Part shown: in pieces, positions 1-64,000 of the stretch
How the letters are laid out: the number at the start of each line of letters is the position of its first letter
How positions within the stretch are numbered: the first letter of the stretch is position 1
NCBI RefSeq assembly: GCF_029607905.1
Contig: NZ_JAPHEH010000001.1
Span: 1,331,530-1,395,529, forward strand
Length of the DNA: 64,000 nucleotides
Direction: 5' to 3'
Source: Thiovibrio frasassiensis
GTDB taxonomy: Bacteria; Desulfobacterota; Desulfobulbia; Desulfobulbales; Desulfurivibrionaceae
Notes under the pieces: generated by a model
What the model saw: only the letters and a program-made list of their open reading frames with translations
What the model was told of the DNA's origin: nothing
Database searches by the model: none
Translations under genes and position numbers: made by a program

Positions 1-1044
1 GGGCCGGCGCTGGCGGACCGCTTCGCCCCACAGGCCGCAGCTGTCAAGGTGATAACGGGTCTTCGGCTCCACAATGCTGCATACCTGCATGACCTCTCGG
101 GACCAGCTGTTGAGGGAAAATTCGCGGGTTTCCTCATCGTAGTAATAGATGTAACCGATCCTGCTGTCGCTGAGCTGAAGCGCCTGTTCCAGGGCATAGT
201 CCAGGAGCTCCTGCTGGTTTGCGGCTTGAAACTGGAAGATATTGGCGAGACTTTCCAGTCGTTGCTGGTTGAGGAGGATGAGGTTCTCGTTGGCAATGAT
301 CGCATCGAGCATCGTGTTGAGCCCCTCGCCCAGAAGACCGATTTCGTCATGGCGGGAGATCTCCATCCGCAGGTCCCGGCGGCCCTCCTTGATCTGCCGG
401 CATACGCCGAGCAACCGGTTGAGGCTCGAGGTCAAGCGGTTGCCGAGGAGTACGGCGAGGAGCGAGCCGGCAACAATGGCCAGCAGGGTGTAGAGGAGGC
501 CGTTGCGGGAAATAAGCACCAGATTGCTCGCGATCTGCTCCTGGCCTTGGGCGATGCGCGCCCAGCCGATAAGGTGTCCGGTGTTGGTCAGGATCGGCGC
601 GGCAATGTCGAGGATTCTCCGATCAGCATAAAGAATCTGGATGGTCGGTTCAGAGCTGAGGAGGGCGCGGCTTTTTTCGTCGCTGAGTTTCTGGCCGATG
701 CGCGCTTCTTCGGTGTGCGCCAAGACCTTGCCGTCGGTGGTGATGACCATCGCAAAATGCAGGCCGGGATACTGGCCGACGGCCAGGACGATCTCCTGGA
801 GCCCTGCCACGTCATTGGCCAGAACCCAGGAACTGCTGTTGATGGCCAGGGTATCGGCGAGGCTTTTGGTCTGCTCCAGGCTCTGTTGGCTCAAAAAATC
901 CCGTTGCCGGGCAACCAGATCAAAAACAAAAAAGGACATCAACAGCAGATGGACCAGGGCCACCCCCAAGATCAGCTGAGAACGGATCTTGGTGGGCCAG
1001 AACCCGGTTATAATTGTGTGCAGTGTTGCCATTTGGCTCTTCAT
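1..1044 (-). CDS. Sensor protein with periplasmic domain, HAMP and GAF-like region (3' end cut by window edge)
   Basis: Reads from an ATG at 1044 to the window edge without a stop, so only the first 348 codons are visible. Order: short cytoplasmic start, TM helix at about residues 20-42, a periplasmic sensing domain, a second TM helix near 180-200, a HAMP-like linker with a DEIGLLGEGLN segment, then the start of a GAF-like domain containing GYIYYYDEETREF. A kinase core probably follows outside the window. It starts one base after the stop of the PhnD-like lipoprotein upstream, so the two are almost certainly cotranscribed. Inference: the lipoprotein captures a ligand and this protein signals its presence. 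The output domain (histidine kinase or diguanylate cyclase) cannot be seen. Confidence 0.8.
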   Translation of the reverse strand, partial: MKSQMATLHTIITGFWPTKIRSQLILGVALVHLLLMSFFVFDLVARQRDFLSQQSLEQTKSLADTLAINSSSWVLANDVAGLQEIVLAVGQYPGLHFAMVITTDGKVLAHTEEARIGQKLSDEKSRALLSSEPTIQILYADRRILDIAAPILTNTGHLIGWARIAQGQEQIASNLVLISRNGLLYTLLAIVAGSLLAVLLGNRLTSSLNRLLGVCRQIKEGRRDLRMEISRHDEIGLLGEGLNTMLDAIIANENLILLNQQRLESLANIFQFQAANQQELLDYALEQALQLSDSRIGYIYYYDEETREFSLNSWSREVMQVCSIVEPKTRYHLDSCGLWGEAVRQRRP

Positions 1045-1045
1045 C

Positions 1046-1990
1046 TTAATGGACAGATGCGGAATAGATTTTCAGGAAATCGCGCACCGGCTGGTAGGTC
1101 GCTTCCGTCGCATTCTCGAAACGGGCCAGCGGCAATGTTGCGAGAAGGCTGCGGCCTTCTTCGTGGGTGTGCAGGCTAATCAGGAGCGATCGCATCTTGG
1201 CCACCACCTCGGGCGGGACATCATCCCTGGCCACCAGACCGTTGTTGGGCAGGGGGGAGGATTCCCATTTTACCTCAAGTTCGGCCGCCATTTTTGGGTT
1301 GCGCTCCTGAAAAGCCTGCCAGGGCGGCGGCCAGGTAGCACCGGCGGCGCTTTTCCCCAGATAGACATTCATGATCGATGATTCCTGTGAGCCGGAGAAG
1401 AGGCGTTTGATCTCCTTGTTCACATCCAGACCGTGGGTATGCAGAAAATAGAGAGGCATCATGGTGGCCGCCAGGGCGGTGGGGGCGGGGAAGCTGACGG
1501 TTTTGCCCTTCAGGTCGGCCACCCGGGTGATACCGCTGTCCTTTCTGGCAATGATGATGCCGCGGAACTTGTCATCCTCGCCCATCTTGGCAAAGATGCG
1601 GTAGCCATGTTGCAGGGAGTTGAGGGTTTGGTAGGGATTGGGCAGGGCGAAGTGGAAGTGGCGACTGTAAAGTTTTTTGTCAAACTCTGCATAGGAGCGC
1701 GAGGCCTCCAGCTGGATGGTGATGTCGGGAAAGTTCCGGTTCAGGTATTCGACCAGGGGGCCGTAGGTTTCGAAAAGGCGCTGGGGGTTGTGGAGCGGGT
1801 GCACCCCGAAGATCAGGACGGTTTGCTGGGCGGTCGGGGTGCTGGTGTAGCTAGGGGTATAGTGTTCTTTTTTTGGGGAATCACAGGCGAGCAGCAGAAG
1901 TGGGAGCATCAATGCGGTCAGGAGAGCGGCAAGGCGATTCCGCGGCGGGGAGTGTGCAGTGACCGATCTGCCGGGGTGGACATCTCGCAT
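1046..1990 (-). CDS. PhnD-like periplasmic binding lipoprotein
   Basis: 314 residues with an N-terminal hydrophobic segment and a lipobox (LLAC) placing the lipidated cysteine at residue 36. The mature part resembles the PhnD/phosphonate-type substrate-binding family: a FGVHPLHNP start, a YAEFDKKLYSRHFHFALPNP segment and an ADLKGKTVSFPAP motif. A ribosome-binding site (GGGAG) precedes the ATG. No ABC permease or ATPase lies next to it. Instead the next gene is a membrane sensor starting one base after this stop, so it more likely presents a ligand to the sensor than feeds a transporter. The ligand is unknown; phosphonate is only the family name. Confidence 0.8.
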   Translation of the reverse strand: MRDVHPGRSVTAHSPPRNRLAALLTALMLPLLLLACDSPKKEHYTPSYTSTPTAQQTVLIFGVHPLHNPQRLFETYGPLVEYLNRNFPDITIQLEASRSYAEFDKKLYSRHFHFALPNPYQTLNSLQHGYRIFAKMGEDDKFRGIIIARKDSGITRVADLKGKTVSFPAPTALAATMMPLYFLHTHGLDVNKEIKRLFSGSQESSIMNVYLGKSAAGATWPPPWQAFQERNPKMAAELEVKWESSPLPNNGLVARDDVPPEVVAKMRSLLISLHTHEEGRSLLATLPLARFENATEATYQPVRDFLKIYSASVH

Positions 1991-2145
1991 GGTAATCTCC
2001 CGTGTGGCGCAGTGTTGTTAGGTATTTTTGCTACTGTGATGTCCTCAGGTTCAGGATGCAATGTGTGATGAATAAATGTCAAGGCAAAGGATGAGCATTT
2101 GCCAAAATGGTACTCCCTGTTTGGTGGCCGGGAAAAAAGTGAAGA

Positions 2146-3144
2146 TCAGGCATCAAGATTGAGAATAACCCTCCCCTTCTGCTTGCCATGGAGAATGGCT
2201 TCGATCTGCTGGTCAAGCTCCTTGAGAGAAATTTCCGTTGCCAACTGTTCCAGGTTCGGCAATCGCCAGATGGTGGCGATCTTGTTCCAGATGGGGATAC
2301 GCACGGACATGGGGCATTCGGCGCTGTCAATGCCCAGCAGGCTCACTCCTCGCAAGATAAAGGGATAGACGTTCAGGGGCAGGTCCGGAGAGGCGACATT
2401 GCCGCAGCAGGTCACCGCCCCGCCATAGCGGGTGGATTTGATGGCGGTGGCCAGCATCTCGCCTCCCACCGTGTCGATCACCCCCGCCCATTTTTGCTTG
2501 AGGAGCATGCGGCCGCTGCGGTCGATACTGTTTTCCCGGGGCACAATGTCTTGGGCGCCCAGCTCGCGTAAAAAATGTTCCTGTTCCGGCTTGCCGGTGG
2601 CGGCGGCCACCGAATAGCCGCTCATCGCCAGCATCGCCACGGCCATGCTGCCCACGCCGCCGGTGGCGCCGGTGACCAGGATCTTGCCTTGATCCGGCAA
2701 AACCGGGTGGCGCTGCAGCCGGTCAACGGATTGGGCCGCGGTAAAACCGGCGGTGCCGTAGATCATGCTTTCCCGCAGGGAGAGGGGGGCGGGCAGGGGC
2801 ATGACCCATTTGGCAGGCACCCGGACATACTGGGAAAAACCGCCCGGCGTATTCATGCCGAAATCATAGCAGGAGACCATGACGTGGTCACCGGCGGTAA
2901 AAGCCGGGGCACTGCTTTCCACCACCTCGCCGGCCGCGTCGATGCCGGGGGTGTGCGGATAGCGTCGGGTCACCCCCCGGTTGCCCGAGGCGGAGAGTCC
3001 ATCCTTGTAATTGAGCGAAGAGTAGCGGACCCGGATCAGGACCTCGCCGGCAGGCAGCTCGTTGAGATCTTTGCTGACAATCGCCCGCTGAAAAAGGCCG
3101 GGGGCGGTTTCCGTGACGACCATGGCTTGGAAGGAAGTAGACAA
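2146..3144 (-). CDS. acuI: AcuI/YhdH-type acrylyl-CoA reductase (zinc-free MDR family)
   Basis: Medium-chain dehydrogenase/reductase of the YhdH/AcuI group, NADPH-dependent reductases of acrylyl-CoA and related enoyl-CoA substrates in the cytoplasm. Visible: GroES-like N-domain with SSLNYKDGL and HTPGIDAAGEVV, and the nucleotide-binding loop TGATGGVGS. The zinc-ligand pattern of alcohol dehydrogenases is absent. A longer frame opens at 3210, but a GAGGAG ribosome-binding site sits 7 bases before TTG at 3144. That start gives 332 residues, about the family length, and begins directly with the FQAMVV strand. It is a single gene, divergent from the EF-G-like gene. The exact substrate in this organism is inferred. 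Confidence 0.85.
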   Translation of the reverse strand: MSTSFQAMVVTETAPGLFQRAIVSKDLNELPAGEVLIRVRYSSLNYKDGLSASGNRGVTRRYPHTPGIDAAGEVVESSAPAFTAGDHVMVSCYDFGMNTPGGFSQYVRVPAKWVMPLPAPLSLRESMIYGTAGFTAAQSVDRLQRHPVLPDQGKILVTGATGGVGSMAVAMLAMSGYSVAAATGKPEQEHFLRELGAQDIVPRENSIDRSGRMLLKQKWAGVIDTVGGEMLATAIKSTRYGGAVTCCGNVASPDLPLNVYPFILRGVSLLGIDSAECPMSVRIPIWNKIATIWRLPNLEQLATEISLKELDQQIEAILHGKQKGRVILNLDA

Positions 3145-3395
3145 CGGGATGCTCCTCTGTTGTGTGGTGCAGGAAAAATGGGTGCGTGAGCGATCTTGGC
3201 AAAGACGCACTATACCATGGTGCGGGATGGAAAGCCAATCTCTGTCACTCCTGGCTGGCCGGGGGGTAACGGACTTCGCCGGGGAAAAAAATCTGCTGGA
3301 CTCCCCTCTTTTTTGCTATCCTGAATCTAATGCAATCTCCCCAGTCCATGTTGGGCTGGCCGGTAATCATATTGACCTTCGAGAGGTGGCGGGGC

Positions 3396-5510
3396 ATGAA
3401 ACTCTATGACGACAAGCACATCAAGAACATCGTGTTGTTGGGCAGTGTCAAAACCGGCAAGACAACCCTGGCCGAAACCATGGTTTTTGAGGCGGGACTC
3501 ACCAAGCGGCGGGGCACGGTGGAGGACAAGAACACCATCTCCGACTATCACCAGGTTGAGCACGATCGCGGCAACTCGGTGTACGCCACCTCCCTGCATA
3601 CCGAATGGCGGGATTACAAGATCAACATCATCGACACTCCCGGCTTGGACGATTTTGTGGGCGAGATTGTTTCCTCCCTGCGGGTGGCCGACACCTGCGT
3701 GATGCTGATCAACGCCCAGTATGGGGTGGAGGTGGGTACGGAGCTGGTCTGGAATTCGGTGGAACGATTCAGAAAGCCCATCATTTTTGCAATCAATCAG
3801 GTCGATCATCCCAAGGCCAATTATGACGGGGCGGTTTTTTCCCTGCAGGAACGGTTCGGCAAGGCACCCGTGCTGATGCAGTATCCGGTCAACCAGGGTG
3901 CCGGCTTCAACGGGATCATCGATCTGCTCAAGATGACCATGTACCGGTTCCCGCCCGAAGGCGGCAAGCCCGAAAAACTGCCCATCCCCGAGAGCGAGAA
4001 GGAAAGGGCGGAGCAGCTGCATAACGAGCTGGTGGAGAAGGCGGCGGAAAATGACGAGGCGCTCATGGAGCTCTACTTTGCCAAGGGCAGTCTGGATGAG
4101 GATGAAATGCGCACCGGAATCAAGATCGGCATGCGCAACCGGTCGCTTTTCCCGATCTTTTGCCTCTCCGCCAAACAGAATATGGGCAGCGGGAGGATGA
4201 TGGGTTTCATCGACAACGTCGCCCCTTCGGCCCACGAGATGCTGCCCGAGCACACCCTGGACGGCGGCGAGCTCGCCTGCGATCCAGCCGGGCCACCGGT
4301 GCTCTTTGTCTTTAAAACTCTGGTCGAGCCCTATCTCGGCAAGATCACCTTTTTCAAGGTCTGTTCCGGCGAGGTGAGTGAAGGGCAGGATCTGGTCAAC
4401 TTCCAGACCGGCGAGACCGAACGTCTGGCCCAGCTCTTCATCATGGACGGTAAGGAGCGCAATCAGGTGAAGAAGCTTTCCGCCGGAGATATCGGGGCGA
4501 CCTTGAAGCTGAAAGGCACCAACACCAACCATACCCTGCACGCCAAGGAGCACAAGGCGGGGCTGGCTCCCATCGAATTTCCCGAAGCGCGGATCCGTTC
4601 GGCCATCGTGGCCAAGGAGAAAAAGGACGAGGAAAAATTGGCCGAGGCGTTGCGCGACATGCAGACCGAGGATCAAACCTTCAAGGCCGAGTTTAACGCG
4701 GAGGTGAAGCAGTTGATCCTCTGGGGGCAGGGCGAGTTGCACCTGCAGGTGGCCCGCTGGCGCTTGGAGCATGTCTACGGGATCAAGAGCGAATTTGCGG
4801 AGCCGAAGATCCCTTATCGGGAAACGATCCAGAGGCCGGCCACCGCCATGTACCGCCACAAAAAGCAATCCGGCGGCTCGGGCCAGTTTGCCGAGGTGCA
4901 CATGCGGATCGAGCCCCATGTGGAAGGGGCGCCGGACCCCACCGATCTCACTGTGCGCGGCAAGGAAGAGATCGATCTTCCCTGGGGCGGTAAGCTGGTA
5001 TTTTACAACTGCATCGTGGGCGGGGTTATCGACGGGAAGTACCTGCCGTCCATCCAGCGGGGGGTTATGGAAAAGATGCAGGAAGGGCCCATGACCGGCT
5101 CCCATGTGCGGGATGTGCGGGTCATGGTTTTTGACGGCAAGATGCACGCGGTGGATTCCAACGACATCTCCTTCAAGATCGCCGGAGCCCAGGCGTTTAA
5201 AGAGGCGTTCAAGCAGGCGGATCCACTGATCCTTGAGCCCATCTACGAGATGGAGATCATGGTACCGGAAGAGGTGATGGGTGAGGTGATGGGCGATCTG
5301 CAGACCCGGCGGTCGATCATCAGCGGCATGGAATCCCAGGGCCGCTATCAGGTGATCAAGGCCTTGACCCCTCTGGCCGAGCAGTACCGGTATACCACTG
5401 CGCTCAAATCGATTACCCAGGGGCGGGCCAGCTTTAAGCGGCGGTTCAAGGAATATGCGCCGGTGCCCTTTGAGGTGCAGAAAGGTTTGGCGGCGCAAGG
5501 CGCTGATTGA
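3396..5510 (+). CDS. EF-G-like translational GTPase (EF-G paralogue)
   Basis: 704 residues with the full EF-G domain order: GTP-binding domain, beta-barrel domain II, then domains III-V with an SGGSGQFAEV segment typical of EF-G domain IV. P-loop is GSVKTGKTT at residues 16-24. G3 reads DTPGL rather than the DTPGH of canonical EF-G, and G4 is NQVD rather than NKxD. Switch I has EHDRGNS. The DFVGEI after G3 is like the EF-G2/EF-G-like branch, where this histidine is commonly replaced. ATG at 3396 was preferred to an upstream in-frame ATG at 3330 because it begins directly before the first beta strand. No ribosomal or EF-Tu gene is adjacent, so this is not the str-operon fusA. Role (translocation, recycling or other) is unproven. 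Confidence 0.85.
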   Translation: MKLYDDKHIKNIVLLGSVKTGKTTLAETMVFEAGLTKRRGTVEDKNTISDYHQVEHDRGNSVYATSLHTEWRDYKINIIDTPGLDDFVGEIVSSLRVADTCVMLINAQYGVEVGTELVWNSVERFRKPIIFAINQVDHPKANYDGAVFSLQERFGKAPVLMQYPVNQGAGFNGIIDLLKMTMYRFPPEGGKPEKLPIPESEKERAEQLHNELVEKAAENDEALMELYFAKGSLDEDEMRTGIKIGMRNRSLFPIFCLSAKQNMGSGRMMGFIDNVAPSAHEMLPEHTLDGGELACDPAGPPVLFVFKTLVEPYLGKITFFKVCSGEVSEGQDLVNFQTGETERLAQLFIMDGKERNQVKKLSAGDIGATLKLKGTNTNHTLHAKEHKAGLAPIEFPEARIRSAIVAKEKKDEEKLAEALRDMQTEDQTFKAEFNAEVKQLILWGQGELHLQVARWRLEHVYGIKSEFAEPKIPYRETIQRPATAMYRHKKQSGGSGQFAEVHMRIEPHVEGAPDPTDLTVRGKEEIDLPWGGKLVFYNCIVGGVIDGKYLPSIQRGVMEKMQEGPMTGSHVRDVRVMVFDGKMHAVDSNDISFKIAGAQAFKEAFKQADPLILEPIYEMEIMVPEEVMGEVMGDLQTRRSIISGMESQGRYQVIKALTPLAEQYRYTTALKSITQGRASFKRRFKEYAPVPFEVQKGLAAQGAD

Positions 5511-5537
5511 TCGTGGCAATGGCAGGCGGGCAGTAAT

Positions 5538-5577
5538 AAAAAAAAGGGTGCCGGACCTGTGTCCGGCACCCTTTTTT
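5538..5577 (+). terminator. Rho-independent terminator after the EF-G-like gene
   Basis: An 11-bp GC-rich stem (GGGTGCCGGAC / GTCCGGCACCC) with a 4-base CTGT loop, followed by six T. A-tract before and T-tract after make it potentially bidirectional. It lies about 30 bases past the EF-G-like stop. Confidence 0.9.
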
Positions 5578-5589
5578 GAGGGGGAGGGG

Positions 5590-5676
5590 AAATACTTTGC
5601 CTGTGCAACGCAGGAGCAACTGCGCAAGGAGGAGACAGGCGAATGCTAAGCATTTAGTAATTTTACTGAATGCTTA
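5590..5676. other. Structured intergenic segment with a 30-bp imperfect palindrome
   Basis: Between the terminator of the EF-G-like gene and the minus-strand ferredoxin end. It holds a nested stem (outer arms 5596-5604 and 5635-5643, 9 pairs including one wobble; inner CGCAG/CTGCG at 5609-5613 and 5620-5624). Directly after it is a palindrome at 5647-5676 (15+15, 13 matching positions) and then AT-rich DNA to about 5720. No coding frame of note. It could be a small RNA, an operator or an old repeat; nothing decides between these. Confidence 0.4.
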
Positions 5677-5774
5677 ATAATTCTATTTTAGTCTTTCTGC
5701 AACTATTTTTTTTGACCTATTCTTAGGGAGTTGGTTGTCTGGGGAGTGGCGGCTGGCTCGGGGATTTGTAGGGA

Positions 5775-5813
5775 CAGGGCGTTATCCGGGGAGGATAACG
5801 CCCTGCTTTTTTT
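5775..5813 (+). terminator. Terminator-like hairpin between convergent transcripts
   Basis: A perfect 13-bp stem (arms 5775-5787 and 5793-5805) followed by C and a run of T on the plus strand. As read it would stop plus-strand transcripts before the minus-strand operon. The minus-strand reading lacks a T tail. Confidence 0.75.
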
Positions 5814-5826
5814 GTCCAGGAGGGAC

Positions 5827-6279
5827 TCAGATTTCTTTCATGGCGACGAGTTTCAAGGCATGGGTGGTGCATTTGGTCACGCAGGCCGGTTGCAGCCCGG
5901 CATCCAGGCGGTCCATGCAGTAATCGCATTTCACCGCCTTGTTTGTTTCCGGATTGTGCTGGGGGATACCCCAGGGGCAGGCCCCGGCGCAAGCCATGCA
6001 GCCGATGCATTTCGGCACATCCACATAGACGATGCCGTCTTCCCGTTTTTTCATCGCCTCTGTGGGGCAGATGGTGACACAGAACGGGTCCTCGCAGTGG
6101 TAGCAGGAGCGGAACTTGAATTCGGTTTTGGGAACCCCCCGCACGGATTTGAGCGGTTCATGGCTTATCTCGCAGAGGATCGGACCCACCGGCAGGTTCT
6201 TGTTGGCCTTGCAATGGACCACGCAGCCGTGACAGCCTATGCACCGTTTGCTGTTGAGATACAGGTTGTAGGTGTTCAT
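5827..6279 (-). CDS. Four-cluster ferredoxin subunit of a molybdopterin oxidoreductase (PhsB/PsrB/HycB type)
   Basis: 150 residues with four cysteine groups in the order usual for DMSO-reductase-family electron-transfer subunits: CIGCHGCVVHC, CYHCEDPFCVTICP, CIGCMACAGACP, and a last CDYCMDRL...CVTKC group. These should ligate four [4Fe-4S] clusters. The ATG overlaps the stop of the molybdoenzyme by four bases (ATGA), so the two are translationally coupled. No twin-arginine or Sec signal is present, so the complex should be cytoplasmic. Usual PhsB/PsrB partners include a NrfD-like membrane anchor; none follows here. Confidence 0.93.
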   Translation of the reverse strand: MNTYNLYLNSKRCIGCHGCVVHCKANKNLPVGPILCEISHEPLKSVRGVPKTEFKFRSCYHCEDPFCVTICPTEAMKKREDGIVYVDVPKCIGCMACAGACPWGIPQHNPETNKAVKCDYCMDRLDAGLQPACVTKCTTHALKLVAMKEI

Positions 6280-8390
6280 AGTTCCACCTTCCGTTGATGG
6301 TTTTTAGAGCTTTTTCGCACGGTGACAAAGGTTTCGCAGAGGTTGAGCCCGCCGCCCACGGGGTCCATGTTCTGCAACTGGCCCTTCATGAGTTTTTGGT
6401 CGCTCATGCCCGCATGGTAGGCCCTGGTCTGGAGGGGGATCTGCCGCCCGAAGCCGTGCACGGTATAGACCGCCTCGGGATGGATGAAATCCGTTACCTT
6501 GACCGTGATCACGCAGGTGACATCGCCGGAGATGACATCGACGAAATCTCCTTCGGAAACCCCCATCTTGCTGGCTTCCCGGGTGTTGATCCACAGGGTG
6601 TTTTCCGGCATCATCTCGTTGAGCAAGGGGTTGTTGACCGTGTGGCTGTGGGAATGCAGCGGTGAGCGGCCGAATACCAGACGATACTGCCCTTTCGGCG
6701 GTTTGGCTGGGCTCACGTAAGGCTTCCAGGAGGGAAATCCCCATTCGGTAAGATTCTGGCTGATGATTTCGATCTTGCCGGAAGGGGTTTTGAACTTGCC
6801 CTCGAGTTTCTCCCGGTCGAACATCACCGGTTTGTCAGCGTACTCAACAAAACCCTTTTTCTCGAAATCGGCGATACTGAAGCCCGTGGGTTCCAGCTGC
6901 CAGGCCCAAAGGTCCTGGGGGGTGGCGAAGGGGAAATATTGCTCAAGCCCGAGTCGGGTAGCAAGCCCCCTGATGATGGTGCAGAGGTCAAGGGTGTCGG
7001 CTTGCGGCTCGATAGCTTTGTTGCGCATGATCAGCCGGGGCTTCATCCCCTTTTGCTGGGCGATCATGCTGTCGCGTTCCAGGTAGGTCGATTCGGGCAG
7101 GATCACATCGGAATACCAGCCAAACTCGCTGTAATGGGTGTCGATGGAAACGATCAGGTCGCAGTTGTCCAGTGCCTCTTTCTGGGCCTGCGGGTCGGGA
7201 AAGCAGAGGAAGGGATCGTGGCGAACGCAGATGATTCCCTTGATCGGATAAGGGATACCTGTGGCCATGGCCTTGTAAAAAAGATGGAAGAGTCCCGGTC
7301 CTTTCTCGAAATGTTTGTAGATGTCGCCCACGCCATCGGCTCGTTTGGCGGTCGGCTTGGGTGAGAGTTCGTTGAGGCTGCGGGGGCCTTTTCTGCCGCA
7401 GTCTCCGGCACCCTTGGCAAAGATGAGGCCGCCTTCTACCTCGATATTGCCCATCAGGGCGTTGAGGCAGTTCAAGGCCCGGCTGGCGTAAAAAGAATCG
7501 TTGTAGCGGGAGAGCATCCAGCCCGGATGGAAGATGACCTTGGGTCGGTCGGCTATGAGCTGGTCGACCAGCTCGTGGATGTCCTTGGGTTTGATGCCGC
7601 ACTCCTTGGCCGCCCATTCGGCCGAGTAGTTTTCCACGAAATAGGCCAATTCGTCAAAGCCGGTGGTGTAGCGTTCCACGAAGTCCGCGTCATACCCTTC
7701 CGCCTTGATGATCTCGTGGATCAGGGCCAGGGCCAAGGCGTAATCCGTGCCGGGCCGCACCTGGAAAAAATTGGTTGCCTTGATCCCGGTCAGGGTCTGG
7801 CGCACATCGACATAGGTGAGCTTGCCGCCTTTGTCCAGCATGTCCATGACCTGGTTGACCTCGGCCGGCCTCAGGGAGGAGAGGATGTTGCGGCCGAACA
7901 AAACCAGATGTTTGGCATTCTTGATGTCGTAGATAAACCCCTTGCGGCCCAAGCCGAAGAGGGAGAGGCTGGCATGGTGCACATTCCGGCCGCAGGCGCT
8001 GTCGTGGTTGCTGTAGTTGGGCGAGCCCAAGGCATGGGTGAAGGCCTTGACCAGATCCTGGAACGGGCCGCCCCTGGAGCTGGCCATGATCGATTCCGGG
8101 CCGTGCCGGTCAATGATGGTTTTGAGTTTGTCCGCGATGTAGTCGAGGGCGAATTCCCAGCTCACCGCTTCCCAGCGCCCGGCGCCCCGGCCGCCCCGTC
8201 TGATCAAGGGTTGCTGGGGGCGTTCCTTGTCGGCCACCAGGGAGGGGCCGGCCGAGCCCTTGGCGCACAGGGCGCCTTTCAGGATATGCTGGTTGCCTTC
8301 GAGCCAGGTCACCGTGTTGCCCTCGACCTCGACCCGGATGGGGCAGCGGACGGTACACATGCCGCACATGCTCCAGACTGATTTTTTCAT
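6276..8390 (-). CDS. Molybdopterin (bis-MGD) oxidoreductase, polysulfide/thiosulfate-reductase-like catalytic subunit, no Tat signal
   Basis: 704 residues with the MopB layout: an N-terminal [4Fe-4S] site (CGMCTVRCP...CAKG), the central catalytic domains, and a C-terminal molydopterin-dinucleotide-binding domain starting near the YRLVFGRSP segment. The active-site region reads NHDSACGRN, which suggests a cysteine ligand to Mo/W as in PsrA, PhsA and NapA rather than serine. No RR signal precedes the cluster, so it should stay in the cytoplasm, unlike PhsA/PsrA, which are exported. GTG at 8396 is in frame, but ATG at 8390 has the better spacing to GAGGAG. It lies in an operon with its ferredoxin downstream and a response regulator 38 bases upstream. 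Substrate is not provable; a sulfur compound is suggested by family and TSUP neighbours. Confidence 0.88.
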   Translation of the reverse strand: MKKSVWSMCGMCTVRCPIRVEVEGNTVTWLEGNQHILKGALCAKGSAGPSLVADKERPQQPLIRRGGRGAGRWEAVSWEFALDYIADKLKTIIDRHGPESIMASSRGGPFQDLVKAFTHALGSPNYSNHDSACGRNVHHASLSLFGLGRKGFIYDIKNAKHLVLFGRNILSSLRPAEVNQVMDMLDKGGKLTYVDVRQTLTGIKATNFFQVRPGTDYALALALIHEIIKAEGYDADFVERYTTGFDELAYFVENYSAEWAAKECGIKPKDIHELVDQLIADRPKVIFHPGWMLSRYNDSFYASRALNCLNALMGNIEVEGGLIFAKGAGDCGRKGPRSLNELSPKPTAKRADGVGDIYKHFEKGPGLFHLFYKAMATGIPYPIKGIICVRHDPFLCFPDPQAQKEALDNCDLIVSIDTHYSEFGWYSDVILPESTYLERDSMIAQQKGMKPRLIMRNKAIEPQADTLDLCTIIRGLATRLGLEQYFPFATPQDLWAWQLEPTGFSIADFEKKGFVEYADKPVMFDREKLEGKFKTPSGKIEIISQNLTEWGFPSWKPYVSPAKPPKGQYRLVFGRSPLHSHSHTVNNPLLNEMMPENTLWINTREASKMGVSEGDFVDVISGDVTCVITVKVTDFIHPEAVYTVHGFGRQIPLQTRAYHAGMSDQKLMKGQLQNMDPVGGGLNLCETFVTVRKSSKNHQRKVEL

Positions 8391-8428
8391 GATCACGACT
8401 CCTCTGAAATTTGCATGCCGTGCGTGGG

Positions 8429-8788
8429 TTAATTGGCCAGCGCGGCGGAAACCTTCTGTTCCAGCTCGCTTTTGTCGATGGGTTTTACGCAGTAGTCTGC
8501 TGCGCCAAGGTGCAGGGCCTTTCGGGCGGTTTCAACGGTCGGATAGCCGGTGAGCATGATCACCCGGATCTTCGGGTTCGCACGGCGGAGTGCTGCCAGC
8601 ACGCTGATCCCGTTGGTTTTTTTCAGGTTGATGTCCAAAATTGCCAGGTCCACCTGGTTTTCCATGGCATACCGCATCGCTTCCTGCTCGTCGGTAAAGA
8701 TCGTTACCTGGTGCCCTTTTTTGCTAAGGATTCGCTGGGTCAGTACGGCGGCATCCAGGACATCATCCAAGACGAAAATGTGTGCCAT
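8429..8788 (-). CDS. Single-domain response regulator (CheY-like)
   Basis: 119 residues, only a receiver domain. Acid pair near the N-terminus (LDDV), phospho-acceptor Asp52 in LAILDINL, the switch Thr in MLTGYP, and the conserved Lys in CVKPID are all present, so phosphorylation is expected. No output domain. It is a close relative of the receiver at 14732-15112: both begin MAxIxVLDDVLDA and have KPID. It sits in the molybdoenzyme operon, which is unusual for a receiver-only protein. Inference: it may be phosphorylated by the kinase at 13154-14728 and act by protein contact. Confidence 0.92.
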   Translation of the reverse strand: MAHIFVLDDVLDAAVLTQRILSKKGHQVTIFTDEQEAMRYAMENQVDLAILDINLKKTNGISVLAALRRANPKIRVIMLTGYPTVETARKALHLGAADYCVKPIDKSELEQKVSAALAN

Positions 8789-8843
8789 ACATTTACCCTC
8801 TTTCTGGTGCGCAGGGTGGCTGGCCCAAGGTGTATCCCCAGGC

Positions 8844-8863
8844 CGGAGCCAGGTTCGGCTCCG
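8844..8863. repeat. Short inverted repeat in the gap between TSUP and receiver genes
   Basis: CGGAGCC and GGCTCCG flank a 6-base loop within the 128-base gap before the receiver gene. It has no T tail, so it may attenuate or stabilise mRNA rather than terminate. Confidence 0.4.
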
Positions 8864-8916
8864 CGGCGAGTAAGGGAGGAGTGCGCCGCGGAACCGGATC
8901 TGGACGATTGTTTTGC

Positions 8917-9306
8917 CTAATACAACCCCAACAGCTTAAGGCCGAGCAGTACCAAGCCGACGCACGCAACACGCTTCACCACCAAGGGGCTCAATCGTTT
9001 GGCGATCTGCGGGCCAAGGTAGCCGCCCAACAAAGCGGCGGGAAACATGGAGAGAAAGAGCAGCAGGTCGAAGTTGCCGAACTGCATGTGCCGGATGGTC
9101 GCCATGCCGGTGTTGAAGAAGATGGCCAAGAGCGAGCTGCCGACTACGATATACATGGGCAGCCCCAGCGCGACAGTCATCAGCGGCACCATGAACGGGC
9201 CGCCGCCGAAACCGAACATCGAGGACATTATGGCAATGAGAAAGCCGCCAAGACAGCCGACCCACATGTTGACTTCAAATTCATGACCCCAGAAATCTAC
9301 TTTCAT
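8917..9306 (-). CDS. Half-length TSUP (TauE/SafE) permease, second half
   Basis: 129 residues with about four TM helices and one copy of the TSUP signature (GFGGGPFMVP at 32-41). Full TSUP permeases have about 250 residues and two such inverted half-domains. The gene follows the longer TSUP protein by 24 bases, and that protein also has only one repeat. The most economical reading is that the two make one transporter for a sulfur anion such as sulfite, thiosulfate or sulfoacetate (family knowledge). Start ATG is preceded by AGGAGG-like bases. Confidence 0.88.
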   Translation of the reverse strand: MKVDFWGHEFEVNMWVGCLGGFLIAIMSSMFGFGGGPFMVPLMTVALGLPMYIVVGSSLLAIFFNTGMATIRHMQFGNFDLLLFLSMFPAALLGGYLGPQIAKRLSPLVVKRVACVGLVLLGLKLLGLY

Positions 9307-9330
9307 AACGGATTCCTCCTGATCGTATTT

Positions 9331-10608
9331 TTATTTTTGGTCCGTGGGACATGACTTGGTGCCTTCCTCGCCCCGTTTGGCACATTCTTCCGCCCGTTTC
9401 TTGAATTCTTTCAGGATGGCTTGTTCTTTTTTGTTTTTCTCAAGATAGCCGGGGGTGGTCTGCCAGAACATCAGGGCGGAGAGCACTAGGAGAATCCAGC
9501 CGAAGGCGAATTTAAACTGATCCAGGGTGATCAACTCGGTGAGCTTTGGTCCGATGAAACCGCCCACCATCATGGCGCAGCCGATGCCGATGCCGAGTTT
9601 CCAGTTGATAAACTTGATCTTTGAGTAGTTGTAGATGCCGGAGCCCTGAGAGAACAGCACGGTGGGCATGACGGTTCCGGCTACGATGGTATGGGGCAGG
9701 GCCGGAAAAATGGAAACCAGGATGGGGTTGAGAATGAAGCCGCCGCCCGCGCCCATAAGTACTCCGAAAATAGAGATGCCCAGAGTGAGCAGGAAGGGCC
9801 AGAGAAGGTTGATGCTGGTGCCTGCAGTGTTAAGGTAGACGATGGGAAAAGATTGTATGTTGTCGAAGCTTGCCACCTCGCTGTTGACCTTTTTGACCGT
9901 TTCTTTGTCTCCGTCCTTGATGCGCTCTGTGACCGCGGTAACGATGACATTATATTTGCCCGGGGCCAGCCCCGTGCGGAGTTTCATTTTGGCCGTGTAT
10001 GCGCCGTCTGGTTGGGTCTCGACTGTGGCGGCTAGCAGATTGTTCACACTGCGGAAGCGGCCTTTCACCAGCTTCATGGATTCGCGTTTGGAATCTTTCT
10101 CGTTCATGGGGTCCAGCAGGTTGCCGCGGGAGCCGAGGATGCTGGCCATGATGGTGGCCTGGTAGCTGTCAATCTTGATTTTAGCCGGGGCATTGTAGGA
10201 GGCGTCGGCGCCGATCTTCTTCAGCACTTCTGAATATTTCCAGCCGCTGCCAGCATTCCTGGCTGCTTCCAACTCCGGTTCCATGTCTTTGGGTACGAAA
10301 ATTTTGTAGAATGCCGGCAGTTCATGGGTCAGGTAAAATTTGTAGGGAATTTTGCCGGTTTTGGGGTCTTTCTTGCTGTCGAAACGGTTGGCGCGTACCA
10401 TCTTGTCTGCTGCGTAGACCTCGACATAAACCTGGGCGCCTGCAGGAGCCTGGCCGCTGACGGTGATCTCGCCACCGTTGTTCAGGGAGGGTTTGTCGAG
10501 AGTAATGGTTGGAGCAGGGGCTTCCTCTTTAGCCTGTGCCTGCTGGGTGATGGGCAAGGCCATCATCACCAGCGCAAGTAACGGCACCATGCTGAACTTA
10601 ACTTTCAT
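9331..10608 (-). CDS. TSUP (TauE/SafE) permease first half with large N-terminal extracytoplasmic domain
   Basis: 425 residues from ATG 10608, which has an AGGAGG site. A Sec signal peptide covers about 1-26 (ends AQA). A soluble, probably beta-rich periplasmic domain follows at about 30-265, containing SGQAPAGAQVYVEV. Then come about four TM helices (268-385) with one TSUP signature GAGGGFILNP at 286-295, and a charged cytoplasmic tail with two cysteines. An upstream in-frame ATG at 10716 would add 36 residues before the signal peptide and is unlikely. A sigma-54 promoter lies about 195 bases upstream. Inference: the periplasmic domain binds or delivers the transported sulfur compound. Confidence 0.88.
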   Translation of the reverse strand: MKVKFSMVPLLALVMMALPITQQAQAKEEAPAPTITLDKPSLNNGGEITVSGQAPAGAQVYVEVYAADKMVRANRFDSKKDPKTGKIPYKFYLTHELPAFYKIFVPKDMEPELEAARNAGSGWKYSEVLKKIGADASYNAPAKIKIDSYQATIMASILGSRGNLLDPMNEKDSKRESMKLVKGRFRSVNNLLAATVETQPDGAYTAKMKLRTGLAPGKYNVIVTAVTERIKDGDKETVKKVNSEVASFDNIQSFPIVYLNTAGTSINLLWPFLLTLGISIFGVLMGAGGGFILNPILVSIFPALPHTIVAGTVMPTVLFSQGSGIYNYSKIKFINWKLGIGIGCAMMVGGFIGPKLTELITLDQFKFAFGWILLVLSALMFWQTTPGYLEKNKKEQAILKEFKKRAEECAKRGEEGTKSCPTDQK

Positions 10609-10801
10609 ACCATCCACCTCCTGTCTAAATGAGAATGATTTTTTGTAAGACGGCTTCTCCCTAAGTTCCCCCTGTTGTGCCGTTGCACCTCCTTTGTGTT
10701 TTTCATTGACCGACAAGCGCGGATGCTTGCTGAATTACGCGCTTGATACGTATTGGTTGAAGTTGAGGAGGGTGGCAGATGCCTCCTCATGGTTTTAGAA
10801 A

Positions 10802-10818
10802 AGCAATAAGAGTGCCAC
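10802..10818 (-). promoter_or_regulatory. Sigma-54 (-24/-12) promoter
   Basis: On the minus strand TGGCAC, five bases, then TTGC: a full match to the core sigma-54 consensus with correct spacing. Transcription would start near 10790 and run into the TSUP genes, and possibly through the receiver, molybdoenzyme and ferredoxin. The NtrC-type activator gene lies immediately upstream on the same strand. Confidence 0.8.
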
Positions 10819-10945
10819 TTGGGTGGAGGAGGGCTTGATTGTTTGTATCGGTTTGAATTTGTGCGGAAGTTGTTGTTTTATTGCTGCGGATAGCAGGTGT
10901 GGAAAGGGAGGGAAAGAGGTCTGGCGGTGCAGTAAAAAATATGCA

Positions 10946-10962
10946 CCGCAACTTTATTGCGG
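10946..10962 (-). terminator. Inverted repeat: likely terminator of the NtrC-type gene, or activator site
   Basis: CCGCAA and TTGCGG around a 5-base spacer, 63 bases after the regulator stop. Read on the minus strand it is followed by an ATATTTTTT tract, which favours a weak terminator. It is also about 135 bases upstream of the sigma-54 promoter, a normal place for an enhancer site. Confidence 0.45.
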
Positions 10963-11025
10963 CGCCTGTGGTCTGCGGAAAGATGCTGGGTGTTATAGGC
11001 TTTGGAAAGCCGGGAGGGGAGGAGC

Positions 11026-12501
11026 TTAGTGGTCTGGCTGAGTGCGGAATTTATCCGCGACAAGACCAAAGCGACGCATGAGTTTTTGAAAGGCCTGCCG
11101 GTTCATGCCGCTTGCCAGGGCGGCGGCCGTTACGTTGCCGCATTTTTGCTGCAGGGCGTGGGTCAGATAAGCGGCGGAGAACTCCTCCACCAATTGCTGT
11201 TTGGCAAGGTTGTAATGCAGCCCGTGCAGATCATGGTCAATCGTTTGGGAGGCGGGGGCTTCCGTTTCCGGTTCCCGCAGCTGTCCGGCAGAGATGGGGA
11301 TCTCATCATCGGCAAGCAATACCGCCCGCTTGATAACATTCTGAAGTTCTCGGACATTTCCTTTCCAGTGCCGTTTCACCAAGGAGGGGAGGGCATCCGC
11401 AGCAAAAATTAACCCCTCGTGGTTATATTCCTTGGCAAAGAGCGCGAGAAAATGTTGCGCCAGGGGAGGGATGTCTTCCGGCCGTTCCCGAAGCGGCGGG
11501 ACGGTGATGGTCACCACATTGAGGCGGTAGAAAAGATCTTCCCGGAAAAGCCCCTGGCGCATTTTCTCCTCCAGATCCTGGTTGGTCGAGGCCAGCACCC
11601 GGACATCCACGGCCAGGCTTTTTGTCTGGCCCAAGGGCATGATCTCTTTTTCCTGGAGCACCCGGAGCAGCTTGGTCTGGAGGGCAATGGGAAGATCGCC
11701 TATTTCGTCGAGCAGGATGGTTGAGGTGTTGGCTTCGAGAAACAACCCTTTCTTGTCGTGGTTCGCGCCGGAGAAAGCGCCCTTGGCATAGCCGAAGAGC
11801 TCGCTTTCCAGGATCTGTTCCGGCAGAGCGGGGCAGTTCACCGTGACCATGGGTTTTTTATTTCTTGCGCTCAGCCCATGCAGGGAGCGGGCGGCCAACT
11901 CCTTGCCCGTGCCCGATTCGCCTCGGATCAGCACGGTGACATCGGTATCGGCAAGCCTGCCGATCAGCCTGTAGACCTCTTTGATTTTTGAGGATCTGCC
12001 AATAAATCCGGGGAAGGACTCCTGATCCGCCAGGCGACTCTGGAGGCGGCGGTTTTTTTCGAGCAGGCAGAGGTGTTCCAGGCAGCGTTGCAGGATATGC
12101 AGCAGATGTTCTTGGTCAAAGGGCTTCTGGATAAAATCATAGGCCCCGTTTTTCAGGGCGGTAATAGCAGATTCCACGGTGCCGTGGCCGCTCATCATGA
12201 CCACGGCGACGGCCGGATACTCTTTTTTGATGTTTTTCAGCAGCGTCAGGCCATCCAGCCCCGGCATCTTGATATCGGTCAAGACAAGGTCCGGATGCCA
12301 CTCTTGCAGAATCTCCCAGGCCTTTTCCCCGGAGGGAGCGGTTTTCACCTCGCACCGGCATTTTTTGCGCACGACCCGTTCCAGCATGGCGAGCATGTCG
12401 AGGTCATCGTCAACGATGAGGACAGAGGGGGAAAATTCCCCTTCCGGGCAGGAAAAATTGGTCTGTTCTGCGGTCACGCAAGCATCTCCGGCAAGAGTCA
12501 T
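11026..12501 (-). CDS. NtrC-family sigma-54-dependent response regulator
   Basis: 491 residues: receiver domain (acids at VDDD, phospho-Asp76 in LVLTDIKMP), AAA+ domain with Walker A GESGTGKE at 194-201, and a C-terminal Fis-type helix-turn-helix (NVTAAALASGMNRQAFQKLM). The sigma-54 contact loop reads GAFSGA instead of GAFTGA, a conservative change. It should activate sigma-54 promoters; the consensus one at 10802-10818 is just downstream. ATG 12501 has no clear ribosome-binding site; GTG at 12477 has GGAG eight bases before it and may be the true start. Divergent from the membrane protein/kinase/receiver operon at 12678-15112, its probable signalling partners. Confidence 0.95.
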   Translation of the reverse strand: MTLAGDACVTAEQTNFSCPEGEFSPSVLIVDDDLDMLAMLERVVRKKCRCEVKTAPSGEKAWEILQEWHPDLVLTDIKMPGLDGLTLLKNIKKEYPAVAVVMMSGHGTVESAITALKNGAYDFIQKPFDQEHLLHILQRCLEHLCLLEKNRRLQSRLADQESFPGFIGRSSKIKEVYRLIGRLADTDVTVLIRGESGTGKELAARSLHGLSARNKKPMVTVNCPALPEQILESELFGYAKGAFSGANHDKKGLFLEANTSTILLDEIGDLPIALQTKLLRVLQEKEIMPLGQTKSLAVDVRVLASTNQDLEEKMRQGLFREDLFYRLNVVTITVPPLRERPEDIPPLAQHFLALFAKEYNHEGLIFAADALPSLVKRHWKGNVRELQNVIKRAVLLADDEIPISAGQLREPETEAPASQTIDHDLHGLHYNLAKQQLVEEFSAAYLTHALQQKCGNVTAAALASGMNRQAFQKLMRRFGLVADKFRTQPDH

Positions 12502-12677
12502 GGTGTGGGGACGGTTTATGGCCAGCTCCTCTTTGAATGCCCCATTTCTCTAAAAAAATCAACATGTTCTTGTCTCTTTTTGCTGCCGGTTCAGCCCGAT
12601 ATCCCTTGCGTCAGCCCGGACAACCTGCTAATTGTGAACATGCAACTGCACATTCTGGTGAGTGGGGGGGATTTCGG

Positions 12678-13154
12678 ATGAAAAGACACGCTTTCCTGCT
12701 GGGCTGCGTTTTTTTGCTCTGTTGGCACACCCCCGCGTGGGCGGTTCAGGGGCATGGGGTGGCGGAAGGCCCGGTGGTGCATCTGATGGCCCATCTGCTC
12801 TTGTTTGTGGCCCTGTTGCTGTTGCTCTATGTTCTGCACACCCGGCCGCCGGACACCGGATTGTCCTGGCGCTCCCTCAAGCTCTCGCTGCTTTTTTTCC
12901 TTCTTTGGGATGTGGACCATCTCTTTATCCACTGGTTTGCCGGGGGGATGTACCCCGATATCAAAGATTCGGGTGCCAGCCTGGTGGGAGATTATTTTGT
13001 CGGCTCCCGGACTCTGCTCAATCTCATCTATTATTGGGGGAGGTTTGATCACCTGCTCTGTGTGCCGGCTCTTTGGTTTTTTACCAGCGCCCTGCGTGAT
13101 TTCTCCGAGGTCATCGAGAAGCGGCGGCATAACCGGGCCGGGCAGGTTTCCTGA
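12678..13154 (+). CDS. Small membrane protein of a histidine kinase operon, function unknown
   Basis: 158 residues from ATG 12678. N-terminal signal-like segment ending AWA, then about three hydrophobic helices; contains WDVDHLFIHWFAGGMYPD, and histidine, tryptophan and acidic residues near membrane boundaries. I do not recognise a named family. Its stop overlaps the kinase start by one base (TGATG), so the two are coupled. The kinase has its own membrane-embedded N-terminus and no periplasmic domain. Inference: this protein is a sensing or accessory partner for it. Confidence 0.8.
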   Translation: MKRHAFLLGCVFLLCWHTPAWAVQGHGVAEGPVVHLMAHLLLFVALLLLLYVLHTRPPDTGLSWRSLKLSLLFFLLWDVDHLFIHWFAGGMYPDIKDSGASLVGDYFVGSRTLLNLIYYWGRFDHLLCVPALWFFTSALRDFSEVIEKRRHNRAGQVS

Positions 13155-14728
13155 TGGAAGAGGTCTTTAATCTTCCCCTCTTCCCCGTCTACATGGTGGA
13201 TTATCTCGGCGCCACCGTGATGGTCATTCTCGCTTTTTGCGCCCTGGTTTTTGCCCGGCGTCTCACCCGGCTGGAACCGAAAAACATCCTCTGGGCGTAT
13301 TTCTTCTGGTTTTCCGTGGTCATGGTGGTTTTTTCCATTTCTCGCGGCATGGGCCATCTTTTGCCCTATGCCTTCCGGCTTGCCCATCTGCCGGAGGTGT
13401 GGGATACCCTCGACCCTTATAGCGGGGGATTGAACACCATCGCCCTTTGCGGGGTGGCGATTCTGACCCTGCACTATCATAGTACCGCGGTTTTGATCAA
13501 CCGGGCCAAGATGGACGCGCTTTCCTTGGAGATTGCCAATGACAGGCTCCGCGAGGCGCATGCCGACCTGTCCCGCCTGAATCAGACCCTGGAACAGCAG
13601 GTGGAGGAGCGTACCCACGATTTGCGGCTGTCCGAGGAGAAATTTCGCGGCTTTTTTGAAGGCTCGAAGGATATGATCTATTTTTGTGATGCGGCGGGCA
13701 GATTCTCCGACATCAACGAAAGCGGTCTGCGGCTCCTCGGAGTCGCACGGCGGCAGGATATTGTCGGGCAATCCCTGGCCGAGTTTTTTCTCGATCGTGA
13801 GCGTGGGGCGCAGTATCGTGCCCTGTTATTCTCGACCGGGCAGGTCAAGGATTTCGAGGCGGAATTTGTCGGCCGGGAGGATGGTCCGTTGTACCTGATG
13901 ATGACCGCCTCAGCCATTACGGATCGGGAAGGCCGGTCCCTGGGATATCAAGGGATTGCCAAGGATCTCACCCACTTCAAGAAGATGATGGAGCAGTTGG
14001 TCCATTCCGAAAAGATGACCTCTGTGGGCCAGCTTGCCGCCGGCGTTGCCCACGAAATCAATACCCCGCTCGGGATTATCCTTGGCTATGCGCAGCTGCT
14101 CGAAGAGGATTTTGAGGAGCAGAGCGAGGTGCATGAGACTCTGGGGATCATCGAAAAACAGGCGAAGATCTGTCGGCGGATCGTTGCCGATTTGTTGAAT
14201 TTTTCGCGACAGACCCAGGAGCACAACAAGCTCTATGGCGATCTCAATCAGTGCCTGGAAGAGGTGCTGGCCATTGTCAATCACACTCTAAATATGGACC
14301 ATATTTTCATCCATCGCTGCCTTGCCGAAAATCTGCCCAATACCTGCTTTGACAACGAGCGGCTGCGCCAGGTCTTTGTCAATCTCTTGACCAATGCCCA
14401 CCATGCCATCGGCAGCGAAGGGATTATCGGGGTCTGGACCCGCTGGCATAAGGAGAGCGACCAGATCGAGATCATCATCGGCGATTCCGGCTCCGGTATC
14501 CCCCAGGATCAGCTGGGGAGAATCTTTGATCCTTTTTACACCACCAAGGGGGTTGGCAAGGGCACTGGCTTGGGGTTGTCCGTTTCCTTCGGCATTATCC
14601 AGGATCATAAAGGGCGGATCGAGGTTAAGTCCCCGCCGCTCGAGCCCGAGCTGGTCACCCTGGACATGCATACGACCTTTCACATCTTCCTGCCGATTAT
14701 TTCAGCAAGTCAGGAAAAGGAGCAATAA
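13154..14728 (+). CDS. Membrane PAS sensor histidine kinase
   Basis: 524 residues: about three N-terminal TM helices within 1-110, a coiled linker (LREAHADLSRLNQTLEQQ), a PAS domain at about 165-270, a HisKA domain with phospho-His in GVAHEINTPLG, and a HATPase domain with N box (NLLTNAHHAI), G1 (GDSGSGIP) and G2 (GTGLGLSV). There is almost no periplasmic part, so the signal is probably within the membrane or cytoplasm. Operon: membrane protein upstream (1-base overlap), receiver downstream (3-base gap). Probable donor for the two CheY-like receivers and perhaps the NtrC-type regulator. Confidence 0.95.
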   Translation: MEEVFNLPLFPVYMVDYLGATVMVILAFCALVFARRLTRLEPKNILWAYFFWFSVVMVVFSISRGMGHLLPYAFRLAHLPEVWDTLDPYSGGLNTIALCGVAILTLHYHSTAVLINRAKMDALSLEIANDRLREAHADLSRLNQTLEQQVEERTHDLRLSEEKFRGFFEGSKDMIYFCDAAGRFSDINESGLRLLGVARRQDIVGQSLAEFFLDRERGAQYRALLFSTGQVKDFEAEFVGREDGPLYLMMTASAITDREGRSLGYQGIAKDLTHFKKMMEQLVHSEKMTSVGQLAAGVAHEINTPLGIILGYAQLLEEDFEEQSEVHETLGIIEKQAKICRRIVADLLNFSRQTQEHNKLYGDLNQCLEEVLAIVNHTLNMDHIFIHRCLAENLPNTCFDNERLRQVFVNLLTNAHHAIGSEGIIGVWTRWHKESDQIEIIIGDSGSGIPQDQLGRIFDPFYTTKGVGKGTGLGLSVSFGIIQDHKGRIEVKSPPLEPELVTLDMHTTFHIFLPIISASQEKEQ

Positions 14729-14731
14729 TAG

Positions 14732-15112
14732 GTGGCGCAGATTCTGGTGTTGGACGATGTGCTGGACGCGGGGATTCTGATTCAGAGGATTCTGCAGAAG
14801 AAGGGCCATGAGGTGCATGTCTTCCATGACGAGGATGAGGCGCTCCGCTACGTCGAGAAAAACCAGGTGGATCTGGCCATTCTCGATATGAACCTGCGCA
14901 AGATGGACGGGTTGGACGTATTGTGCGAGATGCAGAAGTCGTTGCCGCGTCTGCCGGCGATCATGCTGACCGGGTTGCCCAAGGCCGAGATGGCCAAACA
15001 GGCGTTTTCCCTTGGGGCGGTAGCCTATTGTGCCAAGCCCATCGACAAAGAGCGGCTGGAAGAGAGGGTGGCCGAGGCCCTGTTGGAGGGGGCGGATCTG
15101 CCGGAGCAGTAA
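14732..15112 (+). CDS. Single-domain response regulator, paralogue of 8429-8788
   Basis: 126 residues, receiver only, GTG start. LDDV acid pair, Asp52 in LAILDMNL, Thr in MLTGLP, Lys in CAKPID. Nearly the same N-terminus and phosphorylation surroundings as the receiver in the molybdoenzyme operon, so the two descend from a recent duplication or are kept alike by sharing a kinase. Follows the histidine kinase by three bases. Confidence 0.93.
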   Translation: MAQILVLDDVLDAGILIQRILQKKGHEVHVFHDEDEALRYVEKNQVDLAILDMNLRKMDGLDVLCEMQKSLPRLPAIMLTGLPKAEMAKQAFSLGAVAYCAKPIDKERLEERVAEALLEGADLPEQ

Positions 15113-15115
15113 TCT

Positions 15116-15643
15116 TTAAGGCTTTGGCGGGGTGGAGCAGGCAAGCTCCCGCAGGGGGATGCGTGTGGGCGGGTCCAGAGTCCGCTTACGGCACCAGGCC
15201 TGATTGAGCTCGGCAAGGCGGGTGTTGAAGGGATCCATGAACAGGAGGTGTTCCAGGGTAAAGGCATGGTCGTCCGGGAAATTCAGCCCACAGGCCGAGA
15301 CCTCGATGGCCTCGCGTGCTGCGTCTACATAGGCCAGGGGCAACCCCTGGGTCCGGCAGATGATGGGCCGGGCCGCATAGATGGAGCAGAGATCATCAAG
15401 GAGCAGGGGGCAGCGATCGGGGTCTTCCGTAAGGTTGCGCTCAAGTTGCTCTTGGTCGGTTGCCGGCAGGGCAGCAATGGCTTGCCGCATCCAGGCCGCT
15501 TCAAGGGGCAGCACGCTGAAGGCGAGGCAGCAGGAGGCGCAGCCCGGGCCGCAGGAAAGGGTCGCGACATGGCGCTGTGCGACGCGGGCGATCTCTGCGT
15601 CAAGGGTTGTAATGAGTTGAAGGTATTCTTGGGTGCAGTCCAT
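15116..15643 (-). CDS. YkgJ-type cysteine-cluster protein
   Basis: 175 residues from ATG 15643. Cysteine pattern CGPGCASCC followed by LCSIYAARPIICRTQG, as in the YkgJ/Fe-S-Zn chelator family whose cysteines bind metal; biochemical role unknown. The frame stays open to 15712, but that stretch contains the tRNA-Glu end and its terminator, so the earlier ATGs (15712, 15676) are unlikely. No clear ribosome-binding site precedes 15643. Converges with the receiver gene (3-base gap). Confidence 0.8.
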   Translation of the reverse strand: MDCTQEYLQLITTLDAEIARVAQRHVATLSCGPGCASCCLAFSVLPLEAAWMRQAIAALPATDQEQLERNLTEDPDRCPLLLDDLCSIYAARPIICRTQGLPLAYVDAAREAIEVSACGLNFPDDHAFTLEHLLFMDPFNTRLAELNQAWCRKRTLDPPTRIPLRELACSTPPKP

Positions 15644-15655
15644 GGCGCGGTCATT

Positions 15656-15689
15656 AAAAAAGGGAATCAACCGCATACGGTCGATTCCC
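15656..15689 (-). terminator. Rho-independent terminator of the tRNA-Lys/tRNA-Glu unit
   Basis: On the minus strand a 12-bp stem (arms 15678-15689 and 15662-15673, one mismatch), 4-base loop, then six T, starting 11 bases after the tRNA-Glu CCA. Confidence 0.9.
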
Positions 15690-15700
15690 TTTAGAATTTC

Positions 15701-15778
15701 TGGCGTCCCCAACGAGATTCGAACTCGTGTCGCCGGCGTGAAAGGCCGGTGTCCTGGACCGGGCTAGACGATGGGGAC
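15701..15778 (-). tRNA. tRNA-Glu (anticodon TTC), CCA encoded
   Basis: Cloverleaf read on the minus strand: acceptor GTCCCCA pairs with TGGGGAC, anticodon loop CTTTCAC within a CCGGC/GCCGG stem, T-loop GTTCGAATC, and genomic CCA at the 3' end. Confidence 0.97.
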
Positions 15779-15797
15779 TAATATCCATACAGTGAAA

Positions 15798-15873
15798 TGG
15801 TGGGTCGTGCGCGATTCGAACGCGCGACTCTCTGCTTAAAAGGCAGATACTCTACCGGCTGAGTTAACGACCC
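15798..15873 (-). tRNA. tRNA-Lys (anticodon TTT), CCA encoded
   Basis: Acceptor GGGTCGT pairs with ACGACCC, anticodon loop CTTTTAA within TCTGC/GCAGA, T-loop GTTCGAATC, genomic CCA. It precedes tRNA-Glu by 19 bases in the same transcript. Confidence 0.97.
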
Positions 15874-15891
15874 ATCCTGTAGGAAAAGGCA

Positions 15892-15920
15892 CTTTTACAA
15901 TAGTCGGTTTTCCGTGTCAA
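15892..15920 (-). promoter_or_regulatory. Sigma-70 promoter of the tRNA-Lys/tRNA-Glu unit
   Basis: Minus strand TTGACA (perfect -35), 17-base spacer, TAAAAG (weak -10), ending 18 bases before tRNA-Lys. Confidence 0.6.
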
Positions 15921-16042
15921 GTCTTTGCTGTCTTCTTTTTCCTTTTTTTGCATCACCCTCTTTCTTGGCGGGGTGATAGATAACGGCCTGAGGTTGTGTA
16001 ATTATTGGGGTTTTTACTCGGACACTTCGCCGCTTAAATAAC

Positions 16043-16071
16043 TTGTGACGGTGGCGTGGGTCTGCTATATC
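16043..16071 (+). promoter_or_regulatory. Putative sigma-70 promoter of the rdgC-like genes
   Basis: TTGTGA, 17-base spacer, TATATC, about 80 bases before the first rdgC-like start. Confidence 0.5.
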
Positions 16072-16150
16072 TTCTGGTTTGTTATGGATTACGATGGGCT
16101 TCTGCCTGGAGCAGGGCTTTTTTTTCTGACTATTTACTTTTGGGTGCGGT

Positions 16151-16756
16151 ATGGGGTTGTTGGCCAGATCGGCAAGTTTTGTCCGCTATGCGGTGGAAGG
16201 GGATTTGCCCCCGAATTTTTGGGAGTTCGCCGCCGAGCGGATCGTCCTGAATTCCTTTCGGGATATTGACGAGAGCTACGAAGAGCGTTCCGTGGGTTGG
16301 GTTTCCGTGCTCAATATGTTCGACAGCGAGTTTGCCTATGCCTCCTATGCGGCGGCGGACCATGTCGTGCTTTCCCTGCGCCTTGACGAGCGGCGGGTTT
16401 CGCCCAAGGTGCTCAACAAGTTTTGCCTGAAAGAGGAAGAACGGCTCAAAAAGGCGCGGCAGATTCCCAAGCTGGCCCGGGCTCACCGGGTGGAGATCAA
16501 GGAGAGCGTCAAGTTGATGCTGATGAAAAAGGCGGCCCCGACCCCGGCGGTCTACGACCTCTGCTGGAATCTGGCCGAGGGGACGCTGCTGTTTTTCTCC
16601 ACCAGCCAGAAGGCCCAGGAGCTGCTGGAGGAGTTTTTCAAGCAAACCTTTGATCTCAGTCTGATGCTGCAGGTGCCGTATCTCACCGCCGAGCATCTGC
16701 TCGATGCCCCGGGCCGCGAGGCCCTGGCCGATATCACCCCCGCAATCTTTATTTGA
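16151..16756 (+). CDS. RdgC-like protein, N-terminal half
   Basis: 201 residues. Segments such as KKARQIPKLARAHRVEIKES followed by a hydrophobic strand region and KAQELLEEFF resemble the middle of RdgC, a ring-shaped DNA-binding protein that limits RecA loading. E. coli RdgC has about 300 residues; this protein covers roughly its first two thirds. The next gene, 19 bases on, appears to supply the rest. ATG at 16151 has only a weak ribosome-binding site. Alternative: a shorter stand-alone RdgC relative with an unrelated neighbour. Confidence 0.7.
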   Translation: MGLLARSASFVRYAVEGDLPPNFWEFAAERIVLNSFRDIDESYEERSVGWVSVLNMFDSEFAYASYAAADHVVLSLRLDERRVSPKVLNKFCLKEEERLKKARQIPKLARAHRVEIKESVKLMLMKKAAPTPAVYDLCWNLAEGTLLFFSTSQKAQELLEEFFKQTFDLSLMLQVPYLTAEHLLDAPGREALADITPAIFI

Positions 16757-16775
16757 AACCAGAGGCCTTACGCAC

Positions 16776-17324
16776 ATGGATTTAGTTGATCTTATTGACG
16801 AAAAACGATTTTTGGGGCAGGAATTTCTCACCTGGCTCTGGTTCAAGAGCGAGGAGCGGGGTGGGACCATCTTTCTCCCCGAGGCGGGCGAGGATATCCA
16901 GCTGGTCTTTGAAAAGCATATGATGCTTGAGTACGGCGAAGGCGAAAACCGCGAGAAGCTGATCTGCCGTGGGCTGATGACCGAGCTGCAGGAGGCGCGC
17001 ACCGGCCTGGCCATGGGCAAGAAGCTGGAGCAGGCCCGGATGCTGCTGACCCGGGGGGAGTATGAATGGAATCTTTCCTTCAAGGCCACCCTCATGGAGT
17101 TTCGCAATGTCAAGCCGCCCAAAACCATGGGCTCCTCCGAAGAGGGCAACGAGCCCGAGGCGGTGGAAGGGAGACTGCTTGAGCATCTCAGCTTGCACGA
17201 GATGGTGGTGCGCACCATGGATCAGCTCTTTCGCATGTTCCTCGATCTGCGCATCGGTTCCGGCTGGGAGCAGGAGCTGGGCCGCATTTGCTCTTGGGTC
17301 CGAAAAGGAAAAGAGACGCACTGA
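16776..17324 (+). CDS. Conserved-looking protein, possible C-terminal half of RdgC
   Basis: 182 residues from ATG 16776 ([20 protein letters not shown]). A region around [20 protein letters not shown] and [11 protein letters not shown] has the same order of features as the C-terminal part of E. coli RdgC (helix, two strands, 'LKF'-like end), but identity by eye is low. It follows the RdgC-like N-half by 19 bases and precedes gatB by 47. It may form a heteromeric RdgC-like ring; otherwise function is unknown. Confidence 0.65.
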
Positions 17325-17371
17325 CCCGGCCGCACTGTCCTGCCGCCGGTTTCTATAAGGGAGAGAACACC

Positions 17372-18805
17372 ATGGAATTTGAAACTGTCATCGGCCTTGA
17401 GGTCCATGCCCAGCTCAAAACCAAGAGCAAGATTTTTTGCGGCTGCACCACCGCCTTCGGAAACCCGCCCAATACCAATACCTGCCCGGTCTGCCTCGGC
17501 ATGCCAGGCGTATTGCCGGTGCTGAACAAAACGGTGGTGGAGTATGCCATGAAGATGGCCATCGCCACCAACTGCGCCATCGGCCCCATGAACCAGTTCG
17601 CCCGCAAGAACTATTTTTATCCCGACCTGCCCAAGGGGTACCAGATCTCCCAGTTCGACCTGCCCATCGCCGAACATGGTTGGGTGGATATCGAGGTGGA
17701 GGGGAAGACCAGACGCATCGGGATCACCCGCATCCACATGGAGGAGGACGCCGGCAAGCTCATCCACGACGAGCGCGAGCCCAAAAGCTACGTGGACCTC
17801 AACCGCACCGGCGTCCCGCTCATCGAGATCGTCAGTGAGCCGGATATCCGTTCGCCGGAGGAAGCCGCCGCCTATCTGAAAAAATTGCACGCCATTCTCC
17901 GCTATCTCGACATCTGCGACGGCAACATGCAGGAGGGCAGCTTCCGCTGCGACGCCAATATCTCGCTTCGGCCTCTGGGCCAGAAGGAGTTCGGCACCCG
18001 CACCGAGCTCAAGAACATGAACTCCTTTAAAAACGTGCAGAAGGCGTTGGAGTTCGAGGTGCGCCGCCAGCGCGACCGTTTGCTGGACGGGGAGAAGATC
18101 GTTCAGCAAACCCTGCTTTGGGATGCGGACCGCAACGTGACCAATGCCATGCGCTCCAAGGAGGAGGCCCACGATTACCGTTATTTTCCGGATCCGGACC
18201 TGGTGCCGGTGGTGATCGACGCAGCCTGGATCGAGGAGATGCGCGCCACCCTGCCCGAGCTGCCCGATGATCGGAAAAAGCGTTTCGTGGAGCAGTTGGG
18301 CCTGTCGGACAACGACGCCTCGGTGCTCACCTCTTCCCGTGAGCTGGCCGACTATTTCGAGGCGGCCCTGGCCCAGTATCCCAACGGCAAAAAGCTCGGC
18401 AACTGGCTGATGACCGAGCTGATGCGGTTGATGAAGGGCGAGGAGGCCTTGGATATCAGCCAGTGCCCGGTCTCTCCCGAGAATCTCGCCGCGCTGCTGG
18501 GTATGATCGACGCAGGCACCATCAGCGGCAAGATCGCCAAGACGGTGTTCGAGGAGATGATGCTTTCCGGTAAGGACCCGGAGAGTGTGGTCAAGGAGAA
18601 GGGGTTGGTCCAGATGAGCGACCAGGGCGAGATCCTGGCCATGGTTCAGGAGATCATTGCGGCCAATCCCGAGCAGGCCCAACAATTCCGGGAAGGCAAG
18701 ACCAAGGTCATGGGCTTTTTCGTCGGCCAGCTTATGAAGCAGACCGGGGGCAAGGCCAATCCGGGGCTGGCCAACGATCTGTTTGTGAAGGCGTTGACGG
18801 AGTAG
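17372..18805 (+). CDS. gatB: Aspartyl/glutamyl-tRNA(Asn/Gln) amidotransferase subunit B
   Basis: 477 residues, normal length. Begins [20 protein letters not shown]; contains CPVCLGMPG, the zinc/amidation-domain features of Gat[17 protein letters not shown], and a C-terminal YqeY-like tail domain. It transamidates mischarged Glu-tRNA(Gln) and/or Asp-tRNA(Asn) with ammonia supplied by GatA. gatA and gatC are not adjacent. ATG 17372 follows GGGAGAGAACACC. Ends just before radC. Confidence 0.97.
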
Positions 18806-18826
18806 GTGAATCCCACCGGGTCAAGC

Positions 18827-19561
18827 ATGGATAAAACCGACTGGCAGAAAAAAGGCGATGGCCACCGGCAGCGGCTGCGGGACAGGTTTCTGGACCACGG
18901 CCTTGACGGCTTCACCGATGCCGAGGTGTTGGAACTGCTTCTTTCCCTGGGCACCCCCCGCAAGGATTGCAAGGAAACTGCTCGGCTATTGCTCAAACAG
19001 TTTGGTTCCCTGGCCCAGGCCCTGGATGCCAGCCAAGCGGAGCTTGAGCTGATCGAGGGCATCGGGCCGAAGAACGGCTTCGCCCTGCACTTTGTCCAGT
19101 CCGTGGCCCGGCGCTATCTGCGGCAGCGGCTGAAGGCCAAGGAGTACCTCCGCTCCTCCCGCGAGGTGGGGGAGTATCTGGTCCATTCCATGCGCGGACT
19201 CAAGCGCGAGGTGCTGATGGCGGTTTTCCTCGACGCCTCCTTGGGGATCATCGACACCCAGCTGGTGGCGGAAGGCACCTTGGCCAGCAATACCGTGCAT
19301 CCCAGGGAGTTGATCAAGATGGCCCTTTCGCACCACGCCGCCTCAATGGTCATCGCCCACAACCATCCCTCCGGCAGCCTGACCCCTTCGGCGGAGGATA
19401 AAAAACTCACCCGCCATCTCTTCATCGCCCTGGGCTTTGCCGGGATTCAGCTCCTCGATCATCTCATCGTGGGGGAGGGGGAGCAGCCTTTCAGCTTCGC
19501 CGATCACGGGTTGCTGGAGGATATCCGTCGCCAGTCCCGTCCGCTTATCGCCGGAGAGTGA
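18827..19561 (+). CDS. radC: RadC-family JAB/MPN domain protein
   Basis: 244 residues from ATG 18827 (GTG 18806 in frame would add seven). N-terminal helix-hairpin-helix region (LIEGIGPKNGFAL) and a C-terminal JAB1/MPN metalloprotease-like domain with the HNHPSG metal motif and a distal Asp. Despite the old name, a DNA repair role is not established for the family. Overlaps hemW by three bases. Confidence 0.93.
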   Translation: MDKTDWQKKGDGHRQRLRDRFLDHGLDGFTDAEVLELLLSLGTPRKDCKETARLLLKQFGSLAQALDASQAELELIEGIGPKNGFALHFVQSVARRYLRQRLKAKEYLRSSREVGEYLVHSMRGLKREVLMAVFLDASLGIIDTQLVAEGTLASNTVHPRELIKMALSHHAASMVIAHNHPSGSLTPSAEDKKLTRHLFIALGFAGIQLLDHLIVGEGEQPFSFADHGLLEDIRRQSRPLIAGE

Positions 19562-20742
19562 CGGTGCCCGAAGCCATATCCACTGTTTTTACTCCCGCCA
19601 GCGGTGAAGAGGTGCCCGGTCTCTATCTGCACATCCCCTTTTGCAAAAGCCGCTGCGCGTACTGCTCCTTCAATTCCCATGCCTGCCAGTCCCCTCCGGC
19701 CGCATACCTGGCAGCCCTTGCCAGCCAGATCCGTTATTGGGCTGATCAGCAATGGTGCCGGGAGCGGGTCTTTGCCACCCTCTTCATCGGCGGCGGCACC
19801 CCGACCATCTATGGTGGGGATGAGCTGGCCGAGCTGGTCCGTCTGTGCCTCACCTCGTTCCGCTTTACGGAAGATGCCGAGATCACGGTGGAGGGTAACC
19901 CCAACACCGTCACGGTGGAGGCGCTGACCACCCTGCGCCGGGCAGGGGTCAACCGGTTGAGCCTCGGGGTGCAGGCATTTTCCGACCGGCTGCTGGGTGC
20001 GCTTGGCCGGAGCCATACGAAGGGTGAGGCCTGCGCTGCCATCAAGGCGGCGCGAAAGGGTGGCTTTACCAATATCAACCTGGATCTGATGTACGGCCTG
20101 CCCGGCCAGAGCGCAACGGATTGGCGGGAGAGCCTGGACCAGGCCCTTGCCTTCGGGCCGGAGCATCTTGCCTGCTACGAGCTGACCATCGAGGAGGACA
20201 CCCCCTTTGGTCGTTTGGTGGAAAAGGGCGCGCTGATCCTGCCCGAAGAGGAGGAGGCCATGGCCATGGCCGCACTCACCCACGATCTCCTGGCCCAGGC
20301 GGGTTTGCAGCGCTACGAGATCTCCAATTACGCCATGCCGGGCAAGGAATGCCGCCACAATCTCAATTACTGGCGAAACGGCTCGTATCTCGGCCTGGGG
20401 GCCGGGGCGGTCTCCTGCCTGTCCGGATTCCGGTTCGGCACGGTACGGGAGCCCGGGGAGTTTACCGGGCTGGTTCAAAAAGGAGAGCTGCCGCTGGCCG
20501 AGGGGGAATGCCTGCCGCTGGCGGCGCGGTTCCGGGAAAGCGTGGTCATGGAGTTGAGGATGCTCGACGGGGTGTCCTTTGCCCGGATGCAGCGCCGGTT
20601 TGGTTTGACGCCACCGGGCTATTATGGGAATATACTGGATGAATTGCAGGCGCAGGGGCTGATCGTGGTCACGCAAGACAGCCTGCGCCTTACCGAGGCA
20701 GGGCTGCCCGTGGCGAATCAGGTCTTGGCCCGGCTTGTTTGA
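19558..20742 (+). CDS. hemW: HemW-like radical SAM protein
   Basis: 394 residues. Radical SAM motif CKSRCAYC preceded by LYLHIPFC, GGGTP loop, VEGNP segment and a C-terminal HemN-type domain. The one extra cysteine after CxxxCxYC in HemN is absent, as in HemW, a heme chaperone rather than a coproporphyrinogen oxidase. GTG start coupled to radC by a GTGA overlap. Cytoplasmic or membrane-associated. Confidence 0.92.
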   Translation: MTVPEAISTVFTPASGEEVPGLYLHIPFCKSRCAYCSFNSHACQSPPAAYLAALASQIRYWADQQWCRERVFATLFIGGGTPTIYGGDELAELVRLCLTSFRFTEDAEITVEGNPNTVTVEALTTLRRAGVNRLSLGVQAFSDRLLGALGRSHTKGEACAAIKAARKGGFTNINLDLMYGLPGQSATDWRESLDQALAFGPEHLACYELTIEEDTPFGRLVEKGALILPEEEEAMAMAALTHDLLAQAGLQRYEISNYAMPGKECRHNLNYWRNGSYLGLGAGAVSCLSGFRFGTVREPGEFTGLVQKGELPLAEGECLPLAARFRESVVMELRMLDGVSFARMQRRFGLTPPGYYGNILDELQAQGLIVVTQDSLRLTEAGLPVANQVLARLV

Positions 20743-20770
20743 ACGATTTTTTTAGGGGTATTTCTCCGCG

Positions 20771-23554
20771 ATGATCTTTCCCGCTAACAGCATTGCTCGA
20801 AAATTGCTGGTCACTATGTCGTTGGTGGTTGCCGGACTGGTTCTGGTCCTTGGCGGCCTTGAAATCGTGCAGGAATATGGCCGTTACCGGCACGAGGTAG
20901 ATGCGCTCTGGGGGCAGCAGGTTGAGGCGCGCAAGAAACAGCTCGAGATGCAGGTCTCGGATGTGGTCTCCTACATCGAGTTCAAGAAATCCCAAGTTCG
21001 CGCCAAGGTGCAGGGGAGTCTCGAAGCCAGGGTCAGGGATGCCCATGGAGTGGCAAGCCATCTCTACGAGATAAGCAAAGATTCGCACAGCCCCAAGGAG
21101 CTTCGCCGTCTGGTCCGTGAGGCGTTGCGCAAGCAGCGTTTTAACAACGGCAGGGGCTATTTTTTCATCTTTGCCATGGATGGCACGGTGCTGCTCCATG
21201 CGGCCCAACCTGAGCTTGAGCAAAAAAACCTTCTGGCCTTGCAGGATACCCAGGGCGCCTTCGTAATCCGGGAGATGATCGAGCTTGCCCGGAGCAAGGG
21301 AGAGGGTTTTGTTCCCTACCTGTGGCCAAAGCCGGGGTTTCCCCCGGATCAGGAGTTTGAGAAAATTTCCTTTATCAAATACCTGCCGCAGCTTGATTGT
21401 TTCATCGGGGCGGGCGAATACCTGGATGACACCGAGGCCGAGGTCAAGGCCGAAGTGCTGGAGCGTATTGAAAAAAGCCGTTTCGGAGGGGGCGAGTATA
21501 TCTTTGCCGGGCAATGGGACGGGGTTTCCCTGGCCTACCCGACCAAGGGCCGCAACATGCTGGGGGTGACCGATGCCAACGGGGTGAAGGTTGTGGCGGA
21601 AGCCATTGCCCTGGCCCGGAAGGAAGGCGGTTTTCTCTTGTATGTGATGCCGAAAGTGGGTGAGGAGCGTAATTCGTTGAAACTCAGCTACGTGCGCGGT
21701 GTCAAGGATTGGCAATGGTATGTGGGGTCCGGGGTTTATCTGGATGATCTCGAGGCTGCCAGCGCCGGGGCCAGGCGGGAGTTGCGGCGCGAGATTGCCA
21801 TAATTGTCGGCCTGTCCCTGCTGGTGATGCTTGCTATTTTTCTGGCTGGGTTGTTTGTCGTCCGGAAAACGGCGGGGCAAATCCAGCACGCCTTTGCCGC
21901 TTTTGAAATCTTTTTTGACAAGGCGGCGCGGGAAAAGGTGGAAATGCAGACCTCAGGCTTGCATTTCGAGGAATTCCGCTCCCTGGCCAAGGCGGCGAAC
22001 CAGATGCTGGTTGAGCGGCGGGCCATGGAAGAAGGGCTGCGCAAAAGCGAGGAAAAATATCGGGTCCTGATCGATACCACGGGCACCGGGTTTGTAAAGA
22101 TAGATGGCGAGGGGAGGGTGTTGGACGCCAACCAGGAGTATGTGCGGATGACCGGACACGGGGATTTGGCCGAGATTTTGGGCCGGAGGGTGACCGAGTG
22201 GACTGCGGAGCATGATTTGGCAAAAAACCGTGAGGCGGTGCAGGAATGCGCCAGGCTTGGTTTTATCCGCCATCTGCAGATCGATTATGTCGATGGCCAG
22301 GGGGAGCTTACCCCAATGGAACTCAATGCCACGGTGGTGCAAGGGGAAGGGCAGCCGGAGATTCTCACCATCTGCCATGACGTCAGCCTGAGAAAACAGA
22401 TGGAAGAGCAGTTGCGCCAAGCCCAGAAGATGGAGGCCATCGGCACCCTGGCCGGTGGAATCGCCCATGATTTTAACAATATTCTTGCCGCGATCCTTGG
22501 CTATGCCGAGATGGCGGCAAGGAGCCTGCCCCCGGAAGCAGGCAGCGCCAAGGCCGATATCCAGCAGGTTCTGCGGGCCGGGTTGCGGGCCAGGGATCTG
22601 GTGAAGCAGATTCTGACCTTCAGCCGGAAAAGCGGGGAAGAGCGGGCGCCGATCTCGCCCAGGCCCATCGTCAAGGAGGCGCTCAAGTTTCTGCGGGCCT
22701 CGATTCCGGCAAGCGTTGAAATCCGCGAGGATATTGCCTCGGACTGTGGCGCCATCCTGGCCGATGCCACGAATATCCACCAGATCGTGGTGAACCTTTG
22801 CACCAATGCCTTCCATGCCATGGAGGCGGCAGGAGGGGTTCTGACCGTGATCATGAAAAACGTGGAGCTGGATGCAGGGGAGCTCGCCGGGGAAGGGGAT
22901 CTGCAACCCGGGGCGTATGTGCTGTTCAGTGTCGGCGACACTGGGCCTGGGATGACGCCGGAGGTTCTCTCCCGCATCTTCGACCCGTATTTCACCACCA
23001 AGAGTGTGGGCAAGGGTTCGGGCATGGGGTTGGCGGTGGTGCATGGCATAGTCAAAAATTATGGCGGCATGGTGCAGGTGGACAGCACCATGGGCAGCGG
23101 CACGGTTTTTCGCGTCTATCTGCCCCGGATCGGCAGTGGGGCGGATGCGCCGGAGAGCGTGCAGGAATGGGCGCTTCCTTCGGGCGGTCAGGAGCGGATT
23201 CTTTTTGTCGATGACGAGACAAGCATTGCCGAGATGGGCAAGGCCATGCTCTCCGGGCTTGGCTACCGGGTGACCGCCAGAACCAACCCCCTTGAGGCCC
23301 TGGAAGAGTTTCGCCGCCAGCCTGGGGACTTTGATCTGTTGATCACCGATCAAACCATGCCCAAGCTGTCCGGGTTGCAACTGGTTCAGGAAGTCCATGA
23401 TATCCGGCCCGGCCTGCCGGTGATCCTCTGCACCGGGTACAGCGCGGCGATCGAGGAAGAATCCGCCGCAGCGCAGGGCATCAATTATTTTCTCATGAAG
23501 CCTCTTACCATGCGGATGCTGACCGAGACGGTGCGCAAGGCTTTGGGGCAGTGA
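20771..23554 (+). CDS. Hybrid sensor histidine kinase with tandem Cache domains, PAS and receiver
   Basis: 927 residues. TM at about 15-35; two similar extracytoplasmic Cache-type repeats, each with an RGYFFIF/GGEYIFA strand and a later YLDDxE motif (about 40-220 and 230-340); TM at about 343-367; a HAMP-like linker; PAS at about 430-545; HisKA with phospho-His in GIAHDFNNIL; HATPase with DTGPGM and GSGMGLAVVHG; a C-terminal receiver with phospho-Asp in LLITDQTMPK. Cache pairs of this kind usually bind small organic ligands. No response regulator gene is adjacent, so output must go elsewhere. 28 bases after hemW. Confidence 0.95.
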   Translation: MIFPANSIARKLLVTMSLVVAGLVLVLGGLEIVQEYGRYRHEVDALWGQQVEARKKQLEMQVSDVVSYIEFKKSQVRAKVQGSLEARVRDAHGVASHLYEISKDSHSPKELRRLVREALRKQRFNNGRGYFFIFAMDGTVLLHAAQPELEQKNLLALQDTQGAFVIREMIELARSKGEGFVPYLWPKPGFPPDQEFEKISFIKYLPQLDCFIGAGEYLDDTEAEVKAEVLERIEKSRFGGGEYIFAGQWDGVSLAYPTKGRNMLGVTDANGVKVVAEAIALARKEGGFLLYVMPKVGEERNSLKLSYVRGVKDWQWYVGSGVYLDDLEAASAGARRELRREIAIIVGLSLLVMLAIFLAGLFVVRKTAGQIQHAFAAFEIFFDKAAREKVEMQTSGLHFEEFRSLAKAANQMLVERRAMEEGLRKSEEKYRVLIDTTGTGFVKIDGEGRVLDANQEYVRMTGHGDLAEILGRRVTEWTAEHDLAKNREAVQECARLGFIRHLQIDYVDGQGELTPMELNATVVQGEGQPEILTICHDVSLRKQMEEQLRQAQKMEAIGTLAGGIAHDFNNILAAILGYAEMAARSLPPEAGSAKADIQQVLRAGLRARDLVKQILTFSRKSGEERAPISPRPIVKEALKFLRASIPASVEIREDIASDCGAILADATNIHQIVVNLCTNAFHAMEAAGGVLTVIMKNVELDAGELAGEGDLQPGAYVLFSVGDTGPGMTPEVLSRIFDPYFTTKSVGKGSGMGLAVVHGIVKNYGGMVQVDSTMGSGTVFRVYLPRIGSGADAPESVQEWALPSGGQERILFVDDETSIAEMGKAMLSGLGYRVTARTNPLEALEEFRRQPGDFDLLITDQTMPKLSGLQLVQEVHDIRPGLPVILCTGYSAAIEEESAAAQGINYFLMKPLTMRMLTETVRKALGQ

Positions 23555-23595
23555 AACGTGCAGAGTGAAAAATTAAAAGGGTGGGGCTGCCTGTA

Positions 23596-24951
23596 ATGGC
23601 AAAAGAGAAAATATCCTACGTGTGCAGCGTCTGCAGCGGGGTGTTCAGCAAATGGGCCGGGCAGTGCGACGGCTGCGGCGCCTGGGACACCCTGGCCGAG
23701 CAGCAGGCCGCCGCAGGGGTGGCGGGCCGTTTCCAGGGCTATTCGGGTTCCCTGGCCAAGGTGCAGACCATGGCCGAGGTGGGCAAGGATGAGCTGGTCC
23801 GTTTTTCCACCGGCATGGGCGAGCTGGACCGGGTGCTGGGCGGGGGGTTGGTGCCGGGCTCGGTGGTCCTGATCGGCGGCGATCCGGGGGTGGGCAAGTC
23901 CACCGGCTTGCTCCAGGTCTGCTGCAACCTGAGCCTTACCCGAAAATGCCTCTATGTGACCGGCGAGGAGTCGCTCCAGCAGATCGCCATGCGGGCCAGG
24001 CGGCTCGGTCTGCCGGATCAGGCCTTGCTTTTGCTGGCGGAAACCAGGGTGGAGGATATCTGCGCCACGGCGCTCAAGGAGCAGCCCGAGGTCGTGGTGA
24101 TCGATTCCATCCAGACCATGCAGGTGGCGGACAGCCAGTCCGCGCCGGGCAGCGTCAGTCAGGTGAGGGAATCCGCCGCCCTGCTCACCCAGTTCGCCAA
24201 GCAGACCGGCATCGCCATCTTTCTGGTGGGCCATGTCACCAAGAGCGGCGACCTGGCCGGGCCCAGGGTGCTGGAGCATATCATCGACGTGGTCTGTTAC
24301 ATCGAAGGCGGCGGCGATTCCCGCTTCCGGGTGATGCGGGCGGTGAAAAACCGCTACGGGGCGGTGAACGAGCTGGGGGTTTTCGCCATGACCGACAAGG
24401 GTCTGCGCGAGATCTCCAACCCCTCGGCCATCTTTCTCTCCCGCCACGCCGAGCCCATGCCCGGCAGCGTGGTCATGGCGATCTGGGAGGGCAGCCGCCC
24501 CCTGTTGGTGGAGATGCAGGCCCTGGTGGATGACAGCCACAGCGAGAACCCTCGGCGGGTTACGGTGGGTCTGGAGCAGAACCGGCTGGCCATGCTCCTG
24601 GCCGTGCTGCACCGGCACGGCTCCATCGCCACTTATGGCCAGGATGTTTTCATCAACGTGGCGGGCGGGGTGCGGGTCAGCGAAACCAGCGCCGATCTTG
24701 CCCTGCTCCTGGCGGTTTTTTCCAGTCTGAAAAACAAGCCCCTGCCCGTGGAGTTGGTGGTTTTCGGCGAGGTCGGGTTGTCCGGCGAGATCCGGCCCGT
24801 GCCCAGCGGCCAGGAACGGTTGCGGGAGGCGGCGAAGCATGGTTTTAAACAGGCGATTGTTCCCTTGGCCAATGTGCCCAAGGGCGGGGTTGCGGGCATG
24901 GAGATCATCGGGGTCCGGAAACTGGCCGAGGCCATTGCCGCAGTCCGCTAA
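23596..24951 (+). CDS. radA: DNA repair protein RadA
   Basis: 451 residues from ATG 23596. N-terminal C4 zinc finger (CSVCSGVFSKWAGQCDGC), RecA-like ATPase with Walker A GDPGVGKST, the RadA-specific KNRYG motif (a Tyr variant of KNRFG), and a C-terminal Lon-protease-like domain. RadA promotes branch migration during recombination. Complete and normal length. Confidence 0.97.
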   Translation: MAKEKISYVCSVCSGVFSKWAGQCDGCGAWDTLAEQQAAAGVAGRFQGYSGSLAKVQTMAEVGKDELVRFSTGMGELDRVLGGGLVPGSVVLIGGDPGVGKSTGLLQVCCNLSLTRKCLYVTGEESLQQIAMRARRLGLPDQALLLLAETRVEDICATALKEQPEVVVIDSIQTMQVADSQSAPGSVSQVRESAALLTQFAKQTGIAIFLVGHVTKSGDLAGPRVLEHIIDVVCYIEGGGDSRFRVMRAVKNRYGAVNELGVFAMTDKGLREISNPSAIFLSRHAEPMPGSVVMAIWEGSRPLLVEMQALVDDSHSENPRRVTVGLEQNRLAMLLAVLHRHGSIATYGQDVFINVAGGVRVSETSADLALLLAVFSSLKNKPLPVELVVFGEVGLSGEIRPVPSGQERLREAAKHGFKQAIVPLANVPKGGVAGMEIIGVRKLAEAIAAVR

Positions 24952-25002
24952 GGATGGCAGGCCACCGGCTACTTTTCTTGCAGTCCGGGAGGTCTTCAAG
25001 CA

Positions 25003-25031
25003 TTGACAGCCCTTTTTTGAAATGGTACATA
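25003..25031 (+). promoter_or_regulatory. Sigma-70 promoter of the tRNA-Ser pair
   Basis: TTGACA, 17-base spacer, TACATA, ending 14 bases before the first tRNA-Ser. Confidence 0.75.
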
Positions 25032-25045
25032 ACTGACGGACTTTA

Positions 25046-25131
25046 GGAGGAATGGCCGAGTGGTTTAAGGCGGCGGTCTTGAAAACCGTTGTACGCAAGT
25101 ACCGTGGGTTCGAATCCTACTTCCTCCGCCA
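25046..25131 (+). tRNA. tRNA-Ser (anticodon TGA), CCA encoded
   Basis: Acceptor GGAGGAA pairs with TTCCTCC; anticodon loop CTTGAAA; long variable arm typical of class II tRNAs; T-loop GTTCGAATC; genomic CCA. Confidence 0.97.
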
Positions 25132-25153
25132 ACAACATGCGAATACGAATTGT

Positions 25154-25247
25154 GGAGAGCTGACCGAGTAGGCCGAAGGTGCTCGCCTGCTAAGCGAGTG
25201 TAGGATCAAAAGTTCTACCGAGGGTTCGAATCCCTCGCTCTCCGCCA
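25154..25247 (+). tRNA. tRNA-Ser (anticodon GCT), CCA encoded
   Basis: Acceptor GGAGAGC pairs with GCTCTCC; anticodon loop CTGCTAA; long variable arm; T-loop GTTCGAATC; genomic CCA. 22 bases after the first tRNA-Ser. Confidence 0.97.
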
Positions 25248-25281
25248 TGTTCATTTGCGGAGCAATCCGTTTGTCTCACAA

Positions 25282-25320
25282 CAAAAAAACCCGCGCCAGA
25301 AATGGTTAGCGGGTTTTTTT
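25282..25320. terminator. Bidirectional terminator between tRNA-Ser and the zinc-ribbon gene
   Basis: A-tract, CCCGC/GCGGG stem with an inner CCA-GAAA-TGG hairpin, T-tract. The inner sequence GCGCCAGnAATGGTT recurs in the terminator at 42883-42919. Confidence 0.88.
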
Positions 25321-25361
25321 GTGTCTTATGTCCCGCTGGGGGGCAATGCGGGGTTTGACCG

Positions 25362-25559
25362 CTAATGCGGTTGCAGATGCTCGACCTCCCGGCTGTCGCA
25401 TTTTGGGCAGATATCTATCCTGTCTGCGATCACTCCGGTGTCGACGCAAAACGGCGGATAACAGTCGGGACAAAAACAGGTAAGACACTCCTTGCATCGC
25501 ATCAGACTGGCGGGGGACTTCCGGCATTTTATACAGACGGCCGCAGTTTGCTCTCCCAT
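25362..25559 (-). CDS. Small zinc-ribbon-like protein
   Basis: 65 residues from ATG 25559. Four CxxC-type pairs (CIKC, CKEC, CFCPDC, CPKC) predict two zinc sites, much like a B-box or double zinc-ribbon. No other domain. GGGAACACT precedes the start with a GAGAGGAGG site just upstream. A longer frame to 25916 lies over non-coding sequence and is not supported. Function unknown. Confidence 0.75.
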   Translation of the reverse strand: MGEQTAAVCIKCRKSPASLMRCKECLTCFCPDCYPPFCVDTGVIADRIDICPKCDSREVEHLQPH

Positions 25560-25763
25560 AGTGTTCCCTCCTCTCCCTGAATTATGACCATAAAAGAAGA
25601 TTATCGCGGATGCATGACAACAGTCAAGAAAAGGCTGGGAGAAATACCGGCGAGAATTTCTCAGTGGAACACTGCTGCCCGCGTGTGATAAGATAGTTAG
25701 GCAGCTGGTTCTCCCATGGCAGATGTCTGGAACGGAGCTTCCTGGTATTGGAGGGGTGATGCG

Positions 25764-26585
25764 ATGAAAGTAAGTGAGCTGCGACTTATTCAGAAACGGT
25801 TGGCAGAGGATGCGCTCTATTTTGGTCAAATTGACGGCAAGCGTGGGCCCAAGACAGATAAAGCCCTTGCGCTTGCTTTGGCCTTGCGCTCCGCGGAACT
25901 TCCTGAACAGTGGCAAGGTTGGTCACAGGCAAGGTGGGCTGTCGCCTATTTGCAACTGCTCTGCCACGATCGAAACATTGATGCCGGAAAGATTGACGGC
26001 CTCTATGGGCCGCAAACGGAAAGTGCGGCCAGGAGCTTACGGATTCTTAATGCCACCGGCTCCCTGCCCCGGGGCTTTGGCGATATCGTTCCTCTTCGCG
26101 CCAATCCGCATCAATTCCCGATGGAAGGCGAGGATGGACTGAGCGATTTTTACGGGAAACCGTGTGCCGTGCGATTGGTTCAGGTCCAGTGCCCGTGGAC
26201 CCTTCGTCTGGATTGGGACCTCACCAACACCACCCGCACCATTTCTATCCATGAGAAGCTCAGCGACAGTTTAGCGAGGATCCTGCAAAAAGCGTATGCG
26301 GTCTATGGGCTTGAAGGTCTTAAGAACCATGGGCTGGACCGCTACGGCGGAAGCTTTAACTGTAGAAAGAAGCGCGGGAGTGTGTCGGCATGGTCCACCC
26401 ATGCGTGGGGCATAGCCATTGATTGGTATCCCTCGATGAATAAATTGGCCTGGGGCAGTAACAAGGCCACTCTTGCGCATCCCGATTTGGATCCCTGGTG
26501 GGGAATATGGGAGCAGGAAGGGTGGCTCAGCCTTGGGCGCTGCGAAGATCGTGATTGGATGCATGTGCAGGCCGCAAAGCGCTAA
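25764..26585 (+). CDS. M15-type peptidase with N-terminal peptidoglycan-binding-like region
   Basis: 273 residues from ATG 25764 (GGAGGGGTGATGCG upstream). The first ~110 residues hold two similar segments (IDGKRGPKTDKAL and IDGLYGPQTESAA), the pattern of peptidoglycan-binding repeats. The C-terminal part has WSTHAWGIAID, matching the SxHxxGxAxD zinc motif of VanY/M15 D,D-peptidases, and a final DWMH that would supply another ligand. No signal peptide, as in phage endolysins. It probably cleaves peptidoglycan peptide; how it reaches the wall is unclear. First gene after the tRNA-Ser pair on this strand. Confidence 0.85.
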   Translation: MKVSELRLIQKRLAEDALYFGQIDGKRGPKTDKALALALALRSAELPEQWQGWSQARWAVAYLQLLCHDRNIDAGKIDGLYGPQTESAARSLRILNATGSLPRGFGDIVPLRANPHQFPMEGEDGLSDFYGKPCAVRLVQVQCPWTLRLDWDLTNTTRTISIHEKLSDSLARILQKAYAVYGLEGLKNHGLDRYGGSFNCRKKRGSVSAWSTHAWGIAIDWYPSMNKLAWGSNKATLAHPDLDPWWGIWEQEGWLSLGRCEDRDWMHVQAAKR

Positions 26586-26674
26586 CAAGCAAAGCAAGTT
26601 TCCTCCCTCAATGGTCGGGGTAGTTATAGTTGTGGGGCCGACCTGAAGCCTTCTGCATACGGAGCGATTGCAAG

Positions 26675-28090
26675 ATGAACCGCCCTAAGCAAGCAGTTGT
26701 GGTGATACATGGCATCGGTGAACAGCGTCCCATGGAAACACTCCGGAGTTTCGTGGAGGCTGTTCTGCCCGAGACATTGAAGAGCGCGCAGAAAAAATAT
26801 CGCAGCAAGCCCGACCAAATGAGCGAGTCCTTCGAACTCAGGTGCCTGCAGGCCCCCAAGGACCGGGAAGCACACCGCCCTATTACCGAATTCTACGAAT
26901 ATTATTGGGCGCATCACATGCGCGATTCCAAGTATGGTTCAGTATTCTCCTGGCTTGGCGGACTGCTGCTGCGGCGACCATGGAAGATTCCCCGGAAACT
27001 GCTCCCGATCTATTTCGTAACCTACAGCGGATTGCTGCTGGCGGCGGCAATTTTAATCTGGGGGCTGTTCGACCAAACTAGTCAATCGCTGATGGCTCGG
27101 TTTACGGTGCTGTATGAGAAGAAACAGCTGTACTTTGCCCTGGCGGTTCTTGTCTTGCAGGCCATCGGTAGCCGTTTCCTCCTCGGCTACGTGGCTGATG
27201 CCGCCCGGTATTTGACGCCCTCTCCCGACAATATCGACGAACGGAACAAGATCAGGGCGGAAGGGATCAAGCTGCTCCGGGCGCTCCACAAGTCCGAGAA
27301 ATACTTTCGCATTATCGTTGTCGGACACAGCCTGGGGTCGGTTATCGGTTACGACATGATCCGGCACCTCTGGATGGAATTGCGGGAATCCCACAATCCC
27401 TGCCCTAAAAAACAGCCGGAAGCCCTGGGGTTTGATGGGGTGGCCGCGCAGTTGCAGCACGGAACACCAACTGTTGATTCCAGCGAAGTGGAGGCCTTCC
27501 AACAGAAGCAACATGAACTTTGGCGGGAGCATCGTGAGGTTGGTATCCCTTGGCTTGTCACGGATTTCATTACGGTCGGTTCGCCATTGACCCACGCCAC
27601 CCTGCTCATGGCGGAAGACCCGCAGAGTTTCGAGCAGCGCAAGATCGAGTTTGAGTTTCCCTGCTGTCCGCCGGCCTCCAGTGAGGAGACGCATTACCAA
27701 AAAAACTATGAATCTCCTGAATATTCACATCCGGTAAGCGTGCGCATTCCAAACCATGGGGCGCCGTTCGCCTCCACCCGCTGGACCAATCTCTTCTTTC
27801 CATACCGCATGGGCATCCTTGGTGATCTGATCGGTGGACCGCTTGCCGGAAGCTTCGGCAGGGGCATCCGGGATGTGCCCGTGCGTTCAGGCCATGGAGG
27901 ATTTCTCAGGAAAACCCTCTACTCCCATGTTTGCTACTGGAAGCCGCCTGAGGAAGGAGCGGAAAAAGAAGAGGAGCATGGGCCGGAGAGCAATAGCCTC
28001 ACGGCCCTGCAAGCGGCCATGCGGCTGGAGAGTTTGCGCTCTAAAGAGGTATGGCCGGAACCAACCCCGCTTCGGCCAAAGGGGAGCTGA
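26675..28090 (+). CDS. Membrane alpha/beta hydrolase (lipase-like)
   Basis: 471 residues from ATG 26675. Starts with a hydrolase strand-loop VVVIHGIGEQRP, then two hydrophobic helices at about 115-135 and 150-175, then the nucleophile elbow GHSLGS and a later VGSPLTHATLL. The C-terminal third is charged. The TM pair is inserted between the first strand and the nucleophile. Catalytic Ser is clear; Asp and His cannot be assigned by eye. Substrate unknown; lipid is the natural guess given the patatin-like protein three genes on. Confidence 0.8.
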   Translation: MNRPKQAVVVIHGIGEQRPMETLRSFVEAVLPETLKSAQKKYRSKPDQMSESFELRCLQAPKDREAHRPITEFYEYYWAHHMRDSKYGSVFSWLGGLLLRRPWKIPRKLLPIYFVTYSGLLLAAAILIWGLFDQTSQSLMARFTVLYEKKQLYFALAVLVLQAIGSRFLLGYVADAARYLTPSPDNIDERNKIRAEGIKLLRALHKSEKYFRIIVVGHSLGSVIGYDMIRHLWMELRESHNPCPKKQPEALGFDGVAAQLQHGTPTVDSSEVEAFQQKQHELWREHREVGIPWLVTDFITVGSPLTHATLLMAEDPQSFEQRKIEFEFPCCPPASSEETHYQKNYESPEYSHPVSVRIPNHGAPFASTRWTNLFFPYRMGILGDLIGGPLAGSFGRGIRDVPVRSGHGGFLRKTLYSHVCYWKPPEEGAEKEEEHGPESNSLTALQAAMRLESLRSKEVWPEPTPLRPKGS

Positions 28091-28214
28091 AAAATTGCAT
28101 GTTTTTTGAGCTCCGGGGGTGGGAGAAGGTTTTTTCCTTGCTCTGAGCAGGCACGCTCGCTGTCAACCGGTGGCCGGGCAACTCGGCATCACTGAAACGT
28201 CTAAGGAGGAGAAA

Positions 28215-28787
28215 ATGAAATACCGCATTGGTCCTTGGGTTCAGCGCATATCTGCAGCTTCGCTTCTTGTCCTTGCCGCAACTCCATCGTGGTCTGAAGA
28301 GGTTGCCAGTCAAGGCACCAAGCAAGGGACCCTTTGGGTTGCCCCGGCGGACTGGTTTGTCTATCTCGTAATTTTTATTGTGTTAATCGGAACTCTGTTG
28401 GCCATGGCCTTGCTTCGCGCTGCGCTCACGCTCTCCAGCTGGTCTTTGGCCGATGCCTTGTCCGAGGAGGTTGAAGTTACCGCGATGGAAAAGGATGCGG
28501 CCGGCGCAAGCAAAGTGGTTTTGGATGCCTCGGGTAAGCCTCTGATGATCACCGAGCTGCGCGCCAGTTCGAGCCGGATGGTGGCGCTCATGGGGATGAT
28601 CGCGATTCTGCTGATGTTCCTTGGCTTCGGCGCCTTCGCCCTGTTTGTTTTCGCGAAAACGGGCAGCATGCCTGAGTCAATCGAGCAGGTGGTGAATTAT
28701 CTCTTGGCAGGACTCACCCTGTTTGCCCCGTATGTTGTGAACAAATTTTCAAGTATTTTTGAGAGTCTTGCGCCGAAGAAGTCGTAA
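28215..28787 (+). CDS. Membrane protein of unknown function
   Basis: 190 residues from ATG 28215, strong AAGGAGGAG site. Signal-like segment at 10-27, then TM helices at about 47-70, 123-147 and possibly 160-178, with a soluble loop containing ITELRASSSRMVALMG. I do not recognise a family. Lies between the hydrolase and the patatin-like gene in the same orientation, gap 124 bases before it. Confidence 0.75.
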   Translation: MKYRIGPWVQRISAASLLVLAATPSWSEEVASQGTKQGTLWVAPADWFVYLVIFIVLIGTLLAMALLRAALTLSSWSLADALSEEVEVTAMEKDAAGASKVVLDASGKPLMITELRASSSRMVALMGMIAILLMFLGFGAFALFVFAKTGSMPESIEQVVNYLLAGLTLFAPYVVNKFSSIFESLAPKKS

Positions 28788-28874
28788 CTTTTCTCGGGGG
28801 TGGGGATGTGTCCCTCGGAGTACCCGGGTGCCGTTTATCTTGGTTGTTATCTGTTGAACAAGAGGAGGGAAAGC

Positions 28875-29114
28875 ATGGAATTTTTCGCATGTCCTTGTCC
28901 CGGCAGGGGAAGGGTAATGATGGACGGAAACGAGCAGGGCGACAACAAGGAGGATGACGGGAGCGTCCGTACCTTGCAATGTGGCCGTGGGCTGCACCGG
29001 ATTGCTCTGGAATGTGCCGACGGGAAACAGTGTCTGGATTCTCCCCGAAACGTGATGATTGCGAAGACCAATCCAATCAGCCCCGAGGAGGTGGCCTTTC
29101 GATGCGCATCCTGA
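28875..29114 (+). CDS. Small cysteine-containing ORF coupled to the patatin-like gene
   Basis: 79 residues from ATG 28875, which has a good GAGGAGGGAAAGC site. Six cysteines (CPCPGRG near the start, later CGRG, LEC, QC, RC), acidic middle. Its end overlaps the patatin-like start by 13 bases, as expected for coupled translation. No family recognised and no signal peptide. It could be a leader ORF instead of a functional protein. Confidence 0.45.
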   Translation: MEFFACPCPGRGRVMMDGNEQGDNKEDDGSVRTLQCGRGLHRIALECADGKQCLDSPRNVMIAKTNPISPEEVAFRCAS

Positions 29115-30601
29115 AGCTGTTTTCGGTATTTCTCCTGGCCCCCATTTTTTTTACGTCTGGTTGTGCCCATTATCCCGTAAACCCGCCGCAGACCGGGCAT
29201 GATCCGAATGTGGGGTATCGCTACAAGGTCGTCCGCGAGATCCTCCCGGATCCCGACCGCCCCTTTGTCCTGCTTGCTTTTTCCGGCGGCGGAACGCGGG
29301 CCGCGGCCTTCTCCTTCGGCTTGATGGAAGAACTCAACCGTATTGCCTATACAGCCAAGGATGGGACGAAGCGGAAGCTTCTTGATGATGTTGAGATTAT
29401 CTCCTCGGTGTCCGGAGGGAGTTTTACTTCTGCCTACTATGCGCTCTATCCGGAAGAGTTCTACGAGACCTTTCCGGAGAAGTTTCTCTACCGGAATATC
29501 GAGGGGGAGCTGATCGCCAGGCTGGTGAACCCCTATAACCTGCTGCGTCTCGCCTCCCCTGATTTCAGCCGGATAGACATGGCGGAAGAACTGTACCGGG
29601 ATACCATTTTCGGCAAGAAGACCTTTGGGGATCTTATCAAGAACAAAGACAAAAAGGTCCCGTTTCTGGTGTTGAACGCCACGGATATCGCCATTACCCA
29701 TCGATTTGAATTCACCCAGGACCAGTTCGATCTTGTCTGTTCCGATCTGAGCGATGTCTATGTGGCGCGTGCGGTGGCCGCGTCCTCGAATTTTCCGGTG
29801 GCCTTCGCGCCGCTGACCATCAATGCCTATAAAAGTGAAAAAGCCTGCGGCCCGTTGCCGCAATGGATCGGCCTGGCGCTTGCCGGGAAAACCTACGACC
29901 GGAGGTATAATGATGCTGTGGCCGGTAGATCATACCGCGAGCCGGATGCTCAATTTGTCCATCTGCTCGACGGTGGGCTGGCGGACAACCTCGGCTTGCG
30001 GGGGCCGCTTCAGGCGATAACCACCACCGATTCAGGATGGAGTATCCTGCAAGCCCTCAATCAAAAGAAGCGCAATCGGTTGATGGTGATTGCCGTGAAT
30101 GCAAAAACCTCGAAAAGGCGGGATTGGGACAAGAAAAGCACCCCTCCGGGAATCGGCGCGGTCTTGGAGGTGGCGATGAACGGCCCCATGGATGATGTCT
30201 CTTTTGACAGTGTTGAGAATGTTGACAATCATTTCAGCTCCATGGAGCAATTGGCGCGGAGTGTCGAGGCCTGCAACAAAAAACTTGAGGGATGCCCGGA
30301 TGCTGCCCGGATTCCGCAGCCGATCGTCACGGACTTCACCTTTGCCGAGCTCTCCTTTGACCGGATTGAGGACCCACGCCTCAGACGTTGCCTGCAAGAG
30401 CTTCCCACCTCTTTTGCCCTTCCCCGAGAAACCGTTGATCTGCTGCGGGTGGCGGCAGCACAGCTCTTCATGACCTCTGCGTCGTTCAGGGAGGGAATGC
30501 AACAGCTTGACCCGGCCTGGATACCAAGAGAGGTGGTTATAGATCCGCAGCTGATTGAGGCGGTGTGTCAGGACATTAAGAGTGAAGAGGGAAGCGAGTG
30601 A
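29102..30601 (+). CDS. Patatin-like phospholipase lipoprotein
   Basis: 499 residues from ATG 29102. Signal peptide with lipobox ending SGC (Cys about residue 21). Patatin features in order: oxyanion loop SGGGTRAAAF, nucleophile elbow SSVSGGSF (GxSxG variant with V-S-G), and catalytic Asp in DGGLADNLG. It should be an acyl hydrolase tethered to a membrane facing the periplasm or exterior. About twice the length of a minimal patatin domain; the C-terminal 130 residues are unassigned. Last gene of the 25.8-30.6 kb block. Confidence 0.88.
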   Translation: MRILKLFSVFLLAPIFFTSGCAHYPVNPPQTGHDPNVGYRYKVVREILPDPDRPFVLLAFSGGGTRAAAFSFGLMEELNRIAYTAKDGTKRKLLDDVEIISSVSGGSFTSAYYALYPEEFYETFPEKFLYRNIEGELIARLVNPYNLLRLASPDFSRIDMAEELYRDTIFGKKTFGDLIKNKDKKVPFLVLNATDIAITHRFEFTQDQFDLVCSDLSDVYVARAVAASSNFPVAFAPLTINAYKSEKACGPLPQWIGLALAGKTYDRRYNDAVAGRSYREPDAQFVHLLDGGLADNLGLRGPLQAITTTDSGWSILQALNQKKRNRLMVIAVNAKTSKRRDWDKKSTPPGIGAVLEVAMNGPMDDVSFDSVENVDNHFSSMEQLARSVEACNKKLEGCPDAARIPQPIVTDFTFAELSFDRIEDPRLRRCLQELPTSFALPRETVDLLRVAAAQLFMTSASFREGMQQLDPAWIPREVVIDPQLIEAVCQDIKSEEGSE

Positions 30602-30734
30602 CAGGGTGGACAGCTTCGGCTGCTGTAAGAATTTTCACATGGAAGATAACGGAGAAAAAGTGGTAAGGTGACCGGAATGTCGGCCGCAAGATTGGAAGGG
30701 CCGGTTCCACCGTTAGTTTTTTCAGGACCCTATT

Positions 30735-31613
30735 GTGCATGTGAAAAATAGCCCTCAAACATTGTTTCTTTCTCCGCAGCAGGTTGTGCAGGATGTTCTT
30801 TTGATTGTGATGGGCAGCGTTCTGTGTGCCACCGCAATCAATGGGATCCTGATTCGTCAGAATTTCGTTACCGGCGGGATTACCGGCATCTCGTTGATAA
30901 TCCATAAATTCATCCCAGGGGTTCATCTGGGGTGGATTTATGTCGTGCTGAATGTGCCGCTTTTTGCCTTGGCCTGGATGGCCGTAGGCAGACGGTTCTT
31001 TTTTTACTCCATTTTTGGCGCCCTTTCCTTAACGCTGGCCATCGCCTTTGTGCATCTCGATATCAACCTGGATGACAAGATGCTCAATGCCTTGCTGGCC
31101 GGGCTCATTCTCGGGGTCGGGGCGGGGCTGTGTTTACGGTCAGCGGGGTCGCAGGGCGGCACGGATATCCTGTCGGTGATGCTCATGCAGCGATTTTCCG
31201 TGGGGATTGGCAATACAGTCTTGGCGGTGAACGCCATTGTGCTCCTGTTGGTATCCATCTTCTATTCCATCGAGGCGCTGCTCTATACCCTGATCGTTCT
31301 TTATGTTGCCTCCAAGTGTGTCAATCTTGTGGTCACCGGACTCAGCCAACGGAAAGCAGTGTTCATCATCTCTGCCCAATGGGAGGAAATATCCCGGGAG
31401 ATCCTCAAGGATATCCGGCGCGGGGTCACTATTATCAAGGGGGAAGGTGGGTATGCCAGAAATGAGGAGCATATCCTCTATGCGGTGGTTCCGCTGACAG
31501 AACTGGGCCAGTTGAAAAGACTGGTGCAGCAGATCGATCCCGCAGCTTTTGTGGTTATAAACGATACCTTGGAAGTCGTAAATTACAGGATCGGCAATCA
31601 GCCGCACTGGTAA
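30735..31613 (+). CDS. YitT-family membrane protein (DUF161/DUF2179)
   Basis: 292 residues, GTG start after AGGACCC. About five TM helices in the first 200 residues with NGILIRQNFVTGGITGIS and GSQGGTDIL, then a soluble DUF2179-type domain (VFIISAQWEEIS...EEHILYAVV). Transport role is assumed for the family, not proven. 133 bases after the patatin-like gene with no strong terminator between. Confidence 0.88.
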   Translation: MHVKNSPQTLFLSPQQVVQDVLLIVMGSVLCATAINGILIRQNFVTGGITGISLIIHKFIPGVHLGWIYVVLNVPLFALAWMAVGRRFFFYSIFGALSLTLAIAFVHLDINLDDKMLNALLAGLILGVGAGLCLRSAGSQGGTDILSVMLMQRFSVGIGNTVLAVNAIVLLLVSIFYSIEALLYTLIVLYVASKCVNLVVTGLSQRKAVFIISAQWEEISREILKDIRRGVTIIKGEGGYARNEEHILYAVVPLTELGQLKRLVQQIDPAAFVVINDTLEVVNYRIGNQPHW

Positions 31614-31773
31614 TGAACGAATTGCCTATCATTCAGCGGATAAGCATCTTCATTTTGATCATCAAAGGGGGGGGACGGCCAGCGGTGGGAAGGGCGTTGC
31701 GATAGAGAGGTCGGCCGCGCCTGTTGCAGCGAAGGGAGCCGATCCTCTCGGGCTGCCGCTGTCGCAGGGCACA

Positions 31774-31805
31774 GGGATGCCTTTGTCCTGCATCCCCTCG
31801 GGTTT
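31774..31805 (+). terminator. Possible terminator after the YitT gene
   Basis: GGGATGC/GCATCCC stem with a 9-base loop, then CTCGGGTTTTT. Lies in a 248-base GC-rich gap otherwise without features. Confidence 0.4.
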
Positions 31806-31861
31806 TTCGTGGTTTCCCCAAGGGGATGAGGTTCGGGCGGTTTTCCGAATTGTCTGGTTTT

Positions 31862-32335
31862 TTATTTGACCAGATATTCGAAGAGAAACTGCCGGTTTTC
31901 GCCGTTTCCAAGTTTGGTTCCTACCTCAAAAACGTATTTTCCCTTCTGGCTCAGGGCAACATCTGCGCCGAAGCTTTCCTCCATGGCCATCATCTTCATC
32001 GCCGCCGTTTTTTTGCCGACAGGATCAACGACCTTTACCGCGACTACCCCTGTCCTTATAGGTTTGCCGGTGGCAACATCCGTAAAGGTGATCATAAGGT
32101 GGTGGGTCATGGCCATGCCTGCCTGGGCCATGGCCTTGCTGGTGTCGAGCAGGTGGGCCGATCCCTTGACTCCTTTCACCGTTGCGGCGGGCAGCATGAT
32201 CTGATCGCCACCCATATCCATATCCATGCCGGCCATGGCGTTATGGTCCGCGGCACCATGCTCCATTGCTTGCACTCCAACGGCCAGGGCCAGAAATAGC
32301 AGGGCGGTTATCAGCTGCGTCAGGTTTTTTCTCAT
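31862..32335 (-). CDS. Periplasmic Met/His-rich protein of the copper efflux operon
   Basis: 157 residues. Sec signal peptide (cleaves near VQA-M), then a Met/His/Asp-rich stretch (MEHGAADHNAMAGMDMDMGG) suitable for Cu(I)/Ag(I), then a beta-rich domain with ITFTDVATGKPI. Last gene of the cusCBA-like operon, 67 bases after cusA. Inference: a periplasmic copper carrier or chaperone standing in for CusF, though it is not CusF-like in sequence. Confidence 0.82.
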   Translation of the reverse strand: MRKNLTQLITALLFLALAVGVQAMEHGAADHNAMAGMDMDMGGDQIMLPAATVKGVKGSAHLLDTSKAMAQAGMAMTHHLMITFTDVATGKPIRTGVVAVKVVDPVGKKTAAMKMMAMEESFGADVALSQKGKYVFEVGTKLGNGENRQFLFEYLVK

Positions 32336-32402
32336 GGTTTTTCTCCTCTATGGGTTATTGCAAGGGACGGATTATTCCGTGTGAGCACAGGGTTGATAAG
32401 GC

Positions 32403-35400
32403 TTATGCCCCTTCCACCTCTTCCTCGGCGGTGGCGGTCATGCTGTCTTGTAATTTCCGGCTGCGCCAGAGAAAGAAGATGACCGGGTAGACCAGCAACT
32501 CCATGACCCCGGAGGTCACGACGCCGCCGACCATGGGCGCGGCGATGCGTTTCATCACATCGGCGCCGGCGCCGTGGCTCCACATGATGGGCAGCAGACC
32601 GGCGATGATCACCGAGATGGTCATGATCTTGGGGCGGATGCGCTTGACCGCTCCGTGGTGGATGGCTTGGACCAGATCGCCCCGGGTGCGCATCCGGTCG
32701 GCATCACCCCAGAGTTTATAGGAGATATCGAGATAGAGGAGCATGACCACCCCGGTCTCGGCATCAAGCCCGGCCAGGGCGATAATTCCGACCCAGACCG
32801 CCACCGAGGTGTGGTAGCCGAGGAGATAGAGGAACCAGAAGGCACCCACCAGGGAAAAGGGCACGGCCAGAAAGACGATGGCGGTTTTCACCAGCGACTT
32901 GGTGTTCAGGTAGATGATCACGAAGATGAGCAGGATGGTGAGCGGAATGATCACCACCAGCCGCTCTTTGGCCGATTGCATGTATTCGAACTGGCCGCTC
33001 CAGACAATGGAGTAACCCGGGGGCAGCTTGATTTTGGCTGCCACTGCGGCCTGCGCCTGTTTCACGTAAGTGCCGATGTCGATGCCGGTGATGTCCACAT
33101 AGACCCAGGCGGTGCGGCGGGCGTTTTCGCTCTTGATCGCTGGCGGCCCCTTGTGCATGGAGATGGTGGCCACCTGGGAAATCGGGATATGGGTGCCGTC
33201 CCGCAGGGGTACCAGGATGCGGTGCAGGGATTGCAGGTCGTTGCGGTAGTCGCGCAGGTAGCGGATGTTCACCGGATAGCGCTCCAGTCCTTCCACGGTC
33301 TGGGTGATATTCATCCCCCCCACCGCCGACTGGATGATGTCTTGCACCTCGCCCACCGTAAGGCCGTAGCGGGCCGCGGCCGCCCGGTCGACATTGAAAT
33401 CGAGATAGTTGCCGCCCACCACCCGTTCCGAATAGGCGCTCAAGGTGCCTGGCAGGGTGGAGATCAGCGCCTCGATCTCCTCGCCGATGCGGCTGAGCTC
33501 GTTGAGATCGTTGCCCATGACCTTGATGCCCACCGGGGTCTTGATGCCGGTGGAGAGCATGTCGATCCGGGTTTTGATCGGCATGGTCCAGGCATTGGTC
33601 AAGCCGGGAAACTGGATCGCGTTATTGAGCCGTTCGATGAGCTGTTCCGGGGTCATCCTTTTTTGGTCCGGCCAGAGCAGGCGGAAGGGCTTTTGTAGCC
33701 AGCTCGGCCAATCGCTGTAAAAACGGGGGACCTCCACGGTGCGCCACTGCTCTTCTGGTTTCAGGGTGATGGTGGTTTCCAGCATGGACAAGGGGGCCGG
33801 ATCGGTGGCGGTCTCCGCCCTGCCGATCTTGCCGAAGACCCGCTCCACCTCGGGAAAGGCGGCGATGATCCGGTCGGTCTGCTGGAGCACTTCCTTGGCC
33901 TTGGTGATGGAGATGCCCGGCATGGTGGTGGGCATATAGAGCAGGTCGCCTTCATAGAGGGGCGGCATGAACTCGGAGCCCATCCGGCTGATGGGCCAGG
34001 CAATGGAAGCGATCAGGAGCAGGGCCACCAGGATGGTCCCCTTCCGCTGGCGGAGGACAAAATCGACCACCGGATGGTAGACCCGGATCAACAGGCGGTT
34101 GACGGGGTTGGCGTGTTCCGGCTTAATCTTGCCGCGGATGAACCAGCCCATGAGCACCGGCACCAGGGTTACCGAGAGCAGGGCCGCCGCGCCCATGGCG
34201 TAGGTTTTGGTGAAGGCCAGGGGCTTGAAGAGCCTGCCGGACTGCTCCTGCAGGGTGAAGACCGGCAGGAAGGAGACGGTGATGACCAGCAGGGAGTAGA
34301 AGAGGGTGGGACCCACCTCTTGGGCCGAGGCCAAGATGATCTCCCAGTGCGGTTTTTTGCCCCGGTCCCGCTCCAGATGTTTGTGGGCGTTTTCGATCAT
34401 AATGATGGCGGCGTCGATCATGGCGCCGATGGCGATGGCAATGCCGCCCAGGCTCATGATATTGGCGTTGATCCCCTGGGCGTGCATGATGATGAAGGCC
34501 ATGAGGATCGCCACCGGCAGGGTGAAGATGGCGACAAAGGCGCTGGGCAGATGGAAGAGAAAGAGCGCCGTCACCAGGGCGACCACAATGCTCTCCTCAA
34601 GGAGCTTTTCCTTGAGGGTGCTCACCGCATGCTTGATCAGACCGGAGCGGTCATAGGCCGTTTTGATCCGGACGCCTTCGGGCAGTCCTGCCTGCAGGGC
34701 GGCAATCTTCTTTTTAACGTTTTCGATCACGGTCAGGGCATTGCCGCCGAAGCGCATCACGACAATCCCGCCCACCGCCTCGCCTTTGCCGTCAAGTTCG
34801 CTCACCCCGCGGCGCAGTTCCGGCCCGATGCGGACCTCGGCCAGATCCTTGACCAGGACCGGGGTGCCCAACCGATCGGTGGAAACCACCACCTGTTCAA
34901 TGTCGGTCACCGATTTGATGTAGCCTAAGCCTCGGACCATGAATTCGGACTCGCCCATCTCCACCAAGCGGCCGCCCACATCGTTGTTGCTCTGCTGGAT
35001 GGCCTTCCGGATCTGCGGGATAGTGATGTGGTAGGCCAGCAAGCGGTTGGGATCCACGGAAACCTGGTACTGCTTCACGTAGCCGCCGATGCTGGCCACT
35101 TCGGAAACCCCTTCCACCGCAGCGAGCTCGTAGCGCAGATACCAGTCCTGGATGGAGCGGAGCTGCTGCAGGTCGTGGCGATCGCTTTCCAGCACGTATT
35201 CGTAGACCCATCCCACCCCGGTGGCGTCCGGGCCCAGGCTCGGCGTTACCCCCTGCGGCAGTTTCTTGGAGGCGTAGTTGAGATATTCGAGCACCCGGGA
35301 TCTGGCCCAGTAGATGTCGGTGCCGTCGTCAAAGATCACGTAGACAAAGGAAAAGCCGAAAAAGGAGTAACCCCGCACCACTTTGGCATGGGGCACGGCC

Positions 35401-35621
35401 AGCATCTGGGTGGTCAGGGGATAGGTCACCTGATCTTCCACCACCTGGGGGGCCTGACCGGCATACTCGGTGAAGACGATGACCTGGACGTCCGAGAGAT
35501 CGGGAATGGCGTCGATGGGGGTGTTCTTCAGGGCATAGCCGCCGCCCACGATCAACAGGGCGGTGAGGAGGATGACCATGAATTTGTTGTTGATGGACCA
35601 CTCGATTATTTTGGTGAGCAT
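32403..35621 (-). CDS. cusA: CusA-type heavy-metal RND efflux pump
   Basis: 1072 residues from ATG 35621. Twelve-TM RND architecture: TM1 at about 12-30, large periplasmic loop with IDAIPDLSDVQVIV, TM cluster, second loop with FMPPLYEGDLLYMPTTMPGIS (heavy-metal RND signature, as in CusA/SilA), second TM cluster. Methionines near that region fit Cu(I)/Ag(I) handling. Exports periplasmic or cytosolic Cu/Ag through CusB and CusC using proton motive force. TTG at 35645 is an alternative start. Downstream of cusB by 113 bases. Confidence 0.95.
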   Translation of the reverse strand: MLTKIIEWSINNKFMVILLTALLIVGGGYALKNTPIDAIPDLSDVQVIVFTEYAGQAPQVVEDQVTYPLTTQMLAVPHAKVVRGYSFFGFSFVYVIFDDGTDIYWARSRVLEYLNYASKKLPQGVTPSLGPDATGVGWVYEYVLESDRHDLQQLRSIQDWYLRYELAAVEGVSEVASIGGYVKQYQVSVDPNRLLAYHITIPQIRKAIQQSNNDVGGRLVEMGESEFMVRGLGYIKSVTDIEQVVVSTDRLGTPVLVKDLAEVRIGPELRRGVSELDGKGEAVGGIVVMRFGGNALTVIENVKKKIAALQAGLPEGVRIKTAYDRSGLIKHAVSTLKEKLLEESIVVALVTALFLFHLPSAFVAIFTLPVAILMAFIIMHAQGINANIMSLGGIAIAIGAMIDAAIIMIENAHKHLERDRGKKPHWEIILASAQEVGPTLFYSLLVITVSFLPVFTLQEQSGRLFKPLAFTKTYAMGAAALLSVTLVPVLMGWFIRGKIKPEHANPVNRLLIRVYHPVVDFVLRQRKGTILVALLLIASIAWPISRMGSEFMPPLYEGDLLYMPTTMPGISITKAKEVLQQTDRIIAAFPEVERVFGKIGRAETATDPAPLSMLETTITLKPEEQWRTVEVPRFYSDWPSWLQKPFRLLWPDQKRMTPEQLIERLNNAIQFPGLTNAWTMPIKTRIDMLSTGIKTPVGIKVMGNDLNELSRIGEEIEALISTLPGTLSAYSERVVGGNYLDFNVDRAAAARYGLTVGEVQDIIQSAVGGMNITQTVEGLERYPVNIRYLRDYRNDLQSLHRILVPLRDGTHIPISQVATISMHKGPPAIKSENARRTAWVYVDITGIDIGTYVKQAQAAVAAKIKLPPGYSIVWSGQFEYMQSAKERLVVIIPLTILLIFVIIYLNTKSLVKTAIVFLAVPFSLVGAFWFLYLLGYHTSVAVWVGIIALAGLDAETGVVMLLYLDISYKLWGDADRMRTRGDLVQAIHHGAVKRIRPKIMTISVIIAGLLPIMWSHGAGADVMKRIAAPMVGGVVTSGVMELLVYPVIFFLWRSRKLQDSMTATAEEEVEGA

Positions 35622-35734
35622 GGGTGCGCCTATTTCGGTTGGCAACGAACAAGCTCCGCTGCCAACGGTTGTCGATCTGTTGCCCTTGACTGTCTTTTGG
35701 GGACCTGTGGCTTTTCTCCTTCTTTACGAGCCCA

Positions 35735-37105
35735 TCATTTTGCGAAGAGAGAATCGAGGGATTCCTCGGCCTTGGGCCCGGGCTTTTTCCCCGCAGGCGG
35801 GGGCTGCTTTTCTGGCTCCGTCATTTTCTGCGTCGCCGCCCGCAGGGTACTTTCCGAGTCGAGCATGAACTGGGCGGAAACCACGATGCGCTCTTTTTCG
35901 CTCAACCCCTGTACCACCTGGACAAAGCCATCCTCCGTCTGCAATCCCAACTTCACCAAGCGCGGTTGGAATTTGCCGTCCCCCAGGGCGACGAAAACCC
36001 GCTGCTGTGCTCCGGAGTTGATCACTGCCTCCACCGGGATGGCGAGCACGTTCTTGATCGCCTGGGTCTCAATGCTGACATTGACATACATGTCCGGCTT
36101 GAGTTCGAAACCTGGGTTGGCCAGGTCGATCCGGGCCTTGACGGTCCTGGTTTTGGCCTCCACGTAGGGGTAGATGGTGCTGATTCTGCCCCGGACCGGC
36201 TCCCGCTGGTAGGGGAGCTGGATGCTCGCCGTCTGGCCGACCTTGAGCCAGGGCAGCTCATATTCATAGATGTCCGCATAGACCCAGACCGTGGAGATAT
36301 CGGCGATCTGGAACAGCTCCATCCCCGCCTTGACAAACATGCCCTCGCTGATCTTTTTCTGGGTGATAACCCCGCTGTTTTTGGCGTAAAGGGTGAGGGT
36401 CTTCTTGGCCGTGCCGGTTTTTTCCAGGTTCTTGATCTGGGCCTCGCTTATATCCCAGTAGCGTAAGCGCTTGCGGGAGGCTTCCAGCAAACGGGAGCCG
36501 CTGGCGGCGATTTCAGGCACCTCGCTGTTGGCAAGGGCACCCTTGTTGCGCAGGGCCAGGAGGTACTCTTCTTGGGCGGTGACCAGATCCGGGCTGTAGA
36601 TTTCCAGGAGCGGCGCCCCCTTTTTGACCTGGCTGCCGGTTTCATTGACATAGAGGCGCTCGATCCAGCCGTCGATCTTGGAGTTGAGGGAATATTGGTG
36701 TGGCTCCTCGTAACCGACCAACCCGACGGTGCGGATGGTCCGGCTCATGTCCCTCCGGCTGACGGTGGCGAGCCGCACCCCCATGTTCTGTTGGGTCACC
36801 GGATCGATGGTGATGACCCCGCCTTGGGTGTTTTCTTTTCCCGGTTGTGCTCCCTTGCCGGGCCCCGCGGTTTTCAGCGGGGTAAGGGTCATGCCGCAGA
36901 TGGGGCAGTTGCCCGGTTTATCCCGAATAATGAAGGGATGCATGCTGCAGGTGTATTTCTGGGTTTCGGCGTGTGCTTCGCCGGGTCCGGCCGAGAGGTG
37001 CAGGTGCGGGTGTTCGCCGGCTGGCGGTGAAAAGACCACCGGGCCGGTAAGGGTGAGCAGGAGGCTGAGAAAACCGGTCAGGAAAAATGTGCTGGTCCGC
37101 GGCAT
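35735..37105 (-). CDS. cusB: CusB-type periplasmic adaptor with N-terminal heavy-metal-binding domain
   Basis: 456 residues. N-terminal signal/anchor, then a heavy-metal-binding motif YTCSMHPFI...CPICGMTLTPL at about 50-77, then membrane-fusion-protein hairpin, lipoyl and beta-barrel domains (TVWVYADIYEYELPWLK, IPVEAVI). Bridges CusA and CusC and passes metal to the pump. Start is two bases after the cusC-like stop. Confidence 0.94.
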   Translation of the reverse strand: MPRTSTFFLTGFLSLLLTLTGPVVFSPPAGEHPHLHLSAGPGEAHAETQKYTCSMHPFIIRDKPGNCPICGMTLTPLKTAGPGKGAQPGKENTQGGVITIDPVTQQNMGVRLATVSRRDMSRTIRTVGLVGYEEPHQYSLNSKIDGWIERLYVNETGSQVKKGAPLLEIYSPDLVTAQEEYLLALRNKGALANSEVPEIAASGSRLLEASRKRLRYWDISEAQIKNLEKTGTAKKTLTLYAKNSGVITQKKISEGMFVKAGMELFQIADISTVWVYADIYEYELPWLKVGQTASIQLPYQREPVRGRISTIYPYVEAKTRTVKARIDLANPGFELKPDMYVNVSIETQAIKNVLAIPVEAVINSGAQQRVFVALGDGKFQPRLVKLGLQTEDGFVQVVQGLSEKERIVVSAQFMLDSESTLRAATQKMTEPEKQPPPAGKKPGPKAEESLDSLFAK

Positions 37106-37107
37106 GG

Positions 37108-38430
37108 TTATTCGCCCTCCTGGCCAGGTGCTGGCGGTTGTCCGGCATTATTAGCGGCCGGGTTGCCGGGCTGGCCGGATTCCGCTTCCAGCCGGGCGAG
37201 GTTGCGCTGTCCGTCGCTTAGGGCCTTCTGGTATTGCAGTTCAAAGGTGTAGAGGGTCATCAGGTTGTCCAGCAGGGTGAGGAAGGGAATCTTGCCCACC
37301 TGGTAGCCGTTGATCGCCGATTCCAAGGCCTGGCTGGCCTGGGGAATGATACCGGTCTTGTACAGTTTGGCCTGATCGTGGTTGGTCTGCACCTGGCTGT
37401 AGGCATCCTGGATATTGAAAAGCACCTGATTGCGGAAATCCTGATACTGGGCAAGGGCCATGCGTGTCCCGGCCGCTGCTTCGGCGGCTGCAGCACTGCG
37501 TTTGTCCCGGAAGATCGGCAGGTTGATCCCCACCTCGATTCCGGCAAAGTCGGTGCCGGAGTCAGCATTGTTGGGCTCCCGGAAGGTGTAGGCCAGGCCG
37601 ACCTTGAAGTCCGGGTTGTAATCGAGCTCGGCCAGTTTGTGCTGGGCTTGATAGCGATCGATCAGGGAGCGGTAAGCGGCATACATGGGCCGCAGGGTTT
37701 CCGCTTTACTCTGCAGGTCCTCCAGGGGGGTATCGATGGCGGCAAGGGGTGGATCGGGGGTGTCGGCCACCGCCGTGGCCGAGGGGCGGTTGACCAGACG
37801 GTTGAGACCGGCCAGGCTGGTGAGGTGCTGCTGGCGCAGGCTGTAGAGGCGATCAAGGAGTTTGCCCCGTTCCACCTGGGCCTTGAGTACATCCTGCTGT
37901 TGGCCCTTGCCCACCTCGTAGTTGGCCTCGCTCAAGCGGATGAAATCATCCAGCAGCCGCATGTTCTTTTCGATGATGCGCACGGCCCGGACGGTATAGG
38001 TTAGGGAATAGTACGCCTCCTTGACTTGGCGGCTGAGCTGTAACTGCTGCTCGGCCAAAAGGGCCTGGTACCATTTGGCCTGGAGTTCAGCAATCTCGGT
38101 TCTGGCCGCGAGTTTGCCGGGGAAAGGAAAATCCTGGGAGAGTTTGACGATCTTGCCGCTCATGGGAAAGATGTTGCCGGAAAAGGAGTCTACTGGATAG
38201 TTGCTGAAGGAGAAGGAGAGGGATGGATCGTTCAAGGAGCCGGCGGGGATGATATTGTGTTCATAGAGGCGGAAGCGGGCTTCGGCTGCCTTGAGCTCGG
38301 GGTTTTCGGCCAGGGCTGTAGCGATCAGCTCCTCCAGAACCGGCGGGAGGGTATTTTGCGCTGCATGCGCTCCCCCTGTGGTGGCGAGGATAATAAGCAG
38401 GGCGGCTAAGTAACGTATGGGCGTATGCAT
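37108..38430 (-). CDS. cusC: CusC-type outer-membrane channel (TolC family)
   Basis: 440 residues from ATG 38430 (AAGGAGAGAGGA upstream; the frame opens earlier at 38472). Signal peptide ending AHA, then the two-fold TolC repeat with long coiled-coil segments (AARTEIAELQAKWYQ; FRNQVLFNIQDAYSQV). Ends with a low-complexity Pro/Gly/Asn tail. First gene of the operon; order CBA plus the small periplasmic protein. Confidence 0.92.
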   Translation of the reverse strand: MHTPIRYLAALLIILATTGGAHAAQNTLPPVLEELIATALAENPELKAAEARFRLYEHNIIPAGSLNDPSLSFSFSNYPVDSFSGNIFPMSGKIVKLSQDFPFPGKLAARTEIAELQAKWYQALLAEQQLQLSRQVKEAYYSLTYTVRAVRIIEKNMRLLDDFIRLSEANYEVGKGQQQDVLKAQVERGKLLDRLYSLRQQHLTSLAGLNRLVNRPSATAVADTPDPPLAAIDTPLEDLQSKAETLRPMYAAYRSLIDRYQAQHKLAELDYNPDFKVGLAYTFREPNNADSGTDFAGIEVGINLPIFRDKRSAAAAEAAAGTRMALAQYQDFRNQVLFNIQDAYSQVQTNHDQAKLYKTGIIPQASQALESAINGYQVGKIPFLTLLDNLMTLYTFELQYQKALSDGQRNLARLEAESGQPGNPAANNAGQPPAPGQEGE

Positions 38431-39018
38431 TCCTCTCTCCTTGTAAAGACTCACTGGTCGGGTCAGAAACAACGCAAGGAATATGCCAGGTAGTTTATTT
38501 CTTGTTATATCATGATCTTGTCTGTTTATTGTCTAGCTGAAATGGTGCTGAATGAAGAATAGTCTGTAAGTTGACTGAGTAATATTCTTTAATTTGCCGT
38601 ATCTTTCGCGGGCAATCGGTCAGGGAATTTTTGGAATGCAGTAAAAAAACGGCACCATGAAAAATCTTCTTCCTTTTCCTCTGGGATGTCAAGAGCTCCC
38701 CGGAGGCGCACAGGTTTTCTTGCTTGCACGGCACAGAGATTGCGGCTTTTTATACCGTAAAGGGGGTCGATCTGCCCCAACTGTACCGTTGCGGCGAATC
38801 TGTCTTCGGCGGGCCGTATAAGCGTTACGGCTGTAGGAAAAGTCTTAAAAATATGATACGCTTCATTAATCCGTTGTTTGAGGCAGACCCAGGCAACGTG
38901 AGCATTCGCACGGGTCGAAAGAGGAGAGAAACCTCGTTGCGCCTTTTATCCCGGCAGGAGAAGCCGTGGAGCACAGGCTTATTCTCCAAACATGTGCCCA
39001 GCCCCAAGGAGGCAGTCC
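38431..39018. other. 588-base intergenic region between cusC and the ROK kinase gene
   Basis: Divergent promoter region. On the minus strand a possible long-spacer promoter lies at 38504-38535. On the plus strand 38755-38831 can fold into several short stems, including GCCGTA/TACGGC at 38813-38818 and 38826-38831 and a GGGG/CCCC hairpin near 38763-38778. Plus-strand frames here have no recognisable protein features. No known riboswitch core was matched. Confidence 0.5.
38504..38535 (-). promoter_or_regulatory. Candidate long-spacer (MerR-type) promoter of the cus operon
   Basis: Minus strand TAGACA (5/6), 20-base spacer, TATAAC (5/6), 74 bases before cusC. Spacers of 19-20 bases are typical of promoters activated by MerR-family metal sensors such as CueR. 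No merR-like or cusRS gene is in the window. Confidence 0.35.
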
Positions 39019-39945
39019 ATGGAGAGGAAAGGCATGAATGCCCTGGTGGGAGCAATTGAGGCCGGCGGAACCAAATTCGTCTGTGCTGTCGGGACGAGTC
39101 CGCAAGACCTGACCCGGACGCAGTTTGCTACCGGAGACAATCCTGACACCTTGTTTTCCGCGGTTACGAACTGGTTTGTTGAGCAACAGCGTCTGCGGGG
39201 GATGCTCCAGGCCATCGGCATCGGCTCATTCGGTCCGGTGGATCTCGACAAAGGTTCGCCAACCTACGGCTATATCACCTCCACGCCGAAAGCCGGCTGG
39301 AGCAATACCAATATCCATGGTGCGGTAAAAAGGGTTTTTCCGCATATCCCGGTAGCGATCGACACCGATGTCAACGGGGCTGCCTTGGGCGAGTATTATT
39401 GGGGCAATGCGGTCGGCTTGCACGATTTTGTCTATATCACTATCGGCACCGGTATCGGCGCAGGCGGGATGGCGGGAGGGCAGCTGCTGCACGGCCTTGT
39501 CCATCCCGAGATGGGGCACATCCTGCTTCCGCGCATCCCCGGTGACACCTTCGCCGGAGTATGTCCTTTCCACGGTGGGTGCTGGGAAGGGCTGTGTTCC
39601 GGCCCGGCGCTTTTGGCGCGATCCGGGATGAGCGCGGAGCTCCTCCCCGCGGAGCATGAGGCCTGGGAAATGGAAACCCAGTACATTGCCTCCGCTATTG
39701 CCACCATCGTCTGCGTTTTATCGCCCCGGCGGGTGATTATCGGCGGGAGTGTGCGAAAGGGTGGGCAACTCGGTTCGGATCGGTTTTTTCAGATGATCCG
39801 CGAGAAGGTACAGCTCGTGTTGCATGAATATATCGTTTCTCCGGCCCTGCACGAGGAGATCGGCGGTTATATTGTGCCGCCGCTTCTTGGTGACGATGCC
39901 GGGGTGTGTGGAGCCATTGCCTTGGCGCAGCAGGCAGCCGCCTAA
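39019..39945 (+). CDS. ROK-family sugar kinase (fructokinase type)
   Basis: 308 residues from ATG 39019 (AAGGAGG seven bases upstream; ATG 39034 is also possible). N-terminal ATP loop GAIEAGGTKF, catalytic Asp in DTDVNGAALGE, GTGIGAG loop, and the ROK zinc motif HPEMGH...CPFHGGCWEGLCSGPA, which is typical of fructokinase/mannokinase members. Cytosolic phosphorylation of a hexose, probably fructose or mannose. Single gene. Confidence 0.92.
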   Translation: MERKGMNALVGAIEAGGTKFVCAVGTSPQDLTRTQFATGDNPDTLFSAVTNWFVEQQRLRGMLQAIGIGSFGPVDLDKGSPTYGYITSTPKAGWSNTNIHGAVKRVFPHIPVAIDTDVNGAALGEYYWGNAVGLHDFVYITIGTGIGAGGMAGGQLLHGLVHPEMGHILLPRIPGDTFAGVCPFHGGCWEGLCSGPALLARSGMSAELLPAEHEAWEMETQYIASAIATIVCVLSPRRVIIGGSVRKGGQLGSDRFFQMIREKVQLVLHEYIVSPALHEEIGGYIVPPLLGDDAGVCGAIALAQQAAA

Positions 39946-40036
39946 GTTTTTTTTTCGAATTATTCCTTCGTGGTTGCGGTGCAACAACCTGCAAGCACGG
40001 GGGGAACCATAAAATCGACACAGGAGGTTGGTCAAC

Positions 40037-40537
40037 ATGAAGGTGCGTACCCTGTTTTTGCTGATTATCTTAGGTGTAATCACCGTTTTTGCTGCGCTCA
40101 ATTGGAACGCGTTCATGGCGCCGACCACCCTATCCTTAGGGGTTGCCAACGTTCAGGCACCCCTCGGAATCATCATGCTTGGGTTGTTGGCTTTTCTCTC
40201 GGCGGTGTTTCTTATTTTTATCGTCTCTCTGCAGACCTCGGTCCTCTTTGAGGCTCGCCGCCATGCGCGGGAGCTGCAGGCCAATCGAGAGCTTGCGGAC
40301 CAAGCCGAGGCTTCACGGTTTACCGAACTGCGCGGATTCCTGGAAGGAGAGTTGAAAAGGCAGGCAGGGTTCGAGGCGGAGTCGAAGGGGGCCGTGCTGG
40401 CAAGACTGGATCAGCTGGAGCAGGATCTCCGCGCTTCGGTGGAACAGTCGGGGAACATGCTCAGCGCTTACATCGGTGAGCTGGAAGACCGGCTGGAAAA
40501 GGTGGTCCAGGGGACGACTTTGCAGTCGCCGTCCTGA
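40037..40537 (+). CDS. LapA-like (DUF1049) membrane protein
   Basis: 166 residues. Two TM helices (about 5-22 and 42-66) and a long predicted coiled coil (about 70-155), the layout of LapA/YciS-like proteins. AGGAGG precedes. Helps envelope or lipopolysaccharide assembly in enterobacteria; here only inferred. 91 bases after the ROK kinase. Confidence 0.7.
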   Translation: MKVRTLFLLIILGVITVFAALNWNAFMAPTTLSLGVANVQAPLGIIMLGLLAFLSAVFLIFIVSLQTSVLFEARRHARELQANRELADQAEASRFTELRGFLEGELKRQAGFEAESKGAVLARLDQLEQDLRASVEQSGNMLSAYIGELEDRLEKVVQGTTLQSPS

Positions 40538-40615
40538 TATTGGTATCGAGGTTTGGATGTGTCACGCGCACATTCGCTTTGAGCAAAAATATAAAGAGAA
40601 AAAGGAGGTTGTCGG

Positions 40616-41158
40616 ATGCAAGAGAAAACAGGCGATAATGGCTGGAGCCCGTATCTTGCCGGAGCCCTTGTCGGGCTCCTGGCGATTGTTTCAGTGTATG
40701 CAACGACCCAGTGGATGGGGAAAACCACCTACATCGGGGCATCGACCACCTTTGTCCGCGCTGCCGGCCTTTTGGAGCGGACGGTTGCGGCGGAACATGT
40801 TGCGGCAAACGACTATTTCGTCAAAGAAAAGGTCCGGGTTGATTGGCAGTTTATGTTGGTGCTCGGAATCTTTGCCGGGGCGTTGCTTTCTTCGCTCTCT
40901 GACAAGAGTTTTAAACTGGAACGGGTACCGCCCCTCTGGGCGAAGCGGTTTGGGCCCTCCCTCGGCAAACGAGCGGTGGGCGCTTTCGCCGGTGGGGTTG
41001 TCGCCATGGTCGGTGCCCGGATGGCAGATGGCTGTCCAAGCGGACATGGACTCAGCGGCATGATGCAGTTGTCGGTAAGTGCCTTTGTCGCGTTGGCTCT
41101 GTTTATTGGCGTCGGCATGGTTGTCGCGCATCTCGTGTATGGAGGACGGAAAGCATGA
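40616..41158 (+). CDS. YeeE/YedE-type sulfur transporter, first half
   Basis: 180 residues, four to five TM helices, conserved DGCPSGHGLSG with Cys140. YeeE/YedE (TsuA) permeases carry thiosulfate or related sulfur through a pore lined by conserved cysteines and normally have about 350 residues. Only half is here; the partner begins within its stop codon (ATGA). AAAGGAGG precedes the start. Confidence 0.88.
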   Translation: MQEKTGDNGWSPYLAGALVGLLAIVSVYATTQWMGKTTYIGASTTFVRAAGLLERTVAAEHVAANDYFVKEKVRVDWQFMLVLGIFAGALLSSLSDKSFKLERVPPLWAKRFGPSLGKRAVGAFAGGVVAMVGARMADGCPSGHGLSGMMQLSVSAFVALALFIGVGMVVAHLVYGGRKA

Positions 41159-41685
41159 GTATCGATCAATGGTTGGGCCTGGTTACAGGAATTGTATTCG
41201 GGTTTTTGCTGCAAAAAGGTCGCGTTCTCCGCTTTGATAAGCAGATCGGGGCGCTGCTGTTTCAGGACATGACAATATTCAAGTTCATGCTCTCGGCAGT
41301 TCTCGTGGGCATGGTGGGGATTCTGCTCCTTTCCGACCTGGGAATTATCACCTTGAGCCACAAGCCCATGAATCTTGGCGCTGTGGTGCTCGGCGGGGCC
41401 TTGTTTGGCGGGGGTTGGGCGATCATGGGCTTTTGTCCCGGCACCTCCATCGGTGCTTTGGGGGAAGGGAGGTGGCATGCGATTTTTGCCGTTGTCGGCA
41501 TGATCGTGGGTGCCGCAGTCTATGCGGAACTCTTTCCCTTTTTTAAAGCAACTGTTTTGGCCTGGCAAGATTTTGGCAAGATCGGCTTGCCCGAAGCGCT
41601 TGGTGTTTCGCAATGGCTCATCGTCCTCTTGTTTGGCGGCGGGGTTATCGCTCTGTTCCGTTGGTTTGAAAAGAAGGGGTTGTGA
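41155..41685 (+). CDS. YeeE/YedE-type sulfur transporter, second half
   Basis: 176 residues, about five TM helices, with the other conserved cysteine motif GFCPGTSIGALGEGR (Cys94). Translationally coupled to the first half by a four-base overlap. The pair most likely forms one transporter or delivers sulfur to a cytoplasmic carrier; no TusA or rhodanese gene is adjacent. Confidence 0.88.
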   Translation: MSIDQWLGLVTGIVFGFLLQKGRVLRFDKQIGALLFQDMTIFKFMLSAVLVGMVGILLLSDLGIITLSHKPMNLGAVVLGGALFGGGWAIMGFCPGTSIGALGEGRWHAIFAVVGMIVGAAVYAELFPFFKATVLAWQDFGKIGLPEALGVSQWLIVLLFGGGVIALFRWFEKKGL

Positions 41686-41779
41686 GCTATTAGTCTGGCA
41701 TCGAGAGGATGGCTCCCTGTGGGCGGGGTTGGGCCTTTCCAGTCTTGTCCACCGGTGATCCGTACAGGGACGTGAGACA

Positions 41780-42391
41780 ATGAAACGAGACGTTCTGAAT
41801 CGGTATGAGTGCTCTCCCGACGGCAGCATTCTCATTGATGTTGCCGCCGCCGGCGTGGAGGATCTCTATGAAGATTTTGACAAGAGTGCCCCTTATATTC
41901 GCAGGGACTTGGATCAGGATCTTGTCGACTACCTGATCGATTGTGCGAGGGAGTTGGGGCGGGAGCCTTTCTCCATTCGTTTCACCCTGGCAAAGATCAC
42001 CGATGACCGTCGTTTCGCCCGGATCCGCCGGAGCGTGAATGTCTTTTTCCTCTATCTTGCCGAGAAAGAACGGCAAAAGATTCATCAGATGACCCGCAGG
42101 TCGTTTGTGCTTTTCTGTATCGGCCTTGCCATTCTTTTCATCTCCGTCTGGGTCAACCAGTCCATGGAATTAGAGCGTTCGGTGGTGGGGAATGTCTTCG
42201 CGGAGGGCCTCACGGTCGCAGCGTGGGTGTCATTGTGGGAAGCACTGGCGACTTTCTTGGTTGAATGGTTTCCCCGCCGCAAGGATATCGAGTTGTACCA
42301 GCGGCTGGCCCACGCGAAGCTTATCTCCCGGTTAGAGCCGACGAGCGGCAATGTGGACTCGGGGCAGGACACGCAGGCCTGTGTGCGCTAG
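41780..42391 (+). CDS. Membrane protein of unknown function
   Basis: 203 residues. Soluble N-terminal half rich in acidic and aromatic residues (YEDFDKSAPYIRRDLDQDLVDYL), then two TM helices at about 108-128 and 138-160 and a basic C-terminal tail. No family recognised. Spaced 94 bases after the YeeE pair and 100 before the DUF805 gene. Confidence 0.72.
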   Translation: MKRDVLNRYECSPDGSILIDVAAAGVEDLYEDFDKSAPYIRRDLDQDLVDYLIDCARELGREPFSIRFTLAKITDDRRFARIRRSVNVFFLYLAEKERQKIHQMTRRSFVLFCIGLAILFISVWVNQSMELERSVVGNVFAEGLTVAAWVSLWEALATFLVEWFPRRKDIELYQRLAHAKLISRLEPTSGNVDSGQDTQACVR

Positions 42392-42491
42392 GGTTTTATC
42401 AGGTTCGTGGTAGCAGAGCTTTCTGTCCGGCGAAACGCAATTCCCGGCCCATGAGATTATTGTTCAATAAACCAAGTGAGGGGGGCACGTG

Positions 42492-42818
42492 ATGAGCTTT
42501 GGCCAAGCAATCAGAACCTGTTTTTCTAAGTATGCGGAGTTTAACGACCGGGCTTCTCGGCCGGAATTTTGGTGGTGGACGCTCTTTGTGGTGTTGGCGT
42601 CCATGGCTGCTGGCATTATCGGAGAAGCGGCTTCAGCTCTTTTTTCTTTGGCCACAATCCTGCCGGGGTTGGCGGTGGGGGCGCGAAGACTGCATGATAC
42701 AAACAGGAGCGGCTGGTTTCAGCTCCTGTGGCTCATTCCCGTGGTCGGCTGGATTCTGCTTATCGTCTGGTTCGCGCAGGCAGGCAAGGAGCCGAATCGT
42801 TTCGGTTCCGCTGGATAG
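42492..42818 (+). CDS. DUF805 membrane protein
   Basis: 108 residues from ATG 42492 (GTG at 42489 is adjacent). Typical DUF805: FSKYAEFNDRASRPEFWWW, two to three TM helices, ARRLHDTNRSGWF and a GKEPNRFG C-terminus. Family function unknown; often at the inner membrane. Confidence 0.93.
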   Translation: MSFGQAIRTCFSKYAEFNDRASRPEFWWWTLFVVLASMAAGIIGEAASALFSLATILPGLAVGARRLHDTNRSGWFQLLWLIPVVGWILLIVWFAQAGKEPNRFGSAG

Positions 42819-42882
42819 CGAGAAAAATGGCGGAAGAAGGAGCGTGCCTCCGGGGTATTGCTCCTCCTGAGTTTTTAGGTAT

Positions 42883-42919
42883 AAAAAAAACCGCGCCAGC
42901 AATGGTTTGCGGTTTTTTT
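42883..42919. terminator. Bidirectional terminator between DUF805 and APC permease genes
   Basis: A-tract, ACCGC/GCGGT stem with an inner CCA-GCAA-TGG hairpin, T-tract. Inner sequence is the same family as at 25282-25320. Confidence 0.9.
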
Positions 42920-42938
42920 ATGCCTTGGCTCTGTGGAC

Positions 42939-44351
42939 TCAGGCGGAGTGCTTTTGCAGTTTGCTGTGGTGGATCGAATAGCTGAAATAAACGAGAACCC
43001 CGATCCCCAGCCAGACCGCGAAGCGAACCCAGGTAGTCCATGGGAGAAAAGCCATCAGCCCGCTGCAGGAAAAAGCGCCGAGCAACGGGAACACAGGGTT
43101 GAGCGGGTTTTTGAAGGGCCGGGGCAGGTCCGGTTGCTTGATGCGCAGGACGACCACCCCAAGACAGACCAGAACAAAGGCGGCCAGGGTGCCGATATTG
43201 ACCAGCTCGGCCAATTCGCCCAGAGGGATGAAGCCGGCGATCAGCGAAATGAGCAGACCGCAGATGGCGATGACCCGGACCGGTGTCTGGGTTTTCGGGT
43301 GCACCTCGGCAAAGAACGGCGGGAGCAAGCCGTCTCGGGACATGGCGAAGAATACCCGGGTCAGCCCGTAATAGAGAACGAGCATCACCGTGGTCAAGCC
43401 GGCGATGACGCCGGTGGCAACCAGGGCCGAGGCCCAGTTGACCCCGATCAGGTGCAGGGAGTGGGCTACGGGGGAAGGGACGTTCAGCTGGGTGTAGGGC
43501 ACCATGCCGGTGAGCAGCCCGGCGACCACGATGTAGATAGCGGTGCAGAAAACCAGGGAAAAGATGATGCCGAAGGGTACGTCGCGTTGCGGGTTTTTTG
43601 CCTCCTCGGCAGCGGTGGAAACCGCGTCGAAGCCCACATAGGCAAAGAAGACCATGGCCGCCCCGGCCAGCACCCCGACCGGCTTGCCGTCCGGGCTTTG
43701 GCCGCTCCAGCCAAAGGGCATGAAGGGGGTCCAGTTTTCCGGATTGACATGGAACGCAGCCACGGAGATGAACACTCCAATGGTCAGCAGTTTGACAAAG
43801 ACCATCACCATATTGGTGCGGGCGCTCTCCCGCATCCCCAGCATCAGCAAAACCATGAGAATCAGGACGATGCCCGCCGCCGGCAGGTTGATGATTCCGC
43901 CCTGCATGGGAGCCTTGGTCAGGGCGTTCGGCAGGGCGAGGCCCACGGCGGTGAGGGCATTGTTGAAGTAGCCTGCCCAGCCGGTGGCCACGGCGGCGGT
44001 GGCCACCCCGTATTCGAGGATCAGATCCCAGCCGATGATCCAGGCGATCAACTCGCCGAAGGCGACATAGCTGTAGCCGTAAGCGCTGCCGCAGCCGCCC
44101 ACTGCCGCAGCGAGTTCGGCATAGGCCAGGGCCGCGAAGGCGCAGGCGATCCCGGCGATGACAAAGGAGAGCACCACGGCGGGACCTGCTTGGGTCGCAG
44201 CGGCGATGCCGGTGAGGACGAAGATCCCGGTGCCGATGATGGCCCCGATCCCGAGAAAGGTGAGATCAAAGGCGGAGAGGCATTTGTGGAGGCCGGTATG
44301 GTCGAAATCACCCGGGGTGGTGGATTTGGTGCGAAAAATTTTCATGCCCAT
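42939..44351 (-). CDS. APC-family amino acid permease (cationic amino acid transporter type)
   Basis: 470 residues, 12 or so TM helices. Begins with TFLGIGAIIGTGIFVLTG, the APC substrate-binding glycine motif, and has FFAYVGFDAVSTAAEE and a TRVFFAMSRDGLLPPFF loop, as in CAT/YfnA-like permeases. Imports amino acids by proton symport. Complete; not in an obvious operon. Confidence 0.93.
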   Translation of the reverse strand: MGMKIFRTKSTTPGDFDHTGLHKCLSAFDLTFLGIGAIIGTGIFVLTGIAAATQAGPAVVLSFVIAGIACAFAALAYAELAAAVGGCGSAYGYSYVAFGELIAWIIGWDLILEYGVATAAVATGWAGYFNNALTAVGLALPNALTKAPMQGGIINLPAAGIVLILMVLLMLGMRESARTNMVMVFVKLLTIGVFISVAAFHVNPENWTPFMPFGWSGQSPDGKPVGVLAGAAMVFFAYVGFDAVSTAAEEAKNPQRDVPFGIIFSLVFCTAIYIVVAGLLTGMVPYTQLNVPSPVAHSLHLIGVNWASALVATGVIAGLTTVMLVLYYGLTRVFFAMSRDGLLPPFFAEVHPKTQTPVRVIAICGLLISLIAGFIPLGELAELVNIGTLAAFVLVCLGVVVLRIKQPDLPRPFKNPLNPVFPLLGAFSCSGLMAFLPWTTWVRFAVWLGIGVLVYFSYSIHHSKLQKHSA

Positions 44352-44412
44352 TCCTTCGTGAATGGATTGCGGTGATTGGCCTCAGGTCGGATGTCTTAGG
44401 TTGTAAAATGGG

Positions 44413-44850
44413 TCACCAGCCCCAGAGCGTCTCCCGCTGGACCCAGCCGGTGAGCCCGGATTCATGCTTGACCTTGACCCAGCCTTTTTTGTGGGTCATC
44501 GTCCGCAGGACCACGCCACGGGTGGCATTGCCTATGATGCGCTCGCTTTCCGAGGGTCCTTTCCGGATAATGGTTTTTTCTTTTTCAACGATCATGTAGG
44601 GCGTTTTGCCAACCAGGGTTTTGTATATCCAGCCCGTGTCCGATTCATAGTCCGTCACCTTGAGCCAGCTGCCCTTGCGGCTGACCACCTGCAAGGGGTA
44701 CCCAATCCCCAATTCCCACTTGATCGGGTATTTTTCTCCCGGCCCGGAACGCATTCTCGCCTTGGCCTGTTTGATACTCACCATTTCCGCGTGGGCCATG
44801 GTGGTGAAAACGAATAGAAAAACGAGTCCGAAACAGAGTCGCCGGATCAT
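44413..44850 (-). CDS. Exported protein with two SH3-like domains
   Basis: 145 residues with a Sec signal (ends AHA). Two bacterial SH3 (SH3b) repeats: SIKQAKARMRSGPGEKYPI...WLKVTDYESDTGWIY and KTIIRKGPSESERIIG...WVKVKHESGLTGWVQ. Likely periplasmic, cell-wall or protein binding. Ends 61 bases before the APC gene start. Confidence 0.9.
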   Translation of the reverse strand: MIRRLCFGLVFLFVFTTMAHAEMVSIKQAKARMRSGPGEKYPIKWELGIGYPLQVVSRKGSWLKVTDYESDTGWIYKTLVGKTPYMIVEKEKTIIRKGPSESERIIGNATRGVVLRTMTHKKGWVKVKHESGLTGWVQRETLWGW

Positions 44851-44875
44851 AACAACCTCCTTGCGCTGTGTGGTA

Positions 44876-45769
44876 TTACGGTTTACTGGCCGAGGAGAGC
44901 CCCCTGTCCGGAACGGCCAAGGGGATTCCGCCTATTTCCAGAGAGATGGCGTCAAATTGGCAGGCCTTGTTCATGCAGGCCAGACAGGTGATGCACTCGG
45001 GGTCATCGGGAGATTCATTGAATTTGACCCCCATGGGGCAGACATGGTGACAGGCCTTACAATTGGTGCATTTGGCTTTATCGAGGTGCAGCTTGACCAG
45101 CCGGACCTTGCTGAAGAACGCATAAAAAGCGCCCAAGGGGCAGGCTGTTCGGCAGAAGGGTCGACTGGAAAAGACGGCCCAGAGCAGAAAGAGGACCATC
45201 ACTACGAATTTATTGAGGAAGAGCAGGCCGAGGGTGTTGCGGAGATTGGGCTGGAGAAAGAGCATGGGTAGCCCGGCTTCCAGGGTGCCGGCCGGACAGA
45301 TAAACTTGCAGAACCAGGGGTGGCCGGTGCCGAATTCGTCAACGAGCACCAGGGGCAGAATAACGACAAAAAGGAGCAGGATGATGTATTTGCCATACGA
45401 GAGCATGCGCGGGATTGCGAATTTTCGGCTGGGGATCTTGTGCAGCATTTCCTGGATAAAGCCAAAGGGGCAGGCCCAGCCGCAGATCATTCTGCCGAAC
45501 AGCCCGCCGAGGACCCCGATGGTGCCGAGCACCGAAAAACCGAAATAATACTGGCCGTTTTCCAGGGCGATGCGCAGGCCGCCCAGCAGCTGTTGGATCG
45601 ACCCCATGGGGCAGTAGCTGGTGGCCGCAGGGCAGGAGTAGCAGTTCAGCCCAGGCGCGCAGATCACCTTGAGCGGTCCCTGATAGATGGTTTTGCTGAA
45701 GGGGAAGGACCAGGAGCTGTTCGTGAGAAAACCGACGATTACCTGGACCCATTTGCGAACGCTTTCCAT
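44876..45769 (-). CDS. NapH-like membrane ferredoxin
   Basis: 297 residues from ATG 45769 (one base after the CXXC protein's stop). Four to five TM helices, conserved CxxxCP motifs in the membrane part (GWACPFG, CKFICPAG, CRTACPLG), then two soluble [4Fe-4S] sites CTNCKACHHVCP and CITCLACMNKACQ. The pattern is the NapH/CcoG-type family that moves electrons across or at the membrane. Partner unknown. Confidence 0.9.
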   Translation of the reverse strand: MESVRKWVQVIVGFLTNSSWSFPFSKTIYQGPLKVICAPGLNCYSCPAATSYCPMGSIQQLLGGLRIALENGQYYFGFSVLGTIGVLGGLFGRMICGWACPFGFIQEMLHKIPSRKFAIPRMLSYGKYIILLLFVVILPLVLVDEFGTGHPWFCKFICPAGTLEAGLPMLFLQPNLRNTLGLLFLNKFVVMVLFLLWAVFSSRPFCRTACPLGAFYAFFSKVRLVKLHLDKAKCTNCKACHHVCPMGVKFNESPDDPECITCLACMNKACQFDAISLEIGGIPLAVPDRGLSSASKP

Positions 45770-45770
45770 C

Positions 45771-45941
45771 TCAGCCAATCCCTATACAGCTCAGGCATAC
45801 CTGCAACGCCTGTTCCAGGACGCGGGACGGTTCCCCGGTGGCGACGCCGATCAGCCAGAGGAAGAGAAAGGCGGGGATCACCACAAATGGTCCTTTGCGG
45901 AGTGACCTTTTGTGGTGGGATTCGCGGCTGGTTGGGGGCAT
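45771..45941 (-). CDS. CD1871A-type CXXC-motif micro-membrane protein
   Basis: 56 residues, one TM helix (about 19-36) and a C-terminal CLSCIGIG motif, as in the CD1871A family of tiny CXXC proteins found beside NapH-like ferredoxins. GAAGGA lies six bases before ATG 45941. The stop is one base from the downstream start. The CXXC may take part in thiol redox or cluster transfer; this is inference. Confidence 0.8.
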   Translation of the reverse strand: MPPTSRESHHKRSLRKGPFVVIPAFLFLWLIGVATGEPSRVLEQALQVCLSCIGIG

Positions 45942-45963
45942 GGTCTTGTCCTTCTGCGTTTTT

Positions 45964-46263
45964 TCAGGTGAGACGGGCTTGAACCGCGGCGGTTTTGTCG
46001 CCCAGCTTCACATCCTTGTCCCGCCTCTCGTCGAGCATAATCTGGGTCACGACCCGCTGGGCGCCGCGGCCGAAGGGCAGCCCATGCAACCGGGAGGCCA
46101 GGGCGAGGAGCACCTCGACTTCACCTTCGATGATCGTTCCCATGTCGGTCAGTTCGTGGCGGACACCTTCCCTGCGTAAGATCTCCTGGATATCGGCTAC
46201 GTATTGGCCTACGCTGGGGGTTTGGGTGCCCAGAGGGATGATGGTCAGTTGCATGATCGCCAT
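45964..46263 (-). CDS. MTH1187/YkoF-type thiamine-binding-like protein
   Basis: 99 residues from ATG 46263. MAIMQLTIIPLG start, GQYVADIQEILR and YELTDMGTIIEGEVE-type central strand match the MTH1187 (DUF77) family, small ferredoxin-fold proteins that bind thiamine-like ligands. Frame opens earlier (46392) without support. First gene of a three-gene unit with the CXXC and NapH-like proteins. Confidence 0.88.
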   Translation of the reverse strand: MAIMQLTIIPLGTQTPSVGQYVADIQEILRREGVRHELTDMGTIIEGEVEVLLALASRLHGLPFGRGAQRVVTQIMLDERRDKDVKLGDKTAAVQARLT

Positions 46264-46511
46264 GATTTTTTCCCTAACGCATGTTGCCGGTAATGGAAAA
46301 ATAAAAAAACATACCACAGAGATGTAATGGCTGCAAAGTAAAGGGTTCTGGCGAATTGGCATCGGGCAATTTTTGCCGCGAAACCGGCGCATCGAGGGCC
46401 TAAACGCTTGACCTGCAAAAAAGAAAACGACTCGCCTGTGGTCTCGCTTTTCTCCTGTCTCCGGTTTTTTCCGGAACGACAGCGCCGTCTTCTGGCGGAG
46501 GTATCAGCCGA

Positions 46512-46889
46512 TCACTCCTTGTCCTGGAAGGTCTCAATCTGTGCGAAAAGTTCCTCGTCCAACAGATCCGGGTTTTCGCTATTGTAATAGAGAATGTTTT
46601 TCAGATGGAAAAAGCTGTCCAGGTCCATCTCGTAAAAGTGCAGCGCCAGACCATCTTCTTCCACCCGGACAACCGTGCCCTTCATTTTCAGAGTCAGATG
46701 ACTGGTTGAACCAACCAGTCGCAAGGAGACCAGGCAATTTTCGCCGATCGTGTGTCCGGTGACGCCAAGCACGAAGACGCCCTTAAGACTCAGGTCCGCA
46801 GTTTTGCACTCCGCATGGCGTTGGTCCGGAAAGTCCAGGCCGATGAGCACTTCAAACGGAACCCTGCTGTTTTTGCGTTTGTTCTTCAT
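46512..46889 (-). CDS. PilZ-domain protein
   Basis: 125 residues from ATG 46889. RKNSRVPF gives the RxxxR c-di-GMP motif and DLSLKGVFV the D/NxSxxG motif, so it should bind c-di-GMP. No other domain. The pilD gene 1.5 kb away hints at a link to pili or secretion, but this is weak. Confidence 0.88.
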   Translation of the reverse strand: MKNKRKNSRVPFEVLIGLDFPDQRHAECKTADLSLKGVFVLGVTGHTIGENCLVSLRLVGSTSHLTLKMKGTVVRVEEDGLALHFYEMDLDSFFHLKNILYYNSENPDLLDEELFAQIETFQDKE

Positions 46890-47045
46890 GGTTGGACCCT
46901 CTTGTCCTGTGCTCTGGTTGCCTGCGGTACGCAGCGCTCCTGTCAGGATGTTAAAAAAACAGCCGTGTTTTTTACTTCGCAATTGCAAAAGTGAATCGTC
47001 TGATTCCCCATAAATTGCCGAAAAAAGGGGGCCTTCGACCGCCTG

Positions 47046-48086
47046 CTATTTCGGCATGAAAAGAAATCCCTCCCGCTCCAGTAACTGGCCGAGATTCAGC
47101 AGTTGCAGCTCCTGGTCTTCCGTGAGGCGGGCCGGGCCGAAAAGGTCGCCATTTTTGGCCCGAGCCAGGGAGAGGGCCGGAACCGCTGCCTGTGCAAGGC
47201 TCCGGCAGAGAAGCACTCCGTGCCAATGCCCGCTGCTCACCACCACAAGCATGGAGGCCTCTTCATCGGGGATATCGGCCAAGCCAATGCCGCGAGGGAT
47301 CATAACGGGGAGAATCAGTTTTTTCAGTTTTCCGTTTTTCAGCAAGGCAAGCGAGCCTTGCATCTGTCCGGCCAGACTGTGAAACCAGCCTCCTAAATCT
47401 TTCAGGGGAATCTGGCTGGTTTTGATGTATTGCTTTCTCTTTTTGGGGGAGAGCGGTTTGATGAGGGCGATGTTTTCTTCGGCAATAGCGAGGGACAGCT
47501 TGCCGATGCTAATCTGGCGGATCAAGCCCCCCGGTTCAATCGGCAGGGGTTTTGGCGCTGTAGTTTTGGAAACAACCTTGCCCGGAGCTATGCCTGTGGC
47601 GGCGCGGACGGTATTGGGCTCGTTCCGCGCTATTGGGGCTTCTTCCAAGGAAGTCGGCGTTTCCCAGGAATCTAAATCGGCGGCAGATTCAGGCGATTGC
47701 CCCGAAGAACCGGCGGGAGACGCAGCTTTTTCCGCAGCCACCTTCTCCTTGAGTTTGGCAAACTTGCCATACACCCTTTTGAACACCTCGGCATCCCGGT
47801 CCGGGTCGAATTTGGAGTCCTCGTACATGTTGACCACATGGGCCATGGTTTCCTTGAGGAAATCGATGAACTCCGGGGGAACCTGGCCCTGCCGTTTTTG
47901 GGCGTAGAGGAGAACGCTGTCCGCCATGGTAAGAATGGTCAGGGCGTTTTTTCTGCTTTTGAAGCGGTTTTTCAGGCAGGTAAAGGCTGCCTGCAGCGGT
48001 TCGATTTTTTTCTGGGACAGGCTCCAGTCCTGGGAGAGGATCTCTGTTTTTAGTTTCAGGATGGATTCGTCGATGGAAAGAATCAC
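47046..48086 (-). CDS. Unrecognised cytoplasmic protein
   Basis: 346 residues from GTG 48086 (GGAG eight bases upstream); a frame to 48182 would run through a strong hairpin. N-terminal ~130 residues are helical (SQDWSLSQKKIEPLQAAF), a low-complexity linker with Ala/Ser/Pro follows at about 130-190, then a mixed alpha/beta domain with VVVSSGHWHGVLLCRSL. No TM and no known motif. Sits next to the PilZ gene on the same strand, 156 bases upstream. I do not assign a function. Confidence 0.75.
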   Translation of the reverse strand: MILSIDESILKLKTEILSQDWSLSQKKIEPLQAAFTCLKNRFKSRKNALTILTMADSVLLYAQKRQGQVPPEFIDFLKETMAHVVNMYEDSKFDPDRDAEVFKRVYGKFAKLKEKVAAEKAASPAGSSGQSPESAADLDSWETPTSLEEAPIARNEPNTVRAATGIAPGKVVSKTTAPKPLPIEPGGLIRQISIGKLSLAIAEENIALIKPLSPKKRKQYIKTSQIPLKDLGGWFHSLAGQMQGSLALLKNGKLKKLILPVMIPRGIGLADIPDEEASMLVVVSSGHWHGVLLCRSLAQAAVPALSLARAKNGDLFGPARLTEDQELQLLNLGQLLEREGFLFMPK

Positions 48087-48127
48087 CGGTATTACTCCAC
48101 AGCCATTGGCTTTATAAGGGTAAAGAA

Positions 48128-48167
48128 GAGCAAGAGTTGCGCAGACTGTGAAGCGCAACTCTTGCTC
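48128..48167. repeat. Perfect 15-bp inverted repeat (terminator-like on plus strand)
   Basis: Arms 48128-48142 and 48153-48167 match perfectly; loop 10 bases. On the plus strand it is followed by GGGTATTTTTTT, so it looks like a terminator, but no plus-strand gene ends here. On the minus strand it is in the leader of the 48086 gene. Confidence 0.85.
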
Positions 48168-48238
48168 GGGTATTTTTTTCATCCCCTCTCAGGGCAAGCG
48201 GGGCCAATGCCCTATTGTGACTGGATATTTTGTAGAGT

Positions 48239-48268
48239 ACTATAGCAGAAATTGTCGGAGTTTGGCAA
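48239..48268 (-). promoter_or_regulatory. Putative promoter of the 47046-48086 gene
   Basis: Minus strand TTGCCA, 18-base spacer, TATAGT. Start near 48232 would put the 15-bp hairpin in the leader. Confidence 0.45.
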
Positions 48269-48427
48269 CAGACAGTTGTGCGGGAGGGCAGTTCTGTCGC
48301 GGCTTGTTCGTCGGGGTGAGACGATGCCGGCAGTGGTTGGATACCAAGCGGCAGCACCATCGCAGGTACTGCTGTGCGCGGGTCCTAAAAAAAGATTCCC
48401 GGGTGATCGGGCAAGGAAACACGAGAC

Positions 48428-49210
48428 ATGCTTGAAGATATGGTTTCTTTTTTTGTCCTCCTGTTCGGGGCCTTGGTCGGGAGCTTTCTCAATGTGGTCA
48501 TTGTCCGTTTGCCCGAGGAAGGAGCCTCCGTTGTTTTTCCTGCCTCGCATTGCCCGGCCTGCAAAAAAAACATTTCCTGGTACGACAACATCCCGGTGCT
48601 GAGTTTTCTCTTCCTGCGCGGCAGGTGCCGCCAGTGCGGAGCGCGGATCTCCTGGCGGTATCCCCTGGTGGAGAGTGCCATGGCGCTCCTCTCCCTGGCT
48701 CTGTATCTCCACTTTGGCCTTTCTCTTCTCTTTCCCATCTATTTTCTTTTCTGTGCGGCCCTCATTGCGGTGATCTTCATCGATTTGCAGCACCAGCTTA
48801 TTCCCGACGTGATCAGTCTGCCCGGCATCGTTCTCGGATTTGGCCTCTCTTTTATCAACCCGTTTGTCACCTGGCAGGAGTCCGGGTTGGGGATTTTGTT
48901 CGGGGGGGGGAGTTTTTATCTGGTTGCTCTGGTGTATTACTTGCTCACCAAGCGGGAAGGCATGGGCGGCGGCGACATCAAGCTGCTTGGGATGATCGGC
49001 GCTTTTCTGGGCTGGCACTCCTTGCCCTTTGTGGTGTTCGGCAGTTCGCTGCTGGGTACGGTGGTGGGGGTCGGGGCCATGATCAAACAGGGCAAGGGCG
49101 GCAAAACCGTTATCCCCTATGGGCCATTCCTGGCCATCGCGGCGCTGCTCTATCTCTTCTTTCGGCGGGAGATCCTCTCCCTTTTTGTCCGCTATGTGCT
49201 CCATGGCTGA
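48428..49210 (+). CDS. pilD: Prepilin peptidase (type 4 prepilin leader peptidase/methylase)
   Basis: 260 residues. N-terminal GSFLNVVIVRLP, zinc-like cysteine pairs CPACKKNISWYDNIPV and CRQCGARIS, and aspartates in FIDLQHQLIPD and GMGGGDIKLL that form the aspartic protease site. Eight or so TM helices. Cleaves and methylates type IV pilins or type II secretion pseudopilins. No pil genes are adjacent in the window. Converges with mnmG. Confidence 0.96.
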   Translation: MLEDMVSFFVLLFGALVGSFLNVVIVRLPEEGASVVFPASHCPACKKNISWYDNIPVLSFLFLRGRCRQCGARISWRYPLVESAMALLSLALYLHFGLSLLFPIYFLFCAALIAVIFIDLQHQLIPDVISLPGIVLGFGLSFINPFVTWQESGLGILFGGGSFYLVALVYYLLTKREGMGGGDIKLLGMIGAFLGWHSLPFVVFGSSLLGTVVGVGAMIKQGKGGKTVIPYGPFLAIAALLYLFFRREILSLFVRYVLHG

Positions 49211-49242
49211 TGAGTGCTGATGGAACCGCCAGACGAGAAAGT

Positions 49243-51123
49243 TTAGAGGAGGTTTTCTTTCTTGAGATACACCTGGAGAATGGAGACAGCGGCCGGGGTG
49301 ATGCCGGAGATCCGTGCTGCCTGGCCCAGGGTTCGGGGCTGGATCTTGGTGAGTTTTTCCACCACCTCACGGGAAAGGCCGGACATACTCTGGTAGGGGA
49401 GATTTCCCGGCAGGAGCACTGACTCCATGCGCCGGAAACGGTCCACCTGCTCGCTCTGCCGCTCGATGTAGCCATGGTATTTGATGGCCAGTTCCACTTC
49501 CCGGGTAACCTCTTCCTCGGGCCGCGGCAAGGAGAGGCCGGTGAGCTGAGCCACGGTGACAAGATCCATTTCCGGTCGTCGCAAAAGGTCGGCGGCACTC
49601 ACCACGGTTTTGAGGGTGGCGCTGCCCATGGCCACCAACCGGTCGTTCAGTTCCTGCTTGGGCCGGAGCGCGGTGGTGTTGAACAGGGCCAGGGTTTCCT
49701 CTATGGCCTGTTTTTTGGCCACAAACAATCGGTAGGTTTCATCCCTCACCAATCCCAAGTTTCTGCCAATCTCCCCCAGCCGCAGGTCGGCGTTGTCTTC
49801 CCGCAAAAGCAGCCGGTATTCCGCCCTGGAGGTGAAGAGCCGATAAGGCTCCTTGGTGCCCTTGGTGACCAGGTCGTCGATGAGCACCCCGGTGTATGCT
49901 TGGGAGCGGTCCAGGATGAGGGGGTCCTCCCCGCGCACATATTTCACCGCATTGATTCCGGCGATCAGCCCCTGGGCTGCGGCCTCTTCGTAGCCGGAGG
50001 TGCCGTTGATCTGCCCGGCCAGGAAGAGCCCCCGGAGCCGTTTGGTTTCAAGGGAGGGATGCAGTTCCAGCGGATCGACATAATCGTATTCAATGGCATA
50101 GCCGGGCCGGATGATGGCGACATTCTCCAGCCCCTTGATGCTGCGGAGCATGGCGGTCTGCACATCCATGGGCAGGCTGGTGGGCAAGCCGTTGGGGTAG
50201 ATCTCCACGGTGTCCAGCCCTTCGGGTTCTAGAAACACTTGGTGCCGCTCCTTTTCCGGAAAGCGCATGACCTTGTCTTCCACCGATGGGCAATAGCGGG
50301 CCCCCACCCCTTCGATAATCCCGGTATACATGGGAGAGCGGTCGGTGCCCGCCCGGATGATCGCATGGGTGGTCGGGTTGGTGTAGGTTATATGGCAGGG
50401 CCGCTGCGGCAGCACCGGCTGTTTGCCCCTGTTGGAAAAGGAAAAAAGGTTGGGCGGCTCATCGCTGTACTGGGCTTCGAGTTCTGAGTAATCGATGGTG
50501 GTTCCGTCCAGGCGCGGGGTGGTCCCGGTCTTCATCCTCCCCATGGCCAGCCCCAGCTCCTTGAGATGCAGGGGCAGCGTAAGCGATGGCACGTCGCCCA
50601 TGCGGCCGGCGGGGAAATTCTTCAAGCCGATATGGATCAGGCCGTTTAGGAAGGTGCCGGTCGTGATGACCACGCCCCGGGCGGTGATCTCCTCATCGAG
50701 AGAGGTGATCACCCCGGTGATCTCCCCGTTCTTTATGAGCAGACGGTCGGCGGTTCCTTGCCGGATATGAAGATTCTCCTGCTGCTCCATCACCGACTTC
50801 ATCCGCAGCCGATAGAGAAGCCGGTCGGCCTGGGCCCGGGAAGACCAGACCGCCGGGCCCTTGCGGGTGTTGAGGCGGCGGAACTGGATGCCGGTGGCGT
50901 CGATGTTTTTCGCCATCTCCCCGCCGAGGGCATCAATCTCTTTGACCAGATGTCCCTTGGCCAAGCCGCCGATGGCCGGGTTGCAGCTCATGGCGCCGAT
51001 GGTGTCAACGTTGATAACGAGCACCGCGGTGCGGCAACCCATGCGGGCAGCGGCCAGGGCGGCTTCGCAGCCGGCATGGCCTGCGCCGATTATAATGATG
51101 TCGTATTGAGAGGAAGTCGGCAT
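49243..51123 (-). CDS. mnmG: tRNA uridine-5-carboxymethylaminomethyl modification enzyme
   Basis: 626 residues, full length. FAD site [29 protein letters not shown]-like [13 protein letters not shown] and the C-terminal MnmE-interacting helical domain. With MnmE it makes cmnm5 at the wobble U of tRNAs. mnmE is not adjacent. Ends 32 bases from pilD. Confidence 0.98.
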
Positions 51124-51220
51124 GGGTGTGAGTGAATTGGGGGAAGTTTGAGTTGCCGTTACGGCAGAAGCCTTGAGTTGCCCTTGAAAAGGCGGTCATT
51201 ATAGCGGGGTTTCCGCGGAT

Positions 51221-52048
51221 TTACAACGCAACCTTTGGCTGCCACCAGATCATGGCCCATTGCGGGGCGGTCTGCCGGGTGAATTGCCAGGTTGTTTCGT
51301 CAAGCTGGCGGAGGCGGGCATCCACGTAGGCGGTAAGGCGGGTTTCTTCGGCGGGGCTCGGATTGTCCACCATCCAGCGGTATGATTGGATGGCCTCTTC
51401 CCGCGAGCCATAGCTGCGGTGCGGGTCCAGGCTGATAAAGTCGACATGGGCATGGATGCCGAGGCTGTAAAGGATGTTGACCGTGAAGATGTAATCCGGG
51501 CCGGGCTGAAAATCACGGCCAATGGCAGCAAAAAGGTCCGGATCAAAGGGCCCGGCCCCGACCCGGTCTGCCAGGTAGACCCCCTTGTCTGCCCAATTGT
51601 TGAGTTTGCGCAAAGCTCCGGCGAGGTCATCCACGGAGAGCGAACGGGAGGCAATGGCCACATCGTGCCGAGCAATGGAGAGTTTCTCCCAGTCATCGTC
51701 CCAGGAGCCTTGAATGGTGCGGATGTTGGCAATTCCCTCCGCGTCGGCCCGTTTGTCGAGTTCCGCCAGCATGGCGGCGGAATAGTCGAGGGCGGTGAGT
51801 TGGCGCACCTTGCGGGCCAAGGGAATGGCCAGGGTGCCCGGGCCACAGCCCACGTCCAGCACACTCCAGTCCGGTTCGGTCTGGATACGGGACATGAATT
51901 GCGCGACAAAGGGGGAGTCGATGTTGCGCTCGGCAAACGAGGCGGCCCGCCGGTCCCAGTCGGTGCTCTTTTTCTTTTTCCAGGACTTGTCGGCTCTGGA
52001 CTTCCGCCACATGGTGTCCCAGTCGATATCCTGATAGCGCATCGTCAT
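51221..52048 (-). CDS. Class I SAM-dependent methyltransferase, unknown substrate
   Basis: 275 residues. Rossmann SAM motif WSVLDVGCGPGTLAIPLA, acidic residue after strand 2 (LTALDYSAAML). N-terminus basic with KSWKKKKSTDWDRRA. ATG 52048 or 52042. Stop of the upstream methyltransferase is three bases away, so they are likely one transcript. Confidence 0.88.
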   Translation of the reverse strand: MTMRYQDIDWDTMWRKSRADKSWKKKKSTDWDRRAASFAERNIDSPFVAQFMSRIQTEPDWSVLDVGCGPGTLAIPLARKVRQLTALDYSAAMLAELDKRADAEGIANIRTIQGSWDDDWEKLSIARHDVAIASRSLSVDDLAGALRKLNNWADKGVYLADRVGAGPFDPDLFAAIGRDFQPGPDYIFTVNILYSLGIHAHVDFISLDPHRSYGSREEAIQSYRWMVDNPSPAEETRLTAYVDARLRQLDETTWQFTRQTAPQWAMIWWQPKVAL

Positions 52049-52051
52049 TTT

Positions 52052-52759
52052 TTAGCTGCGGCGGGTGAGGCGGTTGACAATGATGGTCAGTTCCTTATCT
52101 TCGCTGCGCATCTTGCGGGCGCTTACCGCTATTTCGTATTCCTTTTCCGCCAGCAGGAGAAATTTGGGCAGGCTTTTGCGGCGGACATCGTGGGCCAGAT
52201 AGATGACCCCGTTTTCCGCCAGCAATGCGCGGAAGATATTCAAAAGCGGGGTGAAAAACTCTTCCCGGAAAAGAATTTCGGCCCCGATGATGGTGTCGAA
52301 GCGCGGCAGGGTCGGCGGTTTCAGCCAGTCGAGCAACCGGCACTCCACCCCTTTGAGCCCGCTGGCCGCGGCGCTGACCCGTTGAAAATCGAGAATGTGG
52401 GGCTCGTAATCGGTCAGGGTCACACGGTAGCCGGCCATGGCGGCGGCAAGACCCGGGGCGCCGAGGCCGGCACCGAGTTCGATCAGGCTTTGCCCCTCTT
52501 TGGCCGGCGGGGTGGTGAGCATGAGGTCCGCCAGGACCATTGCGGCTTCCCAGAGTTTTACCCAGAAGGGAAATTCTTCCACATTCTTGAAGGGATCTTT
52601 TCCGGCCAGAAGCGGTTCAAGGTCGGTGACCTGGAGGAGCTGGATTTCCTTGCCGCGCAGGTGTAAAGGCTGGAAGTCCACGGTGTATGTTTTTCTGATC
52701 TCCCGCAGACGGGCATACTGTTTTTCGGGAAGCAGGGTAGGATCCATCTGGTTCTCCAT
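52052..52759 (-). CDS. Class I SAM methyltransferase of the protein-lysine methyltransferase-like group
   Basis: 235 residues. EFPFWVKLWEAAMVLADLM then LIELGAGLGAPGLAAAMAG (motif I), TLTDYEPHILD-type motif II. This FWxxLWEA...ELGxGxGxxG layout is shared with METTL/FAM86 protein methyltransferases and some bacterial relatives. Target unknown. Downstream of uppP by 24 bases, upstream of another methyltransferase. Confidence 0.85.
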   Translation of the reverse strand: MENQMDPTLLPEKQYARLREIRKTYTVDFQPLHLRGKEIQLLQVTDLEPLLAGKDPFKNVEEFPFWVKLWEAAMVLADLMLTTPPAKEGQSLIELGAGLGAPGLAAAMAGYRVTLTDYEPHILDFQRVSAAASGLKGVECRLLDWLKPPTLPRFDTIIGAEILFREEFFTPLLNIFRALLAENGVIYLAHDVRRKSLPKFLLLAEKEYEIAVSARKMRSEDKELTIIVNRLTRRS

Positions 52760-52783
52760 GGCGGCGCAGGGGCGCCGGTGAAG

Positions 52784-53596
52784 TTATCGTTGCAGAAAAA
52801 GGGCGATCAAGACCAGGGCCGCGACCAGAAAGCGGTAGTAGGCGAAGATGGCAAAGCTTCTGGCCCGGATGTATTGCATGAGAAAGGAAATGAACATGTA
52901 GCCGGAAACGGCGGCGGCAAGAAAGCCGGCAACATAGAGAATGGTTTGCCCCTCCACCATGCCATTTTTGATGATCTTGGGAATTTCGTGCATCCCTGCT
53001 CCGAAGATGATGGGTGCGGAAAGCAGAAAGGAAAAACGGATCGCCGCTTGCCGGGTGAGTCCCATGGCAAGTCCGCAGGTGATGGTGCTGCCGCTTCGCG
53101 ATACTCCGGGGATGATGGCGCAGGCCTGGGAAAGGCCGATCAGCAGGGCATTCATCAGGGTTATTTTTTCGAAAGCACGGGTACGTTTGCCGGTGCGGTC
53201 CGCAAGGAGGAGGAGCACTCCTGCCCCGGCCAGGGCGGTCGCCACCAAGGCCGGGTGGCGGAAATAGTTTTCCGCTGCTTGTCCCAACAAGAGGCCGGCC
53301 AAGGCTCCGGGGATGGTGGCAATGGCAATGAAGAGCGTCATCTTGCGCAGACGGGCTGTTTCGCTTGGCTCTTGCTGGAGGCCCAAAACGGCCTTGCCCA
53401 TCTGCCAGAAATCATCCCGAAAATAGGCGAGGATTGCCAAAAGAGTGCCGAGGTGCAGGGCCACGTCAAAGGCTAGGTCGGATTCCTGGGCCCCGAGAAA
53501 ATAATGGGCCAGGGCCAGATGGCCGGAGCTGGAAACGGGCAGGAATTCGGTGGCGCCTTGGATGATGCCAAAGATGATTGCTTCGATGAGGTTCAT
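52784..53596 (-). CDS. uppP: Undecaprenyl-diphosphatase
   Basis: 270 residues, about eight TM helices. Motifs EFLPVSSSGHL (N-terminal) and IPGVSRSGSTI (C-terminal) form the UppP active site; both acidic residues present. Recycles the lipid carrier for peptidoglycan. First gene of a unit with two methyltransferases. Confidence 0.97.
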   Translation of the reverse strand: MNLIEAIIFGIIQGATEFLPVSSSGHLALAHYFLGAQESDLAFDVALHLGTLLAILAYFRDDFWQMGKAVLGLQQEPSETARLRKMTLFIAIATIPGALAGLLLGQAAENYFRHPALVATALAGAGVLLLLADRTGKRTRAFEKITLMNALLIGLSQACAIIPGVSRSGSTITCGLAMGLTRQAAIRFSFLLSAPIIFGAGMHEIPKIIKNGMVEGQTILYVAGFLAAAVSGYMFISFLMQYIRARSFAIFAYYRFLVAALVLIALFLQR

Positions 53597-53660
53597 GGTT
53601 TGGCACTATACGAAAGGGAGGCGGAAAAGTAAATACCGATGGGAAACGATATGTGGGAAT

Positions 53661-53692
53661 AAAAAAAAGCCCGGCCAGAGGCCGGGCTTTTT
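53661..53692. terminator. Bidirectional terminator downstream of the small exported protein
   Basis: Arms 53666-53676 and 53680-53690, GC-rich, 3-base loop, A-tract on the left and T-tract on the right. Serves the minus-strand gene ending at 53725. Confidence 0.9.
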
Positions 53693-53724
53693 AGATGCGC
53701 CTGTAACAGGTCATCACGAGGGGA

Positions 53725-53958
53725 TTAGCAACCCTCGATGGCTTTCTTTTTCTTGGCAGCAACGATCTTGCCGTCTTTTACTGCAACTTTGTCGCCAACC
53801 TTAGCAGCGCCTTCAACGGTGGATACAGCGCCTGCGCAATCTACGGTTACCTTGGTGCCTTCAACCTTGGTTACGGTGCAGTCGCTAGCGAAAGATACGG
53901 CAGCGCCGCTTACTACGAAAGCCACAGCCATTGCCAGGGAAATCATCTTCTTGCTCAT
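53725..53958 (-). CDS. Small exported protein, unknown
   Basis: 77 residues from the second ATG (53958; AGGAG six bases upstream; the ATG at 53964 overlaps that site). Sec signal ending SFA, mature part of about 53 residues of predicted short beta strands (CTVTKVEGTKVTVDCAG...VGDKVAVKDGKI), a Lys-rich patch and two or three Cys. Strong promoter, leader hairpin and strong terminator suggest high expression. Family not recognised. Confidence 0.8.
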   Translation of the reverse strand: MSKKMISLAMAVAFVVSGAAVSFASDCTVTKVEGTKVTVDCAGAVSTVEGAAKVGDKVAVKDGKIVAAKKKKAIEGC

Positions 53959-53992
53959 GTTCATCTCCTCTTAAGTGGTATTTGGGGAAATA

Positions 53993-54016
53993 TTTCCTGT
54001 TGTTCGCAACAGGAAA
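53993..54016 (-). other. 5'-UTR hairpin of the small exported protein
   Basis: Perfect 10-bp stem with a 4-base loop (CGAA on the transcript), starting about 15 bases after the inferred start site. Such structures often stabilise abundant mRNAs. Confidence 0.7.
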
Positions 54017-54017
54017 A

Positions 54018-54037
54018 TAATGAATGACAGTTCATTA
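54018..54037. promoter_or_regulatory. Palindromic operator candidate
   Basis: TAATGAA, six bases, TTCATTA: perfect 7-bp arms adjoining the -10 element and covering the start site, a repressor position. Confidence 0.6.
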
Positions 54038-54065
54038 AATATACGGCACGAGCACAGGATGTCAA
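54038..54065 (-). promoter_or_regulatory. Strong sigma-70 promoter of the small exported protein
   Basis: Minus strand TTGACA (perfect), 16-base spacer, TATATT. Start near 54031, 73 bases before the gene. Confidence 0.75.
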
Positions 54066-54081
54066 CCCGAAAGTTCCCTTT

Positions 54082-54588
54082 TTATTTCAGGATGGCGTTG
54101 AGATCGTTCACCAGGGTCTGATGATCCACATAGCCATCATACCGTTTGACCACATTGCCTTCCTTGTTTACCAGAAACGAGGTGGGGATGCCGAGGATGC
54201 CCCCGAAAGCCCTGGGGGTTTCCGAGTCGCTCAGCAGAACGGGGTAGTTGATCTCCATCTTCTGGGCGAATTTATCAACCAGGGAGCTGCCGCCTTGGTC
54301 GGTGGAGATGCCGATCACGGTAAATCCTTTCGGTCCGTATTCTTTTTGCAGCTTGATGAAATCCGGAATTTCTTTACGGCAGGGAGGGCACCAGGTGGCA
54401 AAGAAATTGATGAGCATTGCCTGGCCCTGATAGGCGCTGGCCTTTACCATGGCGCCATCCTTCACTGAGGGCAGGGCAAAGGAAGGCATCTTGGTGGCAC
54501 CCTGGGCAGCGCCTACCATCAGGGTGAAAAGGGCAAGGGTGATGGTGAGAATGCGGGCTTTCGCCGCCATGGCTTTCATGATCTGCAT
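54082..54588 (-). CDS. TlpA/ResA-type exported thioredoxin
   Basis: 168 residues from ATG 54588 (AGGAG upstream). Signal peptide at about 8-30, then thioredoxin fold with redox motif FFATWCPPCRKEIP, cis-Pro in GIPTSFLV. Reduces periplasmic disulfides, often for cytochrome c maturation. 123 bases after the ferredoxin of the hcp operon. Confidence 0.93.
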   Translation of the reverse strand: MQIMKAMAAKARILTITLALFTLMVGAAQGATKMPSFALPSVKDGAMVKASAYQGQAMLINFFATWCPPCRKEIPDFIKLQKEYGPKGFTVIGISTDQGGSSLVDKFAQKMEINYPVLLSDSETPRAFGGILGIPTSFLVNKEGNVVKRYDGYVDHQTLVNDLNAILK

Positions 54589-54711
54589 GAAGGACTCCTG
54601 GGTAAAGGTATGCCGCCGGGTTGGTCTATAATCGTTTCCCAAAATACTATCTTTTTACCTCCTTTTTCCGGGAAACAAAAGGGGAAAGATTGGTCTGGCG
54701 GCGCAGGGATT

Positions 54712-55464
54712 TCAGGAGGACATCTTCCCCCGGCTGAGACGTTCCCCCCTGGCGGAGATCACCACCTCCTGCACGGGAATGGTCTTGCCGGAGCGGGAAA
54801 GGGCCTGGCTGACAATATGGCGCATGTTGCCGCAGCAGGGCACCTCCATGATCGCCATGGTGATGCTCTTGATCCCGGAGGAGGCAAAGATTTCGCTGAA
54901 TTTCTGGATGGCGCCTTCCACATCGTCAAATTTCGGGCAGCCAAGCATCACTGCCTTGCCGCTCAGAAGGTCGCGGTGAAAATCAGGGTAGGCCACCGGC
55001 ACGCAGTCGGCTGCGATCAGGAGATCGGCGCCTTTGAGAAAGGGGGCACTGGGCGGCACCAAGCGGATCTGCACCGGCCAGTGGCTCAGGGCGGAACCGC
55101 TATTGCCCAGGGAAATCGGGGCATTGGCGGACTGGCAGGGGGTGGCTGGGGTAAAGGTCTGCAGCTTGGCCGAGGGACAGCCGCTTACGGGCGGGGCGGG
55201 GTGGTTTTTTCCCCCGTCTCTTTTGCTGAGCAGCTCTTCCACCGCCTTTTCGTCAAAATCGTCGGCTTCTCGCTCGATGATGCGCAGGGCGCCGGTGGGG
55301 CAGTCGCCCAGGCAGGCGCCCAATCCGTCGCAATATTTTTCCGCCAGCATCTTTGCCTTGCCGTCCACGATCTGCAGAGCACCTTCCGCACAGGAGATAA
55401 TGCACTGGCCGCAGCCGTTACACAAGGATTCGTCTATCTCTATAATCTTTCTCATTATTTTCAT
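54712..55464 (-). CDS. Ferredoxin-domain protein of the hcp operon
   Basis: 250 residues. N-terminal dicluster ferredoxin: CNGCGQCIISCAEGAL and CDGLGACLGDCPTGAL. The second cluster spacing is unusual (CxxxxxCxxxC). The C-terminal 150 residues include ADCVPVAYPDFHRDLLSGKAVMLGCPK and MEVPCCGNMR, with further cysteines, resembling ferredoxins found next to hcp in anaerobes. Likely electron donor to Hcp. 13 bases after the HD-domain gene. Confidence 0.88.
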   Translation of the reverse strand: MKIMRKIIEIDESLCNGCGQCIISCAEGALQIVDGKAKMLAEKYCDGLGACLGDCPTGALRIIEREADDFDEKAVEELLSKRDGGKNHPAPPVSGCPSAKLQTFTPATPCQSANAPISLGNSGSALSHWPVQIRLVPPSAPFLKGADLLIAADCVPVAYPDFHRDLLSGKAVMLGCPKFDDVEGAIQKFSEIFASSGIKSITMAIMEVPCCGNMRHIVSQALSRSGKTIPVQEVVISARGERLSRGKMSS

Positions 55465-55477
55465 GGCAATATCTCCG

Positions 55478-56209
55478 TTATCCCTTCAGCAGCACCTTGG
55501 CGGCCAGAGTGGCTCCTGCCTTGGTGAGGAAGGAGCGGTCGATGATCTTTTGCAGATGGGCCGGGGGGGAAGGCGTATCTTTCTGTTTTTCTTCCAGGTT
55601 GGTGATCAGGTCGGCGTCGTACAGCACCTTGAAGTTCATGCTCTCTTCCGGCCTCGGTAGATGATGGTGGCCGATGATGTCGCAAACCTCGTCGATGAGG
55701 GGCAGGGGTGCGTCAAGCGCGAGAAGAATCTCCCGGGCCACCGGAGGACCTTCAAGATGCTGGTGTTTGGGGGAGGCGCTGTGGTATTTGCGCTCCGACT
55801 CTTTGATGCCGATGTCGTGGAGATAGGCGGTAATCTCTACGACTGCCGGGTTGCACTCCTCTTTTGCCGCGATCTCCACGGCGTGGCGGGCCACTCGGCT
55901 GGCGTGGCCGATGCGGCGGAAGTCGTCAGCAAAGTAGCGTTTCATTTCCACTCCCACCCGTTCCTTGAGCAGCTCCTGCTTTTTGGCCAGCAACTCCGGG
56001 GGCAGGGAGCCCAGACACTGGGAGGCGTAGGGGCAATACGAAGCGCAGCCGAAATCGTTTTTGGGGTTCAGCATCCGGGTGGAGCACTGGCCGCATTTGC
56101 GGCTCACGTCGTCTTTGAAAAATTCCACACTGTTGCCGCATTTCGGGCAGGTTGCCTCGAAGACGGCATTGGCATCCCAGTAGCGGCTATCCTGGCCAGG
56201 GCACTGCAT
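55478..56209 (-). CDS. HD-domain phosphohydrolase-like protein with N-terminal zinc-ribbon region
   Basis: 243 residues from ATG 56209 (AAGGAG site). N-terminal part has CPKCGN and CGQCSTRM pairs plus CASYCPYASQC, suited to zinc or an Fe-S cluster. The C-terminal HD domain shows H (RIGHASRVARHA), HD in AYLHDIGI, and later GHHH and a final D. Unusual to find such a fusion between hcp and its ferredoxin. Product or substrate unknown (nucleotide or signalling molecule). Confidence 0.85.
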   Translation of the reverse strand: MQCPGQDSRYWDANAVFEATCPKCGNSVEFFKDDVSRKCGQCSTRMLNPKNDFGCASYCPYASQCLGSLPPELLAKKQELLKERVGVEMKRYFADDFRRIGHASRVARHAVEIAAKEECNPAVVEITAYLHDIGIKESERKYHSASPKHQHLEGPPVAREILLALDAPLPLIDEVCDIIGHHHLPRPEESMNFKVLYDADLITNLEEKQKDTPSPPAHLQKIIDRSFLTKAGATLAAKVLLKG

Positions 56210-56271
56210 GGTAATCTCCTTGCATGGGCAGGCGAGTGCGGCGGAGAGAGGATCGCCACACTCGCCTTTTT

Positions 56272-57903
56272 TTATCCGAGGATGGCTTTCAGATCCTCGG
56301 CCGGGGTGGTGACCGGCTTGATGGAGAAGTTTTTCACCAGCACGTCCAGCACGTTGGGGGTGATGAAGGCGGGCAGGCTGGGTCCGATCCGGATGTTCTG
56401 GATGCCCAGGTTCAGCAGGGTCAGAAGGATGACCACCGCTTTCTGCTCGTACCAGGAGAGCACCAGGGAGAGCGGCAGGTCGTTGACCCCGCACTCAAAG
56501 GCGCCGGCCAGGGCTACGGCGATCTGAATGGCCGAGTAGGCATCGTTGCACTGGCCTACGTCGAGAAGACGCGGGATGCCGCCGATGTCGCCCAATTTTT
56601 TGTCAAAGAAACGGAACTTGCCGCAGGCCAGGGTGAGAATCATGCAGTCTGCGGGGATCTGCTCGACGATCTCGGTATAGTAGTTGCGACCGGGCTTGGC
56701 GCCGTCACAGCCGCCCACCAGGAAAAAGTGGCGGATGGCTTTGGCTTTGACCGCGGCGATAACCTTGTCGGCCACGCCGAGCACGGTGTTTCTGGCAAAA
56801 CCTACGAGAACCGAATCCTTGTCCAGGGTATCGCTGAACCCGGGCAGGGCCAGGGCGCGGTTGATAACCGGGCTGAAATCTTTGTTCTCGCCGATGTGTG
56901 TCACCTCGGGCCAACCGACCAGACCGGTGGTGAAGACATTGGCCTTATAGGAGTCAAGGGGCTTCTGGATGCAGTTGGTGGTAAAGAGGATGGCCCCCGG
57001 GAACTCGGGCATCTCCTTATGCTGATTCTGCCAGGCCGTGCCGAAGTGGCCATAAAAATGGGGGTACTTCTTCAGCTCCGGATAGCCGTGGCAGGGTAGC
57101 ATCTCGCCGTGGGTGTAGATGTTGATTCCCTTGCCCTTGGTCTGCTCAAGGAGCATGGCCAGGTCTTTGAGATCATGGCCGGTGACCAGGATACATTTGC
57201 CGGGGATATGCCCCAGGGGTACCGGGGTGGGAACCGGGTGGCCGTATGTGCCGGTGTTGCCCGCATCAAGCAATTCCATGGCCTTGAGGTTCACCTCGCC
57301 GCATTTCAGGGCAAGAGCCACCAACTGGTCAAGACCGAGATCCTTGCGGGTCAGGTCACTCATGGCCTCATGGATGTAGGCATAGACCGTGTCATCTTCC
57401 TTACCGAGAATGGCGGCGTGGTCGGTGTAGGCGGCAAGGCCGCGCAAGCCGTACATGGTGATCTGCTTTAAGGATTGCAGGTCAGCATTGGCATCCAGGG
57501 TGTTGATGAAGTTCAGGGCTGCTCCCTGTGCTTCCAGGCCGCTCAGGGAGTCGGCCGGGGTAAAGGTGGCTGCCGGAGCGGTGGTGTCAATCGTGCCGCC
57601 AGCCGCCGTAACCTTCGCCTTCAGTCCATCCCGCAAGGTGACGGTTTTGCGGATCAGGGCCTCAAAACGGCTGGGGTCAAAATCCACATTGGTGAGGCAG
57701 GAAAAAATCGCTTCGCAGGTGAAACGGTCCACCGCGTTATCTGTAACCCCGACCTTGCGGCCGGCGCTGGCAACAAGGCTCAACCCCTGGACCGCATGGG
57801 TCAGCAGATCTTCCAGCCCGGCGACTGCTTCGTTTTTTCCGCAGACACCGATGGTGGTGCAGCCGGTTCCTTTGGCGGTCTGTTCACATTGGTTGCAAAA
57901 CAT
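56272..57903 (-). CDS. hcp: Hybrid cluster protein (hydroxylamine/NO reductase)
   Basis: 543 residues from ATG 57903 (AAGGAG upstream). N-terminal cysteines 3, 6, 15 and 21 (MFCNQCEQTAKGTGC) as in Desulfovibrio class I Hcp, and later Cys/His/Glu ligands of the 4Fe-2S-2O cluster. Reduces nitric oxide or hydroxylamine and supports S-nitrosylation in some bacteria. First gene of an operon with the HD protein and ferredoxin. FNR/HcpR-type box upstream. Confidence 0.97.
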   Translation of the reverse strand: MFCNQCEQTAKGTGCTTIGVCGKNEAVAGLEDLLTHAVQGLSLVASAGRKVGVTDNAVDRFTCEAIFSCLTNVDFDPSRFEALIRKTVTLRDGLKAKVTAAGGTIDTTAPAATFTPADSLSGLEAQGAALNFINTLDANADLQSLKQITMYGLRGLAAYTDHAAILGKEDDTVYAYIHEAMSDLTRKDLGLDQLVALALKCGEVNLKAMELLDAGNTGTYGHPVPTPVPLGHIPGKCILVTGHDLKDLAMLLEQTKGKGINIYTHGEMLPCHGYPELKKYPHFYGHFGTAWQNQHKEMPEFPGAILFTTNCIQKPLDSYKANVFTTGLVGWPEVTHIGENKDFSPVINRALALPGFSDTLDKDSVLVGFARNTVLGVADKVIAAVKAKAIRHFFLVGGCDGAKPGRNYYTEIVEQIPADCMILTLACGKFRFFDKKLGDIGGIPRLLDVGQCNDAYSAIQIAVALAGAFECGVNDLPLSLVLSWYEQKAVVILLTLLNLGIQNIRIGPSLPAFITPNVLDVLVKNFSIKPVTTPAEDLKAILG

Positions 57904-57965
57904 GGCGATTCTCCTTGTATGCTGTATTGGTTGGGGTAACCCGTATTGGTGCATTTGTTGATCAG

Positions 57966-58007
57966 ACTATAGCCTTGATTATCCGGCCGGGCGTTGACTT
58001 AAATCAA
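57966..58007 (-). promoter_or_regulatory. hcp promoter with FNR/HcpR-type box at about -41.5
   Basis: Minus strand: palindrome TTGATTTAAGTCAA (58007-57994), 22 bases, then TATAGT (57971-57966). If +1 is at 57959, the box centre is at -41.5, the class II activator position of FNR/CRP-type proteins. HcpR-like regulators are known to control hcp in sulfate reducers. Confidence 0.7.
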
Positions 58008-58166
58008 GAAGAAAGAGTTTTTTAGTCCGATTTGTTTTTTTGTCGCACGAGGCAACGGAAAGATGCGGAGGGCAAAAAAAATAAGCATGAATAATGTAGT
58101 GTTGCGGTTTAGAATAACCGGCGCGGACAGCATTTTTTCCCTTCACCTAATTATGACAGGGGCGGC

Positions 58167-58781
58167 ATGGAATATCTCTTGGTTATCGGTTCGTATCTTA
58201 TCGGTTCAATCCCCTTTGGCCTGGTTTTGGGAAAGGTGGCGGGCGTTGATGTCCGCGCTGCGGGCAGCGGCAATATCGGGGCCACCAATGTCGCCCGGCT
58301 GGTAGGCAAAAAAGTCGGAGCCCTCACCTTGGTCTGCGATGCGCTCAAGGGTATTCTGCCGATGCTGGTTGCGGGTTGGCTTTTGGCCGATGGCAGCGGG
58401 CGGGAACTCTGGGTACCGCTTTGCGGCGGCGCGGCTTTTCTTGGCCATCTCTACCCGCTCTATCTGAAGTTTAAGGGCGGCAAGGGCGTGGCCACGGCGC
58501 TGGGGATCTTTCTTTATCTGACGCCGGTGGCTGCGCTCATTGATCTGCTGATCTTTGTCGGAGTGGTCTACAACTGGGGGTATGTCTCCTTGGGTTCGCT
58601 CACCGCAGCCCTGCTGATGCCGGGGCTGGTCTGGCTGCTGACCGGCTCGCTGAGCAACTCCTTGCTGGCGTTCGGGATCGGGGTGCTGATCTGGGTCAAG
58701 CATCGGGAGAATATCGAACGGCTTATGAAACACGAGGAAAAGAGCTGGCGGAAAAAAGACGGTGACTCAGGCAACCCATGA
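58167..58781 (+). CDS. plsY: Acyl-phosphate glycerol-3-phosphate acyltransferase
   Basis: 204 residues, about five TM helices. GSIPFGLVLGK, GSGNIGATNV and HLYPLYLKFKGGKGVAT motifs of PlsY. Makes lysophosphatidic acid from acyl-phosphate. Coupled to the J-domain gene by a four-base overlap. Confidence 0.97.
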   Translation: MEYLLVIGSYLIGSIPFGLVLGKVAGVDVRAAGSGNIGATNVARLVGKKVGALTLVCDALKGILPMLVAGWLLADGSGRELWVPLCGGAAFLGHLYPLYLKFKGGKGVATALGIFLYLTPVAALIDLLIFVGVVYNWGYVSLGSLTAALLMPGLVWLLTGSLSNSLLAFGIGVLIWVKHRENIERLMKHEEKSWRKKDGDSGNP

Positions 58782-59113
58782 CCAACGATGAATGGAAGAA
58801 GATCGTCGAGGCCAAGACCCTCTTGGGCTTGCCGGATCATGCGACCCTGGCGGAGATAAAAAAGGCGTTTCGCCGGCTCTCCAAGGAGCATCACCCTGAT
58901 CTTGCCCACCACAGGGACGCAGGGCAAGATCAGGGTGATGGGCCGCGGCTGGAAATGCACCGCCTCACCGAGGCGTACCAGATTCTTCTGGAATATGGGA
59001 AAAAATATAGAATTCCCCTGGTGCCGGGGGAGGATCAGCCCCTTGAGGGGGAAGACTGGTGGATGGAGCGCTTTGGTGAGGATCCCCTTTGGGGCCCAGG
59101 CCGCAACAGTTAA
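58778..59113 (+). CDS. J-domain (DnaJ-like) protein with an internal inverted repeat
   Basis: 111 residues. J domain with KAFRRLSKEHHPD (HPD at 39-41), then MHRLTEAYQILLEYGK helix III, C-terminal DWWMERFGEDPLWG. Between helix II and III lies HHRDAGQDQGDGPRL, whose coding DNA is the reverse complement of the HPD region. Likely stimulates a DnaK partner. Coupled to plsY. Confidence 0.85.
   Translation: MTNDEWKKIVEAKTLLGLPDHATLAEIKKAFRRLSKEHHPDLAHHRDAGQDQGDGPRLEMHRLTEAYQILLEYGKKYRIPLVPGEDQPLEGEDWWMERFGEDPLWGPGRNS
58889..58940 (+). repeat. Perfect 19-bp inverted repeat inside the J-domain gene
   Basis: Arms 58889-58907 and 58922-58940 are exact reverse complements; spacer 14 bases. Left arm encodes HHPDLA, right arm GQDQGDG. 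Confidence 0.95.
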
Positions 59114-59212
59114 TGCGTCCTGATCAGAGGGCGGCCATTTACTTCGCCGCCCCGGCCTCCCTCGCTGTCCTGCGAATAAGCCTCTTGAACGGCATTGCTG
59201 CCGAACCCCTGC

Positions 59213-61105
59213 CTACTCCATGAATTTCTTGTCGATGGTTATCTTGGCCCGGCTTTGCAGATACGCGAGCCAGGCACCCATGACCTCCATCTGTTTCTCC
59301 TGGGTCAACATTTTCCGCAGGGCTTCTTTCTGGCTGGCAAAAGCTTCCTCGCTCGCCGACTTGCTTTCCTTGAAATGGAGCACATAAAAGGTGCTGCCGT
59401 CTTCGCCGATCTCCTTGGGATAGGGCGAAGCAGCACTGAGTTTCAACCCTTGCGCAACCACGGGGGCGGGTAAGGTGCTCGTCGCCTGCTGGCTTCTCGT
59501 GAAAAAAGGTGTTTCCCTGACGCTGCTCTTGGTCTTTTCTGCTGCAGCGATAAGGGAGCCTTCCTTCTTTGTCTGGTCCAAAAGGGCTACGGCCGCATCC
59601 TTAGCCTTGGCATGGGCCTGATCGTCAAGGAAATCCTTTTCCACCCTGGCGCGAACCTCTGTCAGCGGCGGTACTTGGGGCTCCTTCACCTCGTCAACAA
59701 AGCAAATGGCATAGCCGCCGTTGATTTCGAGCAACGAACTCAGCTCTCCCATCTTCAGGCTGAAGATGGTTTTGAGCAGCGCCGGCTGTCCTGTCAGGGC
59801 CTTGGGCGGATTGGCTTGGGAAAAGGAATCGGTTGTCTGCACCGCTGCTCCTGCGCTGGCCGCATACTTATCCAGGCTGCCAGCCTGGATGATTCCTTCG
59901 TAGGCCTGGTTTGCCAGCTGGAAGGTAAGGTCCTTGCCGCGCTGCGCCTTGAGTTCAGCGGCAATCTGATCCCGCGCCGCAGCGAGGGGGGTTACGCTCG
60001 CCGGGCGGATTTTCTCAAGTTTGATCAGGTGGAAGCCGAATTGTGTTTCCACCACGCCGCTGATCTCCCCTTCCGTAAGGGCAAAGGCCGCTTCGGCAAA
60101 GGGCGGGACCATCTGTTCTTTGCTGAAGAAGCCAAGGTCGCCGCCGTTTTTACCGCTCGCGTCTTCGGAATGCTCCCTGGCCAGTTGGCTAAAATCCTTG
60201 CCTGCCTTGGCCAGCGCCAGGATGGCCGCCAGCTTTTTGCGTTTGGCGTCTCGCAGCTCCGGGCTCTCATTGGCGTCGGACCGGATCAGAATATGCCGGG
60301 CCTGGCGTTGCTCGGGGGTGGAGAATTTGTCGGGGTTCAAGGTGTAAAACTGTTCGATTTCCTGGTCGCTCACCTGGATGGCGGCCAGTCCCTGCTCCTG
60401 GAGAAAGGTGATGTAGCGCAGTTTGACCTGCGGTTCGGTCAGGTAGGCTTGCTTGTTCCCTGCAAAAAAAGAATTCAGATCCTGGTCTGCAATCGGGCCT
60501 GCGGTGCGGAAATCATCTGCGCCGAAGGCGACATACTCAAGCTTGAGCTGGTCGTTATCAAGGGCGAAACGGTCTTTGAGCTCGCTGTCGGAGACCCGGG
60601 CAAAGCGGGAAAGATGGGCGATAATCTTGCTGTGGAGGAGGTCGTTGCGGACGGAGTTTTCAAAATCCGCCGTGGTCATCTTTGAGGAGGCCAGCATCTT
60701 TTTGTAGCGGTCGAGCTTGAAAATCCCCTCTTCCTTAAAAGCGTCCATGCCCTGGATAACCTTGCGCACTTCGTCGCTGCCGACAATCAGACCTGCTTCC
60801 GTGGCGCCTTGCTGCATGACCAGTTCCTGGACCATCTGGTTCAATACCTGTTGCTTCAGATTCAGGGCCTCAAGAAGCCCAGCGGGCAGGGTGGAGCCGA
60901 ACTGTTCCTGGTATCGAGCGATGGTTCGGTTGTAGGTCCGTTGGTATTGCTGCGAGGAAATGCTCTGGTCATTAACCGTGGCAATGGAGTCTGGGCCGCC
61001 ATTTTGGCTTGTTCCCACCCCCCAGAAGATAAAAACCAGGACAATGATAAGGATGGCTGCCTGGATAACGGTCGATTGGGCCTTGCGGCGCATGAAGTCG
61101 AGCAT
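59213..61105 (-). CDS. ppiD: PpiD/SurA-type periplasmic folding chaperone
   Basis: 630 residues. One N-terminal TM anchor (about 14-32), SurA_N-like helical domain, a parvulin domain around ARHILIRSDA...GGDLGFFSKEQMVPPFAEAAFAL...TQFGFHLIKLE, and a C-terminal SurA-like part. Anchored in the inner membrane facing the periplasm; helps fold outer-membrane or exported proteins. Normal PpiD length. Confidence 0.93.
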   Translation of the reverse strand: MLDFMRRKAQSTVIQAAILIIVLVFIFWGVGTSQNGGPDSIATVNDQSISSQQYQRTYNRTIARYQEQFGSTLPAGLLEALNLKQQVLNQMVQELVMQQGATEAGLIVGSDEVRKVIQGMDAFKEEGIFKLDRYKKMLASSKMTTADFENSVRNDLLHSKIIAHLSRFARVSDSELKDRFALDNDQLKLEYVAFGADDFRTAGPIADQDLNSFFAGNKQAYLTEPQVKLRYITFLQEQGLAAIQVSDQEIEQFYTLNPDKFSTPEQRQARHILIRSDANESPELRDAKRKKLAAILALAKAGKDFSQLAREHSEDASGKNGGDLGFFSKEQMVPPFAEAAFALTEGEISGVVETQFGFHLIKLEKIRPASVTPLAAARDQIAAELKAQRGKDLTFQLANQAYEGIIQAGSLDKYAASAGAAVQTTDSFSQANPPKALTGQPALLKTIFSLKMGELSSLLEINGGYAICFVDEVKEPQVPPLTEVRARVEKDFLDDQAHAKAKDAAVALLDQTKKEGSLIAAAEKTKSSVRETPFFTRSQQATSTLPAPVVAQGLKLSAASPYPKEIGEDGSTFYVLHFKESKSASEEAFASQKEALRKMLTQEKQMEVMGAWLAYLQSRAKITIDKKFME

Positions 61106-61220
61106 GTGTCACCTGTGTGGTAATGAAAAGGGTGTTTTGTTAAAAATTCAGGAAGTTATCCTAATTTTTTTCGTGAAGACCGTCAATCGATTTAACCGGG
61201 AGGGGATACCGTCGCACCCC

Positions 61221-63899
61221 TTACACCTTGGCCAGGTTTTCTCCCACCACCGTGTTTACCACCAGGGGGACGTCAAGTTGCATGACCCCTTCCATGGCCT
61301 CTTTGACCACCGCGCCGGTTGCCTCGATTTCCGCGGCCGGAACCTCGAAGACCAGCTCGTCATGGATCTGGAGCAGAAGTTTAGCGTGTAACCCTTTTTC
61401 CGTGAGGTGTTGGGTGGCGGCGATGGTGGCCAATTTGATGATGTCCGCGGCCGTGCCCTGGATGGGGGTGTTGATCGCGGTGCGCTCGGCGAATTCGCGG
61501 CTGGCCTTGTTGGAGCTGTTGATGTCGGGCAACAACCTCCGCCGGTTGAGGAGGGTGGTGACAAAGCCGTCCTTTCGGGCCTTTTCGACGATCTCCTCCA
61601 TAAAACGCTTCACCCCGGCATAGTGGGCGAAGTACCTTTCGATGAAGGTGGCGGCCTCCTTGCGGCTCAGGTTGAGTTGGGCGGCAAGGCCGAAGGCGCT
61701 TATTCCGTAAATGATGCCGAAATTGATGGTTTTTGCCACCCGTCGCATCTCCGGCGAGATAAAGGCAGGGTTGACCCGGAAGATCTCGGCCGCGGTCTGG
61801 TTGTGCACGTCCTCGCCTGCGCGGAAGGCGGTAAGCAGGGCCGGATCCTGGGCATAATGGGCCATGACCCGCAGGTCGATCTGGGAATAATCCGCCGATA
61901 AAAAGAGCTGCCCCGGCGCGGCCACAAAAGCGGCCCGGATCTTCTGGCCCTCTGGGGTGCGGATGGGGATGTTCTGCAGGTTGGGGTTGCTGCTGCTCAA
62001 CCGGCCGGTGGCGGTGACCGTCTGGTTGAACGAGGTGTGGATCCGGCCGGTTTTGGGATGGATGAGCTCCGGCAGCTTGTCCACATAGGTGTTTTTAAGC
62101 TTGCTCAGGGTCCGGTGGGCCAGGATCGCCGCGGGCAGATCGTGCTGTCGGGCCAGGCTTTCCAGAACCTTGACATCGGTGGAGTAGCCGGTTTTGGTTT
62201 TTCGCCCCTGGGGCAACCCCAGCTTGGCAAAAAGGATCTCGCCGAGCTGGCGGGTGGAATTGATATTGAACTCCTCCCCGGCCAAAGCATAGATGGTCTT
62301 TTCCAGCTCTGCCAGCTGGAGGCCGAAATCCTCGGACAACCGCTGTAGTTGCGCCTGATCCACGGTGATCCCGGTCTGTTCCATCCGAACCAGAATGGGA
62401 ACCAGCGCCATTTCCAGGGAGGAAAAAAGCTTCCAAAGGCCGAACTCTTCGAGCTGGGGGTGGAACCGTTGCCAGAGGAGAAAGGCGCCGATCACATCCT
62501 CGCAGGAATAGTTTTTGGCCGCTTCCGGGGCAACATAGGCAAAGCTGTCGGGCCGCTTGTCGCCCTCGGTGACTTCAGCGAAACTGGTCAACCGTTTGCC
62601 GAGCATCTCCAGGCACAGGTCGTCTAGTTTCTGGGAGCGGCGAGAAGGGTCCAGGAGGTACGAGGCGAGCATGGTGTCCCACAGGGGACCGCTCAGAGGG
62701 AGGCCATGGCTCTCCAGGATGGGGAGATCGAATTTGAGGTTATGGCCGAGCTTGGGCAGGTTGGGGTCGGAAAAAAGCGGCGTCAGGTGTTCCCGGGCCA
62801 GGGCAAGGGGGAGCTGGTTGGCCAGCAGGTTTCCCTCGCTGTCCCGGTGGCCGATGGGCAGGTAATAGGCTTCTTCGGCCGTGGAGCAAAGAGAGATGCC
62901 CACAAGTTCGGCCACCAGCGGGTCAAGAGAGGTGGTTTCCGTGTCCAGCACCAGCACGGGTCCCTTGCTCAGCTGTTGGCAGATATCCTGAAGCGCTTTT
63001 TCCGTCTGGACCAAATGGAACCCCTTGGTCTCGAGGGCAACGGCGGTGGTCTGGGGTGCTTTCACCAGACGGCTGAAATCGAGGAAGGTATAGAGCTCCT
63101 GGAGCTTTTCTTCGTTGGGCTCCGGGATCTCGTATTCCTGCAACTCCGGGGTGGCAAGATCTTCAATGAGGGTGATGAGTTTCCGGGAGAGGAAGGCGTT
63201 CTCTCGGTCGGCCAGAAGTTTTTCCCTAAGCTTTGCCTGGGAGATGGTCTCGAGATTCTGGTAGATCCCATCGAGGGAGCCGCATTGCGTGATCAGCTTT
63301 TCCGCAGTCTTCGGGCCGATGCCCGCCACCCCCGGCACGTTGTCCGAGCTGTCGCCCATCAGGGCGAAAAAATCGAGGAGCTGCTCCGGGCCGAGATTGT
63401 ATTTTTTCCGCACTGCGGCAGGGTCCATGAATACGTCCCGCATGGGATCCCAGACGGTGATGGACTCTGAAACCAGCTGCAGCAGGTCTTTGTCCCCGGA
63501 GACCACGATCACCGGGTGGCCTTGACCGGCAAGCTTTTTGGCCGCCGAGGCGAGCAGGTCGTCGGCCTCATAGCCCTGACGTTCCAGGCAGGCGATGTTG
63601 TGGGCGGCGACGATCTCCTTAATATAGGGGATCTGGCAGGCAAGGTCGTCGGGCATGGTCGGACGATTTGCCTTGTACGCTTGGTACATCTCGTGGCGGA
63701 AGTTGGGCCCTCGGACATCAAAGGCGATGCCGAGAAACCTGGGCGCTTTTTCCCGCAAAACCCGGAGGAGGATGTTGGTGAACCCGTAAACCGCATGGGT
63801 GGGCAGGCCGCTTTTGTTGGTAAGCGGCGCAATGGCATGGTAGGCCCGATAGATATAGGCGCTGCCGTCGATGAGATAAACCGGTTCTTGTTGATTCAT
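61221..63899 (-). CDS. polA: DNA polymerase I
   Basis: 892 residues. 5'-nuclease domain (YLIDGSAYIYRAYHA, GDKDLLQLV); 3'-5' exonuclease motifs appear intact (LDTETTSLD, GHNLKFD, YSCED); polymerase motifs A (SADYSQIDLRVMAH), B (RRVAKTINFGIIYG) and C (QIHDELVFEV). Complete, with proofreading apparently active. Confidence 0.98.
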   Translation of the reverse strand: MNQQEPVYLIDGSAYIYRAYHAIAPLTNKSGLPTHAVYGFTNILLRVLREKAPRFLGIAFDVRGPNFRHEMYQAYKANRPTMPDDLACQIPYIKEIVAAHNIACLERQGYEADDLLASAAKKLAGQGHPVIVVSGDKDLLQLVSESITVWDPMRDVFMDPAAVRKKYNLGPEQLLDFFALMGDSSDNVPGVAGIGPKTAEKLITQCGSLDGIYQNLETISQAKLREKLLADRENAFLSRKLITLIEDLATPELQEYEIPEPNEEKLQELYTFLDFSRLVKAPQTTAVALETKGFHLVQTEKALQDICQQLSKGPVLVLDTETTSLDPLVAELVGISLCSTAEEAYYLPIGHRDSEGNLLANQLPLALAREHLTPLFSDPNLPKLGHNLKFDLPILESHGLPLSGPLWDTMLASYLLDPSRRSQKLDDLCLEMLGKRLTSFAEVTEGDKRPDSFAYVAPEAAKNYSCEDVIGAFLLWQRFHPQLEEFGLWKLFSSLEMALVPILVRMEQTGITVDQAQLQRLSEDFGLQLAELEKTIYALAGEEFNINSTRQLGEILFAKLGLPQGRKTKTGYSTDVKVLESLARQHDLPAAILAHRTLSKLKNTYVDKLPELIHPKTGRIHTSFNQTVTATGRLSSSNPNLQNIPIRTPEGQKIRAAFVAAPGQLFLSADYSQIDLRVMAHYAQDPALLTAFRAGEDVHNQTAAEIFRVNPAFISPEMRRVAKTINFGIIYGISAFGLAAQLNLSRKEAATFIERYFAHYAGVKRFMEEIVEKARKDGFVTTLLNRRRLLPDINSSNKASREFAERTAINTPIQGTAADIIKLATIAATQHLTEKGLHAKLLLQIHDELVFEVPAAEIEATGAVVKEAMEGVMQLDVPLVVNTVVGENLAKV

Positions 63900-63910
63900 G
63901 GGGCATGATA

Positions 63911-64000
63911 CTACCAGCCGCGGGGTGGTTTGGCAACAATGTCGCGCGCGTCCTGGTGGGCAACAACATCCGGAGTCGGAGTCGGATCATTTTGAGGAGA
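63911..64000 (-). CDS. Possible C-terminus of an upstream gene (cut by window edge)
   Basis: 30 codons including the stop, open from the window edge to TAG at 63911, 11 bases before polA. Composition (SPQNDPTPTPDVV...IVAKPPRGW) suits a Pro/Thr-rich tail. Too short to name; could be chance. Confidence 0.35.
   Translation of the reverse strand, partial: SPQNDPTPTPDVVAHQDARDIVAKPPRGW

Follow-up and report, generated by a model that had tools for sequence, protein, structure and literature searches.

Genes and features of the locus

The window analyzed here, a stretch of 64,000 nucleotides from Thiovibrio frasassiensis, carries on its minus strand an NtrC-type response regulator gene followed by genes for a TSUP transporter, a receiver-domain protein, a molybdoenzyme and its Fe-S partner, with a kinase operon reading divergently from the regulator gene (Table 1).

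Table 1. Features of the locus, in window coordinates
Feature	Position	Strand	Basis
4Fe-4S electron-transfer subunit, DmsB-like	5827..6279	minus	Pfam, NCBIfam
Molybdopterin oxidoreductase, PsrA/PhsA-like	6276..8396	minus	Pfam; 2vpw best solved relative
Stand-alone receiver-domain protein	8429..8788	minus	Pfam Response_reg
TSUP-small: second TauE/SafE half	8917..9306	minus	Pfam TauE 125-237; very conserved
TSUP-large: signal-like N-terminus, beta-rich N-terminal domain, first TauE/SafE half	9331..10608	minus	Pfam TauE 2-114; model
Predicted 5' untranslated region, about 183 nt	10609..10791	minus	alignment; conserved near ribosome-binding site
Sigma-54 -24/-12 promoter element TGGCACTCTTATTGC	10803..10817	minus	exact match and conservation in 15 species
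IHF-like box ATTCAAACCGATA (relatives AATCAAnnnGATA)	10846..10858	minus	footprint conserved in 15 species
Candidate enhancer (UAS) dyad GCGGTGCA-TATTTTTTAC-TGCACCGC	10924..10949	minus	genome-unique; conserved in relatives
NtrC-type response regulator: receiver, sigma-54 activation AAA+ domain, Fis-type HTH	11026..12501	minus	Pfam, sequence
Divergent membrane protein, family unassigned	12537..13154	plus	sequence; likelier start 12678
PAS-containing histidine kinase	13154..14728	plus	Pfam
Second stand-alone receiver-domain protein	14732..15112	plus	NCBIfam receiver matches

The regulator has the domain set of the NtrC family, namely a receiver, an AAA+ domain with Walker motifs and a Fis-type HTH, the Pfam HTH_8 match of which (E 9e-4) falls just under the cut-off. 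It carries GESGTGKE, and its loop reads GAFSGA in place of GAFTGA. Scored against the NCBIfam ntrC model it reached 424 bits, below the equivalog cut-off of 558.6, and it is thus not assigned to NtrC proper (NR(I)). The genome encodes one RpoN, 22 strong sigma-54 activator domains and five HU/IHF-family genes. The divergent membrane protein had no match in Pfam or NCBIfam and is probably a partner of the kinase; it adjoins the kinase across the order and may represent a new family of sensor partners.

Both halves of the TauE profile are covered only by TSUP-large and TSUP-small together, and it is as a pair that they constitute a TSUP transporter. A sequencing error was rejected as the origin of the split, since TSUP-small is equipped with a separate ribosome-binding site and start, and dozens of genomes share the split. 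The split falls at the boundary of the two repeat halves and is conserved in Desulfobulbales and Nitrospirota, and unsplit counterparts of 564-582 aa occur near the same activator in other genomes. Residues 31-250 of TSUP-large were confidently modelled as a beta-rich, Ig-like N-terminal domain; a structure search with TSUP-large returned no significant fold match, and the half transporter gave a poor structural model.

The molybdoenzyme scored 380 bits against 2vpw, the Thermus thiosulfate/polysulfide reductase, and 505.7 bits against the PhsA model, below its cut-off of 694, so that it is not called PhsA. It has no obvious Tat signal, its N-terminus (VIMKKSVWSMCGMC) running directly into the Fe-S motif. 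No gene for a membrane anchor subunit (PhsC/PsrC) lies between 5827 and 10608, and the operon contains no gene for a TorD-type chaperone. A convergent gene, EF-G-like by sequence reading, comes after the Fe-S gene. Between TSUP-small and the receiver gene, the minus strand at 8789-8916 would form a strong RNA hairpin with a stem of about 20 bp and without a T-run, kept in about 10 genus members with several two-sided changes; it had no Rfam match.

The -24/-12 element and the sequences around it

Read on the minus strand from 10817 to 10802, the gap between the NtrC-type and TSUP-large genes contains TGGCACTCTTATTGCT, in which TGGCAC is followed after 5 nt by TTGC and then by T. The -24 GG and the -12 GC are thus present with the spacing of a sigma-54 promoter, and compared with the longer consensus TGGCAYR-N4-TTGCW the element shows a single soft mismatch, T for R at position 7. 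This agrees with the original prediction, which had placed a full match to the sigma-54 core at this point on the coding strand; the site precedes the TSUP-large ATG (10608) by 209 nt. The same gap, on its minus strand, showed no sigma-70-like promoter.

TGGCAC-N5-TTGC occurs exactly once in the 64 kb, counting both strands, compared with 0.21 exact matches expected from shuffled windows, 19 of 100 of which contained at least one. By its letters alone, the site is therefore only mildly unusual in the window. Across the genome, 20 exact copies were counted versus 4 for a reversed-pattern control, which indicated that most exact copies in the genome are likely functional; the letters alone do not settle any single sigma-54 site.

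An alignment of 15 species was more informative. The original prediction had proposed a search of related genomes for the same -24/-12 element and for a conserved palindrome upstream, and both were found. The GGCA and TTGCT columns are invariant in all 15, the sixth site base is C or T, and the column preceding TTGC has one exception. Mean identity over the 16 columns of the site is 0.93, and over flanks of about 80 columns each it is 0.72 upstream and 0.68 downstream; the compared species are related, and this conservation is not fully independent. The site is retained among relatives even as its distance to the ATG ranges from 109 to 248 nt. A Desulfocapsa-like group has TGGC[GT][CT]CATTATTGCT or TGGCGTTATTTTTGCT 172-186 nt before the same TSUP gene, at loci without an adjacent NtrC gene. 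On this comparative evidence, we regard the element as a real, conserved sigma-54 promoter.

The palindrome is an AT-cored dyad of the form GCGGTGCA-N10-TGCACCGC, centred about 120 bp upstream of the -24 element and lying within a wider conserved element (10924-10965). Within the genus it takes the form GTGCCGCAAAAAAGATGCGGTGCATATTTTTTGCGGCAC, and both of its sides vary, as in GTGCAGC/GCTGCAC and GTGCCTC/GAGGCAC. No second match to the core GTGCATATTTTTTACTGCAC was found in the genome at up to 3 mismatches, while a search for GGTGCA-N10-TGCACC with 1 mismatch returned 13 other places. Position and sequence of the dyad are conserved in relatives both with and without an adjacent NtrC gene, its distance to the -24 element being 110-121 bp in 11 of the 13 scored genus and near-genus loci and 116-117 bp in the Desulfocapsa-like group. 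Among 80 loci fetched by TSUP-large similarity, 26 had, immediately in front of the TSUP gene, both a sigma-54-like site and a dyad scoring 10 of 12 or better. After block shuffling, these 80 loci gave 4 dyad-site pairs in total, at any position in 817 kb. Some genus members fell under the dyad threshold, yet the element is visible in the alignment, and two loci (L141 and L146) have a perfect GGTGCA-N10-TGCACC, but at 311-313 bp from the site. Loci in other families have related TGCA...TGCA dyads before the first gene of the module, whether this encodes the membrane protein, a receiver or the Fe-S protein. Taken together, the dyad is the best candidate for an enhancer at this promoter.

Between the dyad and the promoter lies the IHF-like box, resembling the IHF consensus WATCARxxxxTTR (PMC3897727). 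In the window it reads ATTCAA, one base off the AATCAA core, and relatives carry AATCAAnnnGATA.

Counting from the C of TTGC at -12, transcription is predicted to start at about 10791, in agreement with the start near 10790 claimed originally. A riboswitch in the resulting leader was considered and rejected, as a search of 10400-13300 gave no Rfam hit at or above the gathering score and single-sequence leader folds differ among relatives. A leader ORF of 26 codons overlapping the TSUP start was likewise set aside, being open in most Desulfocapsa-like loci and unconserved in the genus of the window. In nine Desulfocapsa-like loci (L092-L096, L100, L101, L103 and L104), and in that group only, this ORF lies some 77 nt upstream of the TSUP ATG, carries a separate ribosome-binding site and ends with a stop overlapping the TSUP start codon.

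Reach of the transcript, identity of the activator and role of the dyad

The promoter might serve the two TSUP genes only, with the receiver, molybdoenzyme and Fe-S genes having a promoter of their own or being cut off by the hairpin at 8789-8916. The 128-nt gap before the receiver gene does hold that conserved, strong hairpin, and the molybdoenzyme gene does not come after the TSUP genes in one further locus (L080) or in the Desulfocapsa-like group. However, most genus members, as well as families whose TSUP is unsplit, keep these genes on one strand and in the same order, and the hairpin lacks a T-run. We therefore consider a transcript confined to the TSUP genes unlikely, and a single transcription unit reaching the Fe-S gene is the preferred reading.

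A second question is which activator fires the promoter, since the genome has 22 activator domains, any other of which might act here in place of the neighbouring NtrC-type protein. The Desulfocapsa-like loci (L092-L104) keep site and dyad without an NtrC gene beside them, and L142 has an excellent site although the activator at that locus is only 36% identical. Nevertheless, Desulfocapsa-like genomes were found to have an ortholog of the activator elsewhere, either about 5 kb away (L093) or on other contigs (G047 and G056), and other families repeat related TGCA...TGCA dyads in front of the module's kinase, receiver or Fe-S operons.

Activator and TSUP genes also co-occur and stay together even where the transporter has been replaced. 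With thresholds that we set at E <1e-60 for TSUP-large and E <=1e-145 for the activator, 18 genomes had both, 15 neither, 2 TSUP-large only and 4 the activator only (Fisher p 1.7e-5, uncorrected for kinship). In each of the four activator-only genomes, a different TSUP gene lies no more than about 6 kb away on the same contig. Two members of the window's genus have neither gene. Three loci from two other families of the order (L199, L206 and L207, in G050, G066 and G081) encode an activator ortholog of 60-61% identity followed on the same strand by an unsplit TSUP of 564-576 aa, which is only 26-28% identical to TSUP-large. The gap between them contains a strong sigma-54 site (TGGCACCGTTATTGCT, TGGCATTAAACTTGCT and TGGCATTGAATTTGCT) and dyad sequences of the TGCATC/GATGCA type. 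In G037 (L201), activator, membrane protein, kinase, receiver, unsplit TSUP and molybdoenzyme stand in one row. Since the order of NtrC gene, sigma-54 site and TSUP gene is kept with a non-orthologous, unsplit TSUP, the association of activator, promoter and TSUP survives replacement of the transporter. Some TSUP loci (for example L117, L125, L136 and L149) have no such site or dyad, so the link between promoter and TSUP is not universal. Overall, control by an activator other than the neighbouring one appears quite improbable.

The conserved dyad could also be the transcription terminator of the NtrC gene and nothing else. In the window it begins about 60 bp past the NtrC stop and forms a 10-bp stem, after which comes ATATTTTTTA. 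Against a terminator only, the fixed distance to the promoter is also kept at loci (L092 and L101) that lack an upstream NtrC gene and whose closest gene on that side is distant or on the opposite strand. Furthermore, within the genus 92% of position pairs of the wide dyad are preserved and both of its sides show changes; the corresponding value for the terminator stem, counting G-U, is 81%. We thus give little credence to a terminator as the sole function, although a dual role as enhancer and terminator is possible. Finally, that the site is a chance match and another element the true promoter is highly improbable, for although 19 of 100 shuffled windows held an exact hit, chance would not explain the column conservation, the constant spacing to the dyad and the recurrence in other families.

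Proposed control of the operon and its relation to known systems

Building on the site, the dyad and their conservation, the gene order and the protein families, all of which were established by computation, we propose that a working sigma-54 promoter, fired through the dyad by the neighbouring, kinase-activated NtrC-type regulator, transcribes the TSUP/molybdoenzyme operon (probability roughly 0.85). The PAS kinase, probably with its small membrane partner, would phosphorylate the regulator, and the active oligomer would bind the dyad. Looping of the DNA, possibly assisted by IHF, would carry the regulator to the sigma-54 RNA polymerase on 10817-10803, where ATP hydrolysis would open the promoter. 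Transcription would then run from about 10791 through TSUP-large, TSUP-small and the receiver gene, and the same transcript probably continues to the PsrA/PhsA-like molybdoenzyme and its Fe-S partner, with the RNA hairpin possibly modulating it. A sulfur compound is a plausible substrate for the operon.

The original prediction that the promoter links the NtrC-type activator to the TSUP and molybdoenzyme genes is supported by the conservation of the site, the dyad, the gene order across families and the co-occurrence of activator and TSUP. It had further tied the kinase operon to the handling of sulfur compounds; here the activator-TSUP link is supported, and the sulfur part is plausible from the family resemblance of the TSUP and PsrA/PhsA-like proteins.

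Our literature search found no paper on this operon. In the sigma-54 regulome of D. vulgaris, TSUP or PSE transporters are found in nine operons, and one TSUP operon, DVU0132-DVU0133, has two response-regulator activators binding upstream of it (PMC4641369). These activators, DVU0110 and DVUA0057 of strain Hildenborough, provide an analogous arrangement of response-regulator sigma-54 activator, conserved binding motif, sigma-54 promoter and TSUP operon. However, they are not encoded beside their target and are linked to exopolysaccharide, and no molybdoenzyme has been described in the DVU0132-DVU0133 system (PMC4641369). With sigma-54 control of TSUP operons already described in D. vulgaris, the operon studied here would fit a known kind of control. 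The orp operons, under NtrC-family two-component control, would share the order of enhancer, IHF site and -24/-12 element but differ in activator, targets and motif (PMC3897727).

PhsA/PsrA-type reductases such as that of Thermus (2vpw) have catalytic and 4Fe-4S subunits of the same families, and the operon here differs from them in that no Tat signal was seen, no membrane anchor is encoded and the score lies below the PhsA cut-off. The MOLY cluster of sulfur disproportionators, also from Desulfobacterota, likewise has molybdopterin A and B subunits but no membrane anchor; export is predicted for the MOLY proteins, which are accompanied by a TorD-type chaperone, whereas the operon here showed neither feature (PMC12998232).

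More tentatively, the locus may exemplify a previously undescribed signalling and redox module of the whole order Desulfobulbales. In it, a kinase whose membrane partner belongs to a new family, two stand-alone receivers and a dedicated NtrC-type activator would control, via one type of TGCA-N10-TGCA enhancer, the split TSUP transporter and the soluble PsrA-like enzyme, the two jointly handling a reduced sulfur species, perhaps during disproportionation. Sulfate reducers and sulfur disproportionators have abundant TSUP transporters, and at present the substrates of those in sulfate reducers cannot be predicted (PMC5840216). At this locus, a conserved, dedicated activator, enhancer and promoter would tie one TSUP transporter to a PsrA-like molybdoenzyme and a sensor kinase. 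The inducer of the promoter would thus offer a direct route to the substrate of the transporter.
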